Part shown: piece by piece, positions 1 through 64,000 of the stretch | Layout of the letters: each line of letters begins with the position of its first letter | Numbering within the stretch: position 1 is the stretch's first letter | Source of the DNA: Beroe forskalii | Taxonomy: Eukaryota > Ctenophora > Nuda > Beroida > Beroidae | DNA: 64,000 nt | NCBI GenBank assembly: GCA_011033025.1 | Contig: WFMF01000132.1 | Location: forward strand, 248,001 to 312,000 | Reading direction: 5' to 3' | Translations under genes and position numbers: made by a program | The notes under the pieces: model-generated | What the model was told of the DNA's origin: nothing | Database searches by the model: none | Seen by the model: the letters and a program-made list of their open reading frames with translations, nothing else

Positions 1-57
1 GAAAACCCCTGGTTACCATGAAAACCCCTGGTTACCATGACAACCCCTGGTATCTCG
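1..57. repeat. 19-bp minisatellite at window edge
   Basis: About three copies of a 19-bp unit containing AACCCCTGGTTACCAT start at 1, 20 and 39; the third is diverged. The array probably continues to the left of the window. It lies in the region downstream of the second ATR exon, so it is probably intronic. Confidence 0.85.
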
Positions 58-243
58 AAGTTGACCCCGATCTACTCCTACCTTGCGGGAAGAAGAACTT
101 CAGCTTTATTGCCGTAGGTTGTATGGCCCGCTGACGCCAGCCGCGAAGCGGCTGAATCAGCGCCGCGCGCGCGGCGCTGATTCTCGAGAGGGTCTGCCAA
201 CGTCAGACAACAGCTTTAGAGAACATAACGATTTACGCATATG
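58..243. other. probable ATR intron, no gene seen
   Basis: No coding exon is convincing on either strand. It contains a GC-rich palindromic patch around 155-190 (GCGCCGCGCGCGCGGCGC). The remaining C-terminal ATR exons (PRD/FATC) would be expected beyond the left edge. Confidence 0.5.
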
Positions 244-385
244 TATGAAGACCGCTGGTGGTAGCCCTCTACACTGTAACCATGGCAACCACAGTAACCC
301 TAGCAGCGAGTTACCTGGTGGTAGCCCTCTACACTGTAACCTTGGCAACTACAGTAACCCTGACAACTTGTTACCTGGTGGTAGC
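244..385. repeat. 60-bp tandem repeat carrying copied exon end and splice donor
   Basis: Two and a third copies of a 60-bp unit (CTGGTGGTAGCCCTCTACAC start) abut the second ATR exon. Read on the minus strand each unit begins with the last bases of that exon, GGGCTACCACCAG. The copies at about 375 and 315 keep the following GTAAC donor; the third, near 254, has lost it. Confidence 0.85.
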
Positions 386-501
386 CCCTCTTGTCCTGCT
401 TGGCCCACTCGATGAGGGGGTCGTGTACAAAGGTCCTCAGCACAGAGAGGAGAGAATCCCGCTCATTCCTCATCACCCGCATCGTGTCCACACAAGAAAT
501 C
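375..501 (-). CDS. ATR: ATR-type PIKK kinase-domain exon (downstream exon)
   Basis: This 127-nt exon continues the kinase domain of an ATR-type checkpoint kinase, the PI3K-related Ser/Thr kinase that signals replication stress. The acceptor is AATCTCAG at 502-509 and the donor is GTAACA from 374. Joined in phase to the exon at 861-1044, an AG-G split codon gives Arg. The peptide includes VDTMRVMRNERDSLLS and TFVHDPLIEW, matching the segment after the activation loop in ATR, where human ATR has TMRLMRDQRE and TFLHDPLVEW. The 60-bp repeat next to it duplicates its 3' end and donor. Later exons are outside the window. ATM or DNA-PKcs is less likely because the local residues follow ATR. Confidence 0.92.
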
Positions 502-519
502 CTGAGATTTAGCTGGTCA

Positions 520-810
520 TGTGATGTCGTCAGGCGGAGAGTAGAGAAGGACCCATCCACTCACGTGAACCCGCCCACGTGAACCCGCCCACGTGAACCC
601 GCCCACGTGAGAGTAGAGAAGGAACCCGCCCACGTGAACCCGCCCACGTGAGAGTAGAGAAGGACCCATCCACTCACGTGAACCCGCCCACGTGAACCCG
701 CCCACGTGAACCCGCCCACGTGAACCCGCACACCTGAACCCGCCACCCAACTGAACCCGCACACCTGAACCCACCCACCTGAACCCGCCCGCCCAACTGA
801 ACCTAACCAC
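520..810. repeat. 14-bp minisatellite in ATR intron, E-box in most units
   Basis: A 14-bp unit, ACCCGCCCACGTGA, is repeated about 18 times with small interruptions (GAGAGTAGAGAAGG) and decays from about 725 towards ACACCTGAACCC variants. Most of the first units hold the CACGTG E-box palindrome. It fills most of the 359-bp intron between the two ATR exons. The glycine/valine-rich minus-strand reading frames over it are repeat artefacts. Confidence 0.9.
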
Positions 811-860
811 CTGAACCCACCCGCTGAACCCTCCCAGCTAAATCCTCTCCCAGGACCCAC

Positions 861-1044
861 CTGAAGGTTCCCTCAACACCGGTCACTCCGAAGGCGTCCA
901 CCATGTTGTGGGTGAGTCGGAAGGGAACCTTCTCCGGCCAGTCAAAGGACTCCCCCTTCTCGAAGAGACAGTCGAAGTCCACGTGCACTGTTTCCCCCGT
1001 AGTCTGGTCGAACATGATGTTCTCAGCGTGTCTGTCTCCTAGTC
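861..1044 (-). CDS. ATR: ATR-type PIKK kinase-domain exon (catalytic and activation loops)
   Basis: This 184-nt exon encodes the catalytic core of an ATR-like kinase. It runs from the catalytic loop [12 protein letters not shown], with the PIKK-specific DRHxxN signature, through the metal-binding loop [14 protein letters not shown] to [10 protein letters not shown] and GVEGTF. The acceptor is TTACAG at 1045-1050 and the donor is GTGGGT at 855-860; phase is preserved into the exon at 375-501. ATR and only ATR-like PIKKs have the HVDFxCLFxKGE pattern, so the assignment is firm. Upstream exons (N-terminal kinase lobe, FAT and HEAT repeats) should lie at higher coordinates on the minus strand, but I could not identify any in this window, so the preceding intron is long or the locus is broken. 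Confidence 0.94.
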
Positions 1045-1190
1045 CTGTAATTAAACTAATTACACTCTGGTCAACTTCTAGTTAACTCCTAGGACCTAGA
1101 CCTGTAATTAATGCTTCCGGTTAACCATGCCTGTCTCCTAGTCATGAAATTAATGGTTCACACTTAGCTGCCACCCTTCACTCTCAAACA
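1045..1190. other. ATR intron with duplicated exon-junction sequence
   Basis: The exon/intron junction CTGTCTCCTAGTCCTGTAAT at 1032-1051 recurs as diverged copies near 1088-1112 and 1131-1153, so short local duplications surround the acceptor. No coding exon is visible. Confidence 0.6.
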
Positions 1191-2771
1191 GGTGCACTAA
1201 TCTAGTTGCATCTCCTTCACTTCTCAAACAGGACACTCCTAGCTGCCACTCTTCACTCTCAAACAGGTACCACTCCGCTGCCACTCCCTTCACTCTCAAA
1301 CAGGTACCACTCTAGCTGCCACTCCCTTCACTCTCAAACAGGTACCATTCCTGCTACCACTCCTTCACTCTCAAACAGGTACCACTCTTAGCTGCCACCT
1401 CTTCACTCAAACAGGTACCACTCCTAGCTGCCACTCCTTCACTCAAACAGGTACCACTCCTAGCTGCCACTCCCTTCACTCTCAAACAGGTACCACTCCT
1501 AGCTGCCACTCCCTTCACTCAAACAGGTACCACTCCTAGCTGCCACTCCCTTCACTCAAACAGTACCACTCTAGCTGCCACTCCCTTCACTCTCAAACAG
1601 GTACCACCCCTAGCTGCCACTCCCTTCACTCTCAAACACTCTGCCACCTCAGACAAACAGGTACCACCTCAGGCCACTCCTTCACTCTCAAACAGGTACC
1701 ACTCTAGCTAGCCACTCCTTCTCTCAAACAGGTACCACTCTGGCCTGCCACTCCCTTCACTCTCAAACAGGTACCACTCCTAACTGCCACTCCTTCACTC
1801 TCAAACAGGTACCACTCCTAGCTGCCACTCCCTTCACTCTCAAACAGGTACCACTCCTAGCTGCCACTCCCTTCACTCTCAAACAGGTACCACTCCTAGC
1901 TGCCACTCCCTTCACTCTCAAACATGTACCACTCCTAGCCGCCACTCCCTTCACTCTCAAACAGGTACCACTCCTAGCTGCCACTCCCTTCACTCTCAAA
2001 CAGGTACCACTCCTAGCCGCCACTCCCTTCACTCTCAAACAGGTACCACTCCTAGCCGCCACTCCCTTCACTCTCAAACAGGTACCACTCTAACTGCCAC
2101 TCCTTCACTCTCAAAACCACTCTAGCTGCCACTCCCTTCACTCTCAAACAGGTACCACTCCTAGCTGCCACTCCCTTCACTCTCAAACAGGTACCACTCC
2201 TAGCTGCCACTCCCTTCACTCTCAAACAGGTACCACTCCTAGCTGCCACTCCCTTCACTCTCAAACAGGTACCACTCCTAGCTGCCACTCCCTTCACTCT
2301 CAAACAGGTACCACTCCTAGCTACCACTCCCTTCACTCTCAAACAGGTACCACAAATAGCTGCCACTCCCTTCACTCTCAAACAGGTACCACTCCTAGCT
2401 GCCACTCCCTTCACTCTCAAACAGGTACCACTCCTAGCTGCCACTCCCTTCACTCTCAAACAGGTACCACTCCTAGCTGCCACTCCCTTCACTCTCAAAC
2501 AGGTACCACTCCTAGCCGCCACTCCCTTCACTCTCAAACAGGTACCACTCCTAGCTGCCACTCCCTTCACTCTCAAACAGGTACCACTCCTAGCTGTCAC
2601 TCCCTTCACTCTCAAACAGGTACCACTCCTAGCTGCCACTCCCTTCACTCTCAAACAGGTACCACTCCTAGCTGCCACTCCCTTCACTCTCAAACAGGTA
2701 CCACTCCTAGCTGCCACTCCCTTCACTTTCAAACAGGTACCACTCCTAGCTGCCACTCCCTTCACGCTCAA
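1188..2771. repeat. 39-bp minisatellite, about 40 units
   Basis: A 39-bp unit, containing CACTCCCTTCACTCTCAAAC followed by AGGTACCACTCCTAGCTGC, is repeated about 40 times. The first units are shortened or diverged; the right two thirds are nearly uniform. Because 39 is divisible by three, one minus-strand frame stays open for hundreds of codons (13-residue repeat RVKGVAARSGTCL). This is repeat periodicity, not evidence of a protein. It lies in the presumed intron upstream of the ATR exons. Confidence 0.97.
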
Positions 2772-2773
2772 AA

Positions 2774-2995
2774 AGGTAGCGCAGTGGTTAAGTCATCGTA
2801 AGATCGTACTTTCAATCGTGAGGTTGGTGGTTCGATTCCAGACCATAGTCCGCAACTATCAGCCTATCATGCTAAGGGTGAAAACTCTCACCGAAGCAGC
2901 CGAACGGCTCATTCAGCCGAGCGTATAGGAAACTGTGTGGGAGGGTTAAATGAGGAGCTGCCCATTGCAGCGAATCTCGGGCGAATAAAGTTTGG
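2774..2995 (+). mobile_element. tRNA-derived SINE
   Basis: A tRNA-like RNA polymerase III head has an A box, TAGCGCAGTGGTTAAG, at 2777-2792 and a perfect B box, GGTTCGATTCC, at 2829-2839. A non-tRNA body of about 150 bp follows and ends near AATAAAGTTTGG. The A-to-B spacing is short and the flanks do not fold into an obvious acceptor stem, so a SINE is more likely than a functional tRNA. It is inserted at the end of the 39-bp minisatellite. Confidence 0.75.
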
Positions 2996-3230
2996 GTTAC
3001 ATTTTCTTAACCGACACTGGCTTGATTACTTGGATCCTTCGATTACTGTCATTATTTTGCCGTACAGCTGTTAGAATAAAATTAAAACCTTCAAAATAAA
3101 CATAAAAACAATCTAGGGACTTAAGACCTTGATTCTTATCTCGATTGATTACATCCAGGGTTATTAAATACGTGATTACGTGCAAAAAATCGTCAAAAAC
3201 ACGTAAATTTCCCAAACTTGCCCCTCCCAG

Positions 3231-3420
3231 GATAGCCAGATCATGGAGCTGCACACGGGTAAGCGGGCTGCTACCATCAGTGACAACGTGGTTAGGAACC
3301 TCAAGTACTTCCTCCTCCGGTTCATATCTCTCTTCCTGGGACTGCCGGTGGTTTCAGCCTCATCACTCTACCTCTTAGCAAGTCCTGGGACCTCCTTCAT
3401 TCCTCGGGGACCTGTGGTTT
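3231..3420 (+). CDS. possible exon of a small membrane protein
   Basis: I do not recognise this product. An open frame preceded by an acceptor-like CCCCTCCCAG includes a basic/polar start, MELHTGKRAATISDNVV, and a hydrophobic stretch, FLLRFISLFLGLPVVSASSL, suggesting one membrane segment. The ATG is at 3243 and possible donors (GTGGTT, GTTTTA) lie around 3410-3420. Base composition is richer in G+C than the surrounding AT-rich DNA, as expected of an exon. It could join the weak candidates at about 5350-5540 and 8374-8590, but this is inference from hydrophobicity and spacing only. Confidence 0.35.
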
Positions 3421-3479
3421 TACTTGCAGTTTCATTGTTAAGAAGCTCAAATAGGACCCTTTAATATCACGATTGATAC

Positions 3480-5095
3480 CTTATCATGGTCATTTTAATT
3501 GGCCTTTTCAACTGATCTTTTGAGGAAAAAACTTAAAAGAAGTATTTGTCCTTTTTAGGGCCGGTTAAAACCCCCCTTTGCAATGAACTTCACCAACACT
3601 TATCACATAGGTACCTATTATTGAAATCTAAATCTTATCTGTATAATCACATACGTCAAAGTTAGGTTTTGACGACGTTTAAACTCTCATCAGAAGTTAG
3701 GAGCTGCGACCTGTAGAATTAACATATCTATGTTGGTTGTAACAATGAAAAGTTTGATGAATTTAGCGAATTTACGGCCAAAAGCAATCATTGTGCCTAC
3801 AATATTCACCTCATAATTTAAGTTCAGTAGGTCATCATTTTGATGCATATTATACATTGCATGTGACCAGTGCTTTACTTCTTAAGGTTGAAAATGCATG
3901 AATACCTTCTAAAAATCCAGTACAGGGCTTATCAGCACATTGATATTGCATCTCAGTTCTTTAGTTCTAATAAAGGTGTAAATATCTATGATTACTTTCT
4001 AAGGTTCAACAAAGGTTTAAATATCTATAAAAGTATGAATACAGTATCTATGAAAACCTTCTAAAAATCCAGAACAAGGCTTATCCAGACAGTAGCCCCA
4101 CCATCCCGCACAACACCATTCCACCGCACCCTGCGCACAATCGTCATGACTAAGGTCACAGCATCTCTCACCACCAAAAAACACATAGGGGTAATCTCGC
4201 GAGCAACTCCCTGAGGTTCAGAAGTTCAGAGATTTGAAAAACTAATTTAATACAATTTGACTTAATTTAATACAATTTGACTTAATTGGTCAAAAGTAAA
4301 TTTCAAACTGATGCTAGTATCAAAAAGAAAAGACCATCATTCTGCTTCATACCTTGTTGCGTTTGTTGTACGAATGTCAAAACTAGCACCATCAAAAGGA
4401 GAGCAACTGGGTCATATCGATCAGTGACCACACCATGCACCATGATAATATTAAAGTCAATTTTCAAATTGGCTGAAGAAGAATATTTCTCACAACGCGT
4501 ACCAAAGATTTGGTGGATTAACTCTAAAACGGGAAGATATTTCATGTTAAACAGTGGGTGAGCCAGAGCTAGCGACAGCATTTATTAAACTACAGCTAAA
4601 ATCTGCATAATGGCCTCACTAGCCTGTGGAGCTTATTTAGGAAATTAGGAGGACGTACTTAATCAGGTTCTAAAATTCAAGTGCCTTTTGTTCACAGTAT
4701 CCCTCACCCGACTGGTGGCCTCTGCTCCATTGTAATAGGGGTACCCATTTCAATAGCACTTAGGCAGGGGAAATGATGCTACTATCATGGGTGAGAATTA
4801 GCAGATAACGACACCGAACAGTAGGTTTTCGTATGTACATGAAACTGAATATGCTCTGATATTTTAGGGCCTTATTAACATCTATTTTATTCTAGTATGC
4901 AGTTGATGCACAATGGCACCGGCAGTATTATCTACGAATAATAGGGCCTTGTTGCGCTCTGGATTGTGAATAATTGTGCTTTACAGCATTTGATAGAAGC
5001 ACACTGATTGTGAGGTACATGGGCAGATTCTACAAAGCCCCTTGGAAATATAACGTCAAGTTAGCATCTCGCCATGACTCGCGAGGTCCCATTTA
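3480..5095. other. AT-rich stretch without recognisable genes
   Basis: No supported coding region. Minor structure: a direct repeat of ACCTTCTAAAAATCCAG near 3902 and 4058, and a doubled TTTAATACAATTTGACTTAA near 4245-4285. Confidence 0.5.
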
Positions 5096-5104
5096 GACAT
5101 GGTG

Positions 5105-5345
5105 CCAACTAGGTCAGATGCCAACTTGACGAGGCGCCAACTTGACGAGGCGCCAACTTGGCGAGGTGCCAAATACTCAAATAGAGGGGGTGCCGACTTT
5201 GCACCTCGCCAGTCACCTAGTTGGCACCTCTTAGTGCCTGGTTGGCCTAGTTGGGCAGTTGGTACCTCTCCTTACCACTCGCTTTTTACCACTCGTTACC
5301 AACCACTCGCTTTTTCCCACTCGTCATCTACCACTCGCGACCTCA
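5105..5345. repeat. two short minisatellites
   Basis: A 16-bp unit, GACGAGGCGCCAACTT, is repeated about four times at 5110-5175. A second motif, TACCACTCGCTTTT, recurs four to five times at 5274-5340. Confidence 0.75.
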
Positions 5346-5349
5346 GTAT

Positions 5350-5540
5350 CTATTTTCAGGGGACCTGGGAGCGAGTGGTTTGCCGAGGAATCCATATCCG
5401 TGGTTCAGCTGTACAACTGTCTGCTGGTCGTCTGTATTCTGTCCGGACACTCTCTTTCCTTCGCTGCCCGGACTAAACCCATAAACATTGCCTACTGTCT
5501 GCATTCTGCCACCAAGTGGACCCTCCTCATACCGCTTTCC
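5350..5540 (+). other. weak exon candidate with a hydrophobic segment
   Basis: After TATTTTCAG one frame reads GSEWFAEESISVVQLYNCLL and onward into a hydrophobic stretch. All three plus frames and one minus frame are open here, so coding is not established. It is listed because it could sit between the candidates at 3231 and 8374. Confidence 0.18.
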
Positions 5541-5574
5541 TGGTATGTCAATATAATTCGAATTCCATTTACCC

Positions 5575-7968
5575 ATCTGTGTGCACACTGCACATGCATC
5601 GATCCATGAAGGGATTGATAAATTTACTTTTGACAAAATTTCTGTCAATAGTACAGTTAGCAACTTTGATGCAATGAACGACATGTTGAGAGAGATAGAC
5701 TGGTATCACCTGAAGATGCTGTGTGATGGTGAGGAAGATTCAGATGGCACCCTCTTCAAGCGCCTCATAGTACTGACTGTCCTACAGGTGACCTTACTGA
5801 TGGCTCCTCCTAAAAAGGTTGGCGGGAAAACAAGCAGTAGTAAATCTTCAATGCCAAGCATTAACTCGCTGAAAATGAAGAGAAGAAAGCTCAACAGGAA
5901 GATTGATGACTTGAATGCGAACAATCCCTCTTCCATGCTCATCCCTGGACTTGAGAAAGAAGTAAGTCTGATATCTTACGCAATCAGGATGAAATTCTTG
6001 CCCACCTAAACCAGCGGGAGTCCTATGCAGTCAGCACTATCAAGAGCAACCCCAAGTACTTTTCAGCTACGCAAAAAGTATGCTTAATACAAGTCAAGTG
6101 TTGCACCGCTAAGGAAGGCATGTGGATCCTCAGCACAGATCCAGTGGAGAAAGCAGAGATCCTCCAATCTCAATATACCAGTGTGTTCAGTGACCCAGCT
6201 AATGTGGTCCCCAAGCATGTGTAGCAGCACTAGGTGACCCGTCAACTGCAACTCTGTGTGACATTGAGTTCTCAGTCGAGGACATACATGCAGCCATAGG
6301 AGAGCTAGACCCTTACTCTGCAGCACCAGATGACGATATCCCAGCTAAGATTCTATGCAGCTGTAAAGACACCCTCTCTCCACTCTGGCTGCTATGGAAC
6401 AGCTCACTGGCAAATGGCCAGATACCGGCAGAGCTCAAGTTGCAGTACATCACGCCGATCTTTAAGAAAGGCAACAAGACTGATCCTGCAAATTACCGCC
6501 CTGTCTCCATTACATCCCACTTAGTCAAGGTCTTTGAAAGGGTCATCCGCAATGCGCTAGTGGACCATCTTGAAACTAATGGCATTCTCCCGGACAGCCA
6601 ACACGGTTTCAGAAAAACTAGGAGCTGCTTGACTCAACTACTGGAACATGTGGACTACGTGCTCAAGAGCCTCAACGAGGGTAAAAGAGGTTGATGTCAT
6701 CTATCTGGATTACAGCAAAGCTTTTGACAAGGTAGACCATCGTATACTTCTAGCCAAACTGGAGCATTACGGCATCAAAGGCAAGCTCTTAAAGTGGATA
6801 GAAGACTTCCTTTTCCTCGAATAGACGTCAAGCCGTGGTGGTTGATGGAAATAAATCACAGTTCGCTAACGTGGAAAGTGGCGTCCCTCAGGGCACTGTG
6901 CTGGGGCCAATATTTTTCATTCTCTACGTGGTGGAAATGATCATCAAAATGGCTTCATCAAAACCACTCGCTTTTGCTGATGACACCAAGCTCCTGCACC
7001 AGATTATAACCATGTTATGCAAGGTTTTGCTCCAAAATGATCTGGATCAAGTCGTCAGTTGGTCATTGAACAACAATATGGTGCTCCACCAGGACAAGTT
7101 TGAGGTCATGAATTTCTGCCTCAATAACTCATACCTCCTGAGAAACCTACCCTTCACTGCAGAGCTGAGACAGTACACAACACCTGATGGTAACATCCTC
7201 CAACCAACATCATCTGTTAGAGATCTTGGGGTCTTAATATCAGACGATTGTGGCTGGACTCTGCAGATTAACAATGTTGTCACAGACTCCCGTAAAATGG
7301 CATCGTGGGTCCTAGGGACTTTCCGGGATAGATCGGAACTGACAATGCTGACTCTCTATAAGTCCTTAGTGAGGAGTAGACTGGAGTATTGTTGCCCTGT
7401 CTGGGATCCTCATCTGATCAAGGACATCCAAGCAGTGGAATCAATCCAGCGATACTTTACCAAACGCATTGCTGGGACAAAGGATATGGACTACTGGGAC
7501 CGTCTGAAAAAGCTGAAGCTGATGTCTCTCCAACGCAGAAGAGAACGGTACACCATAATTCATACATGGAAGATTCTGCAGGAAAAGGCTCCGAACAGCA
7601 CAAGTTTGGAATTTTACAACAGTGAACGTCTTGGTGTCCGAGCGAAAATTCTTCCATTTAACTACAAGGCACAGCGCTCGGTGTCCACTGCTTACGACAA
7701 TTCATTTGGGGTTAAATCAGCTCGTCTCTGGAACTTGCTTCCTAAGCAAGTCAACTCAGTTAAGGAGCTAGAGGCATTCAAGATAGCCCTTGGAGACTTC
7801 CTCACCCAATACCCGGATAAGCCACCGGTTACGGGTTACACACCGCCAAACAGCAACTCCTTACTCGACTGGAGCTGTGAACGAGGAGATGGAGTACGTG
7901 GACATCACTGATCCCAGTTGCGATCCCTGCTAAACCCTTCAAAAATCAAAATGTATCAAAATGTATGT
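5575..7968 (+). mobile_element. CR1/L2-like non-LTR retrotransposon, 5'-truncated and frameshifted
   Basis: This is a dead LINE copy. The 5' part (5581-6009) is the linker between endonuclease and reverse transcriptase. The RT follows in several broken frames: template-binding and palm motifs around 6440-6694 (ITPIFKKGNKTDPANYRPVS), then the longest piece, 6835-7911. That piece carries SGVPQGTVLGP, the catalytic AFADDTKL and the C-terminal domain to a stop. At least three frameshifts (near 6000, 6200 and 6700-6830) disable it. The 3' UTR is short and ends with an ATGTATCAAAATGTATGTA tail near 7966. It is the same family as the minus-strand copy at 51546-52931, which also ends in that tail. 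Endonuclease and ORF1 are missing. Confidence 0.95.
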
Positions 7969-8373
7969 ATTTTACGCTTTTACGCGTTTTTTTATCGATT
8001 GATCCATGTGCACACATATGGGTGATTCCACTTAATTAATGTGGCCAGGGTGTGCTGCTCAAGCGAATTTTCCCTTTACTCCCAACGAATCTGCCAAAAT
8101 GATTCCCCTGACGAAGAAAATCACATAATTTTCTAAAGCTTCAGACTACAATTCTCTCGTATCAGTTATATCGTTTAAACTTCAATCTCTTGCGATGTTC
8201 TTCTTGTTCCTTGTTGAAAGGGGCCCTATTTAAGGTCCTCTATTATACTATTATACCTGATAGAAAGTTGTAACTTATTTCATATTTGTCATATACCCAT
8301 ACACCTTTATGGATAAGACTTTGGATTTCCAAGTTCCTGTAAAAGTCGCATCATAAAATGCTGCCTATTTCAG
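7969..8373. other. no gene seen
   Basis: AT-rich sequence between the LINE tail and an acceptor-like site at 8360-8373 (TGCTGCCTATTTCAG). No supported feature. Confidence 0.5.
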
Positions 8374-8590
8374 CGTCTTGGTATCAGTGTGTATCGTGCT
8401 GGTTACCACTGCCCTGACAGACTGGCCCAGCCCTCCCTACCCTCTCATCTGTGCCATATGTCTCCTGCCACCTCTGCAATTCGCCCTCTCCCAACTTACC
8501 AAGATGCACGACCGGAGGCTATTTACCAGGGACCAACGCAGGCAAAAACTCAAGTTCGGGACCAAACTGGGGATGAATTCTCCCTTCTGA
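8374..8590 (+). CDS. possible terminal exon of a membrane protein
   Basis: Unrecognised. After a good pyrimidine-rich acceptor ending at 8373, one frame reads a hydrophobic VSVCIVLVTTALTDWPSPPY, a second hydrophobic patch, and a basic tail, KMHDRRLFTRDQRRQKLKF, to a stop at 8588. That pattern suits the last transmembrane segments plus cytosolic tail of a small membrane protein. A second frame is also open, so the call rests on the acceptor, G+C rise and hydrophobicity. Confidence 0.3.
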
Positions 8591-8737
8591 GATCAAATTC
8601 TGTAGGGTTGAATATATTTATTTTTATACAGCGAGATGGGTTGTTTTTTGTACCAATTTGTAAATTTATACCATCAGCTCATCAGTAATGCTAATGAAGA
8701 GATACAGTACCTGCGCCAATTTGTAATACTTCCTGAG

Positions 8738-8800
8738 GGCCCAGTCCGAGGGATGTATTCGGTTTAGACCCGCAGCCCGAAGGGCTAGGGTCTCGATCAA
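8738..8800. repeat. dispersed repeat shared with 60202-60262
   Basis: The segment with GAGGGATGTATTCGG and CCCGAAGGGCTAGGGTCT recurs at 60202-60262 (AGGGATGTATCCGG and CCCGAAGGGCGAGGGTCT) in the same orientation. The family is unknown. Confidence 0.65.
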
Positions 8801-8804
8801 CACC

Positions 8805-9868
8805 TTTACTACATGGGACCGATGATTTTTAATAAAAACTTATGATGATAGTCTATTCATAGAAACAGATGAAAGCGTCAGAGGCTTCTATCGGTATCAC
8901 ACATCACACATCAGCTTATGAACTAAAAACTCGTGCTGTTCTTTCCATTGTTGTTTTAAATGTTTTAGATGCCATTTGTCAATGTAACTTATTACTAATG
9001 TTGACAGAATGATAATTTTTCTTGATCTTATGTATGTTTGTATGGTGGCTGAGAGCGGCAATCTGAAAAAAATGTTGTTAAGTCATTGTTACAGAAGGAA
9101 GAAAAATTACAGGACTGAACTTTTGGCATCTTCGGTACATTTCTTGGTTCGCTGCGATAGCACGGCTAGGCATATTTCAATGTTAAGTATACATTAATTG
9201 CACTGAAATTTCTAGTAGTTCAGCACTGTTATAATTCATTCGATTAAAATAAAACTGATTAAATGAAAACCTTCCTTTGATTGATCAGCTGCATAATGTT
9301 TAACAGCCAACAGGTAAAAACTCGAACGAAAAAAGTGTTGAGTGATGCTTGCAAGCACCATTGACACTTTTTTGTTCAATGGGACGCTATCTGCTATCGC
9401 CACACGACAATTTACTGTTGAATGTTGCGCGCACGCACACTTTCGCGCGCGCGTTTGTTGCTCTGTATATATATCATATCGATATGGTCAGGCCAAGTGA
9501 GCGCGTTGTGCATGCGGCGAACAAATTGTTTGTGTCTAGGTTTTAAATTTTGTTTGCTAAACCATAAACACGTATACCTCTGTTTGCGTTGCGCGGCGCG
9601 CTTCCTCGGACACACCTATGCGGGCTTAGGAAAATTGTTTCAAGAATAGTATCTATTGTTCCCTATCTCAAAAAAGTAAATCAGGAAACAATGACACTCT
9701 CCATTCTCCAAATGTGTAAGCTTTTACAAGAGGGGGAATGGGAAATTATGGGGTTTAGAAGACAGGAAGACGATGTGTACAAAGTGGAACAACATGAGTG
9801 CCTCATATTCAGTCACAGTGCTTTTGCAGTGGGGAGTCAAAACAGTTTATCATCTTACCCTCCTACAA
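8805..9868. other. no supported gene
   Basis: Only short unconvincing frames occur, including across an alternating CGCG-rich patch at 9425-9455. Confidence 0.45.
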
Positions 9869-9936
9869 TCACACCATTGCCAATACTCCCCTCCAAAATT
9901 ACTAATTTTGAAAGGGTAGTATTGGCAATGGTTAGC
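9869..9936. repeat. short inverted repeat (hairpin)
   Basis: ACCATTGCCAATACTC at 9869-9884 is repeated inverted with minor mismatches, ending GTATTGGCAATGGT at 9936. It forms a nearly complete 66-bp hairpin around CTCCAAAATTACTAATTTTG. Possibly a tiny MITE remnant. Confidence 0.7.
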
Positions 9937-9939
9937 TAA

Positions 9940-10332
9940 TTTTAAATTAACTAATTAAGAACTTCACATCCGGGTTTAATTAGGTCAATCAATCTGTCAG
10001 AAACTTATGCGCGCCCGCCGAAGGCGAAGGGGTCAGACAACGTCTGACAACATAAGGGAACGTATACATTATACAGTCACTATTCAAAAAGAAAAGTGAT
10101 TTTGATTTTTTGGCTCTTTTCACCGCAGTAAATTTCAACTTTGAGTGATCACTGTGTGGAACTGAAAAATAGCAGCACCTTAGTTGTTTTTGATATCATT
10201 AGACTGATCATTGCTCTGTGTAACTTAAGGTGGGTACTTGAAATTTCCAGGTTGAGTTGCTCAAAATGCGATATCTTCTACAATTTTCAATATCTTTTGA
10301 TAATTCAAACTGCATTTGGAAGCTATAAGTCT
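9940..10332. other. no gene seen
   Basis: Unassigned sequence with one GC-rich patch (10010-10050). No supported coding frame. Confidence 0.45.
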
Positions 10333-12279
10333 ATAAGATGGGCTAAAAAATGGGTGGACTTAACTCCATGGCGGACCTGGGCCATGACCTGTGGACCCGC
10401 CAAGTGGTCCGCCGCTGACTCCACCAAAGTCCACCAGAAAAATTTTTGGTGGACTTTGGTGGACCAAGAAGGATTTTTCGAAACCCGCCAAGGAGTGGTG
10501 GGTCCGCTATGGTCCGCTCGGGCTCGTCAGCGCACTGGTGGACAGTCCACCGAAAAAAGTCCACCAAAAAAGTCCACCGTGGACTAAAATAATTGTGGAG
10601 GTAAGTCCGTCAAGGAGTCAGTGGACTCCACCGGCGGAGTCCACTGGCGGAGTCGATTCCACTGGCGGACTCCACCAGTGGAGTCCACTGGTGGATTCGA
10701 CTCCGCCAGTGGACTCGACTCCGCCAGTGGACTCCGCCGGTAAGTGCCCCATATAACTCTGGCTGAGTTACGTCATAGTCACGTGACTTGTCATCCAAAA
10801 TAAAATAAGTATTATATGCTTCAGAATCAGTGTGCACGTCGCCGGACTAGGTCGTCAGTTCCTCAGTTAAACGTAAAGATCAAGGGACACAAGTACATCG
10901 GATCGAGAACACTGGAACATGGGACAGGCACATCGGATCACTAGATCAAGAACACAGGAATATCAGTACAATAGATCAAGGGACACAAGTTCATCGGATC
11001 GAGAACACTGGAACATGGGACAGGCACATCAGATCACTAGATCAAGAACACAGGAACATCAGTACAATAGATCAAGGGACACAGGTACGTCGGATCATTG
11101 GATCGAGATCACTGGAACATCGGATCATTAGAATTTAGATCATGGAACACAGGTACGTCGGATCATTGGATCGAGATCACTGGAACATCGGATCATGGGA
11201 CACAGGTACGTCGGATCATTGGATCGAGAACACTGGAACATCAGATCATGGAACACAGGTACATCGGATCATTGGATCTAATGATCCGATGTTCCAGTGT
11301 TCTCGATCCAATGATCCGACGTACCTGTGTTCCATGATCCAATGATCCGACGTACCTGTGTTCCATGATCTAATGATCCGATGTTCCAGTGTTCTCGATC
11401 TAATGATCCGACGTACCTGTGTTCCATGATCTAATGATCCGACGTACCTGTGTTCCATGATCTAATGATCCGATCTTCCTGTGTTCTCGATCCAATGATC
11501 CGACGTACCTGTGTCCTTGATCTATTGTACTGATGTTCCTGTGTTCTTGATCTAGTGATCCGATGTGCCTGTCCCATGTTCCAGTGTTCTCGATCCAATG
11601 TACTTGTGTCCCTTGATCCATTGTACTGATGTTCCTGTGTTCTTGATCTAGTGATCCGATGTGCCTGTCCCATGTTCCAGTGTTCTTGATCCGATGTACT
11701 TGTGTCCCATGATCTTTACCTTTAACTGAGGAACTGACGACCTAGTCCGGCGACGTGCACACTGATTCTGAAGCATATAATACTTATTTTATTTTGGATG
11801 AAAAGTCACGTGACTATGACGTATCTCAGCCAGAGTTATATGGGACACTTACCTGGACTCCGCTGGTGGAGTTTTTGTCCACCGGTGGACTCCGCTGGTG
11901 GACTCCGCTGGTGGACTCCACCTGTGGACTCCGCTGGTGGACCAAAGTCCGCTGGTGGAGTCCACCTGCGGAGTCCACAGGTGGACAAAAACTCCGCGCT
12001 GGACTCCAATCCGCGGCGGACTTTTTTCCCTGGTGGACTTTTTTGGTGGACTTTTTCGGTGGACTGTCCACCAGTGCGCGGCGGAGCCCAAGCGGACCCG
12101 CAGCGGACCCACCACTCCGCGGCGGAGTTTCGAAAAGTCCGCTGCGGGTCCACCAAAGTCCACCAAAAAAATTTTCTGGTGGACTTTAGTGGAGTCCGCG
12201 GCGGACCCGCAGCGGGTCCACCGGGTCCGCAGCGGGTCCGCTGCGGAGTTGAGTCCACCCATTTTTTAGCCATAAGATG
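10333..12279. mobile_element. 1.93-kb foldback (palindromic) transposable element with 8-bp TSD
   Basis: The element occupies 10341-12271 and is flanked by a perfect direct repeat, ATAAGATG (10333-10340 and 12272-12279), the target-site duplication. Its ends are inverted repeats starting GGCTAAAAAATGGGTGGAC. Each arm has three layers in mirror order: about 400 bp rich in GTGGACTCC/GGAGTCCAC motifs; about 110 bp of unique sequence (for example GTCACGTGACT and CGCCGGACTAGGTCGTCAG at 10780-10860, mirrored at 11735-11815); and a GATC-rich minisatellite that reverses orientation near 11275. No transposase is encoded. An 8-bp TSD suggests mobilisation by a hAT- or MULE-like transposase, which is inference. 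A second copy starts at 63967. Confidence 0.93.
10870..11740. repeat. GATC-rich minisatellite with central orientation switch
   Basis: Units of about 30-45 bp built from GGATCATTGGATCGAGA, ACACTGGAACATC and GGGACACAGGTACGTC alternate. GATC occurs at unusual density. Orientation switches near 11275, making this the core of the palindrome. The many overlapping short frames on both strands are repeat artefacts. Confidence 0.9.
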
Positions 12280-13529
12280 TGGCTTGATGCTGCCACAATC
12301 TCATGGGAATTGCTTGAGAAATGAAAAAGTTGCAGTTCTGCAACTTCAGAAATTTTTCAGAAAATTTTGAGAAAAATGGAATTAACTGTAAAATGCCTTA
12401 CTCATATTTGAATTAAAAAGAATACTTTCTTCAAGACATCAATCTGCAAGACTTTTCTCCAACTCAGTACTTGAACTCCAACATGATCCCTTAAGGTAAT
12501 GCAATGTAGAGAGCAGCAGGATCCAAATGAGTCACACCAAGATGAGTGGTGTGCAGGCTTCTTCAGTCGAATACCTACCTCAGCTTTTGGGGTGTTTAAA
12601 TTGAGAGAGCTTTTTATGAGGTAGGCCCCCCAGCAGTCACCCCCTGGTACCAGGGTATAGCACCGTCAAGTGCAGTGACCACCAGCCTTAATTAAACTGA
12701 AACTTGCTCTTTGGTCTTTGTATGTACTCCAAGTATCAAGAAATTAAGTAACACACTTAGTGAAGAGAAGTAGTGGACCGGTGGATGCCTTACTCCTTCA
12801 TAAATCTTGCATTTCAAAAACACTTACCCAACTTTGACTCTTGACTACTTTTTATGTTTTTTGACTGGTTTGAAATAATCCATATCACATGAAAATTCAG
12901 ACTTTCTCGGTTCTAATGCTTTTTGAGTTTTTGGAATCGGCCAATCTTATCAAAAGTTATGGGCATTTGAACGATTGCAATTTTACAGTAGTTTCAGCTG
13001 AAATTCGCAAAATCACTTTTCTTTTTGAACGTTGTCTGTTGTTATACCTGCACTTCTAAAGTAAATATTATGCCCACTGTGCACACAATTCTGTCAATTG
13101 AGCAAACTGCACACCTACATGTCACAGTAGAACTTAGAAGAAGTGTGCAGTAAATTTTCTTGGCACTAAGAAATTGACCATTTCTAGCCTCTTTCAATGC
13201 CTTTCATATTTATTTCCTATTCATTTGTAATCTGTGGGCCTATGTATGATATGCTTTGTCATTTGCTATGCAAGAAAACTTTTGAATGAATTGTTTTAAG
13301 AATCAAAAGATTAAAATTTATTAAATACAATCATATTGAATTCAATTTGAGGCATGATTATGAACCTTACTGAGCTCTATCAACTTGAAAGAAATGGCTG
13401 ATTGTGCCTTATAATTCAGTTTATTGGGTTTCTGAGTTGCTCAATGTTGATAAGAAGTTGTTAAATTGCTATTGGAGCTTATAAAGATTGTTTATATTTG
13501 TGGACAAAAAGATAACTAAACTTTCTGTA
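12280..13529. other. no gene seen upstream of the secreted-protein gene
   Basis: AT-rich DNA without supported features. The last few hundred bases would include the promoter and 5' leader of the gene at 13530, but I see no convincing TATA box at the expected distance. Confidence 0.5.
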
Positions 13530-16500
13530 ATGGTATTTCTGGTGTTCATAATTGGATTATTGCCATATTTTGCAAGTTTTGGCATTATCAACGCTTCATC
13601 AGATGGGTTTCCTTCAATTCCTGAATGTTTCAAAACCAGAATATCAGGCAAAATGAAGAAAAAAGAAATCACATCATTTTTTATTGATCAATATTACTGT
13701 AACTCCTCAAAAAAGATAATTGGAAGAACTGTGTTCAGTTCAGACACAGAACTGGCAGGTTATATTTATGATGAAGTAAGAAATCATTCATTAAGATTCA
13801 ATAGTACTCATTGCTCAATGAGTCCAATTGAAAAAGGGCACTATGAGCCATTTGAATTCAACTCAAATGCTGACAGCTTTGTACCTTTGATAGATGTGCT
13901 ACTTGCATTTCAGGTTAGAAATCTAATTAAATTGTTTCAACTTTAATTTACTTCAGTTACAATCCTCTTATTAGATCTAATATCCATGTAACCACATTAT
14001 AAATACTAATATCACCTCTCTTTTCAGAACAAGTCAATGATTTCAAGTTCCACATTGATCACTGAAGATGGTGTGGAGAAGACAGTGTTTGTTCATGATG
14101 CTGATCCTTCATCTCCCTATCCTTATGCCATTGCTGCTTCTGTTGACAATGATTGTAAGTGTACTTCCCGACACTGTTTGCCTAAAGAAGATTAGAATGC
14201 ACTGAGTAAATCAAATCTTAAGCTATACGAAAATATCAATCAGTGCAGAGAGAATTACAGTGGCGTGTTGAACTCCTACAACCTTACATGCGCAGCTTTT
14301 CCATACGTGGCATAATCGTATGTGCTGCTCACTGCCTGTAATTACCAGGCAGTTAGCCATGCACGATTACGCTGGGCATGGAAAGGCCACACACATGCCC
14401 CTGTTAATTTCACAACCATATCAAGGAAGTTCCAAACTAAGTCCCACTTCTAAGTCAGGAATTAAATCAAATTTAACAATTTTGTGTCACACTTCATGGA
14501 GTTCCTGACGAAGAGATATTTTTTCAAAATTGAAATTCCATAGTAATGACACATCTTTATTATTCTTATCCCCATTTCTTAACAAGGTCAAAATCAGAGT
14601 GTATGGTAGCTTACGAAATTATTATCAAGGTTCTGTTGCTCATTCATGAACATCAAGACAAGTATAACTATGTATTATGGAAACGTAATTAAACGTCAAT
14701 AATTTCTTAATAACAAAGTATCAAAACAACAGATTAATTAAGTAATGTTTCAATACATTCTACATACCATGTTCACACATGAACTAAACACATTTTACAT
14801 TTCAGTGGGTCAGATAGATCATGTGATAATAACAGAAGTGGGTGCCCCCGGAATAGGGAATGACACAATTCGGGTTATCATGAGGTACGATGACATCATT
14901 CCCATAACAGACCCTGACAGCATTGTCACACCACCTCACGATGTCCTGTGCAAGGCTGACCACAAGGTGAGTTGATTGTTTCTTGTGAACCATTGTCCAT
15001 TACGATTTATTGATACATGCGTTCTATGTCTAAAGTCTATAATCAGAATATCACTCCAAGATTGTCACCATGGTTTCTTATTAAGCTGTGGGCATGACCA
15101 GCTTCTAAGACTTTCCAATCATGTTTGTCAATCAAATCGAAAACGTGCACTGCAATTGTTCACCAGTTCATCTGGACTGTAGCTAGTAACAATCCTTGTT
15201 GCAGGTTGATATGCCCCAACTTGGGGCCTTCTACTCTCTGGAAGTCAGGTTTCTCAGTGAATACTACAAGAAGCAGGAGTCCCTCGGCCTGGTCAAGGTT
15301 AGGAAACGACTGGTTAACCGAACCAAAACCGGTTAACCGGTCGTTCGCTAGTAGAGGTTTGTATGTTGCCAAAATTCAGGAATTTCGCCGTTTTATTACT
15401 ATTCAATATCTAGCTTAATAGTTATCATTGTGATGGAGTTATATAGCAATGATAGTCACATCTTTGTTTTTTAATCCCAGAGGTTCCTTGGTTTGACGTT
15501 CTCTCCTTCAGTTAGCTGAGTACGTATACGATAAAGAGGTCAGTATCACGTTCCATGCCAACACAGACCAGCACGTCCATAGGACGAGCATAGTACATGA
15601 CTACAGGAGTGGGTCTGGGGTCCTGATTAACAGGGACATGGATATCTGTCATCACTACGACATCAACACGGGGGCCGACCTGCCGGGCAAGGTATAACAA
15701 TCAACTGCTTAAGTCTTATCTATACAACAAATAACAATAACCTTTAAAAGCTGATGAGCTAAGTAGGGTCTGATGATGGACCACTGAGGAGCCTAGTTAT
15801 GAGGAAAAGGCCATTTTAGTTAGTAAAATTATATAATGTGACCTAGCATTATAAGATGATACAAACAAGTCTGGAAGGGATAAGGTACCATATGTATGTA
15901 GGGCGAAAAAGGCCGATTTTGATGAGCTCAAATTACAAAGGATGGCGAAAATAGATCGTGTTATATTTTCGAAAATCTCCGGTATGGATATATTGATATG
16001 CATCCATTTTTCAAGTGTTCAGAAAGCAGAAAACCCATATGAAATGTTAACTTTCAGATGGAACAGTTCAAGTCGGAGATTCTCAATGAAATGCATTTCT
16101 TCGAGAAGAAATACTTCGTTCACTTTTGGCAGGTTTGTAGCTTCTCTTGATCCCTTGTTAATTTTGATCAAATGTCTGATATCGTATTATTAAATTTATT
16201 AATTGAGTAGGTATGTCTAAGGCTGTCAAGAATCCAGAACTTAAATCTGTCTTTCGTATTCTAGAATATCGTAGAAGATATATTGATGATCAAAAACAAC
16301 AAAATTTAGAGGAAAAGCGCGAAATAAAGTGCCACACACTATGTTTGCCACATTCTCGAGTGTCGAGTGGGGCAGTCGCAAATAATTTGTGATTTCGCGT
16401 GGGGCGCGAATATCTGAAAGTGATGCTTGCGGCGCGCGATAAATTTAATAAAATTAATCAAAAACAAAATTATTGAAAACAGACAGAATGAAAACAGACA

Positions 16501-16727
16501 GAACGCGATCGATCTACCCTTCAGTCAGGATTGTCCTTCATAATCCATATTCCATGGGTTTTGTATGATAATGAGCTTCATGTATGATACCTTCAGGTGT
16601 TAGAAATGATGAAGAACACTTCGATAGCATGGGAGTACCAAGGAAAACAGATCATCGACTCCACTACCTGCAACGTTTGGGCTTACCCCTTACTCAACAC
16701 TTGGATTGCCAATGTGGCCTTTTCTGA
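13530..16727 (+). CDS. secreted/lumenal protein, seven exons, possibly LolA-like domain protein (3' end not found)
   Basis: Seven exons with canonical splice sites join in phase: 13530-13913, 14028-14154, 14806-14966, 15205-15297, 15512-15691, 16058-16132 and 16597-16727. The ATG at 13530 starts a signal peptide (hydrophobic core VFLVFIIGLLPYFASF). An extracellular-type sequence follows, with scattered cysteines and N-glycosylation sequons (NSS, NHS, NST, NKS, NDT, NTS). The N-terminal FPSIPECFKTRIS, then SFFIDQYYC and a later cysteine, resembles invertebrate LolA-like domain proteins by pattern only. The last exon ends at GA before GTAAGT. If unspliced, TAA would stop translation there. No following exon was recognised in the window, so the gene either continues beyond an intron filled with mobile DNA or ends at that TAA. 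Function unknown. Confidence 0.8.
14296..14390. repeat. hairpin MITE-like repeat in intron 2
   Basis: CTTTTCCATACGTGGCATAA is mirrored by GCTGGGCATGGAAAGG about 60 bp on, with an inner pair CTGCCTGTAATTACCAGGCAG at the centre. It lies wholly inside intron 2 of the secreted-protein gene. Confidence 0.65.
15303..15346. repeat. short hairpin at start of intron 4
   Basis: AACGACTGGTTAACCG and CGGTTAACCGGTCGTT form an imperfect inverted repeat separated by about 10 bases, a few bases after the exon 4 donor at 15298. Any effect on splicing is speculation. Confidence 0.6.
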
Positions 16728-16855
16728 GTAAGTTTGTTTTTATTTACACTCTTCCCATGTCCTTATTTTGGTAGCATCATGCCAATTCACCAATCTCTAC
16801 ATCCATACAAAAGCGTTTGACCTGCGTGATTTAGCCTCACTGAATTTGAGGTAGT

Positions 16856-16890
16856 GTAGAAATAGAAATAGAAATAGAAATAGAAATATT
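16856..16890. repeat. (GAAATA)n microsatellite
   Basis: Five perfect tandem copies of the hexamer GAAATA. Confidence 0.9.
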
Positions 16891-17040
16891 ACAATGTCAA
16901 ATTACAATATCGTAATGTCAGACATAAAATCATAGAAATAATAATAGATAAACATTTCCTGGTCAGGAAATTTTGTCGCTCAATGCTCTGTCAACATCAC
17001 AAGCTTCAAAATGCTAGAAATGCTTGGCTGCAAAATGTTT

Positions 17041-17331
17041 TCAAGATTTCGCGCCACCAGCTTGATTAAACAATTTACTGTTATTGTTTTTCGCTTTTGA
17101 AGATGGCAATGAGTTGAAATATTGCGCGAGTACCCCAGGTGCAGGTGCCAGTGCAGGCGCCGGTGCAGGTGCTGTCTGTGTGCGGGTTGTGGGTAGGTCA
17201 CTACACCAGACACTGCCTCTGGAAATGTAGAAGTGTTTCTCGGGTGTGGCGTTCTTCTTTGCTTTCATCAGCTCTACCAGCTTCTTCCGCTCCATTCTCT
17301 CCTCGAGGGTCAAGTCGGGTGCTATGAACAC
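17041..17331 (-). pseudogene. C-terminal fragment of a LINE ORF1 protein
   Basis: The frame begins IAPDLTLEERMERKKLVE and continues to EKHFYISRGSVW. This is the conserved C-terminal pattern of nucleic-acid-binding ORF1 proteins of non-LTR elements. The same pattern occurs in the fuller ORF1 at 22996-23895 (LSPDRSYEQRTEHRTLVEDL and HFIRNGTV). A proline/alanine repeat (TAPAPAPALAPAPG) follows. The N-terminal coiled coil and central domain are absent upstream (above 17331), so this is a truncated copy. It lies downstream of the secreted-protein gene, possibly in its last intron. Confidence 0.7.
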
Positions 17332-17339
17332 GTTAGTGT

Positions 17340-18055
17340 ATACATGACAAAATTCCAGGTAGACGGTAGTGTAGCTTCAAGCTATGTTCAATGGACCAAA
17401 TTAATTCCTTAATGAACGTATTATGACATTCTGTCATTCAAACTTTACGCCATAATTAGAGAATATAATCCTAACTATTCACATTCCCTGCCCCACCCGT
17501 CTGACGCCTTCACTGTCTAATGATGCGGAGCAGCGTTGAAATTTGAGCGGATCAAATGACCTGCCTACATCATAGATTTGGATAAATGACACTCAATGTT
17601 CATGACTGAGTTGATTCACCCAATCAGACAACAATCTCATCTAGTTTTCATGCTCTTATTAGGTTCTAATCACATCAATTTAGCCTCATCACAGCTGATG
17701 GCTAATTTGAGAACAGGCAATTTAATCCTATTACCGATAACAATGCAAGACGGTGGACGGCTTCCAGATCCTATATATACCTGCCACTTCAGTGCTCATT
17801 ATGCTTTAATTAGCAAAACTGCCTCTTTACGTTATTTCCACCAATTGTTTTAGTTTCGATACATAAAAAAGGTATTTGGAAGCCTGGGTGCTGGCCACTA
17901 GATGATCGCAGCACCAGCTAGTTTTGAAATATCCGTTTTTTGTGCAACTTTCAATTAATATTCTAAACACTAATTTAAGAGTTCATCCTTGATCATAGAT
18001 TAAGTTGACTAAGATTCCCTAAGATTTTGACCGTCCTAACATTGGAGATCCTACC
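17340..18055. other. no gene seen
   Basis: AT-rich sequence without a recognisable feature between the LINE fragment and the decayed HMGXB3-like copy. Confidence 0.45.
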
Positions 18056-18059
18056 TTAA

Positions 18060-19572
18060 AACAACAGATGTAATTTTGAGCTTTGTTTTCTGTGAACAAA
18101 GTGCTGTCCTCAGAGTTTTTTTTTGGGAAAATTCATTTTTCCATTCTTCTTAACTTTGTTTTGTGATTGTGGCTGGGTCTTCATAACCAATGCTACCGGA
18201 ATGAGCGTGTCATTTATTAGTATTTATTATTCTAGCAAGAAAATGTTTATTTCACCGTTGCTGCCTGAACTCAAAAGAGTTTTGAGGCATTTTTCCCGTT
18301 TGCTACCAAGCTCAACGTCTACAACCCGAGCAATACGATGAAGATGGTTGTTTGCTAGCACTTGCGTCATTTTGTTGTGCTGTGAATAACCGATTCGTTG
18401 ATACAGAACAGTGGTTACAGGAAGGCTTCGTCCATAATGTTATTTCTGTGTTGGAACAATAGCCTATCTGTTTCCCTGAATCAGTGTTCAGGGATAGACT
18501 GGACCGACCAGAAATCTCGTACTCAGTAGAGATATGCACTGAGGACGAGATAACTGCGTACCGGAAGTCGGTGGCGGCGTCCGAGTTCGAGAAGGCTTCT
18601 TCGTATCCTCGTGGATATGAAGAAGCCTGTCCAGTATCCCGAGCCGGACATTGTGAATGACGTGATTAGCAGTGATAGTAGCAGCAGTAGTGGTGATAGT
18701 GATTTTGATATACCGTTGAGAAAACGGGTATGTTTTTCTTTGGGGAGTGTAACCAACGCACGAAGCGGCCGCAAGGCAAAAACTGAATCCAGTGCACACT
18801 CTATTACCATACGGAATTCATACGAGAAAAAATCGCGATCGCGAACTACCATGAATAAAAGTCGTAATTCCAAGTCTTCCAATCATGACATCCCCTTAGA
18901 AAATAGATTTTCAGTTCTCAGTGCACTGCCCGGAGGAGATAATGTAGGTTCTGGCATGAAAAAACAAAATTCACGTAGTAGTAAGTGTAAAGCCAAAGGC
19001 AACGAGTGTAAAGGTACGGTTTTGCCGGACGTTAGCATTCCTGATGTAGATTCCCGGGAGCTATCGGACGGCGAACTAGGTCTAGGTATGTCACAGGGTG
19101 AAATAGGTACAGGCAAGTCTCAGAGTAAAGACAAGCCGTGTAAAGGTACGGTTTTGCCGGACGTTAGCATAGATTCCCGGGGCTATCGGATCTGAAATTT
19201 AGGCACCTGGTATACCCAAATGTTGATCACCATTTAGCGATAGTAGTTATATAAGAAAAGGATCCAAAAAAGCGATGCTGCCAAGCATTACAAGTCATTG
19301 AAGGAACTTGATATGTCGACTTATTTTTTTAAATGTGGATATTTTCCAGTAATGTTAGTATTCGATGCTATACGTGTGATCTCAAGTCTGGTGATATATT
19401 TTCTACGATAAACTTTGATGATTTGTACCATGATGATGCATGTTTGGTTGATGTCCGTTTGCGGGTGAAGATCTTTCTGTCCACACGCTTAAGACATCCG
19501 GAGTTAAGCCTCACCGTGTCTCCTTATGTGAGCAAGTGTAATAAGTCTCTCAATGCACCATTCTCAAGTTGA
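18060..19572 (+). pseudogene. decayed, internally deleted copy of the SWIM/HMGXB3-like (KDZ-associated) gene
   Basis: This plus-strand copy is the degenerate paralogue of the minus-strand gene at 26180-29786. Pieces in shifting frames match its N-terminal half: YDEDGCLLALASF near 18335, DRLDRPEISYSVEICTEDE near 18500, then a clean frame from 18611 with VQYPEPDIVNDVISSDSSSS and the CKGTVLPDVSIPDVDSREL linker repeat. At about 19200-19265 the whole cysteine-rich centre, including the SWIM finger, is missing. Sequence resumes with AAKHYKSLKELDMS and CGYFPVMLVFDAI (equivalent to NAAKHYLSLKELDMSSHCLK in the other copy) in broken frames to about 19572. It cannot encode the full protein. Its uninterrupted linker at 18920-19020 shows what the longer copy has lost. 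Confidence 0.88.
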
Positions 19573-19719
19573 ACATTGCTTCACTTTGAGAAGGACATAA
19601 CAGACAGTTTGATTTTCACCGAATTTTTAAACAGGTGGAAGTTATCAGATAGACGTCTTAAAGTATTAAACTTTTTATGTCTTAAATTTCGCTTTACTCG
19701 TCCTTTAAAATAACAGATG

Positions 19720-19825
19720 TACTTTTGAGCTTTGTTTTCTGTGAACGAAAATGCATTTTTTCGTTCTTCTCAACTTTGTGTTTTTGGTTGTGGCTGGGTC
19801 TTCATAAACAATGCTACTGTAATAC
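19720..19825 (+). pseudogene. short fragment of a further copy of the same gene
   Basis: GAGCTTTGTTTTCTGTGAAC and GGTTGTGGCTGGGTCTTCAT repeat the 5' part seen at 18078-18185. A second plus-strand copy therefore starts here and breaks off after about 105 bp. Confidence 0.75.
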
Positions 19826-20042
19826 AGAGGCATTATAACTTAATTTCGGTAGAGGGTGGCAAACCCCTCTACATGGTGATTGGTGCGTTCTAATACGCCA
19901 CGTCAGGAGTGTTCACCTAGATGCGTGACAGCACTCACGCGATGCTATTGTTTTACCTAAGTTTCTTATTCACTACTCAGTTCTACTTTCATCCACCAAG
20001 TTACTAGTCTCTTATTCGGTACTCGGGGTAGTACAACACGTA

Positions 20043-20414
20043 GTGGCCTCGGTGGGAAACGAACTCACGCCCTTTCGAACTCTCTTCACACCATCTATTC
20101 TAAGGAAGCTCTACGACTATTCCTACTTGATCTGTGGAGGGAAGTACCAGACCCTATCCACTTCAAGAACATTACCAACTGCAGACAGATCCACCTGGAT
20201 AACTCCCGAGGGCTTCGAGATACGACAGAGGGTATGCTTCTACCGAGACGAATTCCTACTTGCATTAGAGATTAGTGGTTCTGAGGAGGCTGTAACCTGT
20301 GCTTGTGAGAAGTTTTCGCGACAGCTGGACCGGTGGGTAGCGGAACTCTCGTCACATGCTCATACCGTCTTCTTGCACATACCGTTGTGGGCAAGAAGAC
20401 GAAGGTATAGGTAA
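20043..20414 (+). CDS. unrecognised ORF, member of a local coding family
   Basis: Unrecognised product. The frame includes RVCFYRDEFLLALEISGSEE and FSRQLDRWVAELSS. The last motif resembles FAANLDQWLDDLEQFP in the frame at 24017-24241 and IRQWLEDLSS near 22139, so three diverged members of a local family appear between 20 and 24.3 kb. No reliable ATG was found (the frame opens with GTG), so this may be an exon or a fragment. Immediately 3' it runs into the glycine/lysine linker repeats typical of the HMGXB3-like gene. No function can be assigned. Confidence 0.4.
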   Translation: MASVGNELTPFRTLFTPSILRKLYDYSYLICGGKYQTLSTSRTLPTADRSTWITPEGFEIRQRVCFYRDEFLLALEISGSEEAVTCACEKFSRQLDRWVAELSSHAHTVFLHIPLWARRRRYR

Positions 20415-21240
20415 GTCTAAGGTTAAGATAAGAGGTTGTAAAGGCAAGGACTATACAGCTACGGTTTTGCCGGATGATAGTACGGTTAAAGGTAGTACGG
20501 TTAAAAGTAAAGGTGAGGAACTTGTTTCACTTGATGATAGCAATCATGATGCAGTTACCCGGTCAAGTTCTCATTACGTGGCACCAACCAATACTTGCCG
20601 GTTATATTATAATGTCAAGGAGTGCAGATGATGGCGAGGGCTACGAGTTTAAATTCTTGCGAAGAATGCCTGTGAAAACCCCTTCAGATACCAAGATCCT
20701 TTTCTACTATCCTGACGAAGATGACATCACACCATCAATGAAGCACAAATTGTACTTACTTTTCCTCTCCCTGAGATAACAGAGGCCAGAAAGCGGCAAT
20801 AAAGCATCATCTCACTTGAACACAGTAGACTAAATGACTTTCAGCCGATTTACCTGATGTAAATTCCCGGGGGCTATCAGAAGATAGGCAAGGTTCAGGT
20901 AAGTCACAGGGAGCATCAGGGGTCAGGTGTAAAGGTAAAAGCCTTGTCTTGTCAGACGGTAGCAGTCCTGATGTAAATTCCCGGGGGCTATCAGAAGATA
21001 AGCAAGGTTTGTAAAGTCACAGGGTGCATCAGGGGTCAGGAGTAAAGGTAAAAGCCTTGTCTTGTCAGATGATAGCAGTCCTGATGTAAATTTCCGGGGG
21101 CTATCGGAAGATAAGCAAGGTTCAGGTAAGTCACAGGGTAAAATAGGTACAGGTAAGTCTCAGGGTAAAATTGATGAGTGTAAAGGGAAGGACTGTAAAG
21201 GTACGGTTTTGCCGGATGATAGCAATCCTGCTGCCACTGC
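20400..21240 (+). repeat. tandem repeats of the CKG/LPDDS linker, third location of the family
   Basis: Several copies of a unit of about 117-130 bp encode variants of PDVNSRGLSEDKQGSGKSQG and CKGKDCKGTVLPDDS, with frame breaks. They match the 132-bp linker repeats of the minus-strand gene at 28225-28800 and the plus-strand copy at 18960-19190. The neighbouring globular domains of that gene are not found here, so the repeat has spread or been left behind on its own. Confidence 0.75.
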
Positions 21241-21246
21241 TGCCCC

Positions 21247-22200
21247 TGTTCGCGACACTGAAGAAACCAGGTGATCAGCCCCTTCCTCGTTGGGTCTTCA
21301 CGGCAGAGGAAGTCCTCCTTGCAGCAGGAAACTGCTGCAGTCAGCGTCCTGTGGTGTATATCCCCCAGTGTATTTCATATTTTATGATGTGGAATAAAGA
21401 GTCACATTATGAATGAATTTCAATAGTGTATGTGATAATGTGACAGTTTGTTATCTTTTGCGATAAGGATAATTGAGTGCCTATTGAATGTAATATTTTA
21501 TTCTCATTTACCGTTTAGCATCGTGGGGTTTGCGAGCCCTTTGCCCCCCTTTGACTTTTTCACTATAACCTGATGTCTCACTTGTCCTGATGTTTCCTAT
21601 GTCCTTAATCCGCTTCCTTGGTCCTATTACCCTTCCTGAGTCCTACTTTACCTTCCTACAAACCCCACACCACGCCCTCCTCAACTTTTTCACTACTTTA
21701 ATCCCATTTCCTGGAGGAAGTCAACTGTTTGCTGCGCTGTTTGCTACCCTGAGGAAACCAGACGTTCAGCCTCTTACTCGACGGGTGTTCACGGCGGAGG
21801 AAGTACTGCTTGCAGCAGGACACTGCTGGAGCCAGCGCCCCGAAGCTCATTTCCTGGAGGAGGTCAACCTCTCGAAACTGAACGACGCCGATTTGTCAAT
21901 CTGGTCCTCTCCGGTAGGTCAGGAGCTCCTTGCCCGTATTGAAGTCCCCAGGATGTCCTTCATGAAGCACCTGAAGGCTTGCAGTGGTCCCGACGAAGTA
22001 CGTCTTGTAGTGCTTACCTTCCAGGCGGCACTTGACTTCAAGTGGTAGAACTGGACAAGTACATCCGATCCAGTCTCACAGGCAAAGCTAAATCGGGAAC
22101 TTTGCTGCACTACAAGCATCGCTTGGCCGGACAGAGTATCAGGCAGTGGTTGGAAGACCTGTCCTCCAACACCACCCGAACTACCCTGCTGGAGATCCGA
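21247..22200 (+). pseudogene. duplicated fragments of an unrecognised protein
   Basis: A stretch of about 100 bp at 21247-21350 (FATLKKPGDQPLPR then VFTAEEVLLAAGNCCSQRP) is repeated directly at 21738-21842 (FATLRKPDVQPLTRRVFTAE then EVLLAAGHCWSQRP). The second copy continues for another 60 residues, with EEVNLSKLNDADLSIWSS and FMKHLKACSGPDEVRLVV, to a stop at 22046. In another frame it then gives VELDKYIRSSLTGKAKSG and SIRQWLEDLSS. The last motif links it to the frames at 20043 and 24017. The product is unrecognised; the frame break suggests decay. Confidence 0.45.
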
Positions 22201-22706
22201 CCTGGGATGTCACAGTTGTGGGAGGTCAATTTATTAACTGCCAGGTCGTTTGTGATGCCAATGAAAAGTTCCTGGATGCAGTGGTCAAGTGGCCTGGAAG
22301 CACCCATGATTCCACAATCTGGCAATTTAGTGGAATAAAGACTCTCTTGGAGAACCATGTTCAGAACAAAGGTCCTCACTACAAAGGGTTGCTTTTGTGG
22401 GACTTTGGTTACCCACAGAGAGAAATAATTATGGTGCCATTGCTGGAGGGTGAGCTGACAGCGAAAGAGAAGCTCTACAATGAGAGACACAAGAAATGCC
22501 GCTGCACTGTGGAGAGAGCAATTGGTGTCTTGAAATCAAGATTTCGATGCTTGTGCTTTGAGTATGGAGGCTTTCCAGCGGTTTTGAGAGCCATTGATGG
22601 GACTGCCATCAACATAAAGTCTCCCAGTGCCAATGAAGAGGCCTACGTGGGGCGGAAAGGAGGCCATTCCATAAATTGCCAGATATTCTCTGATTTGATT
22701 GATTGA
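22193..22706 (+). pseudogene. PIF/Harbinger transposase fragments, permuted in one frame
   Basis: The DDE (HARBI1-like) transposase family is recognisable. The first part carries FINCQVVCDANEKFLDAVV, KWPGSTHDSTIW, WDFGYP with the second catalytic Asp, YNERHKKCRCTVERAIGVLK with the catalytic Glu, and RFRCL. Directly after it, in the same frame from about 22575, comes a part that belongs before it: AIDGTAINIKSP with the first catalytic Asp, then GRKGGHSINCQI, ending at a stop. The tail of one copy is thus joined to the head of another; neither is complete. A TTGA microsatellite (22696-22709) follows. The N-terminal DNA-binding domain and the MYB/SANT partner gene are not seen. Confidence 0.88.
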
Positions 22707-22709
22707 TTG

Positions 22710-22995
22710 AAAACCCACGGCGGGGTACCACTAAGGGCTTTGAAATAAATAAATTAGTACAATAAAAATAATAAAATCCCTTCAAGGGCACTCAACACAC
22801 TGAATGAAAAGAAAAGTGACACGACACCACTCTAAGACATAAAGTATCGAATCAGAGGTCCGTGTTGCGAGGTCAATTAAGACCTGTATGCGCGACAAAC
22901 GCCTGATTAGTCTAAAAGTAAACTTCTCGACGCATCACCCCTGCTTATCACCCCTTCACTGATTACTACTCCTCACCCATCAAAACGTTACACCG
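22710..22995. other. no gene seen
   Basis: Sequence between the Harbinger fragment and the ORF1 stop; no supported feature. Confidence 0.45.
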
Positions 22996-23895
22996 TCACG
23001 TTCTCTCTCTACTGGTTACAGTCCCATTCCGTATAAAATGCCTCTTGTTAGGCTCCTCAGTTTTCTTCCTCTTGAGATCCTCAACAAGAGTCCTGTGTTC
23101 TGTCCTCTGCTCGTACGATCTGTCTGGAGATAGAAACACTGACTTAAACCGTTCATGACAACTTAGCCTACGAGACTTTGACATAATCTGGGTAACGATC
23201 AGGGAACTGGACAGGGTAACCTTGACAGGGCGTGGTCTGTCATCCCTAGCCTTACCGAGTCTGCACACGTCCATTTTCGGTTTTTCTCCTATGGCTATCA
23301 TGATTTCTCCGACCTTCTCACTGATCTGTTCGTTTTCTTCTTCGGGAAGTCCAAACACCATCACGTTGCGACTCCGATCCTCTTCCTCCACGACCTTCTT
23401 AACAACGGAGACGATGTTAGCTGGTGTAACAGTAGACTGCTCCTGTAGTCCTGACTTCACCACTGAGCTGTAGCTCTTGAATTCCTCCTGCACAGTTTCC
23501 TGGACAGACAACTTTACACTTGACGTAACCGCACGCAACTGTTCGTCCTTGCATTCAAGAAGCTGCTTCTGGAGCTCCACCACAGTCTCCTGAGAATCCA
23601 AGAGTTTCTTCTGTAACACAAAGGTCTCCTCACTAGCTTGACTGAGATGAACTGAAGATTCCAAAGATTCGTCAAGTTTCTCCTGCAACTCAGCTGACTC
23701 CTCACTTAATCGGTCGACGTGCTCAATCAACGTGGAGAGGTATGACAACGCTCCAACCAGTGACGAGGCAAGTTCCTCCTTGACCGGTGCCTTACACTTG
23801 CTGACAGATAGATCCTTCATACTGGAACATCCCAACATCTTCAGTTTCGAATCGAGCCATCTTTTCGGTTGTTTTGTAATTGTACAATCCATCAC
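22996..23895 (-). CDS. LINE ORF1p-like nucleic-acid-binding protein
   Basis: An intact 299-residue frame starts at the ATG at 23893-23895. After a short basic head, residues about 45-125 form a coiled coil rich in Glu, Leu, Lys and Gln (EHVDRLSEESAELQEKLDES). Residues about 175-240 form an RRM-like part (NVMVFGLPEEENEQ, then DVCRLGKARDDRPRPVKVTL). The C-terminal domain holds VFLSPDRSYEQRTEHRTLVE and RHFIRNGTV. This order is typical of ORF1 proteins of non-LTR retrotransposons, which trimerise and bind element RNA. No reverse transcriptase lies downstream on the same strand, where the Harbinger remnant begins, so this is ORF1 without its ORF2. The frame has no internal stop, so the copy is young or under constraint. 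Confidence 0.8.
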   Translation of the reverse strand: MMDCTITKQPKRWLDSKLKMLGCSSMKDLSVSKCKAPVKEELASSLVGALSYLSTLIEHVDRLSEESAELQEKLDESLESSVHLSQASEETFVLQKKLLDSQETVVELQKQLLECKDEQLRAVTSSVKLSVQETVQEEFKSYSSVVKSGLQEQSTVTPANIVSVVKKVVEEEDRSRNVMVFGLPEEENEQISEKVGEIMIAIGEKPKMDVCRLGKARDDRPRPVKVTLSSSLIVTQIMSKSRRLSCHERFKSVFLSPDRSYEQRTEHRTLVEDLKRKKTEEPNKRHFIRNGTVTSRERT

Positions 23896-24016
23896 AAAGC
23901 AGTGTATTGCTACAAGCTGCTATTAAATGCACTATCAGTTGTAGAGATAACAGACGAGCAACGTATGATAAGTACAAATGAGACTACCTGAGTACTGATG
24001 TGAGGCAGTCTTTGAA

Positions 24017-24241
24017 GTGTCCGACCGCATCATTCTCCTACCCCGTGACGCCGTCTACGCCTCCCTTCTCACTTACAATGATAGCCTGGTGAGGGAGATC
24101 ACCTTGAGGGAGATCAAAGAGGAGGCGAGGAGGTTCGCGGCTAACCTGGACCAGTGGCTGGACGACCTGGAGCAGTTTCCCTTCACACAGACGGAGAATG
24201 CACGTGATATCACTCACCTACCAATCAGACTTATTAATTAG
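24017..24241 (+). CDS. unrecognised small ORF or exon upstream of the RING gene
   Basis: The frame reads RIILLPRDAVYASLLTYNDS, then LREIKEEARRFAANLDQWLD and a stop at 24239. It has helical, charged composition and high G+C compared with its flanks. The LDQWLDDLE motif is shared with two other local frames (20043-20414 and near 22139). A GTG rather than ATG opens the frame, so it is probably a partial exon or fragment. Function unknown. Confidence 0.4.
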   Translation: MSDRIILLPRDAVYASLLTYNDSLVREITLREIKEEARRFAANLDQWLDDLEQFPFTQTENARDITHLPIRLIN

Positions 24242-24356
24242 CGCCAGCTGCCCATGTCGAGGGTCACATGACGGCGGAACATTGCTTAATTGACTTGCTA
24301 GATATAGACAATGCTTAATTGACTGGCCAGACGACGTGGGTAATCATTCTCAAACA

Positions 24357-24364
24357 TATAAATA
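24357..24364 (+). promoter_or_regulatory. TATA box of the RING gene
   Basis: TATAAATA lies 84 bases before the ATG at 24448. A start of transcription about 30 bases downstream would leave a leader of about 60 bases. A direct repeat, ATGCTTAATTGACT, lies just upstream (near 24280 and 24311). Confidence 0.6.
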
Positions 24365-24447
24365 CTAGGGTCGGCAGGTATTGCTCATCCAGTTCTCTAT
24401 CCTCTTCTACCTTTCTACATCAACAACCTACAACCTCATCAATCAAC

Positions 24448-25102
24448 ATGATCTGCGACATCTGCTACTGTCAGATTACCAGCCCCTGCCACATCTACGA
24501 CCGTCGGGAGTGCTGCCATCAGTTCTGCTTCCAGTGCATCCTGACGCACTCCACTTGCCCAGTCTGCAGAGAGGAGCTGACTCACGCCCTGAGGTGGAAG
24601 GTGGGAGAGTGGGATGCTCACGAGTTTGCTGTACCCACGCTGCAGAATAGGCAGACAACGCCCAACAGAGACGAGTGTCCTCCTACCCTGTCAAGACGAA
24701 ATCTGAAGAGACACCCTCCAGGCCAAGGGAGGACGTGGATAACTCAAGAAGACACCGGGAGCCCCTGGCCAACCTCTTCAATCCAACCAGAAGGAGGCTC
24801 TTCAGCAAGGAGGTGAGATTTCATTCGCTATTTCAATGAGGTTCTTTTAGTGACTCAGATTTAAAAAAAGTAAAACCGGATCAATATTATCATATAGATG
24901 TTGAATAAGAATTATAAAAATAAGAAACAGATCAATTTTATGATATCAATTTTCAATTAATCCATCTAATTTTACTATCAGGAAGCAGAGCAGCTACAGA
25001 CATCCGCACCCCCGCTATCCCCTGGAGCCCCAGTGGTGGAGCTTTGCCCTCCAGATCATTGGATGTAGACTGTTGGACAGTGAATTTGAAAGGACAAAAT
25101 AA
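24448..25102 (+). CDS. small C3HC4 RING-finger protein, two exons
   Basis: Exon 1 is 24448-24812 (donor GTGAGA), exon 2 is 24982-25102 (acceptor TTTACTATCAG). Joined, they encode 161 residues ending ...LLDSEFERTK before TAA. The N-terminus is a C3HC4 RING: CDIC, then RRECCHQFCFQC, then CPVC, which would bind two zincs and act as an E3 ubiquitin ligase module. There is no transmembrane segment; the C-terminal half is basic, polar and low in complexity. The gene looks complete: TATA box at 24357, short leader, one intron, AATAAA overlapping the stop. If exon 1 is not spliced, translation stops at 24814-24816 instead. It sits among mobile-element remnants and its first 65 coding bases are duplicated at 25130-25238, so it may be element-borne. 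Substrate unknown. Confidence 0.75.
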
Positions 25103-25103
25103 A
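25098..25103 (+). terminator. polyadenylation signal of the RING gene
   Basis: AATAAA overlaps the TAA stop at 25100-25102. A second-exon end this close to the signal makes a very short 3' UTR. Confidence 0.5.
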
Positions 25104-25129
25104 ACGCAATTTATTTTTGAGTAATTAAT

Positions 25130-25238
25130 ATCTACTTCTACATCAACAACCTACAACCTCAACAATCAACATGATCTGCGACATCTGCTACTGTCAGATT
25201 ACCAGCCCCTGCCACATCTACGATCGTCGGGAGTGCTG
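25130..25238 (+). pseudogene. truncated duplicate of the RING gene 5' end
   Basis: The leader (TCTACATCAACAACCTACAA) and the first 65 coding bases through CDICYCQITSPCHIYDRREC match 24407-24513 almost perfectly. The match stops abruptly after GGGAGTGCTG. The RING is cut after the third zinc ligand. Confidence 0.88.
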
Positions 25239-25760
25239 GGGAAAAATCTGGTCCATTAAACCAATTTCTGTTACTCCCGTGCGACAAACCCGCGCAAAAC
25301 GTGAAAAAAATCGTTTTTCAAAACATTTAATCACCCCAAAACCCCAAAACTTTTTTTTGGGGGTTTGACGGAACTAAAAAATAAAAATTTATTTTAAAAG
25401 TTTCTTTATTAATAGAAAATATTGCGACCCAAATTTTTTAAATGTTAAAAATTATACAAACAAAAAATCCTTTAAAAAATGTTTAAAAGGAGTTAAAAGG
25501 GTTTGGGGTATTTTTGCATGCTGTGCTAAAACCCATTTTTTTTTATGCGTCCCCCCTTTTAAGTAAATTTTTTTCCCTATCGCAAACCCAAAATTTTTTT
25601 AGAAAAATTATTCTTAGTAATGGGGGGCTTTACAAATTTTTTTTGGGCAGAAAACGATAAACCATAAAAGTTTTGTTTAAAGGTTGGATTTTCAAGAAAA
25701 CCCCCCTTTTTTTTGACTAAAGGCATTCCCAAATTAAATTTGGACTAAGCCTTGCCAAGT
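25239..25760. other. AT-rich, homopolymer-laden stretch
   Basis: Runs of T, A, G and C up to 8-10 long (for example TTTTTTTTGGGGG near 25350, CCCCCCTTTT near 25552 and 25705) are far denser than elsewhere. No coding signal. It may be real low-complexity DNA or poorly polished consensus. Confidence 0.6.
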
Positions 25761-25764
25761 CTTT

Positions 25765-26215
25765 TCAAGTTTTGATTCTAAAACATGGTTGGCATGCGGG
25801 TATCAAATAGTGAGTTTTGGGACGAGAAACACGATGCAACCATCAGTTTTGCTCTAAACTGGTCCTGTAGAAGAGTTTCGGTGACAACGCCCTCTTTACT
25901 AAGTGCGATGGCTAAATTTTACAAGTTTTTGATTAAAACATAAAAACATAGTTTGGCATGTAGGGTATCAAATTTTTTGAGATGAGAAACACGATACAAC
26001 CACCAGTTTTGCTCAAAACGGGTCCTGTTACTCTGTTAAGAGTTTCGGGCGATCACCCCCCAATTTAGGCTTAAGTGGCATGACCAAATTGACAGGTTTT
26101 CGATTCTAAAACATGGTTGAATTGGAGTATCAGTTTCTGGTCCTGTAAAGGGTTTTTGGTGACCACACCCCTTTTTGGTCTAAGAAAGATGACCAATAAA
26201 TGCACAAAATTTCGA
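25765..26215. repeat. tandem repeat of about 160 bp, three diverged units
   Basis: Units starting near 25765, 25925 and 26090 share TTCTAAAACATGGTTG, GAAACACGATRCAACCA, GTTTTGCTC and CTGGTCCTGT. A fourth partial unit (ATTTCGATTCTGACATGAT) overlaps the 3' end of the minus-strand HMGXB3-like frame and coincides with the point where its conservation ends. Confidence 0.75.
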
Positions 26216-28696
26216 TTCTGACATGATAATCTCCGTGTAGTCACTTACGCCTTCTGGTAATGTCAGAAACTTCATGCAGTAAGTGCACCCACACGGACAT
26301 TGACCATGCAATATCCCACCATTTTTCCCTGTCATCGCGGTAAAATTTTTGGAAATTTCGCTGTAAACTTTGTTAGACGACTCTACAATACGTTTATGTA
26401 TTTGCATTTTTCCACCAGTCGTTTCGATACCCATTTTCTTAGCAATTTGGACCAGTTCTTTATACGCTGACTTAGAATTTAAAATTTGAAGCAAACGTTC
26501 CGGAGTCAACTCTACCTCATCCCCCCGCTCAACTTCACCTGTTTTACCAAACTGCCTCGTTGAGGATGGTCTGTTGTGGGACTTATTACACTTGCTCACA
26601 TAAGGCGACAGTGAAAAGTGAGGCTGAACTCCGAAAAGCTTCAGTGTGTGTGCAGAAACATCTCTGCCCACGAAACCTCTCAAGACATCAACCAAACATG
26701 CATCGTGGTACAAATCATCGAAGTTCTTATAAACATTCTCCTTATCGTACAAAATATCACCAGACTTGAGATCACACGCAATGTTTCGTATTGCATCGAA
26801 TACTAACATTGCAGGGTAATATCCACACTTCAAGCAATGACTCGACATATCAAGTTCCTTCAATGACAAATAATGCTTTGCAGCATTCCCGACTAAATGG
26901 CGATCAAGATTGTACTCAACAGATTCAGGTATGATTGGTTGAAGAATATTCAAGAGACTCTCCAACGACACTCCTTCCAGCCACGAATTCAGCACAGTCT
27001 CCATGAACTTAATGCTGAAGAAAGAAGAGTTGTTATAATTATGAAAACCCTCTGAATATTCCTGATATCTATACTCAAAGCAACCTTTAGGGCAAATTTT
27101 ATTTTCAACAGTTATTCCATTGTACTTTTTATCAAGCGTGAAAATATAACCGTTTTTTGTGACCACCTTTACATCAAGAGCTGATCCACATAAATGGCAC
27201 TCAGTTTCAGCTGGAGTAAACTTCGATTTAGGAGATTCCACCATCAATTCTTCGCTCACCGAAAAGGGAACTTTTTTGAATTTTAAAGCATACTTTGCTC
27301 TCTCAAGCCGAGTTTTAACATAATCAGGAACAACCACTGACTCTGTTTTTGATGGCTGTGCAGGTTTATGAAGGATATTACACCCAAATCTATGATTTAT
27401 TACCAGCATGACCACAAGACAATGTTTGCATCTATCTAAACCACATTCACATACCACTTTCTTTTCCCTCTTGTTGTAAGTTACTAGTATTCTGTTGAAA
27501 CACACTTTCCGACAAACTCCCTTCCTCCCACTTAATGAGCAACCAAACAATACACTAAAATACTGATTCACAGACTCACTTCCGCCATCACAATCCTTGG
27601 CTGAGAGTAGCTTCGGAGTGAACTCACGAACGATAGGGGAAGTGGTCTGAAACTTCTCTCGCAATAAAGTGCTGATGTGTTCACGATCACCATCACTTAT
27701 ATCAGGATCACCACTCATGTAGTTCGCTACAAAGAGATCTTCTGAATCTAAGTTAGGGTCTGCCTCCTTGTAATTAATGACTGACTTTATGTGCCTACAA
27801 ATGAAGTTCTTCTCCGACGTGTGACTTGATGCCAACTCTCTACCTTGAACACAAGTCTCGAATGTACACTCCACATTATTAGACATTAACTGGACATGAA
27901 CAGGCTTTCCAGGGCCAGATGGAGCACTTCTTACCATGAAAATAGATTTTTCAGCATCAACAATTGTACACTGCAAATTTGCATCTTTATCTCCCCCCAT
28001 TTTAGATGGCAATACACGACTGCTGCATTTTTTTGCGTGTGCTATCACTCTTAGCTTGTTTATCGCATTATAGGACAAGCAAGTTCTACAGTGAAAATGG
28101 AGCGTCGCTTTTTTGGACCCTTTTCTTATGGACTTCTTACATTCATCCCTACTATCTCTACACTTTATCAGAAGCGAGTCATCAACATTCGACTCAGGCC
28201 CCCGCCCAGGTACCAAAGAGATGGCCGAATTTTTACCTGAATCACCATCCGATAGCCCCCGGGAATGTTCATCAGGAATGCTATCGTCCAGCAAAACCGC
28301 ACCTTTACAGTCCTTGCCTTTACCCTGAGTCTTGCCTGTACCTGTTTCACCCTGTGACTTACCTAGACCTAGTTCGCCTTCCGATAGCCCCCGGGAATGT
28401 ACATCAGGAATGCTATCGTCCAGCAAAACCGCACCTTTACAGTCCTTGCCTTTACCCTGAGTCTTGCCTGTACCTGTTTCGATAGCCCCCTGTGACTTAC
28501 CTAGACCTAGTTCGCCTTCCGATAGCCCCCGGGAATGTACATCAGGAATGCTATCGTCCAGCAAAACCGCACCTTTACAGTCCTTGCCTTTACCCTGAGT
28601 CTTGCCTGTACCTGTTTCACCCTGTGACTTACCTAGACCTAGTTCGCCTTCCGATAGCCCCCGGGAATGTTCATCAGGAATGCTATCGTCCAGCAA
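26180..28696 (-). CDS. SWIM zinc-finger, HMGXB3-like (KDZ-transposase-associated) protein, C-terminally truncated
   Basis: This 838-residue frame starts inside a tandem linker repeat (residues 1-160, 44-residue unit with GELGLGKSQGETGTGKTQGK). Domains follow in order: a cysteine-rich region with HCRTC; a SWIM zinc finger, CECGLDRCKH, around residue 415; a cysteine cluster, CHLCGSALD then ICPKGCFEYRYQEYSEGFHN, like the CxC clusters found with KDZ transposases and in HMGXB3; a SAP-like helix pair (ELTPERLLQILNS); then GGILHGQCPCGCTYCMKFLT, which resembles the start of the KDZ/HMGXB3 RNase-H-like domain. Identity breaks down after TEIIMS, where a tandem repeat begins, so catalytic motifs are absent. 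The N-terminal part lies upstream at 28818-29786 in another frame. It is more likely a decaying element gene than a functional host gene. Family assignment is from remembered patterns. Confidence 0.68.
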   Translation of the reverse strand: MLDDSIPDEHSRGLSEGELGLGKSQGETGTGKTQGKGKDCKGAVLLDDSIPDVHSRGLSEGELGLGKSQGAIETGTGKTQGKGKDCKGAVLLDDSIPDVHSRGLSEGELGLGKSQGETGTGKTQGKGKDCKGAVLLDDSIPDEHSRGLSDGDSGKNSAISLVPGRGPESNVDDSLLIKCRDSRDECKKSIRKGSKKATLHFHCRTCLSYNAINKLRVIAHAKKCSSRVLPSKMGGDKDANLQCTIVDAEKSIFMVRSAPSGPGKPVHVQLMSNNVECTFETCVQGRELASSHTSEKNFICRHIKSVINYKEADPNLDSEDLFVANYMSGDPDISDGDREHISTLLREKFQTTSPIVREFTPKLLSAKDCDGGSESVNQYFSVLFGCSLSGRKGVCRKVCFNRILVTYNKREKKVVCECGLDRCKHCLVVMLVINHRFGCNILHKPAQPSKTESVVVPDYVKTRLERAKYALKFKKVPFSVSEELMVESPKSKFTPAETECHLCGSALDVKVVTKNGYIFTLDKKYNGITVENKICPKGCFEYRYQEYSEGFHNYNNSSFFSIKFMETVLNSWLEGVSLESLLNILQPIIPESVEYNLDRHLVGNAAKHYLSLKELDMSSHCLKCGYYPAMLVFDAIRNIACDLKSGDILYDKENVYKNFDDLYHDACLVDVLRGFVGRDVSAHTLKLFGVQPHFSLSPYVSKCNKSHNRPSSTRQFGKTGEVERGDEVELTPERLLQILNSKSAYKELVQIAKKMGIETTGGKMQIHKRIVESSNKVYSEISKNFTAMTGKNGGILHGQCPCGCTYCMKFLTLPEGVSDYTEIIMSESKFCAFIGHLS

Positions 28697-28800
28697 AAAC
28701 CAGTCCTTGCACCCCTTTACAGTCCTTGCCTTCCGATAGCCCCGGGAATGTACACAGGAATGCTATCGTCCAGCAAAACCGCACCTTTACAGTCCTTGCC
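28225..28800 (-). repeat. 132-bp tandem linker repeat inside the HMGXB3-like gene
   Basis: Four good and at least one broken copy of a 132-bp unit encode LLDDSIPDVHSRGLSEGELG then LGKSQGETGTGKTQGKGKDC and KGAV. One unit carries a six-base variation (GAIETG for GETG). The 5'-most units (28690-28800) are scrambled; this is where the frame of the 5' ORF is lost. Related units occur on the plus strand at 18960-19190 and 20400-21240. Confidence 0.92.
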
Positions 28801-28817
28801 TTTCATACACTTAGAAC

Positions 28818-29786
28818 CTATTTTTGTTTTTTATCTCCTCCGGGCAGCGCACTGAGAACTGAAAATCTATTTTCTAAGGGTATGTCATGATTGGAAGAAT
28901 TGGAATTATGACTTTTATTCGTGGTAGTTCGCGATCGCGATTTTTTCTCGTACGAATTCCGTATGGTAATAGAGTGTGCACTGGATTCAGTTTTTGCCTT
29001 GCGGCCTTTTCGTGCGTTGGTTACACTCCCCAAAGAAAAACATATCCGTTTTCTCAAAGGTATATCAAAATCACTTTCACCACTACTACTGCTACTATCA
29101 CTGCTTATAACGTCGTTTACGATGTCCGGCTCGGGATACTGGACAGGCTTCTTCATATCCACGAGGAGACGAAGAAGCCGTGCACCCTGCTCGGACTTGG
29201 AAGCAGCCAATGACTTCCGGTACGCAGTAATCTCGTCCTCAGTGCATATTTCCACTGAGTACGAGATTTCTGGTCGGTCCAGTCTATCCCTGAGCACTGA
29301 TTCAGGGAAACAGATAGGCTTTTGTTCCAAAACAGAAACAACATTATGGACAAAGCCTTCCTGTGACCACTGCTCTGTATCAATGAATCGGTTATTCACA
29401 GCACACCAAAATGAAGCAAGTGCTAGCAAACAACCATCTTCATCGTACCTTGAAGTATTGCTTGGGTTATAGACGTTGAGTTTAGTAGCAAACGGAAAAA
29501 AATGCCTCAAAACTCTTTTGAGTTCAGGCTGCAATGGTGAACTAAACATTTTCTTGCTGGAACAATAAATACTAACAGGAGAAGATACGCTCAACCCAGT
29601 AGCATTTGTTATGAAGAACCAGCCACATTTTAATTCGCAAAAAACAAAGTTCAAAAGAACGTCAGTAATTTTGGGATATGAATGAGTAGGACCTTCAATG
29701 TACGGACGGCAGAAATAAAGATCTGGGCCTTCTTGAGCCATACTGAAGATAGAATGGGCATGTTTTTTCAATGACTCAAAATCCAT
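28818..29786 (-). CDS. N-terminal part of the HMGXB3-like gene (frameshifted from the rest)
   Basis: A 322-residue frame begins at the ATG at 29784-29786 (MDFESLKKHAHSIF). It includes LNVYNPSNTSRYDEDGCLLA, LASFWCAVNNRFIDTEQW and DRPEISYSVEICTEDE, then a serine-rich acidic linker (VISSDSSSSSGESDFDI) and a basic patch (YEKKSRSRTTTNKS). The Asp-Gly-Cys-Leu-Leu-Ala-Leu-Ala part loosely resembles the end of a Ulp1-like peptidase fold, but no catalytic triad is evident, so I do not call it a protease. The frame stops after GGDKKQK. The plus-strand paralogue (18611-19195) is continuous through this point into the CKG repeats, so a frameshift and deletion at 28700-28820 split one original gene. Confidence 0.75.
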   Translation of the reverse strand: MDFESLKKHAHSIFSMAQEGPDLYFCRPYIEGPTHSYPKITDVLLNFVFCELKCGWFFITNATGLSVSSPVSIYCSSKKMFSSPLQPELKRVLRHFFPFATKLNVYNPSNTSRYDEDGCLLALASFWCAVNNRFIDTEQWSQEGFVHNVVSVLEQKPICFPESVLRDRLDRPEISYSVEICTEDEITAYRKSLAASKSEQGARLLRLLVDMKKPVQYPEPDIVNDVISSDSSSSSGESDFDIPLRKRICFSLGSVTNARKGRKAKTESSAHSITIRNSYEKKSRSRTTTNKSHNSNSSNHDIPLENRFSVLSALPGGDKKQK

Positions 29787-29868
29787 TTGGTAGACTGATG
29801 AGAATATGATAAAAAGCTGAGTACTATATGAGCAAGTTCAAACGAAAAATCAGTTGTTTAGTGTAGGA

Positions 29869-30060
29869 TATATGACAGTATAACTAATTCAAAAAGCAAC
29901 AATGAGATATCTAAAACAAAATAAGAATATAGGCAGGTATTCAGAAAAGTATTTGAAAAGTTGAAATAAGTAAATAAGTCTGATCAGAATAGGTTAATAA
30001 CCTGACTTTATAATGACCTTATGTAAAGGTAAATTCTGTTGATAACAGTATAGTTATTTA
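29869..30060. repeat. inverted-repeat arm paired with 40064-40252
   Basis: The arm begins TATGACAGTATAACTAATTC and ends GATAACAGTATAGTTATTT. Its reverse complement occupies 40064-40252 with few mismatches. It lies 80 bp upstream of the ATG of the minus-strand HMGXB3-like gene, so the arm contains that gene's proximal 5' flank. Confidence 0.9.
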
Positions 30061-30196
30061 TCCCCAAAGTGAAATTTGGTCATCCATTTTTGAATTTTTT
30101 TTCTGGAACAAAAAATATATTGATTTTTAAGCTTTAAAACTCAATGATATTCAGGAAATTTTGATCGAAGATTTTAGACAAATAGATTATGTTATA

Positions 30197-30684
30197 CCTT
30201 AGGAGGTCTATTTATGTGGGTTGAAATTGTGGTGTTTGAAATTTTGGTAGGTTGAAAATATGGGGATTTTTTTTAAAAATCCCCAAATTTCACCCACCAA
30301 ATAAAATTGGGTGATTTTTCTAACTTTTTGCTGACAAATGAAAGATTTTTTGCGGAAAACAATGGAAAAATAGATTAATTCTAATGTTACAAATTGAATT
30401 CTTGATCGTCTTCCTGAGCCTCTGCTTCATTAATTACTGTTCTAAATTTTTGAATTTCAATTGTTTTAACCTTTGACTTTGACTAACTATCTGTAACTAT
30501 CTGAAAACTCATCTCTGATACGAAATTGTACTGTTCTAGTACAGACAGTTCAAGGAATTTCGAAAGCGGGTTGAATTAAATCGGGGAGTAAAATTGTGGC
30601 GGGCAAAATTTTGGTAGGTTGAAAATATGGGGATTTTTTCGAAAAATCCCCAAATTACAACCTTTATAAATAGACCTCCTAAGG
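30197..30684. mobile_element. 0.49-kb TIR element (MITE), TA target
   Basis: Terminal inverted repeats CCTTAGGAGGTCTATTTAT and ATAAATAGACCTCCTAAGG are flanked by TA on both sides. Subterminal GGTAGGTTGAAAATATGGGG occurs twice and AAAAATCCCCAAAT hairpins are present. No coding capacity. A TA target suggests Tc1/mariner-type mobilisation. The right half of a diverged relative lies at about 40450-40530. Confidence 0.8.
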
Positions 30685-30774
30685 TAATCAACAATCATTC
30701 ATTATGTTAGTTTCTACAGGGTTGGCTGACATGGGCATAGGTCATAGGTAATAAATTAAAATCAGGGGGCTGGC

Positions 30775-30930
30775 AAGCCCCCCGCGGCGGTTTGCGAGCC
30801 CGAGGGCCCGAAGGGCCCGAGGGCGAGCTTTGGACGGCGAACCTAACAGTGCGAGGGCCGAAGGCCCGAGCTGCGAGCCCGAGGACCCGAAGGGTCCGAG
30901 GGCGAGCATTGGACGGCGATTCTAACAAGA
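30775..30930. repeat. GC-rich duplicated motif
   Basis: GCGAGCCCGAGG-CCCGAAGGG-CCGAGGGCGAGC-TTGGACGGCGA occurs twice (about 30787-30845 and 30870-30920), separated by GCGAGGGCCGAAGGCCCGAG. The composition contrasts sharply with its AT-rich flanks. Confidence 0.75.
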
Positions 30931-31988
30931 GAAATCTCATGTATTTCCCCACATTTCACGAAGAAATTTGGGCAATTTCCCGATATTGGATTATCACCAA
31001 AATCGATACGTCGCTTCTTTGAGGGTCAAAGGCGCAACTGTCAAAATTTCAGATCAATTGGATAAAAAATGACCAAGTTATAACAACTTATTCACACCGG
31101 AATCGTACACGCGATGCGTACGCATCGCTGCGCTTGCCAGCCCCCAACTATATGTTTTCATGGATTCGATTTCGCCGAATTTCAAAAAAATTTACGGTAC
31201 GTTCCCGACGATCAAATCAATTGAAAATTGAGTTTCCGCGCCTTCGCTGTGCGCTCGGAGTTTAAAATTTGAGATCAATTCATTCAGAAATGGCTGAGTT
31301 ATAACTACTTGAAATCGCCAAAATTGAGGGTGTTCTTGTTAAAAAGGGTTACGACGCTGATACATATACGAGAGATGACGCTTTTTAGTGCAAGAAGTAT
31401 ACCCTATTTAAACGGCCATATCTCGGGAACGGTAAAAGATACAGAGCTCATCGACCCAGCGTTGGAAAGTAGAAGGATAGAACTTGCAAAAAATGCCCTT
31501 AAAAACTATTTTACGTCACGATTATGACGTCATAATGACGTCACAAAACTAAGAATTTCACATGTCGATTTTCCCAAAAATAGGCTTTTTCAACGCAATT
31601 TTTCGGTATGAAGCTTTCGAGATAGGAAAAAATGCTCCTCCTAGCGTAGAAAGGAAATTTAATGTACTTTTCAAAAATGTGGTTGAAAAGTTCTCAGCTC
31701 CCCAGCATCATTGAGGTATATGCGATTGTTTGAAACACTTTGACACGAAAAAAATTCCAAAAAATGGCAAAACTTGTGAAGCTAGTGGAGAGAGAACGGG
31801 ACAACCCCAGAACTTCATCTTTGGATATGTTGTCGGTCATAGTCCCAATTGTGTTAATGAATGGGTCTCAGATAGCTTATCTGATTTTATGACGTAATTG
31901 TGACGTCATCAGTAATGCTAGGTATCGCGAATTTTTACGCACGATTTGACGCCAAATTTCAATATCTGGGCACAGAAAAAGGGTGATA
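30931..31988. other. no gene seen
   Basis: Noncoding sequence with scattered TGACGTCA palindromes (for example near 31525-31545 and 31893-31905). Text such as CATATCTCGGGAACGG recalls similar noncoding repeats near 51240 and 54740, so this is probably unclassified repeat DNA. Confidence 0.4.
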
Positions 31989-31989
31989 T

Positions 31990-32271
31990 TTTTTCCCAAA
32001 ACCAAAAAGGATTTGGTTGTGATGGTCCGCGGCGGTTTTAAGGCGTTCTTTAGTGTAAAACCCATGATATGAGAAAAGAACGCGACGGTTAAAACTGCCG
32101 CAACGGCACTTTCTTGATGCATTAAAGTTACGTGAATGCTGTATAATATTGTGACGTTGCAGCAGTTTTAACCGTCGCGTTCTTTCTCATATCATGGGTT
32201 TTACACTAAAGAACGCCTTAAAACCGCCGCGGACCATCACAACCAAATCCTTTTTGGTTTTGGGAAAAAAT
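31990..32271. mobile_element. 0.28-kb hairpin MITE
   Basis: Near-perfect inverted repeats of about 115 bp start TTTTTTCCCAAAACCAAAAA at the left and end TTTTTGGTTTTGGGAAAAAA at the right. The arms contain GGTCCGCGGCGGTTTTAAGG and GAACGCGACGGTTAAAACTG and surround a short unique loop (32098-32160). No coding capacity and no clear TSD. Confidence 0.88.
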
Positions 32272-32279
32272 GTATTATA

Positions 32280-33148
32280 CCTACCTGTGGGCGAACTTCG
32301 ACATGTTAGAACAAAAGAGCTAGTATCAAAACAACACTGTGAAGTTTTTCGTGGTTCATGTGCTTGATAAATTTATTCGCATTCTATAGGTACAATTGAG
32401 AACATTCCAATTCCCTCATATCAGCGTATCTATCCGGTCCCAGCCAAGTAAGATCTTATTATCACTCAATTATACCCCACACGCGAAAAATAGGCGGTTA
32501 TTTTCAACAATTTGACAGTGCATACAAAGTTGATGGCGTCATTGCGGCTGCCTATTTATTCTGAGCATATATTATGTGATATCATGATGCCTCTGCGCTC
32601 AAGAGCTCAAGGATGACCAAAATCATAGAGATACATTATGATCAAATCTAATTAGCTTGCCAACGTTAATATATGATTTTCTGGCTTTACGGAGGTGAGA
32701 ATCGCAAATCTCACCTCCAGAACCCCAAAAAAGTATCACTTACATAGATCAAAGTATAAAATATATAGCGTTTGGTAATCACATTCCTGGTCATCCAGCA
32801 GAGCTTTGTATCCGTAATAGTATCTGCTGCAGCTTTAATAAATTGATAGCTGTTCTGTTTAACCTTTTACCGTCACTAATTCAATACATTGGAACACTAT
32901 AATGATGTAAAACTCATCCGCTTACTGTTCGTACTTACCTATATATCTTTCATTATAATAGCTGAGAGCAATGCTTCTATGTTTTCAACGTATTTCGAAA
33001 GTGCGATATAAGAATTGTATGGGTATTTCGCTGTCCTATTTACTCATTGAAAATTAAGAAAACCAAGCAGCAAACTTTTAATTAAGTAATTAAGTTATGA
33101 CGTTTTGGTCATCCCCATATGGTCATCCGTTCTCAATGATATTGATCA
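32280..33148. other. no gene seen
   Basis: AT-rich sequence. A small inverted repeat, GGAGGTGAGAATCGCAAATC-TCACCTCC, lies near 32691-32718. Nothing coding is supported. Confidence 0.45.
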
Positions 33149-33150
33149 GG

Positions 33151-33858
33151 GGTGAAAGCACAAGCAAAATATGCTTTTATACTTGTCTAGGAATACAGCT
33201 GTGAGCTGCCTGTCTAGACATGCCGTTGTTTTTGAGCGTTTTCTTACTCTCCATAAATCTCGTTTGGATAAAATTTCTCGTGCCCATACCTTCTAATTGG
33301 ACTTTGGAGGCTAATAAGTTGCTGGCTGAAGCAAATTTAAGCCTTCATTGACATGTTTACATAAAACAGATGGATAAATACCCTGATTGGCCGGTGATTG
33401 GTGTTAGGTCATGAGCACAGTCATGCCCAATTACAATATCTGCTAATTAGCTCCTATCCAATTGCCACCATTGCACCAGGAAAGATGGCAATCAGGTAAC
33501 ATAATCACTGAAGAGAGAAAGAATATCTCAAAACACAAAAGCATGGGATCTTGAGGGTTGATGACTCACAATCTTGAGGGTTGTGAGTCATCAATTAATG
33601 ATTGTACAATGTACATTGCACTTATTGATACTGAAACATGCACTTATTGATACTGAAACATACATTCCCGGTTGCAATTTAAACTTTTAAAGCGAATAAT
33701 ATTCTATCTCGATCCGAACAATTGAAATAGATGACCTGGATCGGACCGTATATGTATGGATGATAGAGTATTTCTGTTTGCAATTTGTTCGAAAACTCTG
33801 GAACGCGCGCAAAACGCCGCGCGAAATTTGTTACAATTCTGCTCGGAAACATGTTCTG
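33151..33858. repeat. left arm of long inverted repeat (partner 39357-40026)
   Basis: About 700 bp from GGTGAAAGCACAAGCAAAAT to CTCGGAAACATGTTCTG matches the reverse complement of 39357-40026 with small indels. The left arm has duplicated patches the right arm lacks, such as GCACTTATTGATACTGAAAC twice near 33620-33660. The ends of the arms are not classical short TIRs, so the structure could be a large transposon or an inverted segmental duplication. Confidence 0.92.
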
Positions 33859-34334
33859 GATTCATTGCTATAATTTGACTGCTCGTAGGATGTTACCCTA
33901 CCCTCGCGCGCGCGGCGCAACGTTCCACATTTGGACGTCACTTTGCGCCTTCCAACAACAAGTCAGAAGAAAGGGACGGACATCGCCCGTCGATTTGACT
34001 GCATAATCACTTGATGAGAAGATATGCCATTAAATGCAAAATTCTTGGCGGTTGTTTGAATGGACTTAATGCCATGATTACCTATGGAATATGATAAGAA
34101 GTGGATGGTGGCGTGAGTTTCGGTGGGATGAAGTTTACGGCTCCAAAGGAAGTTGCGATGAGATTCTATGGAGGACACTGGACAGTCAGTGCCAACGAGA
34201 TATTGAACAAGGCAAGTGTGTTGAGGTTCCACAGAGGATGGGGTGCCTGCTTGTCCGATTGTATCAAGTCTCAATGAAGCACCAGTGGGTGTGGCCTGGT
34301 TTCGATCCTGCGTCTCTAGAGTACTGCCAGAGTT
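33859..34334. other. unassigned; short frame at 34128-34277 only
   Basis: A 49-codon frame from ATG 34128 (MKFTAPKEVAMRFYGGHW to a stop at 34275) has exon-like composition but no relatives I recognise. The opposite strand is also open. A B-box-like GGTTTCGATCC lies at 34299-34309 without a matching A box. Confidence 0.2.
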
Positions 34335-34455
34335 GATGCACAAGGTAGTGGATTTTTTGAAAAAAAAAGATTTTAAGGGGGGGAAAAAGGAAAAAATTAA
34401 AATAGTTAAAATTTTCCTTTAAAAAATAAAAAAATGGGGGACCTTTTATGGTTCC
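34335..34455. other. homopolymer-rich stretch
   Basis: A, T and G runs up to 9 long (AAAAAAAAAGATTTTAAGGG near 34360, and AAAAAAATGGGGG) resemble the stretch at 25239-25760. Confidence 0.55.
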
Positions 34456-35761
34456 CCCAATCACGTGATGTATCTACTGGAGATACACTCGGACGTACCT
34501 CTTTTGTTGGCATATTTTTTTGTTTTATTTTAGGTTTTGAAGTTTTGAATGATATGTTATTATACAGTAAAATAAAATAGATTATAATAAAGAATACATA
34601 TTTCATAAGGTGGAGGTGATAAAATATGATGATTGATATCAAAACATACATGTATAGTAATGGTATATAAATAAATTAAGTTATTGTAATACGTGATAAA
34701 GGTAGAATGATGACATGTGATAAAATCATGAAATATATTGTCTGTATATCATTATTATAATCAAGAGTAATCATTGAAATGGAATGATGGTGTGACTGTT
34801 GATGAATGATGATGATCATCAATTTTGATGAGGAGAATTCTCCTCTAATGGTTTTATAGATGCTGATTTACAATCAATATCGCAAGCCTATTAACCATAA
34901 TCAGCTTGGTGATAGTACACCGAAACACCATGACGGCTGCATGTATTTACCTACCACCTATAGTTGGCGCAAAAAGTAATGAGCAGAGTTTGTACGCGCT
35001 CTGTGATTGGTCGGGATCACCCGACCAATCAGCGCTCCCTAGTGGGTGTCACGTGCTCTAGTTCACGGCACGTGACGCCATGGTAATCAAATAAATGATA
35101 CTTCACACGGCCATCGAACGCGCGTTTCTTTTTCCGCGCTGTATCTCATGTTCAACCCCTCGTATACGAGATAATGCAAAATGCAAGGCATCAACGATAT
35201 AATAGTGCATCAAATTAAATTCAGTGGTTCGTATTATAATTATCTTCACGCTTCATTTTTCATTGCAGTACAAAATCTACAACATAATTTCAATCATCCT
35301 AAGTAAAATTCTCGGACTTGTATTCAAAATCGACTATCAGTATCATTCATTTTACTTTTTAGCTCACAAAACAAAGCGCGTTCAGCCAGCCAAATGCCCT
35401 CTTCTATACTGACAACTTTTGTTTTGATTGATGAGTACATGCCTCTGACTGCAGAACTGAGAATTCCAAGTAATCTGATGACTTATCCAGGTAATCAGAT
35501 CACAGTGTGGGAAAAGAAGCAGTAACTCAATTGTTTGTTTAAGAGCAATTCTATTTCTATACACAACCCACAAGAGATACATCCTTGACAGGTAATTTGA
35601 AACTCTTGCTGGGGAGCTGGAAACAGTACAGGAAAGTTGGAAACGTCTAAGATCAATATCATGCTCCTTTATACACTCTTACACACCCGTTGGTACATGT
35701 TGCTGCGTGTCCAAATTCCTCAATACCAATGTGACATGGCCTATACATGTGTTGAGCTGCA

Positions 35762-35971
35762 GCAGCCGGCAGTGTGGTTCCGTTTTCAAACTGTCAGATC
35801 CCGGGGTATTGGAGCATCTGTTGTGCGTGGAATGTCACTCGATCGAGGTAGAACCAGTCGTAAACAGTGAGCCATGGCAGATCTATTTGCACGTCAACCA
35901 TCCTGCCATATTATTGCATGTCTACCATCCTGAAATACAAGTATTGTCGTGCAGTCATGCAGGCTTGCAGG
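35762..35971 (+). CDS. possible exon with paired cysteines, unrecognised
   Basis: After TTGAGCTGCAG one frame reads CGSVFKLSDPGVLEHLLCVE then CHSIEVEPVVNSEPWQIY and ends at CAG before GTAAAAG. The cysteines (CSSRQC, CVEC) could bind zinc. It has both splice signals and coding-like composition, yet I cannot name a family and no neighbouring exon is evident. It sits inside the mariner-like TIR element. Confidence 0.3.
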
Positions 35972-36230
35972 TAAAAGAGTTCGGCTGGATTTGATGGATC
36001 AATGTAACCATTGTTGATGATCAATGGCCATGACCAATGGAGCAATGGATCCGATGGGCACAATCGACAAACTCATTCTGGAGTAGAACATCATTTTGGT
36101 ATCTTTGTGCATTTTGCAATGGATCCATTTAAACCATGGGACGATGATATTGGTGTCGATTGGACATATATTTCCAATGAATCGATTTGGGTTATTGACT
36201 CAAAATTGAAAATAATAAGGCGAAAACTAT

Positions 36231-36890
36231 CCCCTCTCATCTCACTCCACATCGCACCCACTCTATACATCGCACCCACTCTTCTCACCCACATCGCAAT
36301 CTTACTCATCTCACTCCACATCGCACCCACTCTTCTCCACTCCACATCGCACCCTCATCTCCTCCACATCGCACCCACTCATCTCACTCCACATCGCACC
36401 CACTCTTCTCACTCCATCGCACCCACCTATCTCACTCCACATCGCACCCACTCATCTCACTCCACATCGCAGCCCTCATCTCACTCCACATCGCAGCCAC
36501 TCTTCTCCTCCCACATCGCACCCACTCATCTCACTCGCACCCACTCATCTCACCACATCGCACCCACTTCTCACTCCACATCGCACCCACTCTTCTCCTC
36601 CCACATCGCACCCACTCTTCTCACTCCACATCGCACCCACTCATCTCCTCCCATCACCCCACCATCTCCTCCCACATCGCACCCACTCTTCTCACCCACA
36701 TCGCACCCTCATCTCACTCATCGCACCAACTCATCTCACTCCACATCGCAACCCTCATCTCCTCCCACATCACACCTCTTCTCCTCCCATCACTTTTAAA
36801 CACCCCTCATCTCCACATCGCATCCACTCATCTCACCCACAATCCATATTGTAACCACTCACCTCACCCCATCGCACCTCTTCTCACTCT
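36231..36890. repeat. 25-bp minisatellite
   Basis: About 25 irregular copies of ATCTCACTCCACATCGCACCCACTC-type units occur. The 262-codon His/Ser/Thr/Pro frame crossing it (36011-36799) is a consequence of the repeat. Confidence 0.92.
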
Positions 36891-37130
36891 ACAGTCTACA
36901 TTGTACTGTCCCATCAGCCATTCTATGACTCATCAACTCATCTCTACATCGCACTGCCCCATCAGCAGCCATTCTATGACTCGCCCACTCATCTCACTCT
37001 ACATTGCACTGTCCCATCAGCCATCCATGACTCGCCCACTCATCTCCTCCCCATCGCACTGTCCCATCAGCCATTCTTTGACTCATCAACTCTTCTCCTC
37101 TACATCAGCCATTGACCCTCCACCCCTTTC
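36890..37130. repeat. 52-bp-class minisatellite
   Basis: Four copies of a unit with GCACTGTCCCATCAGCCATT and CTATGACTCGCCCACTCATC follow the 25-bp array and share its CTCATCTC core. Confidence 0.85.
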
Positions 37131-37139
37131 ACTCCAACA

Positions 37140-37605
37140 TCTGACATGATTATCACCACAACAGCTTAAGTCAAATTTGAAAGCTGCCAACCAAATAACC
37201 TCAAGTGAATAGAATTCGCAATGCAATAAAGGAAGGTATCTGGCGAAAACATTGATGGACCAAGAACTGAGCGGGAAATTGGGCAGCTCAGTACTGTCAG
37301 TGTCAAAACAAACACGAAACATTACCCTGTCTGCACATAAGATCATAGCTATTATTAGCTTTCTCTTCCTTGCAGCTTTGTAAATGAGCTCTTAAGCCAG
37401 TGAAGAGGTATGTTATCCAGTAGGATTTCTCCACTTCTCCAGGAACGGAGATATTTTCTCCGCGCATTCGCAACTCAATTCGCAGAGCCGCGCACAACGC
37501 AAGGGTCACGCAAAATAACAACGCCCGCAGTCGTTAGTCGTAATCTATACTTTAATGAATTTACTTGTGATGGAACGCGCGAAAATTGACACTTCGCGAT
37601 TTTAG
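37140..37605. other. no gene seen
   Basis: Interior right part of the mariner-like element. A minus-strand frame at 37303-37521 is open but has no recognisable family. Confidence 0.4.
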
Positions 37606-37843
37606 GCTGCTCATTACTTTTTGCGCCTACTATAAATTATAAATAAACATTGATAATTTATCATCATACTATAACAGTTTTGTTCAATTAGGTAAGGCAT
37701 TTATGGGAAAATGATTTTAATATAATTCAAGGTGATATCACATGTAAATCAAATATTTAGACGTATTTATGATTTATATTTATAGAAAATGATAAAATTG
37801 GTAATAATAAGAATTAAGAGAATAATCAATTTATATTGTAAAC

Positions 37844-38106
37844 TATATTGGGTATGTCTCCCATATAAACGGCTCTGAGTGACGTCACAGACCTAAACGT
37901 CAATTTTTCTGTATCCTAAACCTATCCATAGCCCTAACCAAAACCCTAACCTTAATCCTAACCCTAACCCTAACAAATCCTGACCCTAATCGTGACCCTA
38001 ACCCTAGTCCTTAAAGCGCTAGGTGCGCTTAATTATATTTTTCTGAGTGACGTCATTGTCATAGATAATGAAGGCTCCCGTTTATATGGGAGACTCACCC
38101 TATATT
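37844..38106. mobile_element. 251-bp TIR element with telomere-like core
   Basis: The element 37850-38100 has ends GGGTATGTCTCCCATATAAA and TTTATATGGGAGACTCACCC and is flanked by TATATT on both sides (37844-37849 and 38101-38106). Subterminal GAGTGACGTCA occurs in both halves. The core at 37920-38010 is an imperfect (TAACCC)n array. No coding capacity. Confidence 0.85.
37918..38012. repeat. interstitial telomere-like (TAACCC)n array
   Basis: About 14 units of CCTAAC/CCCTAA with single-base variants (CTTAATCC, CTGACC, CGTGACC) lie wholly inside the small TIR element. Confidence 0.88.
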
Positions 38107-38463
38107 GACTGTTCTACCTATGTTCTCAGCTACATTAGAGTACTGATGGGGAGTATTATCTATCTGAACATAGATACTACCAAATCGTTTAGCCCTTGAA
38201 AATGACACATAAAGTTGACCATAATTAGCAATGATCGCGCGCGCGATCAATCATGCACGTGCAACTACATACTTACATAGCAACCATAGTTACGCGCGCA
38301 TTAGCTGTGTATTGCGTGAAAATTAGCAACTTAACCCAAACTGCATCGTAAGAAATGACGTTTCTGCGCTTCAAAAATTGCACGTGCACTTTTACCTCTT
38401 TTCTTGCGTTACCATGGGGCGTGACGTACGGAAAAACAGAAAATGCAACTTTATATAAGAGAT

Positions 38464-38638
38464 TATATTATATTTATCAAGGTGGAAGCGCATTTTATTA
38501 CGTTCAGCCCACATTTGAAGAGAACTGATATCTCTTTGCAAGATTGCACGATCGTTCTCATTGTTAATTTGCCTAAAGATTTTCATATCATCAGCATAAA
38601 GAAGGATTTTGGTTGAAATGTCGATAACTATGGCGGCC
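38464..38638 (-). pseudogene. non-LTR reverse transcriptase fragment
   Basis: The frame reads TKILLYADDMKIFRQINNEN then RDISSLQMWAERNKMRFHLD: the YADD catalytic motif of reverse transcriptase and the following thumb-side helix. On both sides it dissolves into AT-rich or homopolymer sequence. The family differs from the LINE copies at 5575 and 51546. Confidence 0.82.
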
Positions 38639-38639
38639 G

Positions 38640-39356
38640 AGAGTGGCCATCGGAAAAATTTTGTGATATAAAAATTCAAGAGAAAAAAATTCTTATGCGA
38701 AAAAAAAAATAAAAAAAATCGTCCGAAAAAAAAACTCAAACGAATTTTTTTTTTTCACATTGCTTGGCCGAGATTGGCCATCTACAGGGCGACAAATGCG
38801 CGCGCAAAAATGTGCGTGCGCGCAATTTTGCATAGTAAATTGTCATGTGGCGACAGCGCCCAGTCACTCCAGAACATGTTTCCGAGCAGAATTGTGACAA
38901 ATTTAGCGCGGCGTGTTGCGCGCTACGAATATTGTTGAAGATAAAATTCTCGTGGATCAAGGCGGAATGTTTTGGTTTGTAGAGCCCATAGTTAGGATCA
39001 AATGTTTTCTGAATATTTTTGTTAATTACAATCAACAATGCTTTTGTGATACTTTACCCCAGAAGTGATTTAATTGCCATTACTTCCTGGCACAATTATG
39101 GTAATAAGAGAGGGGTAAATTAACAGCAGTACAATTTATGACATCTCATTAGACAAGGCTGGGCTCATCAGCCAATCTACCAACTCGGGGTCCCTTACGT
39201 AGCTCCTCATTGTGTCTTCTGAAGTCCAATAAGAAGCCACGAGAAAGTTCATCTAAACGAGATAAAGGATTAAACGGGAAGTAGGTCATAGGTAATAAAA
39301 ACAAGAAGAACACCACGTCTAGACAAGCTATTTTCCTGGGCTCCTGGGCAAACATA
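38640..39356. other. no intact gene; low-complexity and repeat-like
   Basis: Contains A/T homopolymers (38695-38755) and a doubled motif, GGCCGAGAGTGGCCATC (38634) and GGCCGAGATTGGCCATC (38765). GAGCAGAATTGTGACAAATT at 38884 resembles the inner end of the long inverted repeat. Short minus-strand frames are not supported. Confidence 0.4.
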
Positions 39357-40026
39357 TACAGAACATGTTTCCGAGCAGAATTGTAACAAATTTCGCGCGG
39401 CGTTTTGCGCGCGTTCCAGAGTTTTCGAACAAATTGCAAACAGAAATACTCCATCATCCATACATATACGGTCCAGATGTTCGGATCGAGATAGAATATT
39501 ATTCGCTTTAAAAGTTTAAATTGCAACCGGGAATGTATGTTTCAGTATCAATAAGTGCAATGTACATTGTACAATCATTAATTGATGACTCACAACCATC
39601 AAGATTGTGAGTCATCAACCCTCAAGATCCCATGCTTTTGTGTTTTGAGATATTCTTTCTCTCTTCAGTGATTATGTTACCTGATTGCCATCTTTCCTGA
39701 TGCAATGGTGGCAATTGGATAGGAGCTAATTAGCAGATATTGTAATTGGGCATGACTGTGCCCATGACCCAACACCAATCACCGGCCAATCAGGGTATTT
39801 ATCCATCTGTTTTATGTAAACATGTCAATGAAGGTTTAAATTTGCTTCAGCCAGCAACTTATTAGCCTCCAAAGTCCAATTAGAAGGTATAGGCACGAGA
39901 AATTTTATCCAAACGAGATTTATGGAGAGTAAGAAAACGCTCAAAAACAACGGCATGTCTAGACAGGCAGCTCACAGCAGTATTCCTAGACAAGTATAAA
40001 AGCATATTTTGCTTGTGCTTTCACCC
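39357..40026. repeat. right arm of long inverted repeat (partner 33151-33858)
   Basis: Reverse complement of 33151-33858, beginning CAGAACATGTTTCCGAGCAG and ending TTTGCTTGTGCTTTCACCC. Only 37 bp separate it from the next inverted-repeat arm at 40064, whereas the equivalent left arms are 3.1 kb apart. Confidence 0.92.
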
Positions 40027-40063
40027 TTTCGATTGTTTGCAATTGCTCAATATTGTACTAGCA

Positions 40064-40252
40064 AATAACTATACTGTTATCAACAGAATTTACCTTTACA
40101 TAAGGTCATTATAAAGTCAGGTTATTAACCTATTCTGATCAGACTTATTTACTTATTTCAACTTTTCAAATACTATTCTGAATACCTGCCTATATTCTTA
40201 TTTTGTTTTAGGTATCTCATTGTTGCTTTTTGAATAAGTTATACTGTCATAT
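40064..40252. repeat. inverted-repeat arm paired with 29869-30060
   Basis: Runs from AAATAACTATACTGTTATC to TTATACTGTCATA and is the reverse complement of the 5' flank of the HMGXB3-like gene, but no copy of that gene follows it here. Confidence 0.9.
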
Positions 40253-40449
40253 CTCCCCCGCTCAACATGGAAGGACTCAGACAAGTCATCAAGGTGTTAA
40301 CTAGGAAATTGAAGGAGAGGAGTGGCGTGAAGCGCTGGAGATAGACTTTTACTTTAGTACTCTTTAGATTGAACCAAGAACCTGGTGAATTTACTATTTC
40401 ATACAGAATTTTGGGATGATTTTGGGAATATTACGCATGTCATTTTGAA

Positions 40450-40535
40450 ATTTTGTGGGGAACGAAAATGTGGGGATTTTTTCGAAAAATCCTCAAATTA
40501 CGTGCCTTATAGATTTATCTCGCAAGGTATTTCTA
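40450..40535. mobile_element. partial relative of the 30197-30684 MITE
   Basis: ATGTGGGGATTTTTTCGAAA, AAATCCTCAAATTACG and TTATAGATTTATCTCGCAAG follow the right half of the MITE at 30620-30684 with scattered changes. Confidence 0.6.
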
Positions 40536-40794
40536 AATATACTATGCTTTTGATTGTCAGAATAGCTTTTGAGGTTGTTCCTATATTAGAACTATGCAAG
40601 TTCACATGCATTTCTTGTGAATATAGCAATGATTGTCATAATGACTTAGTTATGTGCACATATAATAGGTGATGTAAACAGAATTATTTTATTTGACGGT
40701 AATACATATTAATCATTGTGATTGTGTTTTACAGGATTGAATACATATGGTTTCGTATATAAATTTTTATTCTTCAGATTTTCGACCCCAAACT

Positions 40795-41560
40795 TCTACA
40801 AAATCATGTTCAAGACATATTACGGTCACAGTGATGTTTATTTCAAAATTGTAACAAATTTTGGGAGGTTTATTCTAAAATTGTAACAAATTTGGACTCG
40901 CAATATTTTCTATGTCCAATACCAGTACGTCTTAAAGGTAAATTTTATTCTTCAGAATTTCGCTCCCAAACTTCTAAAAACATGTTTTGGGCTATTTGGG
41001 GTCGATTGAGACGTGTTTTGAAAATTTCGATTTTTTGCACGTTATGCGTTTTGTCGCACGTGCAGTAACAGAAATTGCGTTTTAATGCACCAGATACTCC
41101 TGCAAGTGATTACCCTACAACTATAAGTCGAAATAGCATTGTTTCAAGACATATTACGGTCACAGTGATGTTTATTTCAAAATTGTAACAAATTTTGGAG
41201 GTTTATTCTAAAATTGTAACAAATTTGGACTCGCAATATTTTCTATGTCCAATACCAGTACGTCTTAAAGGTAAATTTTTATTCTTGTTAGTTCCGCTCC
41301 CAAACTTCTACAAAACAAGTTTTGGGCTCTTTGGGGTCGATTGAGACGTGTTTTGAAAATTTCGATTTTTGCACGTTATGCGCGTTTGTCGCACGTGCAG
41401 TAACAAAAATGGCGTATTGATGCCTCATATGGTGCTGGAGACAAGTATCCTACAACTTCAAATCGAAATGACATCGTTTTACGGTATATTTTGACCATTG
41501 TAACAGATTTCAAAATTTGTTACATTTTTGTTACAATTTTGCCGGAAACATGGACTCAAC
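40795..41560. repeat. tandem repeat A, unit about 333 bp, two and a half units
   Basis: TTTATTTCAAAATTGTAACA recurs at 40838 and 41171. Each unit holds GTCGATTGAGACGTGTTTTG and CACGTTATGCG...TTTGTCGCACGTGCAGTAAC. The last partial unit ends in TTTGTTACATTTTTGTTACA and CCGGAAACATGGACTCAAC. It is related to array B at 42190-44165. Confidence 0.88.
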
Positions 41561-42185
41561 ATATAATGTTATTCTGCAAGTTCGATTTCCTCCCTTGTCC
41601 AATTGTCCAATATTGTATTCACTAACAATTACTGTTTACAACAATTATTGACATGATTGAACTATAATAATTAGAGACTTGATCCTATAAGGAGAGTTCA
41701 TTCTATTCTCAGCAGTATATTTCAAATGCTTTTCTAACTTTCTAATAATACTTGAGTACTTAAATATCGACCAGTGCCTATTCGCTTTGTAGTATAGCTG
41801 TATAGGAGTATAGGTACAATAATATCTAACGTAGAACAAATAATTTTCGCGTAGAATTGGTCACAAAGAAGTCAGTCGAGTACCGTTCTAAACATTCCCA
41901 TAGCACAGTGGTTATTTGCTAATCTGTGTTTGTGGTACTTCATGTAGCGTATAAAACGTAAAAACAACTGATTTTGCGCAAACCTGGTCACATAGATTCT
42001 ACTTCAATTAGGTACCGTTCTCAATAGCTTCAATAGCTCAATTTTTATTTGTTTCGTTTATCATTTTAAACATCTAATCCTATTTAGCCTTCTAAATACC
42101 ATATACCAATGGATTTCGAGTCCTTGAATAATATGCAAATTCTATTGCAAGAATGGCTTATGAAGGCCCATATTATCTTTCTTTT
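41561..42185. other. no gene seen
   Basis: AT-rich spacer between the two satellite arrays. Confidence 0.5.
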
Positions 42186-42189
42186 TGCC

Positions 42190-44165
42190 GTCAAAACATC
42201 GAGGTTTATTTCAAAATTGTGACAAATTTTGAACCTGCAATAATTTCTATGTTCAGAATCACTTCAGGCTAAGAGCGAAATTTTATTTTCCGATTATTGT
42301 TCCCAGACTTTTACAGAATACGTTTTGGACATTTTGGAAGTGATTTAGACGATTTTTAGAATTTTCAATTTTTGCACGTGACGCGCATTTTTCGCACGTG
42401 CAGTATCAGAAATGGCGCAACTAGGCATTAGATGTCATCGCATATCGATATCTCACACATATGGACCGAAATCAGATCATTATCAGGTATATTATTGCTA
42501 TGGTGAGGTTTATTTCAAAATTGTGACAAATTTTGAACCTGCAATAATTTCTATGTTGAGAATCACTTCAGGCTAAGAGCGAAATTTTATTTTTCCAATT
42601 TTTGTTCCCAGACTTTTACAGAATACGTTTTGGACATTTTGGAAGTGATTTAGACGATTTTTAGAATTTTCAATTTTTGCACGTGACGCGCATTTTTCGC
42701 ACGTGCAGTATTAGAAATGGCGCAACTAGGCATTAGATGTCATCGCATATCGATATCTCACACCTATGGACAGAAATCAGATCATTATCAGGTATATTAT
42801 GGCCATGGTGAGGTTTATTTCAAAATTGTGACAAATTTTGAACCTGCAATAATTTCTATGTTCAGAATCACTTCGGGCTAAGAGCGAAATTTTATTTTTC
42901 CGATTTTTGTTCCCAGACTTATATAGAATACGTTTTGGACATTTTGGAAGTGATTTAGACGACTTTTAGAATTTTCAATTTTTGCACGTGACGCGCATTT
43001 TTCGCACGTGCAGTATCAGAAATGGCGCAATTAGGCATTAGATGTCATCGCATATCGATATCTCACACCTATGGACAGAAATCAGATCATTATCAGGTAT
43101 ATTATGGCCATGGTGAGGTTTAAGATTTCACAAATTTTGAACCTGCAAATTTCTAACCTGCAATAAAATTTTATTTTTCTTTTTGTTCCCATTATATAGA
43201 ATCATTTTGGAAGTGATTTAGACGCGAAATTTTATTTTTCAATTTTTGATGTCCCATCGATATCTTATGGACCGAAATCATAGAATACGTTTTTGGACAT
43301 TTTGGAAGTGATTTAGACGATTTAAATTAGAATTTTCAATTTTTGCACGTGACGCGCATTTTCGCACGTGCAGTATCAGAAATGGCGCAATTAGGCATTA
43401 GATGTCATTGCATATCGATATCTCACACTTATGGACCGAAATCAGATCATTATCAGGTATATTATGGCTATGGTGAGGTTTATTTCAAAATTGTGACAAA
43501 TTTTGAACCTGAAATAATTTCTATGTTCAGGATCACTCCAGGCTAAGAGCGAAATTTTATTTTTCCGATTTTTGTTCTCAGACTTTTACAGAATACGTTT
43601 TGGACATGTTGGAAGTGATTTAGACGATTTTTAGAATTTTCAATTTTTGCACGTGACGCGCATTTTCGCACGTGCAGTATCAGAAATGGCGCAATTAGGC
43701 ATTAGATGTCATTGCATATCGATATCTCACACTTATGGACCGAAATCAGATCATTATCAGGTATATTATGGCTATGGTGAGGTTCATTTCAAAATTGTGA
43801 CAAATTTTGAACCTGAAATAATTTCTATGTTCAGGATCACTCCAGGCTAAGAGCGAAATTTTATTTTTCCGATTTTTGTTCCCAGACTTTTACAGAATAC
43901 GTTTTGGACATTTTGGAAGTGATTTAGACGATTTTTAGAATTTTCAATTTTTGCACGTGACGCGCATTTTCGCACGTGCAGTATCAGAAATGGCGCAATT
44001 AGGCATTAGATGTCATTGCATATCGATATCTCACACTTATGGACCGAAATCAGATCATTATCAAGTATATTATGGCCATGGTGAGGTTTATTTCAAAATT
44101 GTGACAAATTTTGAAATTCGTCACATTTTTGTCACAATTTTACCGGAAACATGGACTCATTCACT
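42190..44165. repeat. tandem repeat B, 304-bp satellite, about six and a half units
   Basis: TTTATTTCAAAATTGTGACA (with a one-base variant near 43782) recurs near 42205, 42508, 42812, 43478, 43782 and 44086. Units contain TTTGCACGTGACGCGCATTT then CGCACGTGCAGTA and GGCATTAGATGTCAT. One unit (43120-43340) is broken into shuffled fragments. The array ends with TTCGTCACATTTTTGTCACA and CCGGAAACATGGACTCATTC, the same tail type as array A. The repeated 67-codon frames are not genes. Confidence 0.95.
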
Positions 44166-44179
44166 CTCCTTATAGGTCA

Positions 44180-44550
44180 CGCTTTACTTTTTTCGTTTGA
44201 GCTTTTTTGCAGATTCATTCGGCTGTTCAGTCAAATTTTAATGAAGGGAAAGAAGGCCTCTCAGCTCATTACTGAGGAATAGTTATAATCGCGATGAATA
44301 TGGAACGAAAATCACTTTAAACTCCAAGACAAAATAAAACGCAGTCATTTTCGGGATATTTCGACAAATGCTTCATACTTTCATAACTTTATCAACCTGA
44401 ATTTGTATGATTTATTATACAATGCTTTCAAGCAAATATATGATATCTATTGCCTAAAAGCACACTGATGATCATCTCTCAACTTCTCAAATGGTAATTT
44501 AAACTTGACGACGTCACACACTGATACCCATAAAATATGTTACATAACAA
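44180..44550. other. no gene seen
   Basis: Unassigned AT-rich spacer. Confidence 0.5.
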
Positions 44551-44551
44551 C

Positions 44552-45661
44552 TAGAAATTCCCAGTGACAGAACACAGTCAGCACCTCGCCGATCCCAAAT
44601 TTCAGGAGTACCAAATCACGTCTTCCATCACCGGCATAGTTTTTCCCGAAATTATACCTTATCAATTTTGTATCGTCTCACAGCATGAATCTACTTAGCG
44701 AGTGTGTTTCGTTCATTGATTTTTTATGGCGATATACACATTTCTGTGCGCTGGGTATGAAATACATGCCACATAATCAAAAGCCGAGGTAATTGTGGTG
44801 ACTGCCTTGCTGATCAGATATCAGACAAGACTTATAGACACTCTGTTACGGCACTTACCATGGTACAAGATGATAATTTGAAATTTGCACTTATAAACAT
44901 TTTCCTTGTGTTTGAAAAATGAGTGTAATCAAGCAAAGAGTTGTGAACCAATGACATCAAAACACCGTCAAAATACCGTCCATCGCAACGAAAAGTCCCG
45001 CAGCCATCAGACAATGTCTTCACACTCAGATCAGTGTTTTTCCACTTTCAAAGCCGAGACGTGATTTCAGATCACGTCTGCACGCTCAGATCAGCATTTT
45101 GCCACGCTCAGCGCGGAGACGTGATTTTCAAACCACGTCTCCGCTCTAAAAGTGGCAAAACACTGATCTGAGTGTGAAGGCACCATCTGACAGCTGCAAA
45201 ACTTTTCGTTGCGATGGACTATGATATTTTGACGGCATTTTGATGTCATTAGTTCAAAACTCTTTCCTCAATTACGCTCATTATTCAAACACAAGGAAAA
45301 TGCTGAGAGTGGTAAAAAGCTGATCTGAGAGTGCAGACGTGATCTGAAATCACGTCTTCATTCTCATAAGTCATTGCGGGAGCTATAACGACATTTTCTG
45401 ACCAATATCGATTCCAAGGCCGTGCCTACGTTATTAAGCTATGTTAACGTGCCGTCCGAAATGGTGTATTCATGCAACGACGAAATTTGGTGAAATTGCC
45501 AATGTCATGAATGTTGAATCGCTCTTTGCGTCCAAAGCTATTATATACAGTAGTGATTATGATTATCGTTAACTTTTCGCCAAAATCACGTCTGGAGAGG
45601 GCCGACTTGTCGCCACGCTGAGCGTGGCAGATCAGCAGTGTTCTGTCACTGGGTAGAAATT
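44552..45661. mobile_element. 1.09-kb hAT-type non-autonomous foldback element
   Basis: The element 44560-45653 has perfect 16-bp TIRs, CCCAGTGACAGAACAC and GTGTTCTGTCACTGGG, and a perfect 8-bp TSD, TAGAAATT (44552-44559 and 45654-45661). The interior is built of inverted pieces: GAGACGTGATTTCAGATCAC, CACTCAGATCAGTGTTTTGCC variants and ACGTCTCCGCTC recur in both orientations at 45025-45370. A longer pair, GTTTGAA(A/T)AATGAG with CCATCGCAACGAAAAGT, mirrors around 45120. No transposase frame. An 8-bp TSD indicates hAT-type mobilisation. Confidence 0.9.
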
Positions 45662-45955
45662 AATGTATTATTAACCAAATGTAATTACTGATTGCATTGT
45701 ACTTACTAGATAAAGTATGAGAAACCGATACAAATCAAAGCAATTTATACAGTTAGGAGTGAATGGGTCAAAATGAACGAAACTGTACCATAACGTAGAC
45801 ACCAGGAGATAATTAGGCACGGTTCAATCACGGGTCTCTACACAGGCAGGTCCGCCATTCCTTCCACTCTACCCAGCTAGCACTAAAATAGTCCGCTATC
45901 TTAACTACCCCTCTGTCAGAGGCATGAATATACCAAGCCATTCGCCCGTTGTAAC

Positions 45956-46133
45956 CTGGAAGATGGAGGAGGTGACGCCGATCTCAGCTCCCATGTTGCA
46001 GATAGCTGAGATTCCCGTGCAGGAGAGGATGTGAACACCAGGTCTGAAGTACTGTAAAATAGTTTTCACAGCATATGTGTCCTCCTTGTACGGAGAATAA
46101 CGTATTGAGGCGTCGTCCTCACACCATTCTCTC
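45956..46133 (-). pseudogene. mitochondrial-aconitase-type exon, copy 1 (best preserved)
   Basis: A 178-nt exon lies between acceptor TTCTACAG (46134-46141) and donor GTTACA. It reads [20 protein letters not shown], then [14 protein letters not shown] and [17 protein letters not shown] followed by VTSSIFQ. The last part matches the aconitase signature (in ACO2: [20 protein letters not shown]), which lies in the iron-sulfur hydratase of the citric acid cycle. The frame is intact, but the usual GGTG region is altered and PG is preceded by Arg where family members and copy 2 have Gly. It is one of at least seven copies of the same exon with flanking intron in this window, and no other aconitase exons were found. 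I read it as an amplified exon fragment; a working aconitase gene should be elsewhere. Confidence 0.75.
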
Positions 46134-46390
46134 CTGTAGAATAAAGGAATGATAGACAAAATCAAATGGGGGTTTACGTTAATCAAGATATTATTTGGGA
46201 CCTGATTACCATCTACCACAAAATGTGGGTCACACCTCGCAGCTGGAATGTATGCTCCTGATCAGCCCTATCTTGACTTCAATTATACATTTGGACGCCT
46301 CTAATCATGAATCAAGTCTCGGAGACCGTGGGGATAAATCAGGGAGTATTCTGGTAGGCCAAGGGAGAATACGACAAAACGTATTTTATA

Positions 46391-46545
46391 ATTAAGGGGC
46401 CAGTGTCTCGTATAAACAACACATCTCAATAAATTCATTGTACCCCTTTCTTTCCACTCTACCCAGCTAGCACTAAAATAGTCCGCTAACTACCCCTCTG
46501 TCAGAGGCATGAATATACCAAGCAATTCGCCCGTTGTAACCTGGA
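46391..46545. repeat. second, partial aconitase repeat unit
   Basis: TTAAGGGGCCAGTGTCTCGT through CCCGTTGTAACCTGGAAG repeats the start of the unit. The unit breaks off at the exon boundary and gives way to a patch of GGAATACCCA motifs at 46556-46690. Confidence 0.85.
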
Positions 46546-46555
46546 AGAGGTTACC

Positions 46556-46695
46556 GTCCGGAATACCCAGAGGCGGTAATACCCACAGCCTGGAATACCC
46601 ATAGCCGGGAATAACCACACTGAAAGGGCGTGGTCCTGGGTAATCCAGTCTCTGGGTATAGACGTCATATAGGCCTGGAATACCCACCTCCGGTT
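46556..46695. repeat. GGAATACCCA-rich short repeats
   Basis: Five to six irregular copies of GGAATACCCANAGCC-type sequence in both orientations. Confidence 0.65.
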
Positions 46696-46900
46696 ATTTT
46701 ATGATCATCATCAGAGATAGCATTCAATCTAAGCGAACTGAACTTCATTAATTTAGGCAAGTTCCGTTTCAATACAATTCTACGTTCATGTGATTATGTA
46801 ACAGCTAAAAGCGTCATAATTTAATTTGAGAATGAATCTATATTCATTTATCGGGTTGGTGAATAATTGCACGAGAATTAATGCTGTTGAAAAACAAGCC

Positions 46901-49121
46901 ATAAGGTCATGTTGAAAGCTGTCTTGACATATTTTATAGTCCATAAAATGCTTGGTTGAGGGGCTCCACCAGTATTTATCATTTTGAGTCATGTGGAGAC
47001 TTCTGCCCGAGGAAATTTTACATCTATTTTTAAAGAACGAAATTAAAAGCTTGATTGGTTCCAAAGATATAGCCTAATATATGATATGTGGAGCTACGTG
47101 TGGAGCAAGGCCTCAACCAGCTCCAGATGGACATTTTTGATCGAAATTTCAGTAGCTAATGGGTTACATCATTTCACAACTTTTTATTAAGGTTTCTGAC
47201 ATTTATTCCTCAACCAATGTGGAGAAAGATTGAAAATAAATATTAAAATTCCCTCAACCAGGGGTTTTATGTCCAATTTGGAGTCAGAATTTTCAATTTT
47301 AGCTGAAGTCATCTTCTGGCCAAATGTTTGAGGCCATAAAAGTTCTCTAGTGACCTCAACCAGTGTGGAGAACTATTTCAAATACTCTCACCCCTTCAAT
47401 TCTAAAATGTGGAAAATGAGAAATTGTAGGTAACCATCAAATTTATATCAATTATGAAGCCACACGTTGGTTATACAGGCTCATTTAGTATTTTGTTGCT
47501 CCATAAGGGTTTACTGACATGATTGTTAGCTAATTGGATGATATAGCCCTCAACCATGTGGAGCTGTACCCATATCTATAATTTAGATCAGTCTCCACAT
47601 CTGGTTGAATATTCAAATCAATGTAATGTTCATTCAAAGTTATCCAGTATCTATTTACGAGCAAAAAAGGATGCTATCTTGAATAATATCTCAACCATGT
47701 GGAGACACTCTTCCAGTTTGTATTGGCAACTCCTATTAGATCTTCAGCTAATTCTTGCTTTGGTTGAGGAAATCTGTAATTTTTAACTGATGATCATGCT
47801 TGGATAGTGGAGGATAGTGTTCAAACAACAAAATAATAAACAATCAAGGTGAATGAGACTCTCAACCATGTGGAGCTGTTGTTAACACAGACGCAAACAA
47901 GTCACACATAAAAAACTCATGCAACAAAATAACAGAAACAGTACCTAATTGATTTTGCAGCAGGTAATTAGATATAGTTATTTAGATATTTTAGAGACTG
48001 CTCCACTTGGTTGAGTTTTTATGATATGCCACAGACAAAACAAAACGACAAGATTTTGTGATTACGTCAACGAATCACATCATCACTAAATCACCCAAAA
48101 ACTCTTACATATCACGTTAGCCCAGTAGGTTACAAATCATGTCCCAGACTTGCATGACGGCAAGCTCCACACTGGTTGAGTTTATGCCATTCAACTCACA
48201 TGTTTTCAAACAGCAGTACAAAACATCTCTGGATCATTCCTGTTGTTCTAAATACAGTAGTAGTAAAAATTGTATATTGAAGCTGGATTATAGATGATCA
48301 ATTCGCGCCGCAATTGTCTCCACATGGTTGAGTAAGGACACATCAGAGCTGGTCTAATGTAAAGTATCAATGAATCATATTTTATGTTTGATTTAAAACC
48401 TTTAACAGACACACCTCTTCTTAGAAAGAGACGATAGGTTTGTACATCTTCACTTGTGAATAAAAGGCTCCACATTGGTTGAGGATACCTATAAGGAGTC
48501 ACATGACTTACTTTCTATCTATGTCTGGACTGCCATAGTGATCAAAGACCCTCTCTGGTTGAAAAATGCAACTTAAATTGAACTTGAAGCACTTTCCATT
48601 AGCATTCTGTTTATTAGAATGCAGCTCCACGCTGGTTGAGGACTGTTACACATTTCAATCATTCAAAATTGTAATCATACATATTTGTTTTAGTTTTTAA
48701 CAAAGGTTTGACATCTCTATTCACTTAACTTTTGATTCTGTGGACATTTAAAAATCGCCTTTCATTCATAAGGATGCTCCACATCAGTTGAGTAACCAAA
48801 GTTACTCAACCAGGGTGAAGTATGTTCTCAATGCATTTCCAGAGGTGAATCAATTTGAAAAATTATGTTTAACCTAATGCTGCTCTCTGGAATCCCGTGA
48901 ACAAAAACCTGGTTAATTCTAGTCACTGGCTCCACAGTGGTTGAGATACAGACCTAAAATTGGTATCATAAGACATTTTAACCACAGTGTAATAGTGTCA
49001 TGAAGTATCATCTCAAAATTATGAGTATAAGTACAAATAAAACGTAATTAACATTTTGAGGTGAAAAATGGGTAAAAATCGGTCCTCAAATGTGTCAAGA
49101 CAGCTTTCAACATGACCATAA
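46901..49121. mobile_element. 2.2-kb TIR element filled with a regularly spaced 16-bp motif
   Basis: The element 46905-49117 is bounded by perfect 25-bp TIRs starting GGTCATGTTGAAAGCTGTCT and flanked by ATAA on both sides. Inside, a motif CTCAACCA(N)TGTGGAG occurs in forward orientation at 47209, 47355, 47549, 47690 and 47861. Its reverse complement CTCCACA(N)TGGTTGAG occurs at 48001, 48165, 48318, 48468, 48625, 48777 and 48930. Spacing in the right half is 150-164 bp. The switch of orientation coincides with the element's centre (about 48011). Weaker copies lie at 46954, 47111, 47253, 47593 (inverted), 48551 and 48805. Sequences between motifs are not recognisably alike. No coding capacity. 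Confidence 0.85.
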
Positions 49122-49399
49122 CTATTCATGATTTACTAACAAATTTGACCGACACTGACGTAAGATATGAATTGAGACTTATGAGACCTGTAAGTGCATG
49201 TTTTCCAAATCACACGGTACAGTGAACTCATTAAGTTGTACGACCGACACCTTATTAATCAGCATTCCTATTTCCTTAGTCATCACCTGCTTGATAGGAA
49301 TGCTGAGTAGGTGCATTTCTTCCAAATCATAAGTTGTACAAGTGGCATCTCATCACCGCAAATCAGCATTCCTTATCAAGGGATTCCCGACGTGAATCC

Positions 49400-49582
49400 C
49401 TGGAAGATGGAGGAGGTGACGCCGATCTCAGCTCCCATGTTGCAGATAGCTGAGATTCCCGTGCAGGAGAGAATGTGAACACCAGGTCCGAAGTACTGTA
49501 CAATAGTTTTCACAGCATACAGTATGTGTCCTCCTTGTACGGAGAATAACGTATTGAGGCGTCGTCCTCACACCATTCTCTC
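49400..49582 (-). pseudogene. aconitase-type exon, copy 2
   Basis: The acceptor TTCTACAG is kept, the donor GT is lost (exon followed by GGATTC). This copy alone retains QYFGPGV, the likely ancestral residues, but a 5-base insertion (near 49520) breaks the frame. The unit is cut on its right side by the hAT element inserted at 49850. Confidence 0.85.
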
Positions 49583-49849
49583 CTGTAGAATACAGGAATG
49601 ATAGACAAAATCAAATGGGGGCTTACGTTAATCAAGATATTATTTGGGACCTGATTACCATCTACCACAAAATGTGGGTCACACCTCGCAGCTGGAATGT
49701 ATGCTCCTGATTAGCCCTATCTTGACTTCAATTATACATTTGGACGCTTTTAATCATGAATCAAGTCTCGGACACCGTGGGGATAAATCAGGGAGTATTC
49801 TGGTAGGCCAGGGGAGAATACGACAAAACGTATTTTATACGGTAGATAC

Positions 49850-50775
49850 TAGGGTTTCCAACCGATAATATCGCCGATAAATTTATCGGCGATAATTGGA
49901 CCAAAATCAGTTATCGGTTATCGGCGATAATTTTGTGCCGATAAACCGATAAAATTTAATATTCTTGAAACCATATTATTTAACTCAAATAAAGTAAAAA
50001 CCAGTTAATTTCACGGTTTTTACTAATTCAAAAGCAACGGGCCAGTTTGAATAACAATATGTAGCATTTTTCACGGTCTTGTGTCTCATGATTATCAAAA
50101 CAAAATACACCCAAGCTTAGTTTAATTCTTAGATTTTTCTGAACTCTTTTAAACGTTTGACCTTAGACTCACGTTCTACTCCGAGTCTCCGTTCATTGAT
50201 ACTTCAATTTGTATTCAACATATAAAGCCACAACATATCATGACAGTTCTCTACAAAAGATGGGGAGGAAGTGGTCTGCAAGCAGTGTACGAAGTCTTAA
50301 TCTGGCGCACCTTCGAAGAGCAGTTATTCTAGTTTGTGGTATCATCTCAAAGCAAAGCACAGTATTGATCGTCCACAGGCCGAGATGGAAGAGTGTAAAG
50401 CAAAGAGGCCAAAAACTCAGCAAAAGTTAATCGTATATCATAATAATATACTGAGAAAAAATGCCAAGAATAAATGTGTGCTGCCCTTGCAGCTGTTGAC
50501 GAATTATCTTTCAACCAGATAGCAACGATCAGTTTCATAATTCATTAAGGGTGCTATGAGGGAAATGAAGTTCCTAGAGCACAGCTCGCCGACCATCATA
50601 CGTAGCAAAGTGGCTGAACTAATGTTTGCGAATTCATAAATTGAGAAAAATTGAAATAAATTTACGTATAAATCTGAAGTAAATTTATCGCCGTTAATTA
50701 TCGGTATCGCCGATAATTCACTAAAAGTTATCGATTATCGCCGTTAAAAAATTGCTACCGATAATGGAAACCCTA
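49850..50775. mobile_element. hAT-family element remnant with BED-finger end
   Basis: Inverted ends TAGGGTTTCCAACCGATAAT and ATTATCGG...GGAAACCCTA, with subterminal TTATCGGCGATAA repeats in both halves, are typical of hAT elements. Flanking octamers GTAGATAC and GTATTAAC are imperfectly alike. Inside, near 50334-50420, a frame reads MWYHLKAKHSIDRP, the end of a BED-type zinc finger as found at the N-terminus of hAT transposases, followed by a lysine-rich linker. The catalytic and dimerisation domains are missing, so it is an internally deleted copy. It is inserted in the aconitase repeat unit of copy 2. Confidence 0.85.
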
Positions 50776-50787
50776 GTATTAACATAA

Positions 50788-50926
50788 TTGGGTGTGTAAT
50801 TACCACATTAATTCCACGAGCTTGCGAGTGGAATTCATGCAATAAATGCACGAGCTTGCGAGTGCATTTATTGGAGTAATTGCACGAGCTTGCGAGTGCA
50901 ATTACGATGGTAATTTACACACCCAA
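50788..50926. mobile_element. 139-bp MITE with three nested hairpins
   Basis: The ends TTGGGTGTGTAATTACCA and TGGTAATTTACACACCCAA are inverted. Between them CACGAGCTTGCGAGTG occurs three times, each extended to a stem (ATTCCACGAG...GAGTGGAAT, and AATTGCACGAG...GAGTGCAATT). No coding capacity. It sits 12 bp after the hAT remnant and 23 bp before the next element. Confidence 0.8.
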
Positions 50927-51545
50927 GTGTGTATTTACTGTATTATTACTAGGGTGTAACAGAATTTCCCAACTTTGGCAACTCAATATATGCCTGGGGT
51001 AATTTCATACAGCCTGGGGTATAAGAATACGAAAAATCAAAAGATTTTTGGAAAAAAATATTTTTTGGGGCTTGCCAGATGGCAAAAACTTTTTTGCCTG
51101 TTAATTATAAAGGCAAATTGCCCAGGTGCTATAACTCAGAAACTACTTGTTTATGTAACTTCTCGTTGTGTTCATCGTTTTCTACAGGTGAGAAAATGGG
51201 GGTATAGGTCAAAGAATTATGCTTCTATCTCATTCAGGGGCTGAGATATGGCCGATTTTCGTATGCCCATATATGGTCAATGACCATATATGGTCATAAC
51301 TTTAACGCCTAATAACTTCTTAACGGAATGAGATAGCAACGAAATTTTTGCACTTTTGTATACTAAGTCATACAGTACCCAAAGAACATGCCCTGGTGAT
51401 CAGAATTGCTTGAAAATCATCAGAAGTGGCCGAATGGCAATATATGGCAATTGTGACGTCATCAAAATCGCCATATATTGCCAATCGGCCACTTCTGATG
51501 ACTTTAAGGAAATTCTGATCACCAGAGCGTGTTCTTTGGGTATGA

Positions 51546-52931
51546 CTTACATACATACATTTTGATACATTTTGAAGGGTTTAGCAGGGATCGCAGTTGG
51601 GATCAGTGATGTCCACGTACTCCATCTCCTCGTTCACAGCTCCAGTCAAGTAAGGAGTTGCTGTTTGGAGGTGTGTAACCCGTAACCGGTGGCTTATCCG
51701 GGTATTGTGCGAGGAAGTCTCCAAGGGCTACTTTGAATGCCTCTAGGGCTGTTGCGGAGTTGACTGATTTAGGGAGTAAGTTCCAGAGACGAGCTGACTT
51801 TACCCCGAATGAGTTGTCATAGGCAGTTGAGACTGAACGTTGTGCCTTGTAGTTGAATGGCAGGATCTTAGCCCGTATTCCGAGACGTTCATACCTGTAG
51901 AACTCTAAACCAGTGCTATTTGGGGCCTTGTTCTGCAGGATCTTCCAAGTATGAATTATCGTGTATCGTTCACGTCTGCGCTGGAGAGACATCAATCGCA
52001 GCTTCTTTAGCCGATCCCAATAGTCCATATCTTTGGTGCCAACTATGCGTTTAGTGAAATAACGCTGGATAGACTCCACTGCCTGGATATCCTTGATATA
52101 GTGGGGATCCCACACTGGACAACAGTATTCCAGTCTGCTCCGTATCAAGGACTTGAAGAGGGTCAGCATTGTCACCTCAGACCTATCCCGGAAAGTCCCA
52201 AGGACCCATGATGCGATCTTGCGTGAGTCTCTAACAACATTATTCACTTGAAGGGTCCAGCTACAGTCGTCAGTGATGTAAACACCGAGGTCTCTGACGG
52301 ATGAGGTTGGCTGAAGGATATTTCCGTCGGGTGTTGTGTACTGCCTCAGCTCCGCGGTGAAAGGGAGGTTTCTTAGGAGGTACGAGTTGTTGAGACAGAA
52401 GTTCATTACCTCGAACTTATCCTGGTGGAGCACCATGTTATTGTTCAACGACCAACTAACAACTTGATCGAGGTCTGTCTGTAACAGGGCCTTGCATAAC
52501 ATGGTGATGATCTGACGCATGAGCTTAGTGTCATCAGCAAATGCCAGTGATTTTGAAGAGGCAATTTTGATGATCATGTCTATCACGTAAAGAATGAAGA
52601 ATATGGGACCCAGAACAGTTCCCTGGGGAACACCACTATCAACATTCACGAATTCAGACTTTTTGCCATCGACAACCACGGCCTGACGTCTGTTGGAGAG
52701 GAATTCCTCTATCCATCTGAGCAGTTTGCCTTTGATACCATAGTGTTCTAGCTTTGCAAGCAGGATTCTATGATCTACTTTGTCGAAGGCTTTGCTATAA
52801 TCCAGATAGATTATATCCACCTCGTTGCCATCCTTAAGGCCCTTGAGAATGTAGTCAAAGTGCTCCAAGAGTTGAGTTAGGCAACTTCTTGTCTTCCTGA
52901 AACCATGCTGATTGTCAGGAAGTATACCGTT
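51546..52931 (-). mobile_element. CR1/L2-like LINE, 5'-truncated, nested copy
   Basis: The minus-strand 3' end of a LINE begins abruptly near 52931 within the RT domain and ends in the tail ATGTATCAAAATGTATGTA near 51546. This abrupt 5' truncation is typical of target-primed reverse transcription. It is the same family as 5575-7968, with high similarity over the shared 1.3 kb. Confidence 0.93.
51603..52929 (-). CDS. reverse transcriptase C-terminal part, open frame
   Basis: An uninterrupted frame of about 440 codons has NGILPDNQHGFRKTRSCLTQ, YLDYSKAFDKVDHRIL with a catalytic Asp, SGVPQGTVLGP, SLAFADDTKL with the catalytic pair, and the C-terminal domain with RSRLEYCCPVWDPH and LWNLLPK, to a stop at 51603. 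The nominal start residues (MYTN) come from the flanking foldback element, so this is not a true start. The enzyme lacks its N-terminal palm motifs, endonuclease and ORF1 and cannot function alone. The open frame suggests recent insertion compared with the frameshifted copy at 5575. Confidence 0.93.
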
Positions 52932-53339
52932 AGTATACAAAAGTGCAAAAATTTCGTTGCTAACTCATTCCGTTAAAAAGTTATTAGGCGTTAAAGTTAT
53001 GCCCATATATGGTCATTGACCATATATGGGCATACGAAAATCGGCCATATCTCAGCCCTTGAATGAGATAGAAGCATAATTCTTTGACTTATACCCCCAT
53101 TTTCTCACCTGTAGAAAACGATGAACACAACAAGAAGTTACATAAACAAGTAGGGCAATTTGCCTTTATAATTAACAGGCAAAAAAGTTTTTGCCATCTG
53201 GCGAGCCCCAAAAAATATTTTTTTCCAAAATTTTTTTGATTTTTGGTTTTCTTATACCCCAGGCTGTATGAAATTACCCCAGGCATATTGAGTTGCCAAA
53301 GTCGGGAAATTCTGTTACACCCTAATTATTACCCTGCCA

Positions 53340-53755
53340 TATACGCATCAATCAAAGGAGACGGTTTGAAACTTAGATACATTTTATTATGAATGAACGT
53401 AAATTACGTATTCGGACCCAATGTCTTATGGAGAATAGGTACACTATTTCATAATCGAAACAGGCTAAAATTTTGGACAAATTTGCCAGTGATGAAGTTG
53501 CAAAAATTCAACTACACATCATCATCGTGTCGGGGTCAATTCAGCGAATAAGTTCAAAAGTCCAAATGAATAATGATAGAACCAGCCCACAGCATTGATG
53601 CATACTGTAAAGTGTATGACGTAGTGTATGAATATCTACTTAATAAAAATTTTTATGATCTTATAATGCCATAAAAAACATGTATCATGAAAGCTAAGTA
53701 CTCAATCGAAAACAAAACAATTCACACCACAACCATTAACAACTGACTCGAGAGC
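53340..53755. other. no gene seen
   Basis: AT-rich spacer without features. Confidence 0.5.
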
Positions 53756-53764
53756 TACAATCAT

Positions 53765-54565
53765 ATGCGGAACTTGTATAGAAAAACACGATCACATGTG
53801 AATGAAGTCAGCTAAATATTTAGAATGTATCAAAGTGTATGTATGTAAGTATTGCTCCATAATTATCTTCATCCCGATCTAAAATAAGAAACAAACACTG
53901 ACAGATAGAAATGACGGCACACAGAAATAATGCAAATGAAATTGATAAAACGGAGCAATACACCATATATATGGCGCCACAAGTCTGCGTTATATCTCTA
54001 TCACTAGATAAATAAACATTGAAACACGGATGGAGTAATCAAGCGCGTCTGGGTGGCGCCATTTAGGTATATACGATAGTGTTCCTTTTATCTATTTTAT
54101 CTTTTATCTTGTGTTGCCCTATAATACCGTTTAGATATATCGTATTTTATAAATTGTACTCTTTATTTACTTTATCTTGCGCTACCGAATGTACCATTTA
54201 GAATATAACATATATCGTACCGAACATATTGTGCTCCTTACCTATCACTATTTTATCTTGTTTTACAGTGTATATACGGTTAAGAATAAATTATATCGAA
54301 TCGTTTTGTATACTGTATGAAAAGTGCGATAACAGATATCATGGGAGCTTATTATTCTGCTATTTACATTCTCACAAAGATAAGAAGATAGTACCTAAAT
54401 AAGTTAGAATCTTGCGTATGGCCAATTCAGAAAATTTGTAGTAATTCAACAGTAGTAATTCAACAGTTGAGGTATAGTAATTACACACTTGACAGTAATT
54501 CAACTGCTGGGTACGATGATATTACATGATTAATTTTGCTCAAAAATTCTAAAAGTAATTACACT
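53765..54565. repeat. dispersed direct repeat, copy 1 (partner 59140-59965)
   Basis: About 800 bp shared with 59140-59965: ACACGATCACATGTGAATG, AGTCTGCGTTATATCTCT, CAAGCGCGTCTGGGTGGCGC and TATTTTATCTTGTTTTACAG occur in the same order in both. Both contain the LINE-type tail GAATGTATCAA(A)...TGTATGTATGTA near their start. No coding function is evident. Confidence 0.88.
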
Positions 54566-54677
54566 GCAGGGTAATTCCCGCCCTGGCCAGGGCGGTGACC
54601 TCCTGCATAAGAAAAAATAAAAATTTGAGAGACGTTTCTGGCCAGGGTATATAAGAGAGAATTTGGTGTCACAGGGT

Positions 54678-54702
54678 GTATAATAATAATAATAATAATA
54701 TA
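54678..54702. repeat. (TAA)n microsatellite
   Basis: About seven tandem TAA triplets. Confidence 0.9.
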
Positions 54703-55565
54703 TAAGAGCTGATAATTCGGGACCCAACTTACAAAGCCGAGATCTCAAGAACGGGAAATGGTAGAGCCATGATCGAGGTCAGGTTTTGTTGATCTAAGAT
54801 AGGAAAGTGTTATAGGCTATAAGAGAAGTTCTGGTGACGTCATTATCACGTCACTATGACGTCATCAATTTAGCGAAATTTTATTGCTTTTTTAGCGAAA
54901 ATAGGCCATTTTCGAGCGCATTTTCACCAAGAAGGAAAGGAGATAGCTCCTTGATTTTTTTGGATAGGAGTTAGCAAATTTAAAGAGCTTTCAGAAAATC
55001 ATATGGATCATTGGGCTATCTCGATTTTTCATCGAGATATACTCGATTTTCTAAGGTACGGTGAAAAATCGATTTCCAAATTATAGGACAAAATTTAAAC
55101 GAGTGAGATGTCAAGAACTGCGACTTATCTTGAGCTGAGACCGGTCAAAATATGTTGTACTAAGGTGGAATTGTGTGATAGGCTATATGGAAAGTTGGTT
55201 TGAGCCTATTTGGGTGCTGTGATGACGTCATCAAAATCGCGTAAAACCACTAAAATAGCGTATTTTGCGATATAACGCTATTTTGCGCTACTTTGGACAT
55301 CTCCAACTCAAAGACTTTTAATCGGATAATGTTTTACTTTGATATGCTGCTTTTATACCTTGAGATTTAGTTATAAAACGAATTTCATGGTAATCGGCCG
55401 AAAATGTTGTCATGAGAGGCCTTTTGGATATGGAGCTGCAAAATGCTCGAAATTACGTTTAAAACGAAAATTTGTTATGTATTCCTATTCTGTGATACGA
55501 TGGACAGCTGATAGTGGTTTCTCCATGTCCCATAGTGAATAGGCATGGGAAATATACGATGGACT
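54703..55565. other. no gene seen
   Basis: Noncoding, with TGACGTCA-type palindromes (54838-54870, 55221-55230) resembling 30931-31988. Probably unclassified repeat DNA. Confidence 0.4.
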
Positions 55566-55570
55566 AGTGA

Positions 55571-55960
55571 AGCACGTGAGTTCACGCGGACGTTTTGTAG
55601 AAATTAGGGATTCGAAGAAATTGATATTTATACGGGATTTTCGACTTGATTACGTTGAAATGAGTTCAAATACGACTAATGTGCATGAAATTAGATCCAG
55701 TTGCTATATTTCAGCACGTAAGTTCACGTGGACGATTTGTAGAAATTAGGGGATTTAAAGGGATTTATATTTATACGCGATTTTCGACTTGATTACATTG
55801 AAACAAGTTCGATTACGATCAATGCATGTGAAATTGAAGCCGGATGCTGTATTTCGGCACGTGAGTTCGCGTCGATAAGGTGTAGAAATAAAGAAATACG
55901 TCAATTTTATTAATTCCAAGTTAGAATAACGTTGTATCGGACTGCGTGAAGTTTAGTTAC
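55571..55960. repeat. 143-bp tandem repeat, two and a half units
   Basis: GCACGTGAGTTCACGCGG at 55571, GCACGTAAGTTCACGTGG at 55714 and GCACGTGAGTTCGCGTCG at 55857 mark the units, which also share TTTATACG(G/C)GATTTTCGAC. Confidence 0.88.
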
Positions 55961-56201
55961 GTTGGTTTCAACTGACAAAATGGATTGACCTCACCCAACT
56001 AGCAGGAGGTCACTACGACAACCGTCCAACGGTTTTGGAGGTCCTACTATAATTAAGGGGCCAGTGTCTCGTACAAACACATCTCAATAAATTCATTGTA
56101 CCCCTTTCTTTCCACTCTACCCAGCTAGCACTAAAATAGTCCGCTATCTTAACTACCCCTCTGTCAGAGGCATGAATATACCGCCATTCGACCGTTGTAA
56201 C

Positions 56202-56381
56202 CTGGAAGATGGAGGAGGTGACGCCGATCTCAGCCCCATGTTGCAGATAGCTGAGATTCCCGTGCAGGAGAGGATGTGAACACCAGGTCTGAAGTACTGT
56301 AAAATAGTTTTCACAGCATATGTAGTGTCCTCCTTGTACGGAGAATAACGTATTGAGGCGTCGTCCTCACACCATTCTCTC
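56202..56381 (-). pseudogene. aconitase-type exon, copy 3
   Basis: Splice sites TTCTACAG and GTTACA are intact. A missing base (AGCCCC for AGCTCCC) after CNMG breaks the frame before the end, and a 3-base insertion adds a residue in EDTTYAV. Confidence 0.85.
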
Positions 56382-56778
56382 CTGTAGAATAAAGTAATGA
56401 TAGACAAAATCAAATGGGGGTTTACGTTAATCAAGATATTATTTGGGACCTGATTACCATCTACCACAAAAGTGGGTCACACCTCGCATCTGGAAGTTAT
56501 GCCCTGATCAGCCCCATCTTGACTTCAATTATACATTTGACGCCTCTAATCATGAATCAAGTCTGACACCGTGGGATAAAATCAGGGGTATTCTGGTAGG
56601 CCAGGAGACATGACAAAACGTATTTTATAATTAAGGGGCCAGTGTCTCGTATAAACAAATACATCTCAATAAATTCATTGTACCCCTTTCTTTCCACTTC
56701 CACCAGCTAGCACTAAAAATAGTCCGCTAACTACCCTGTCAGAGGCATGAATATACCAAGCCATTCGCCCGTTGTAAC

Positions 56779-56957
56779 CTGGAAGATGGAGGAGGTGACG
56801 CCGATCTCAGCCCCATGTTGCAGATAGCTGAGATTCCCGTGCAGGAGAGGATGTGAACACCAGGTCTGAAGTACTGTACAATAGTTTTCACAGCATATGT
56901 GTCCTCCTTTGTACGGAGAATAACGTATTGAGGCGTCGTCCTCACACCATTCTCTCC
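56779..56957 (-). pseudogene. aconitase-type exon, copy 4
   Basis: An extra T (near 56910) breaks the frame, the same missing base as copy 3 is present, and the acceptor has lost its AG (TTATTCTG before GAGAG). The donor GTTACA is kept. Confidence 0.83.
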
Positions 56958-57384
56958 AGAATAATAGAATGATAGACAAAATCAAATGGGGGTTTACGTT
57001 AATCAAGATATTATTTGGGACCTGATTACCATCTACCACAAAAAGTGGGTCACACCTCGCAGCTGGAATGTATGCTCCTGATCAGCCTTATCTTGACTTC
57101 AATTATTCATTTGGACGCCTTTAATCATGAATCAAGTCTCGGACACCGTGGGGATAAATCAGGGAGTATTCTGGTAGGCCAGGGGAGAATGTGACAAAAC
57201 GTATTTTACTATTTTATATTTAAGGGGCCAGTGTCTCGTATAGGTAAACAACACATCTCAATAAATTCATTGTATCCATTTCTTTCCACTCTACCCAGCT
57301 AGCACTATAATAATATGATAATAGTCCGCTATCTTAACTACCCTCTGTCAGAGGCATGAATATACTGCCATTCACCGTTGTAAC

Positions 57385-57564
57385 CTGGAAGATGGAGGGA
57401 GGTGACGCCCATCTCAGCCCCTATGTTGCAGATAGCTGAGATTCCTGTGCAGGAGAGGATGTGAACACCAGGTCAGAAGTACTGTACAATAGTTTTCACA
57501 GCATATGTGTCCTCCTTGTACGAGAATAACGTATTGAGGCGTCGTCCTCACACCATTCTCTCTC
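57385..57564 (-). pseudogene. aconitase-type exon, copy 5
   Basis: Splice signals remain, but the frame has a stop in the QYF-PG motif (TTCTGACCT where copy 2 has TTCGGACCT) and several single-base indels. Confidence 0.83.
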
Positions 57565-57986
57565 CTGTAGAATACAGGAATGATAGACAAAATCAATGGG
57601 GCTTACGTTAATCAAGATATTATTTGGGAATCTGATTACCATCTACCACAAAAAGTGGGTCACACTCGCAGCTGGAATGTATGCTCCTGATTAGCCCTAT
57701 CTTGACTTCAGTTCAATTATACATTTGGACGCCTTAATCATGAATCAAGTCTCGACACCGGGGATAAACTGGGGTATTTTGGTAGCTAGGGAGAATACGA
57801 CAAAACGTATTTTATAATTAAGGGGCCAGTGTCTCGTATAGGTAAACAACACATCTCAATAAATTCATTGTATCCATTTCTTTCCACTCTACCCAGCTAG
57901 CACTATAATAATATGATAATAGTCCGCTATCTTAACTACCCCTCTGTCAGAGGCATGAATATACCAAGCCATTCGACCGTTGTAAC

Positions 57987-58164
57987 CTGGAAGATGGAGG
58001 AGGTGACGCCCATCTCAGCTCCCATGTTGCAGATAGCTGAGATTCCCGTGCAGGAGAGGATGTGAACACCAGGTCAGAAGTACTGTACAATAGTTTTCAC
58101 AGCATATGTGTCCTCCTTGTACGGAGAATAACGTATTGAGGCGTCGTCCTCACACCATTCTCTC
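57987..58164 (-). pseudogene. aconitase-type exon, copy 6
   Basis: Full length at 178 nt with both splice sites and no indels, but a TGA stop replaces the Gly/Arg codon before PG. It shares this stop with copy 5, so the two descend from one duplicate. Confidence 0.85.
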
Positions 58165-58600
58165 CTGTAGAATACAGGAATGATAGACAAAATCAAATGG
58201 GGGTTTACGTTAATCAAGATATTATTTGGGACCTGATTACCATCTACCACAAAAAGTGGGTCACACCTCGCAGCTGGAATGTATGCTCCTGATTAGCCCT
58301 ATCTTGACTTCAATAGTTCAATTATACATTTGGACGCCTTTAATCATGAATCAAGTCTCGGACACCGTGGGGATAAATCCGGGGGTATTTTGGTAGGCCA
58401 GGGGAGAATACGACAAAACGTATTTTATAATTAAGGGGCCAGTGTCTCGTATAGGTAAACAACACATCTCAATAAATTCATTGTATCCATTTCTTTCCAC
58501 TCTACCCAGCTAGCACTATAATAATATGATAATAGTCCGCCTATCTTAACTACCCTCTGTCAGAGGCATGAATATACCAAGCCATCTTTACCGTTGTAAC

Positions 58601-58779
58601 CTGGAAGATGGAGAGGTGACGCGATCTCAGCTCCCATGTTGCAGATAGCTGAGATTCCCTGTGCAGGAGGATGTGAACAACAGGTCCAAGTACTGTACCT
58701 AACAATAGTTTTCACAGCATATGTGTCCTCCATGTACGGAGAATAATGTATTGAGGTGTCGTTCCTACCCATTCTCTCT
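58601..58779 (-). pseudogene. aconitase-type exon, copy 7 (array end)
   Basis: Multiple indels (for example GGAGAGGTGACGCG and an inserted CTAA near 58700) destroy the frame. The unit ends just beyond its acceptor region. Confidence 0.8.
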
Positions 58780-58799
58780 GTAGAATGGTGTCAGTGGTG

Positions 58800-59135
58800 T
58801 ACCTTCATTTTTAACAACGGTACCTTATTTACAACGGTACCAATTAAAAAAACAATTTAAGCAAGACAAGTAAGAAAGCAATTTATACAAGAAAATGTGA
58901 AAGAAATAATGACGAGAACCACAATACAAGTCCATATACGCCGCTGACACCACTTTGTCATCGATGACGAACAGCGACGTATGCTCATTCCACATACCAA
59001 CTCTATGACGTTGACACCACTCAGCACCCAATCAAGCATGACGAAAAATGTTACGTGCACATACCAACTCTATGACGTTGACACCACTTTGCAACCAATC
59101 AGACATGACGAATAGCTTATACAATCTCATGCGGA
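58800..59135. other. no supported gene
   Basis: A direct repeat, ACATACCAACTCTATGACGTTGACACCACT (split here as ACATACCAACTCTATGACGT plus TGACACCACT), occurs at 58990 and 59060. Short minus-strand frames are unconvincing. Confidence 0.45.
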
Positions 59136-59139
59136 TCTC

Positions 59140-59965
59140 GTATAAGATTAAAGAAAAAACACGATCACATGTGAATGTAGTCAGCTAAATCTTTAGAATG
59201 TATCAAAATGTATGTATGTACTCCTCAGTTAAACATTAAGTATTGCACCATAATCATTATCTTCATCCCGATCTTAAGTAAGAAACGAACACTGGCAGAC
59301 AGAAATAATGCAAATGAAATTGATAAAACGGAGCAATACACCATACATACGGCGCCACAAGTCTGCGTTATATCTCTTACACTAGATAAATAAACATTGA
59401 AACTTGGATGGAGTTATCAAGCGCGTCTGGGTGGCGCCATGTAGGTATATACGATAGTGTTCCTCTTATCTATTTTATCTTTAATCTTGTGTTGCTCTGT
59501 AATATCGTTCAGATATATCGTATTTTATATATTGTGCTCCTCATTTACTTTATCTTGTGCTACCGAATGTACCATTTATAATGTAACATATATCGTACCG
59601 AACATATTGTGCTCCTTATCGCTATTTTATCTTGTTTTACAGTAAATATTATACAGTACGGTTAAAAATAAATCGTTTTTGATATGAATACTGCGATAAC
59701 AGATATCATGGTGGCTTATTATTCTCTAATATATAAGCATCCGCACAGAGATTGTAAATAGGTAGAAATCGTGCAAATGGCCGTTTCAGAAAATTTGTAG
59801 TAATTCAACAGTAGTAATTCAACAGTTTGGAATAGTAATTCAAAACTTGAATAGTAATTCAACAGCTGATGTATAGAAATTACACACTTTACAGTAATTC
59901 AACTGCTGGGTACGGTGATATTCAGATATTACATGATTAATATTGCTCAGACATTTGAAAATTAA
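59140..59965. repeat. dispersed direct repeat, copy 2 (partner 53765-54565)
   Basis: Same order of shared blocks as copy 1, with a 14-bp insertion after the LINE-type tail (ACTCCTCAGTTAAA) and point changes throughout. The two copies flank the aconitase array and its left neighbourhood. Confidence 0.88.
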
Positions 59966-59969
59966 CTAC

Positions 59970-61020
59970 ACTGCAGGGTAATAATACAATAAGTTGTAAG
60001 ACATCGTGTAGTAAAACCCATATTATGTACAGTGCACATGCATTGATCGATAACCAAGGGATCGATAAAGACGCGCATTTTAATTTTAAAGTGCACGCAA
60101 TTTATTTTTCACATAATTTCGAAAACCTTTAAGTTTACTCGTTTTTATCGATCGATACTAACTAAGACACGCGCCTATTGGGTCCATTTTGAGATTCTTC
60201 CCGAAGGCGTAAGCCCCAGGGATGTATCCGGTTTTGAACTGCTACCCGAAGGGCGAGGGTCTAAACTAATATGAACTCGATAAGGCAAGTGGCTATGATT
60301 ATAGACCCACATGAAAAAGTCAGAATGTGCTACTCCTTTAACAAGAATTGCGCCTGCCGGCGCATTTCTTGTGCCCTTTGTTCCGGTATGCAGGCGCTTA
60401 ATTTCCTGTTCCCCGGGGCTGGTATAAAACATGCTGTCATTTGATCGTTGACCATTGTCCGTCTGACGTCTCATTTACTGACATGATGAGTTGACGATGA
60501 AACACTGCTATCAAGTGTCACACTGTCACATCATAATACCAAAGTACCAATATCATTGAATCAATTTTATAAATATTCGTTCATAAGTAAGTAAGTATAG
60601 ACTGAAAACAATAATTGTGCTCATTTTCTCTAACATCGGCGAGCGCTTAAATTTCAGGAAAGTTCGTACGTGATCACAAATCGCACGTGCATTTTATTGC
60701 GCGCGCAACACCTGCCATGTTCTGTTTGCGCAACACCTGCCATGTTCTGTTTCCGTTTACGCGCGTACCCATTCATTCTTAGTTTGTTTCCTTTTGAGTT
60801 TTGTGTGATATCTCGTGCTCATATTTATCGTAAGCGTTTCCATTTATGACAATGATTATATCATACGAAATCGCATTATTTCTGTCCTTGCAAGTTTCTG
60901 CAGTTTGAGTTTATATTGCTCAGCTATCACAGTCAGAGCTCACTTTAAAATTAAAAAAAAACAAAAAAAAACTTGATCAAGGATTTCTCATGGTGACTAT
61001 TGATATTCAACCAAATGCAA
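59970..61020. other. no supported gene; includes a shared repeat and a GC-rich palindrome
   Basis: 60202-60262 matches 8738-8800. AATTGCGCCTGCCGGCGCATT near 60350 is palindromic. The 99-codon minus frame at 60175-60474 crosses these repeats and is not supported as a gene. Confidence 0.45.
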
Positions 61021-61021
61021 T

Positions 61022-61288
61022 GTACCTTAGTACACCTAAGAACGGCATCACGTAATTGGCGCGCACTTTAAGATCGGCGCACTTTATTAGTGCGGTTTTT
61101 TTGACTTGAGATCGAAAACGATAATCGATATGGAATTGAGAACCGAAATATAAAATAATTCGAAAAACGCAAAATTCACGAAATTGTTCGCCAATTTCAT
61201 GTGCACTTAATTACTGTACACTTAATTAGTGCGGTTTTTCCCAAACCGCACTAATTAAGTGACATATCGTTCTAAGTGTACTAGTACT
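61022..61288. mobile_element. 0.26-kb TIR element (MITE)
   Basis: The inverted ends TAGTACACCTAAGAACG (61028) and CGTTCTAAGTGTACTA (ending 61282) are flanked by GTACCT and GTACTT. A strong inner hairpin, CACTTAATTAGTGCGG and CCGCACTAATTAAGTG, lies at 61224-61261. No coding capacity. Confidence 0.75.
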
Positions 61289-61289
61289 T

Positions 61290-61655
61290 CTGGGCGTCGA
61301 AATGTGATTTTAAGATCAACCTTGCCAACTTGAAGATAAAGAGAAGGATTACTAACCAAGATCGAAGGGTCGGATATCGTAAATTAATCAGGTACCGGGA
61401 CAAAATTTCATCTCTCTTTCCTCAGTACAATTGCTAAGGTCAATCATCATTGATCGAACTCAAATTGCTCATTGTCAATTGTCTCTTATTTAATAGAAAA
61501 ATGTTAATTTGACTGAAACCCAATCAAATTTGATGGAGTTCCTAGAAAATCGTTAGACATTCGTGCACCTCTTGTCCTTGACAAATTTGGTAAAAATATG
61601 ATGAATATTATGAATATTATGAAAAAGAATCAATTTCCAAATTTCTACATTAGGA
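61290..61655. other. no gene seen
   Basis: AT-rich spacer. Confidence 0.5.
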
Positions 61656-61659
61656 TGGA

Positions 61660-61745
61660 CAGAGGATCGAACTGAACACCAGTAACTCAGTAAGCTAGCT
61701 CCAGTGCACACCGTACCGGATGCCACTACACCAAGCTATATTGGC
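61660..61745 (-). mobile_element. tRNA-like polymerase III head (SINE or tRNA pseudogene)
   Basis: On the minus strand an A-box-like TGGTGTAGTGGC (61733-61722) and a B box AGTTCGATCC (61672-61663) are spaced as in a tRNA. I could not pair a convincing acceptor stem, so a SINE head or tRNA pseudogene is preferred. Confidence 0.5.
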
Positions 61746-62020
61746 GCGAGTGATATTATAAAGGAGCAGTTGAATGTATGAAAATGGAGCATACATACAC
61801 ACATACACATTACATACCAAATTCCGTCGCACCACCTATTTCAGATTTAACAGTACGCGTAAAGGTAGTATACACACAACCCCCACAAAACACGATCTCT
61901 GCTAACCTCTAATGCCTTTTGTAAAACAAAAACGCGATTGGGAACAGGAAAAAATGATAGACATAGAACGGTCTAGAAGGAACATAAGAAAGTAAGAATC
62001 CATATGCACACACACATACT
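61746..62020. other. no gene seen
   Basis: Unassigned; CA-rich patches at 61795-61815 and 62004-62018. Confidence 0.5.
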
Positions 62021-62515
62021 ATGGTCATTATTGCACTGGGCATAAATGATTTGTGCACGCGGAAAAATGGCCGAGCGCCGTTCACAGGACATGCCCTAGC
62101 AGACTGGGTGGAGCGGAGACTCGGTCGGGCCTGCAGGGACAACCCGGGGACCACTTTTGTGTTTAGCTCTGTGTTGCACACAACACACAGGTGGCTGAAC
62201 GCGGAAGTGGACCGGTTTAACCGGGCAATGTATGAACTATCAGGCTATGTCAGGAACCTTGAGTTCCTTGACAACCACTCAGCACTCAGGCGAGATGAAA
62301 TCTCACGGCATCTAGGCAGTGTGCTAGATTTATCGGACTCTCGGGGCACACATCTCACCTTGCGAGCTAAGAAACTCCTCACCAACACCCTTGTGTATGC
62401 GTGTGAATTCATTAGTGGTAGACGTTATGGGAAATATTCAGGCCGTAGGGTCGGTAGCTGGAGCTGGCCGTGCAGGTATGAATACGCAAGCAGTGATTCG
62501 CGGGGTATTTCATGA
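62021..62515 (+). pseudogene. SGNH/GDSL esterase-type LINE ORF1 fragment
   Basis: A 164-residue frame has VIIALGINDLC (block III, G-x-N-D, of SGNH hydrolases), ERRLGRACRDNPGTTFVFSS, then GTHLTLRAKKLLTNTLVYAC with the block V His. Esterase domains of this kind occur in ORF1 proteins of CR1/L2-type LINEs. Block I with the nucleophilic Ser should lie upstream but is not found, so the protein is N-terminally truncated. The position of the usual Asp three residues before His is occupied by Arg (DSRGTHL). About 930 bp downstream on the same strand begins a PHD-finger frame of another LINE-type ORF. The two may be ORF1 and ORF2 of one element or two separate insertions. Confidence 0.68.
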
Positions 62516-62519
62516 ACGT

Positions 62520-63447
62520 GTTTTTGTCTGTGATGAGTGCAGTGAATCGTGAGCGAGACTTATAGCCCAGCCGTCCCAGCAATACATCAATACTCCAATA
62601 CTCCATAACTTTCTTAGTTTCTTAGACATAGTCCAATTTATCATTTATCATCTTTCTAACTTACTGAAATCGAATGATTATGTAGAGTCGACGGGAAGAA
62701 AACAAAACAAAACGTACAAATTAACACCAAATAATCAATCGCACATCCGCCACATACAGAAATGCGGGCTTATCAGCACACAGGGGTTGCTAATTCACTG
62801 TCATTTGCCTCGCGATTAATACCAGTACCACAGGACGCGCGCAACCAACTCGCATGATTTCGAGCAGTAATAACCTTCAAAAATCCGCCTATTTATCACA
62901 CGCAACCAGAAAATGTACAGTAAACTATCCCATTCTCTTGGCTTTAAACACTGAACATACCATATAGATTCTTCCGCAGACAGAACCCGGGCGATTTTTA
63001 GATATCAGGCAGGCTCGGTTGAGTGCAATGAGTACTGTTATAGTAGAAAGTCAGGGCTTCATCAGATTATCTAGATTTAACGGATATTTACAGTTTTATA
63101 AACACAGTATTTCTCTTCATTCTCTCATCCCACCCCCACCCAGATACGTAGTTAGATAGTAGCAAGAACCGGAACAGGCTGTCAGCCTCCTTCTTACACA
63201 CGTGACTTGATTGTCGTCGCTAAGTAAGGAGGCGGATAGTTGTATTCTATTCCTTGCTTTTGTAATCTCCAATCACCGCTCACCACTTCACCCAATTCAT
63301 CGCTTTTAAAGTTGTATATTTAGTATTTACTTACTGTATATTTATTCAGTTTTACGTATATTAATTTTCATTTTATAAAGGTAAATCTTAAGTACTCAGA
63401 AAACGCCAGACTTTTAAGCCTCTAAAAGTAAGTAGTATCTTAGTAGT
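62520..63447. other. no gene seen; possible LINE leader
   Basis: No coding support. If the PHD-finger frame at 63448 is the first ORF of a LINE, the element's 5' UTR and internal promoter would lie in the last few hundred bases here. Confidence 0.4.
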
Positions 63448-63966
63448 ATGACTTTAACTAGATTAAGATGTGATGAATGTAATGTAAAAATCCCAAAAAA
63501 ACAATGCATTTTAAGATGTGACATCTGTGATAAGATAAAACATTCAAGGTGCCAAAACCTGACTAAGTCTGATGCAAGCTACATTGAGCACCTGAAACTT
63601 CAATGGACATGCACACAGTGCATTACAGATATCTTACCTGTAAATGCGGTAACGAGGCCGCGTTCTAAAAACAATGGCTCTGCTCCAAGGTTCAAAATAC
63701 AATGCGCGGCATGTAATGGCTTCTGTTACTCAGAAAGAAATGTGAGAGTATGCACGTGGTGCGAGGGCCAGGTTCATGTTAAGTGCTGGAAGGAAGGTAT
63801 CGGGTGTATCTCATGTTGTGAGCAAATGATCCCCGGGTACCATGCATATCACTATGAGCTATTTGATTCTCTAGAATGCAAGAATAACTACACTTACAAC
63901 CCATACAGCTCCAAACACTTCACAATGCAAATCGGTAATGAGTTCGATACAGAGAGCAGTTCAAAT
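63448..63966 (+). CDS. PHD-type zinc-finger N-terminus of a LINE ORF, interrupted
   Basis: The open frame from the ATG at 63448 starts MTLTRLRCDECNVKIPKKQC. It shows a PHD-like series of Cys/His pairs: CDEC, CDICDKIKHSRC and CTQC. A second cluster follows, CAACNGFC, CTWCEGQVHVKC and CISCC. Such double clusters precede the endonuclease and reverse transcriptase in some CR1-like elements of marine invertebrates (remembered pattern). At codon 174 the frame runs into GGCTATAAAATGGGTGGACT, the terminus of the palindromic element described at 10341, so the ORF is cut by that insertion. The frame stays open to the window edge only by chance. Endonuclease and RT should follow beyond the inserted element. 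Confidence 0.72.
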
Positions 63967-64000
63967 GGCTATAAAATGGGTGGACTTAACTCCGCCGCGG
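63967..64000. mobile_element. left end of a second palindromic foldback element
   Basis: GGCTATAAAATGGGTGGACT-TAACTCCGCC matches the terminus at 10341 (GGCTAAAAAATGGGTGGACT-TAACTCC) with one difference in the first 20 bases. The rest of the element lies beyond the window. Confidence 0.82.

Follow-up and report, generated by a model that had tools for sequence, protein, structure and literature searches.

The closest described parallels to the element considered here are found among transposons with short motifs repeated near their ends. In Spm, as set out in passages of PMC2613891, such a motif is repeated inside both ends, is bound by an element-encoded protein and is needed in cis; deletion derivatives are mobilised in trans, and the motif differs between families. 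The same passages describe Tgmt*, with a 3-bp target duplication, 24 repeats in 732 bp and 4 in 159 bp. For the hAT element Hermes, part of PMC10368747 reports a zinc-finger domain of the transposase that reads near-end repeats, a quasi-palindrome included. Target duplications provide another basis for comparison: Sola2 elements are credited in part of PMC3627910 with AT-rich 4-bp duplications, short terminal inverted repeats (TIRs) of 12–21 bp and one transposase of 888 aa, and Kolobok and piggyBac with a TTAA-specific duplication in a portion of PMC9587614.

The window analysed here (64,000 nucleotides of contig WFMF01000132.1 from the ctenophore Beroe forskalii) holds an element that is, judged by its sequence, a non-autonomous cut-and-paste DNA transposon that has lost its interior by deletion. 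It spans 2213 bp (46905–49117) between perfect 25-bp TIRs at 46905–46929 (+) and 49093–49117 (−), with ATAA on each flank as the target-site duplication (46901–46904 and 49118–49121); an earlier note on this DNA had placed these ends and their flanks correctly. It had also proposed searching the host genome for the TIR and for the 16-bp motif repeated inside the element, and had named the lack of any other copy with these TIRs as evidence against its reading. The 216 Mb scanned contain 58 matches to the TIR at ≤3 mismatches, 53 of them perfect, and 132 exact 16-mers against 0 for the reversed control. Further copies are numerous: at least 34 loci, the window copy included, align to the element beyond its TIR (40 of 45 candidates scored). 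Over aligned bases, identity to the window copy is 97.7–99.95% for eleven full-length copies of subfamily A, 91–92% for four copies of subfamily B and 87% for C843, which has no left TIR. Target duplications in the 21 two-ended copies are 4 bp long and mostly A/T (ATAA, ATAT, TTAT, GTAT, AGAT and others), perfect in 14, with one mismatch in 6 and three in 1. The window family thus displays the TIRs, the target duplication of fixed length and the many copies expected of a cut-and-paste transposon.

The six duplications with exactly one differing base (flanks L022, L023, L024, L025, L028 and L052) include several from copies near-identical to one another, and these mismatches seem more than low divergence predicts. 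On contig C233, three element ends lie head-to-tail about 517 bp apart (L064 394, 910 and 1428), apparently an incipient satellite derived from a transposon end.

Searched with the halves CTCAACCA and TGTGGAG, 0–3 bp apart and with ≤3 mismatches, the element yields 14 whole sites (additional half-sites excluded) against a mean of 0.45 in 20 first-order Markov sequences. The array reported earlier is therefore real, although its reckoning of about 18 copies comes down to 14. Forward sites without mismatch lie at 47209–47224, 47355–47370, 47549–47563 (halves without a gap), 47690–47704 and 47861–47875. Reverse sites lie at 48001–48015 (1 mismatch), 48165–48180, 48318–48332 and 48468–48483 (none in each), 48625–48640 (1), 48777–48792 (2) and 48930–48945 (none), the last being the outermost and on what is the gene's 5' side in C740, the longer relative described below. 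The central flip in orientation is as had been described (forward 47209–47875, reverse 48001–48945), with two exceptions: a left-hand site at 47593–47609 (−), with 1 mismatch and a 2-bp gap, placed 44 bp past the preceding copy in a step that C740 repeats, and a degenerate right-hand site at 48805–48820 (+) with 2 mismatches. Right-half intervals of 164, 153, 150, 157, 152 and 153 bp had been given exactly (a 28 + 125 step being taken as one), whereas those of the left half are irregular (146, 194, 44, 97 and 171 bp), and the proposed spacing of about 153 bp describes the right half only. The intervening spacers, which had been called unrelated, could not be recognised as copies of a single repeat.

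The likely autonomous relative, judged from its ends and reading frames, is C740, a 6.7-kb copy (L047 459–7192) with ATAA on both flanks. It aligns at 88–89% to positions 1–981 and 981–2213 of the window copy, on either side of a 4.5-kb centre whose place in the window is an approximate deletion junction at 47876–47886; its spacers are 9–11% diverged from the window copy's subfamily. C740 thus supplies what a deletion derivative leads one to expect, a longer element that shares its ends and has coding sequence in its middle, and the window copy seems to have arisen from an element of this kind by internal deletion. On its opposite strand the centre carries a 227-aa ORF with four C2H2 fingers (Pfam) and a DDE-like ORF of 847 aa, for which Pfam and PDB gave no convincing match. 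Conserved between both families discussed here are D473, D555 and E594 (in DFSEN, SDNC and GHGKxE contexts), which look like a DDE triad, a reading based on residue patterns in a two-family alignment. The 20 motif sites of C740 leave the 3981 bp between its two arrays free. It is the one full-length coding copy of family 1 found among the 53 of 880 candidates scored, and scans of viral and prokaryotic contigs, with two short peptide patterns each, returned no transposase relatives. Inside the transposase ORF, a 15-bp coding minisatellite (L047 4278–4522) gives rise to a Pro/Gly-rich repeat.

The genome search with the 847-aa protein returned, among those 53, C740 itself, C1013 (44%) and a fragment on C987, other listed matches being confined to query residues 36–165, around the Pro/Gly-rich repeat. 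C1013 represents a second family, with transposases 44–45% identical to that of family 1. Its 274-aa ORF has fingers, identified by eye, that align with those of C740 (38% identity), and a further ORF is 727 aa long; in a gene model of four predicted exons and three GT-AG phase-1 introns, fingers and transposase make up a single open frame of 1083 aa. The first splice junction of family 1, the sole one modelled, has the same phase as that of C1013, and by analogy a finger–transposase fusion is predicted in family 1 too. No left end could be located for C1013, whose alignment to the copies ends at L067 532.

The motif of family 2, CCAACCA-N0-2-TGTGGAGC, has 163 genome matches against 0 for its control. 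The first 100 of these fall on 12 contigs, five of which were fetched (C580, C802, C936, C987 and C1013); one match, on C425, is a singleton among the 100. In the non-autonomous copies C936, C580 and C802, the main sites of one side run forward and those of the other side in reverse, and each copy has one or two degenerate sites that break this order; the core motif and its polarity are common to both families. The family 2 TIR is likewise 25 bp long (its terminal bases altered in C936) and has 16 of 25 letters in common with that of family 1 by hand count, and two of the three copies have perfect target duplications, CTAT and TTAT. Relative to C1013, the three copies have different internal deletions, and all keep both arrays; over both families, both arrays survive in each of four distinct internal deletions.

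Set against the motifs, the fingers suggest a protein–site correspondence. Helices of fingers 1–4, read by eye from the C740/C1013 finger alignment, are QAKNLKR, RKDALKR, RRENLER and NKASLKR in family 1 and RNFNLKR, RKDALTR, NKAHVTR and NIDSLKR in family 2. The finger-code table used for scoring was afterwards checked against three sources, which assign Arg, Lys or His to G and Asn or Gln to A (PMC12264921), RSDNLAR to GAG, RSDALTR to GTG, TSGSLVR to GTT and QSGNLAR to GAA (PMC3607563), and RKDALNR to GTG (PMC2634973); no base preference was assigned to Asn at −1, a residue that three of the eight fingers have there. The predictions are GTGGAA + GT.GAG for family 1 and GTGGAG + GT.GG. for family 2. 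Their best joint placement lies on opposite motif strands, as GTGGAG + GTTGAG (family 1) or GTTGGN (family 2), with 20 of 21 letters in agreement; none of 2000 column shuffles reached this, the maximum being 17. Fingers 1–2 fit GTGGAR, and fingers 3–4 fit GTTGAG in family 1 and GTTGGN in family 2. The half-site difference between families maps to finger 3, where the residues differ as the code expects; the mismatch is at finger 1 of family 1, which predicts GAA where the motif reads GAG. We infer that the encoded fingers bind the motif.

Conservation of the motif was measured with a mask defined on the window copy and, for family 2, on C1013. Between subfamilies the motif is 1–2% diverged and the spacers 9–11%: the window copy differs from C740 at 2 of 210 motif and 200 of 1916 spacer positions (p = 1.6e-7), and from B_C279 at 3 of 210 and 173 of 1903. 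Taken over the four live B copies and C740, motif changes number 2–4 per 209–210 sites, where trinucleotide context leads to an expectation of 22.0–25.1 (C740 halves summed), and spacers are 9.1–10.8% diverged. The earlier suggestion that only the motif is conserved holds in this sense, its divergence between live subfamilies being about 5–11 times below that of spacers. When the mask was slid along all copies, the 23 variable motif columns compared with a slide mean of 51.6, and 5 of 2162 slides were equally low; for subfamily A alone, 7 variable columns compared with a mean of 8.8, and 948 of 2162 slides were as low. The 12 subfamily-A copies show no detectable motif/spacer difference (variable columns 7/210 versus 84/1943, p = 0.59), nor does the old A copy C592 (3/209 versus 48/1923, p = 0.48). 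Since the motif is conserved between subfamilies and no difference is detectable among young copies, selection on it probably works through transposition rather than through some function that fixed copies have for the host. C843 counts against a clean mobility-only reading: although it has no left TIR, its motif rate is still the lower (14/193 versus 243/1823 in spacers, p = 0.017), if intermediate. TIR columns compared had zero changes (50 columns in full-length copies, 41 in B_C403, 25 in C843). In family 2, C987 and C1013 differ over the outer 3' region at 2 of 65 motif and 163 of 586 spacer positions (p = 8e-7), and the six repeat units of C1013 have 1 variable motif column in 52 against 102 spacer columns in 278.

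Site positions were measured from the ends with the gene pointing right. From the 5' end, sites lie at 174, 327, 479, 636, 787, 934 and 1100 in C740 and at 174, 328, 475, 643, 798, 944, 1098 and 1242 in C580, a match with P = 0.13 under a pooled-interval null that allows for the narrow interval range. On the 3' side, C740 has sites at 308, 454, 648, 690 (opposite), 789, 982, 1024 (opposite) and 1124, then four further in, and C580 at 311, 466, 659, 699 (opposite), 803, 995, 1035 (opposite) and 1139; by inspection, the intervals of these 8 matched sites form a common irregular pattern (146, 194, 42, 99, 193, 42, 100 versus 155, 193, 40, 104, 192, 40, 104), leaving aside 4 of 12 C580 sites that have no family 1 counterpart (364, 624, 960, 1297) and the 4 innermost of 12 in C740. 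Spacers at matching 5' positions of the window copy and C580 align with a mean z of 0.53 (outermost 3.1; off-diagonal 0.08), and within-family 5' spacers with z of 0.08 and 0.01. The two families would therefore seem to have a similar site map, with spacers of almost no detectable similarity. No helical phasing of intervals was found (R 0.24–0.29, p about 0.11–0.20, n = 27), and a tight constraint on spacing was rejected, live subfamilies differing by up to 12 bp outside the centre (8, 3, −4 and −12 in B_C279).

C1013 contains a 336-bp motif-bearing unit six times over, with 89% matches, and the 3' array of C740 has a 335-bp pattern in which steps of 44, 97 and 193 are roughly repeated. Spacers of this C740 pattern no longer align (8 of 9 pairs have z < 1, one 2.57), although whole units, motifs included, do (z 3.0–7.4). 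Tandem duplication of a unit of about 336 bp thus seems to lengthen the arrays, after which the spacers drift and the sites stay. Near the element, at 42201–44115, the window also has a 304-bp tandem repeat of 6.1 copies with 89% matches.

We consider it highly probable that the window element is a non-autonomous transposon copy whose motif arrays are extended subterminal sites for its own predicted C2H2–DDE-like transposase; the array is best read as a sparse (about 154 bp), extended subterminal series of putative transposase binding sites. The predicted fusion, four C2H2 fingers with a DDE-like nuclease, would place fingers 1–2 on the GTGGAG half of one strand and fingers 3–4 on GTTGAG of the opposite strand, its long linker permitting 0–2 bp between the halves. 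Main sites are oriented alike relative to the nearer end, hence the central flip. Binding may recruit or orient the transposase and thereby help to pair the two ends, and tandem duplication of the unit would enlarge the arrays while drift erodes all but the sites.

Many transposons carry host-factor sites and the binding by the encoded fingers is a prediction, so the motif might instead serve a host transcription, insulator or replication factor while the fingers bind elsewhere. We think this quite improbable: the 100 listed of the 132 exact 16-mers all fall within element loci (compared by eye), giving no sign of host use, and from one family to the other a change in the fingers goes with a change in the motif. 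The earlier note had offered selection on a protein site or decayed arrays, and each is partly right, the motif outlasting its spacers and C1013 showing tandem duplication. The six-unit array of C1013 and the retained pattern of C740 would suit ordinary decay of tandem or inverted arrays, the motif being left by chance or gene conversion, but its conservation at matched positions between subfamilies (p as low as the value for C740, trinucleotide control included) and the persistence of its core across families, despite almost no detectable spacer similarity, make decay without selection very hard to credit. Arrays on both sides of the gene could also chiefly regulate transposase transcription, by self-repression or silencing of copies, much as TNPA of Spm, in the account of PMC2613891, controls its own activity besides binding subterminal repeats. 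Yet deletion derivatives that lack a full gene retain both arrays, even that past the gene's 3' end, and motif conservation extends over these copies, so that a role mainly in transcription and not in the transposition reaction appears unlikely.

Among described superfamilies, hAT elements have target duplications of 8 bp, and the 4 bp of the window family argues against membership. TTAA occurs in only 1 of 21 duplications, at odds with the specificity of Kolobok and piggyBac. In mode of action, the putative transposase sites may by analogy be compared with the subterminal repeats of Spm or Hermes. The likeness to En/Spm (CACTA) is the repeated subterminal motif, its element-encoded binder being predicted here by finger code; instead of CACTA termini and a short duplication, the ends read GGTCA and the duplication is 4 bp, which argues against EnSpm/CACTA membership as described in the passages cited above. 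Unlike Tgmt* as portrayed there, the window family has TIRs beginning GGTCA, a 4-bp duplication and sites about 154 bp apart over 1.1–2.8 kb per side (coding copies C740 and C1013). With Hermes it would share a transposase zinc-finger domain, here predicted, reading repeats near the ends; Hermes differs in its fingers, which are of the BED and not the C2H2 type, in its very short AAGT-type sites near the end and in its 8-bp target site (PMC10368747). A 4-bp AT-rich duplication, found in family 1 copies and in two of three family 2 copies, and short TIRs recall published descriptions of Sola, and the superfamily is perhaps Sola-like by target duplication. Sola2 TIRs are 12–21 bp rather than 25, and C2H2 fingers and motif arrays are absent from its description in the relevant part of PMC3627910. 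A literature search recognised no motif array of such design, which does not prove absence.

Elsewhere in the window, an 860-aa ORF at 26180–28762 (−) has a CxC4 cysteine cluster (Pfam: KDZ transposases) and a weak, sub-cut-off SAP match. Two similar RVT_1 reverse-transcriptase ORFs, at 6802–7911 (+) and 51603–52964 (−), are probably non-LTR retrotransposon copies, and a DDE_Tnp_4 transposase fragment, which we take to be Harbinger-type, lies at 22092–22706. The short palindromic repeat ATGACCATATATGGTCA at 51263–51296 resembles the TIR tip back to back, probably by chance.

A bolder and rather doubtful extension can be envisioned, in which the element's ends serve its transposase as a ruler on the scale of chromatin. 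With one bipartite site per ~154 bp and a similar map and polarity over more than 1 kb per side, several molecules might dock once per nucleosome repeat, gauging end direction and length before cutting, and finger residues and site letters might co-evolve so as to insulate families within one nucleus. The four encoded fingers and the bipartite site, which change together from one family to the other within a single genome, form a natural lock and key legible from sequence. With them one can test in what way ends that extend beyond 1 kb are recognised by a transposase in chromatin, and by what means related transposon families might escape cross-mobilisation; they also suggest that subterminal arrays expand by tandem duplication, later losing all but the sites.
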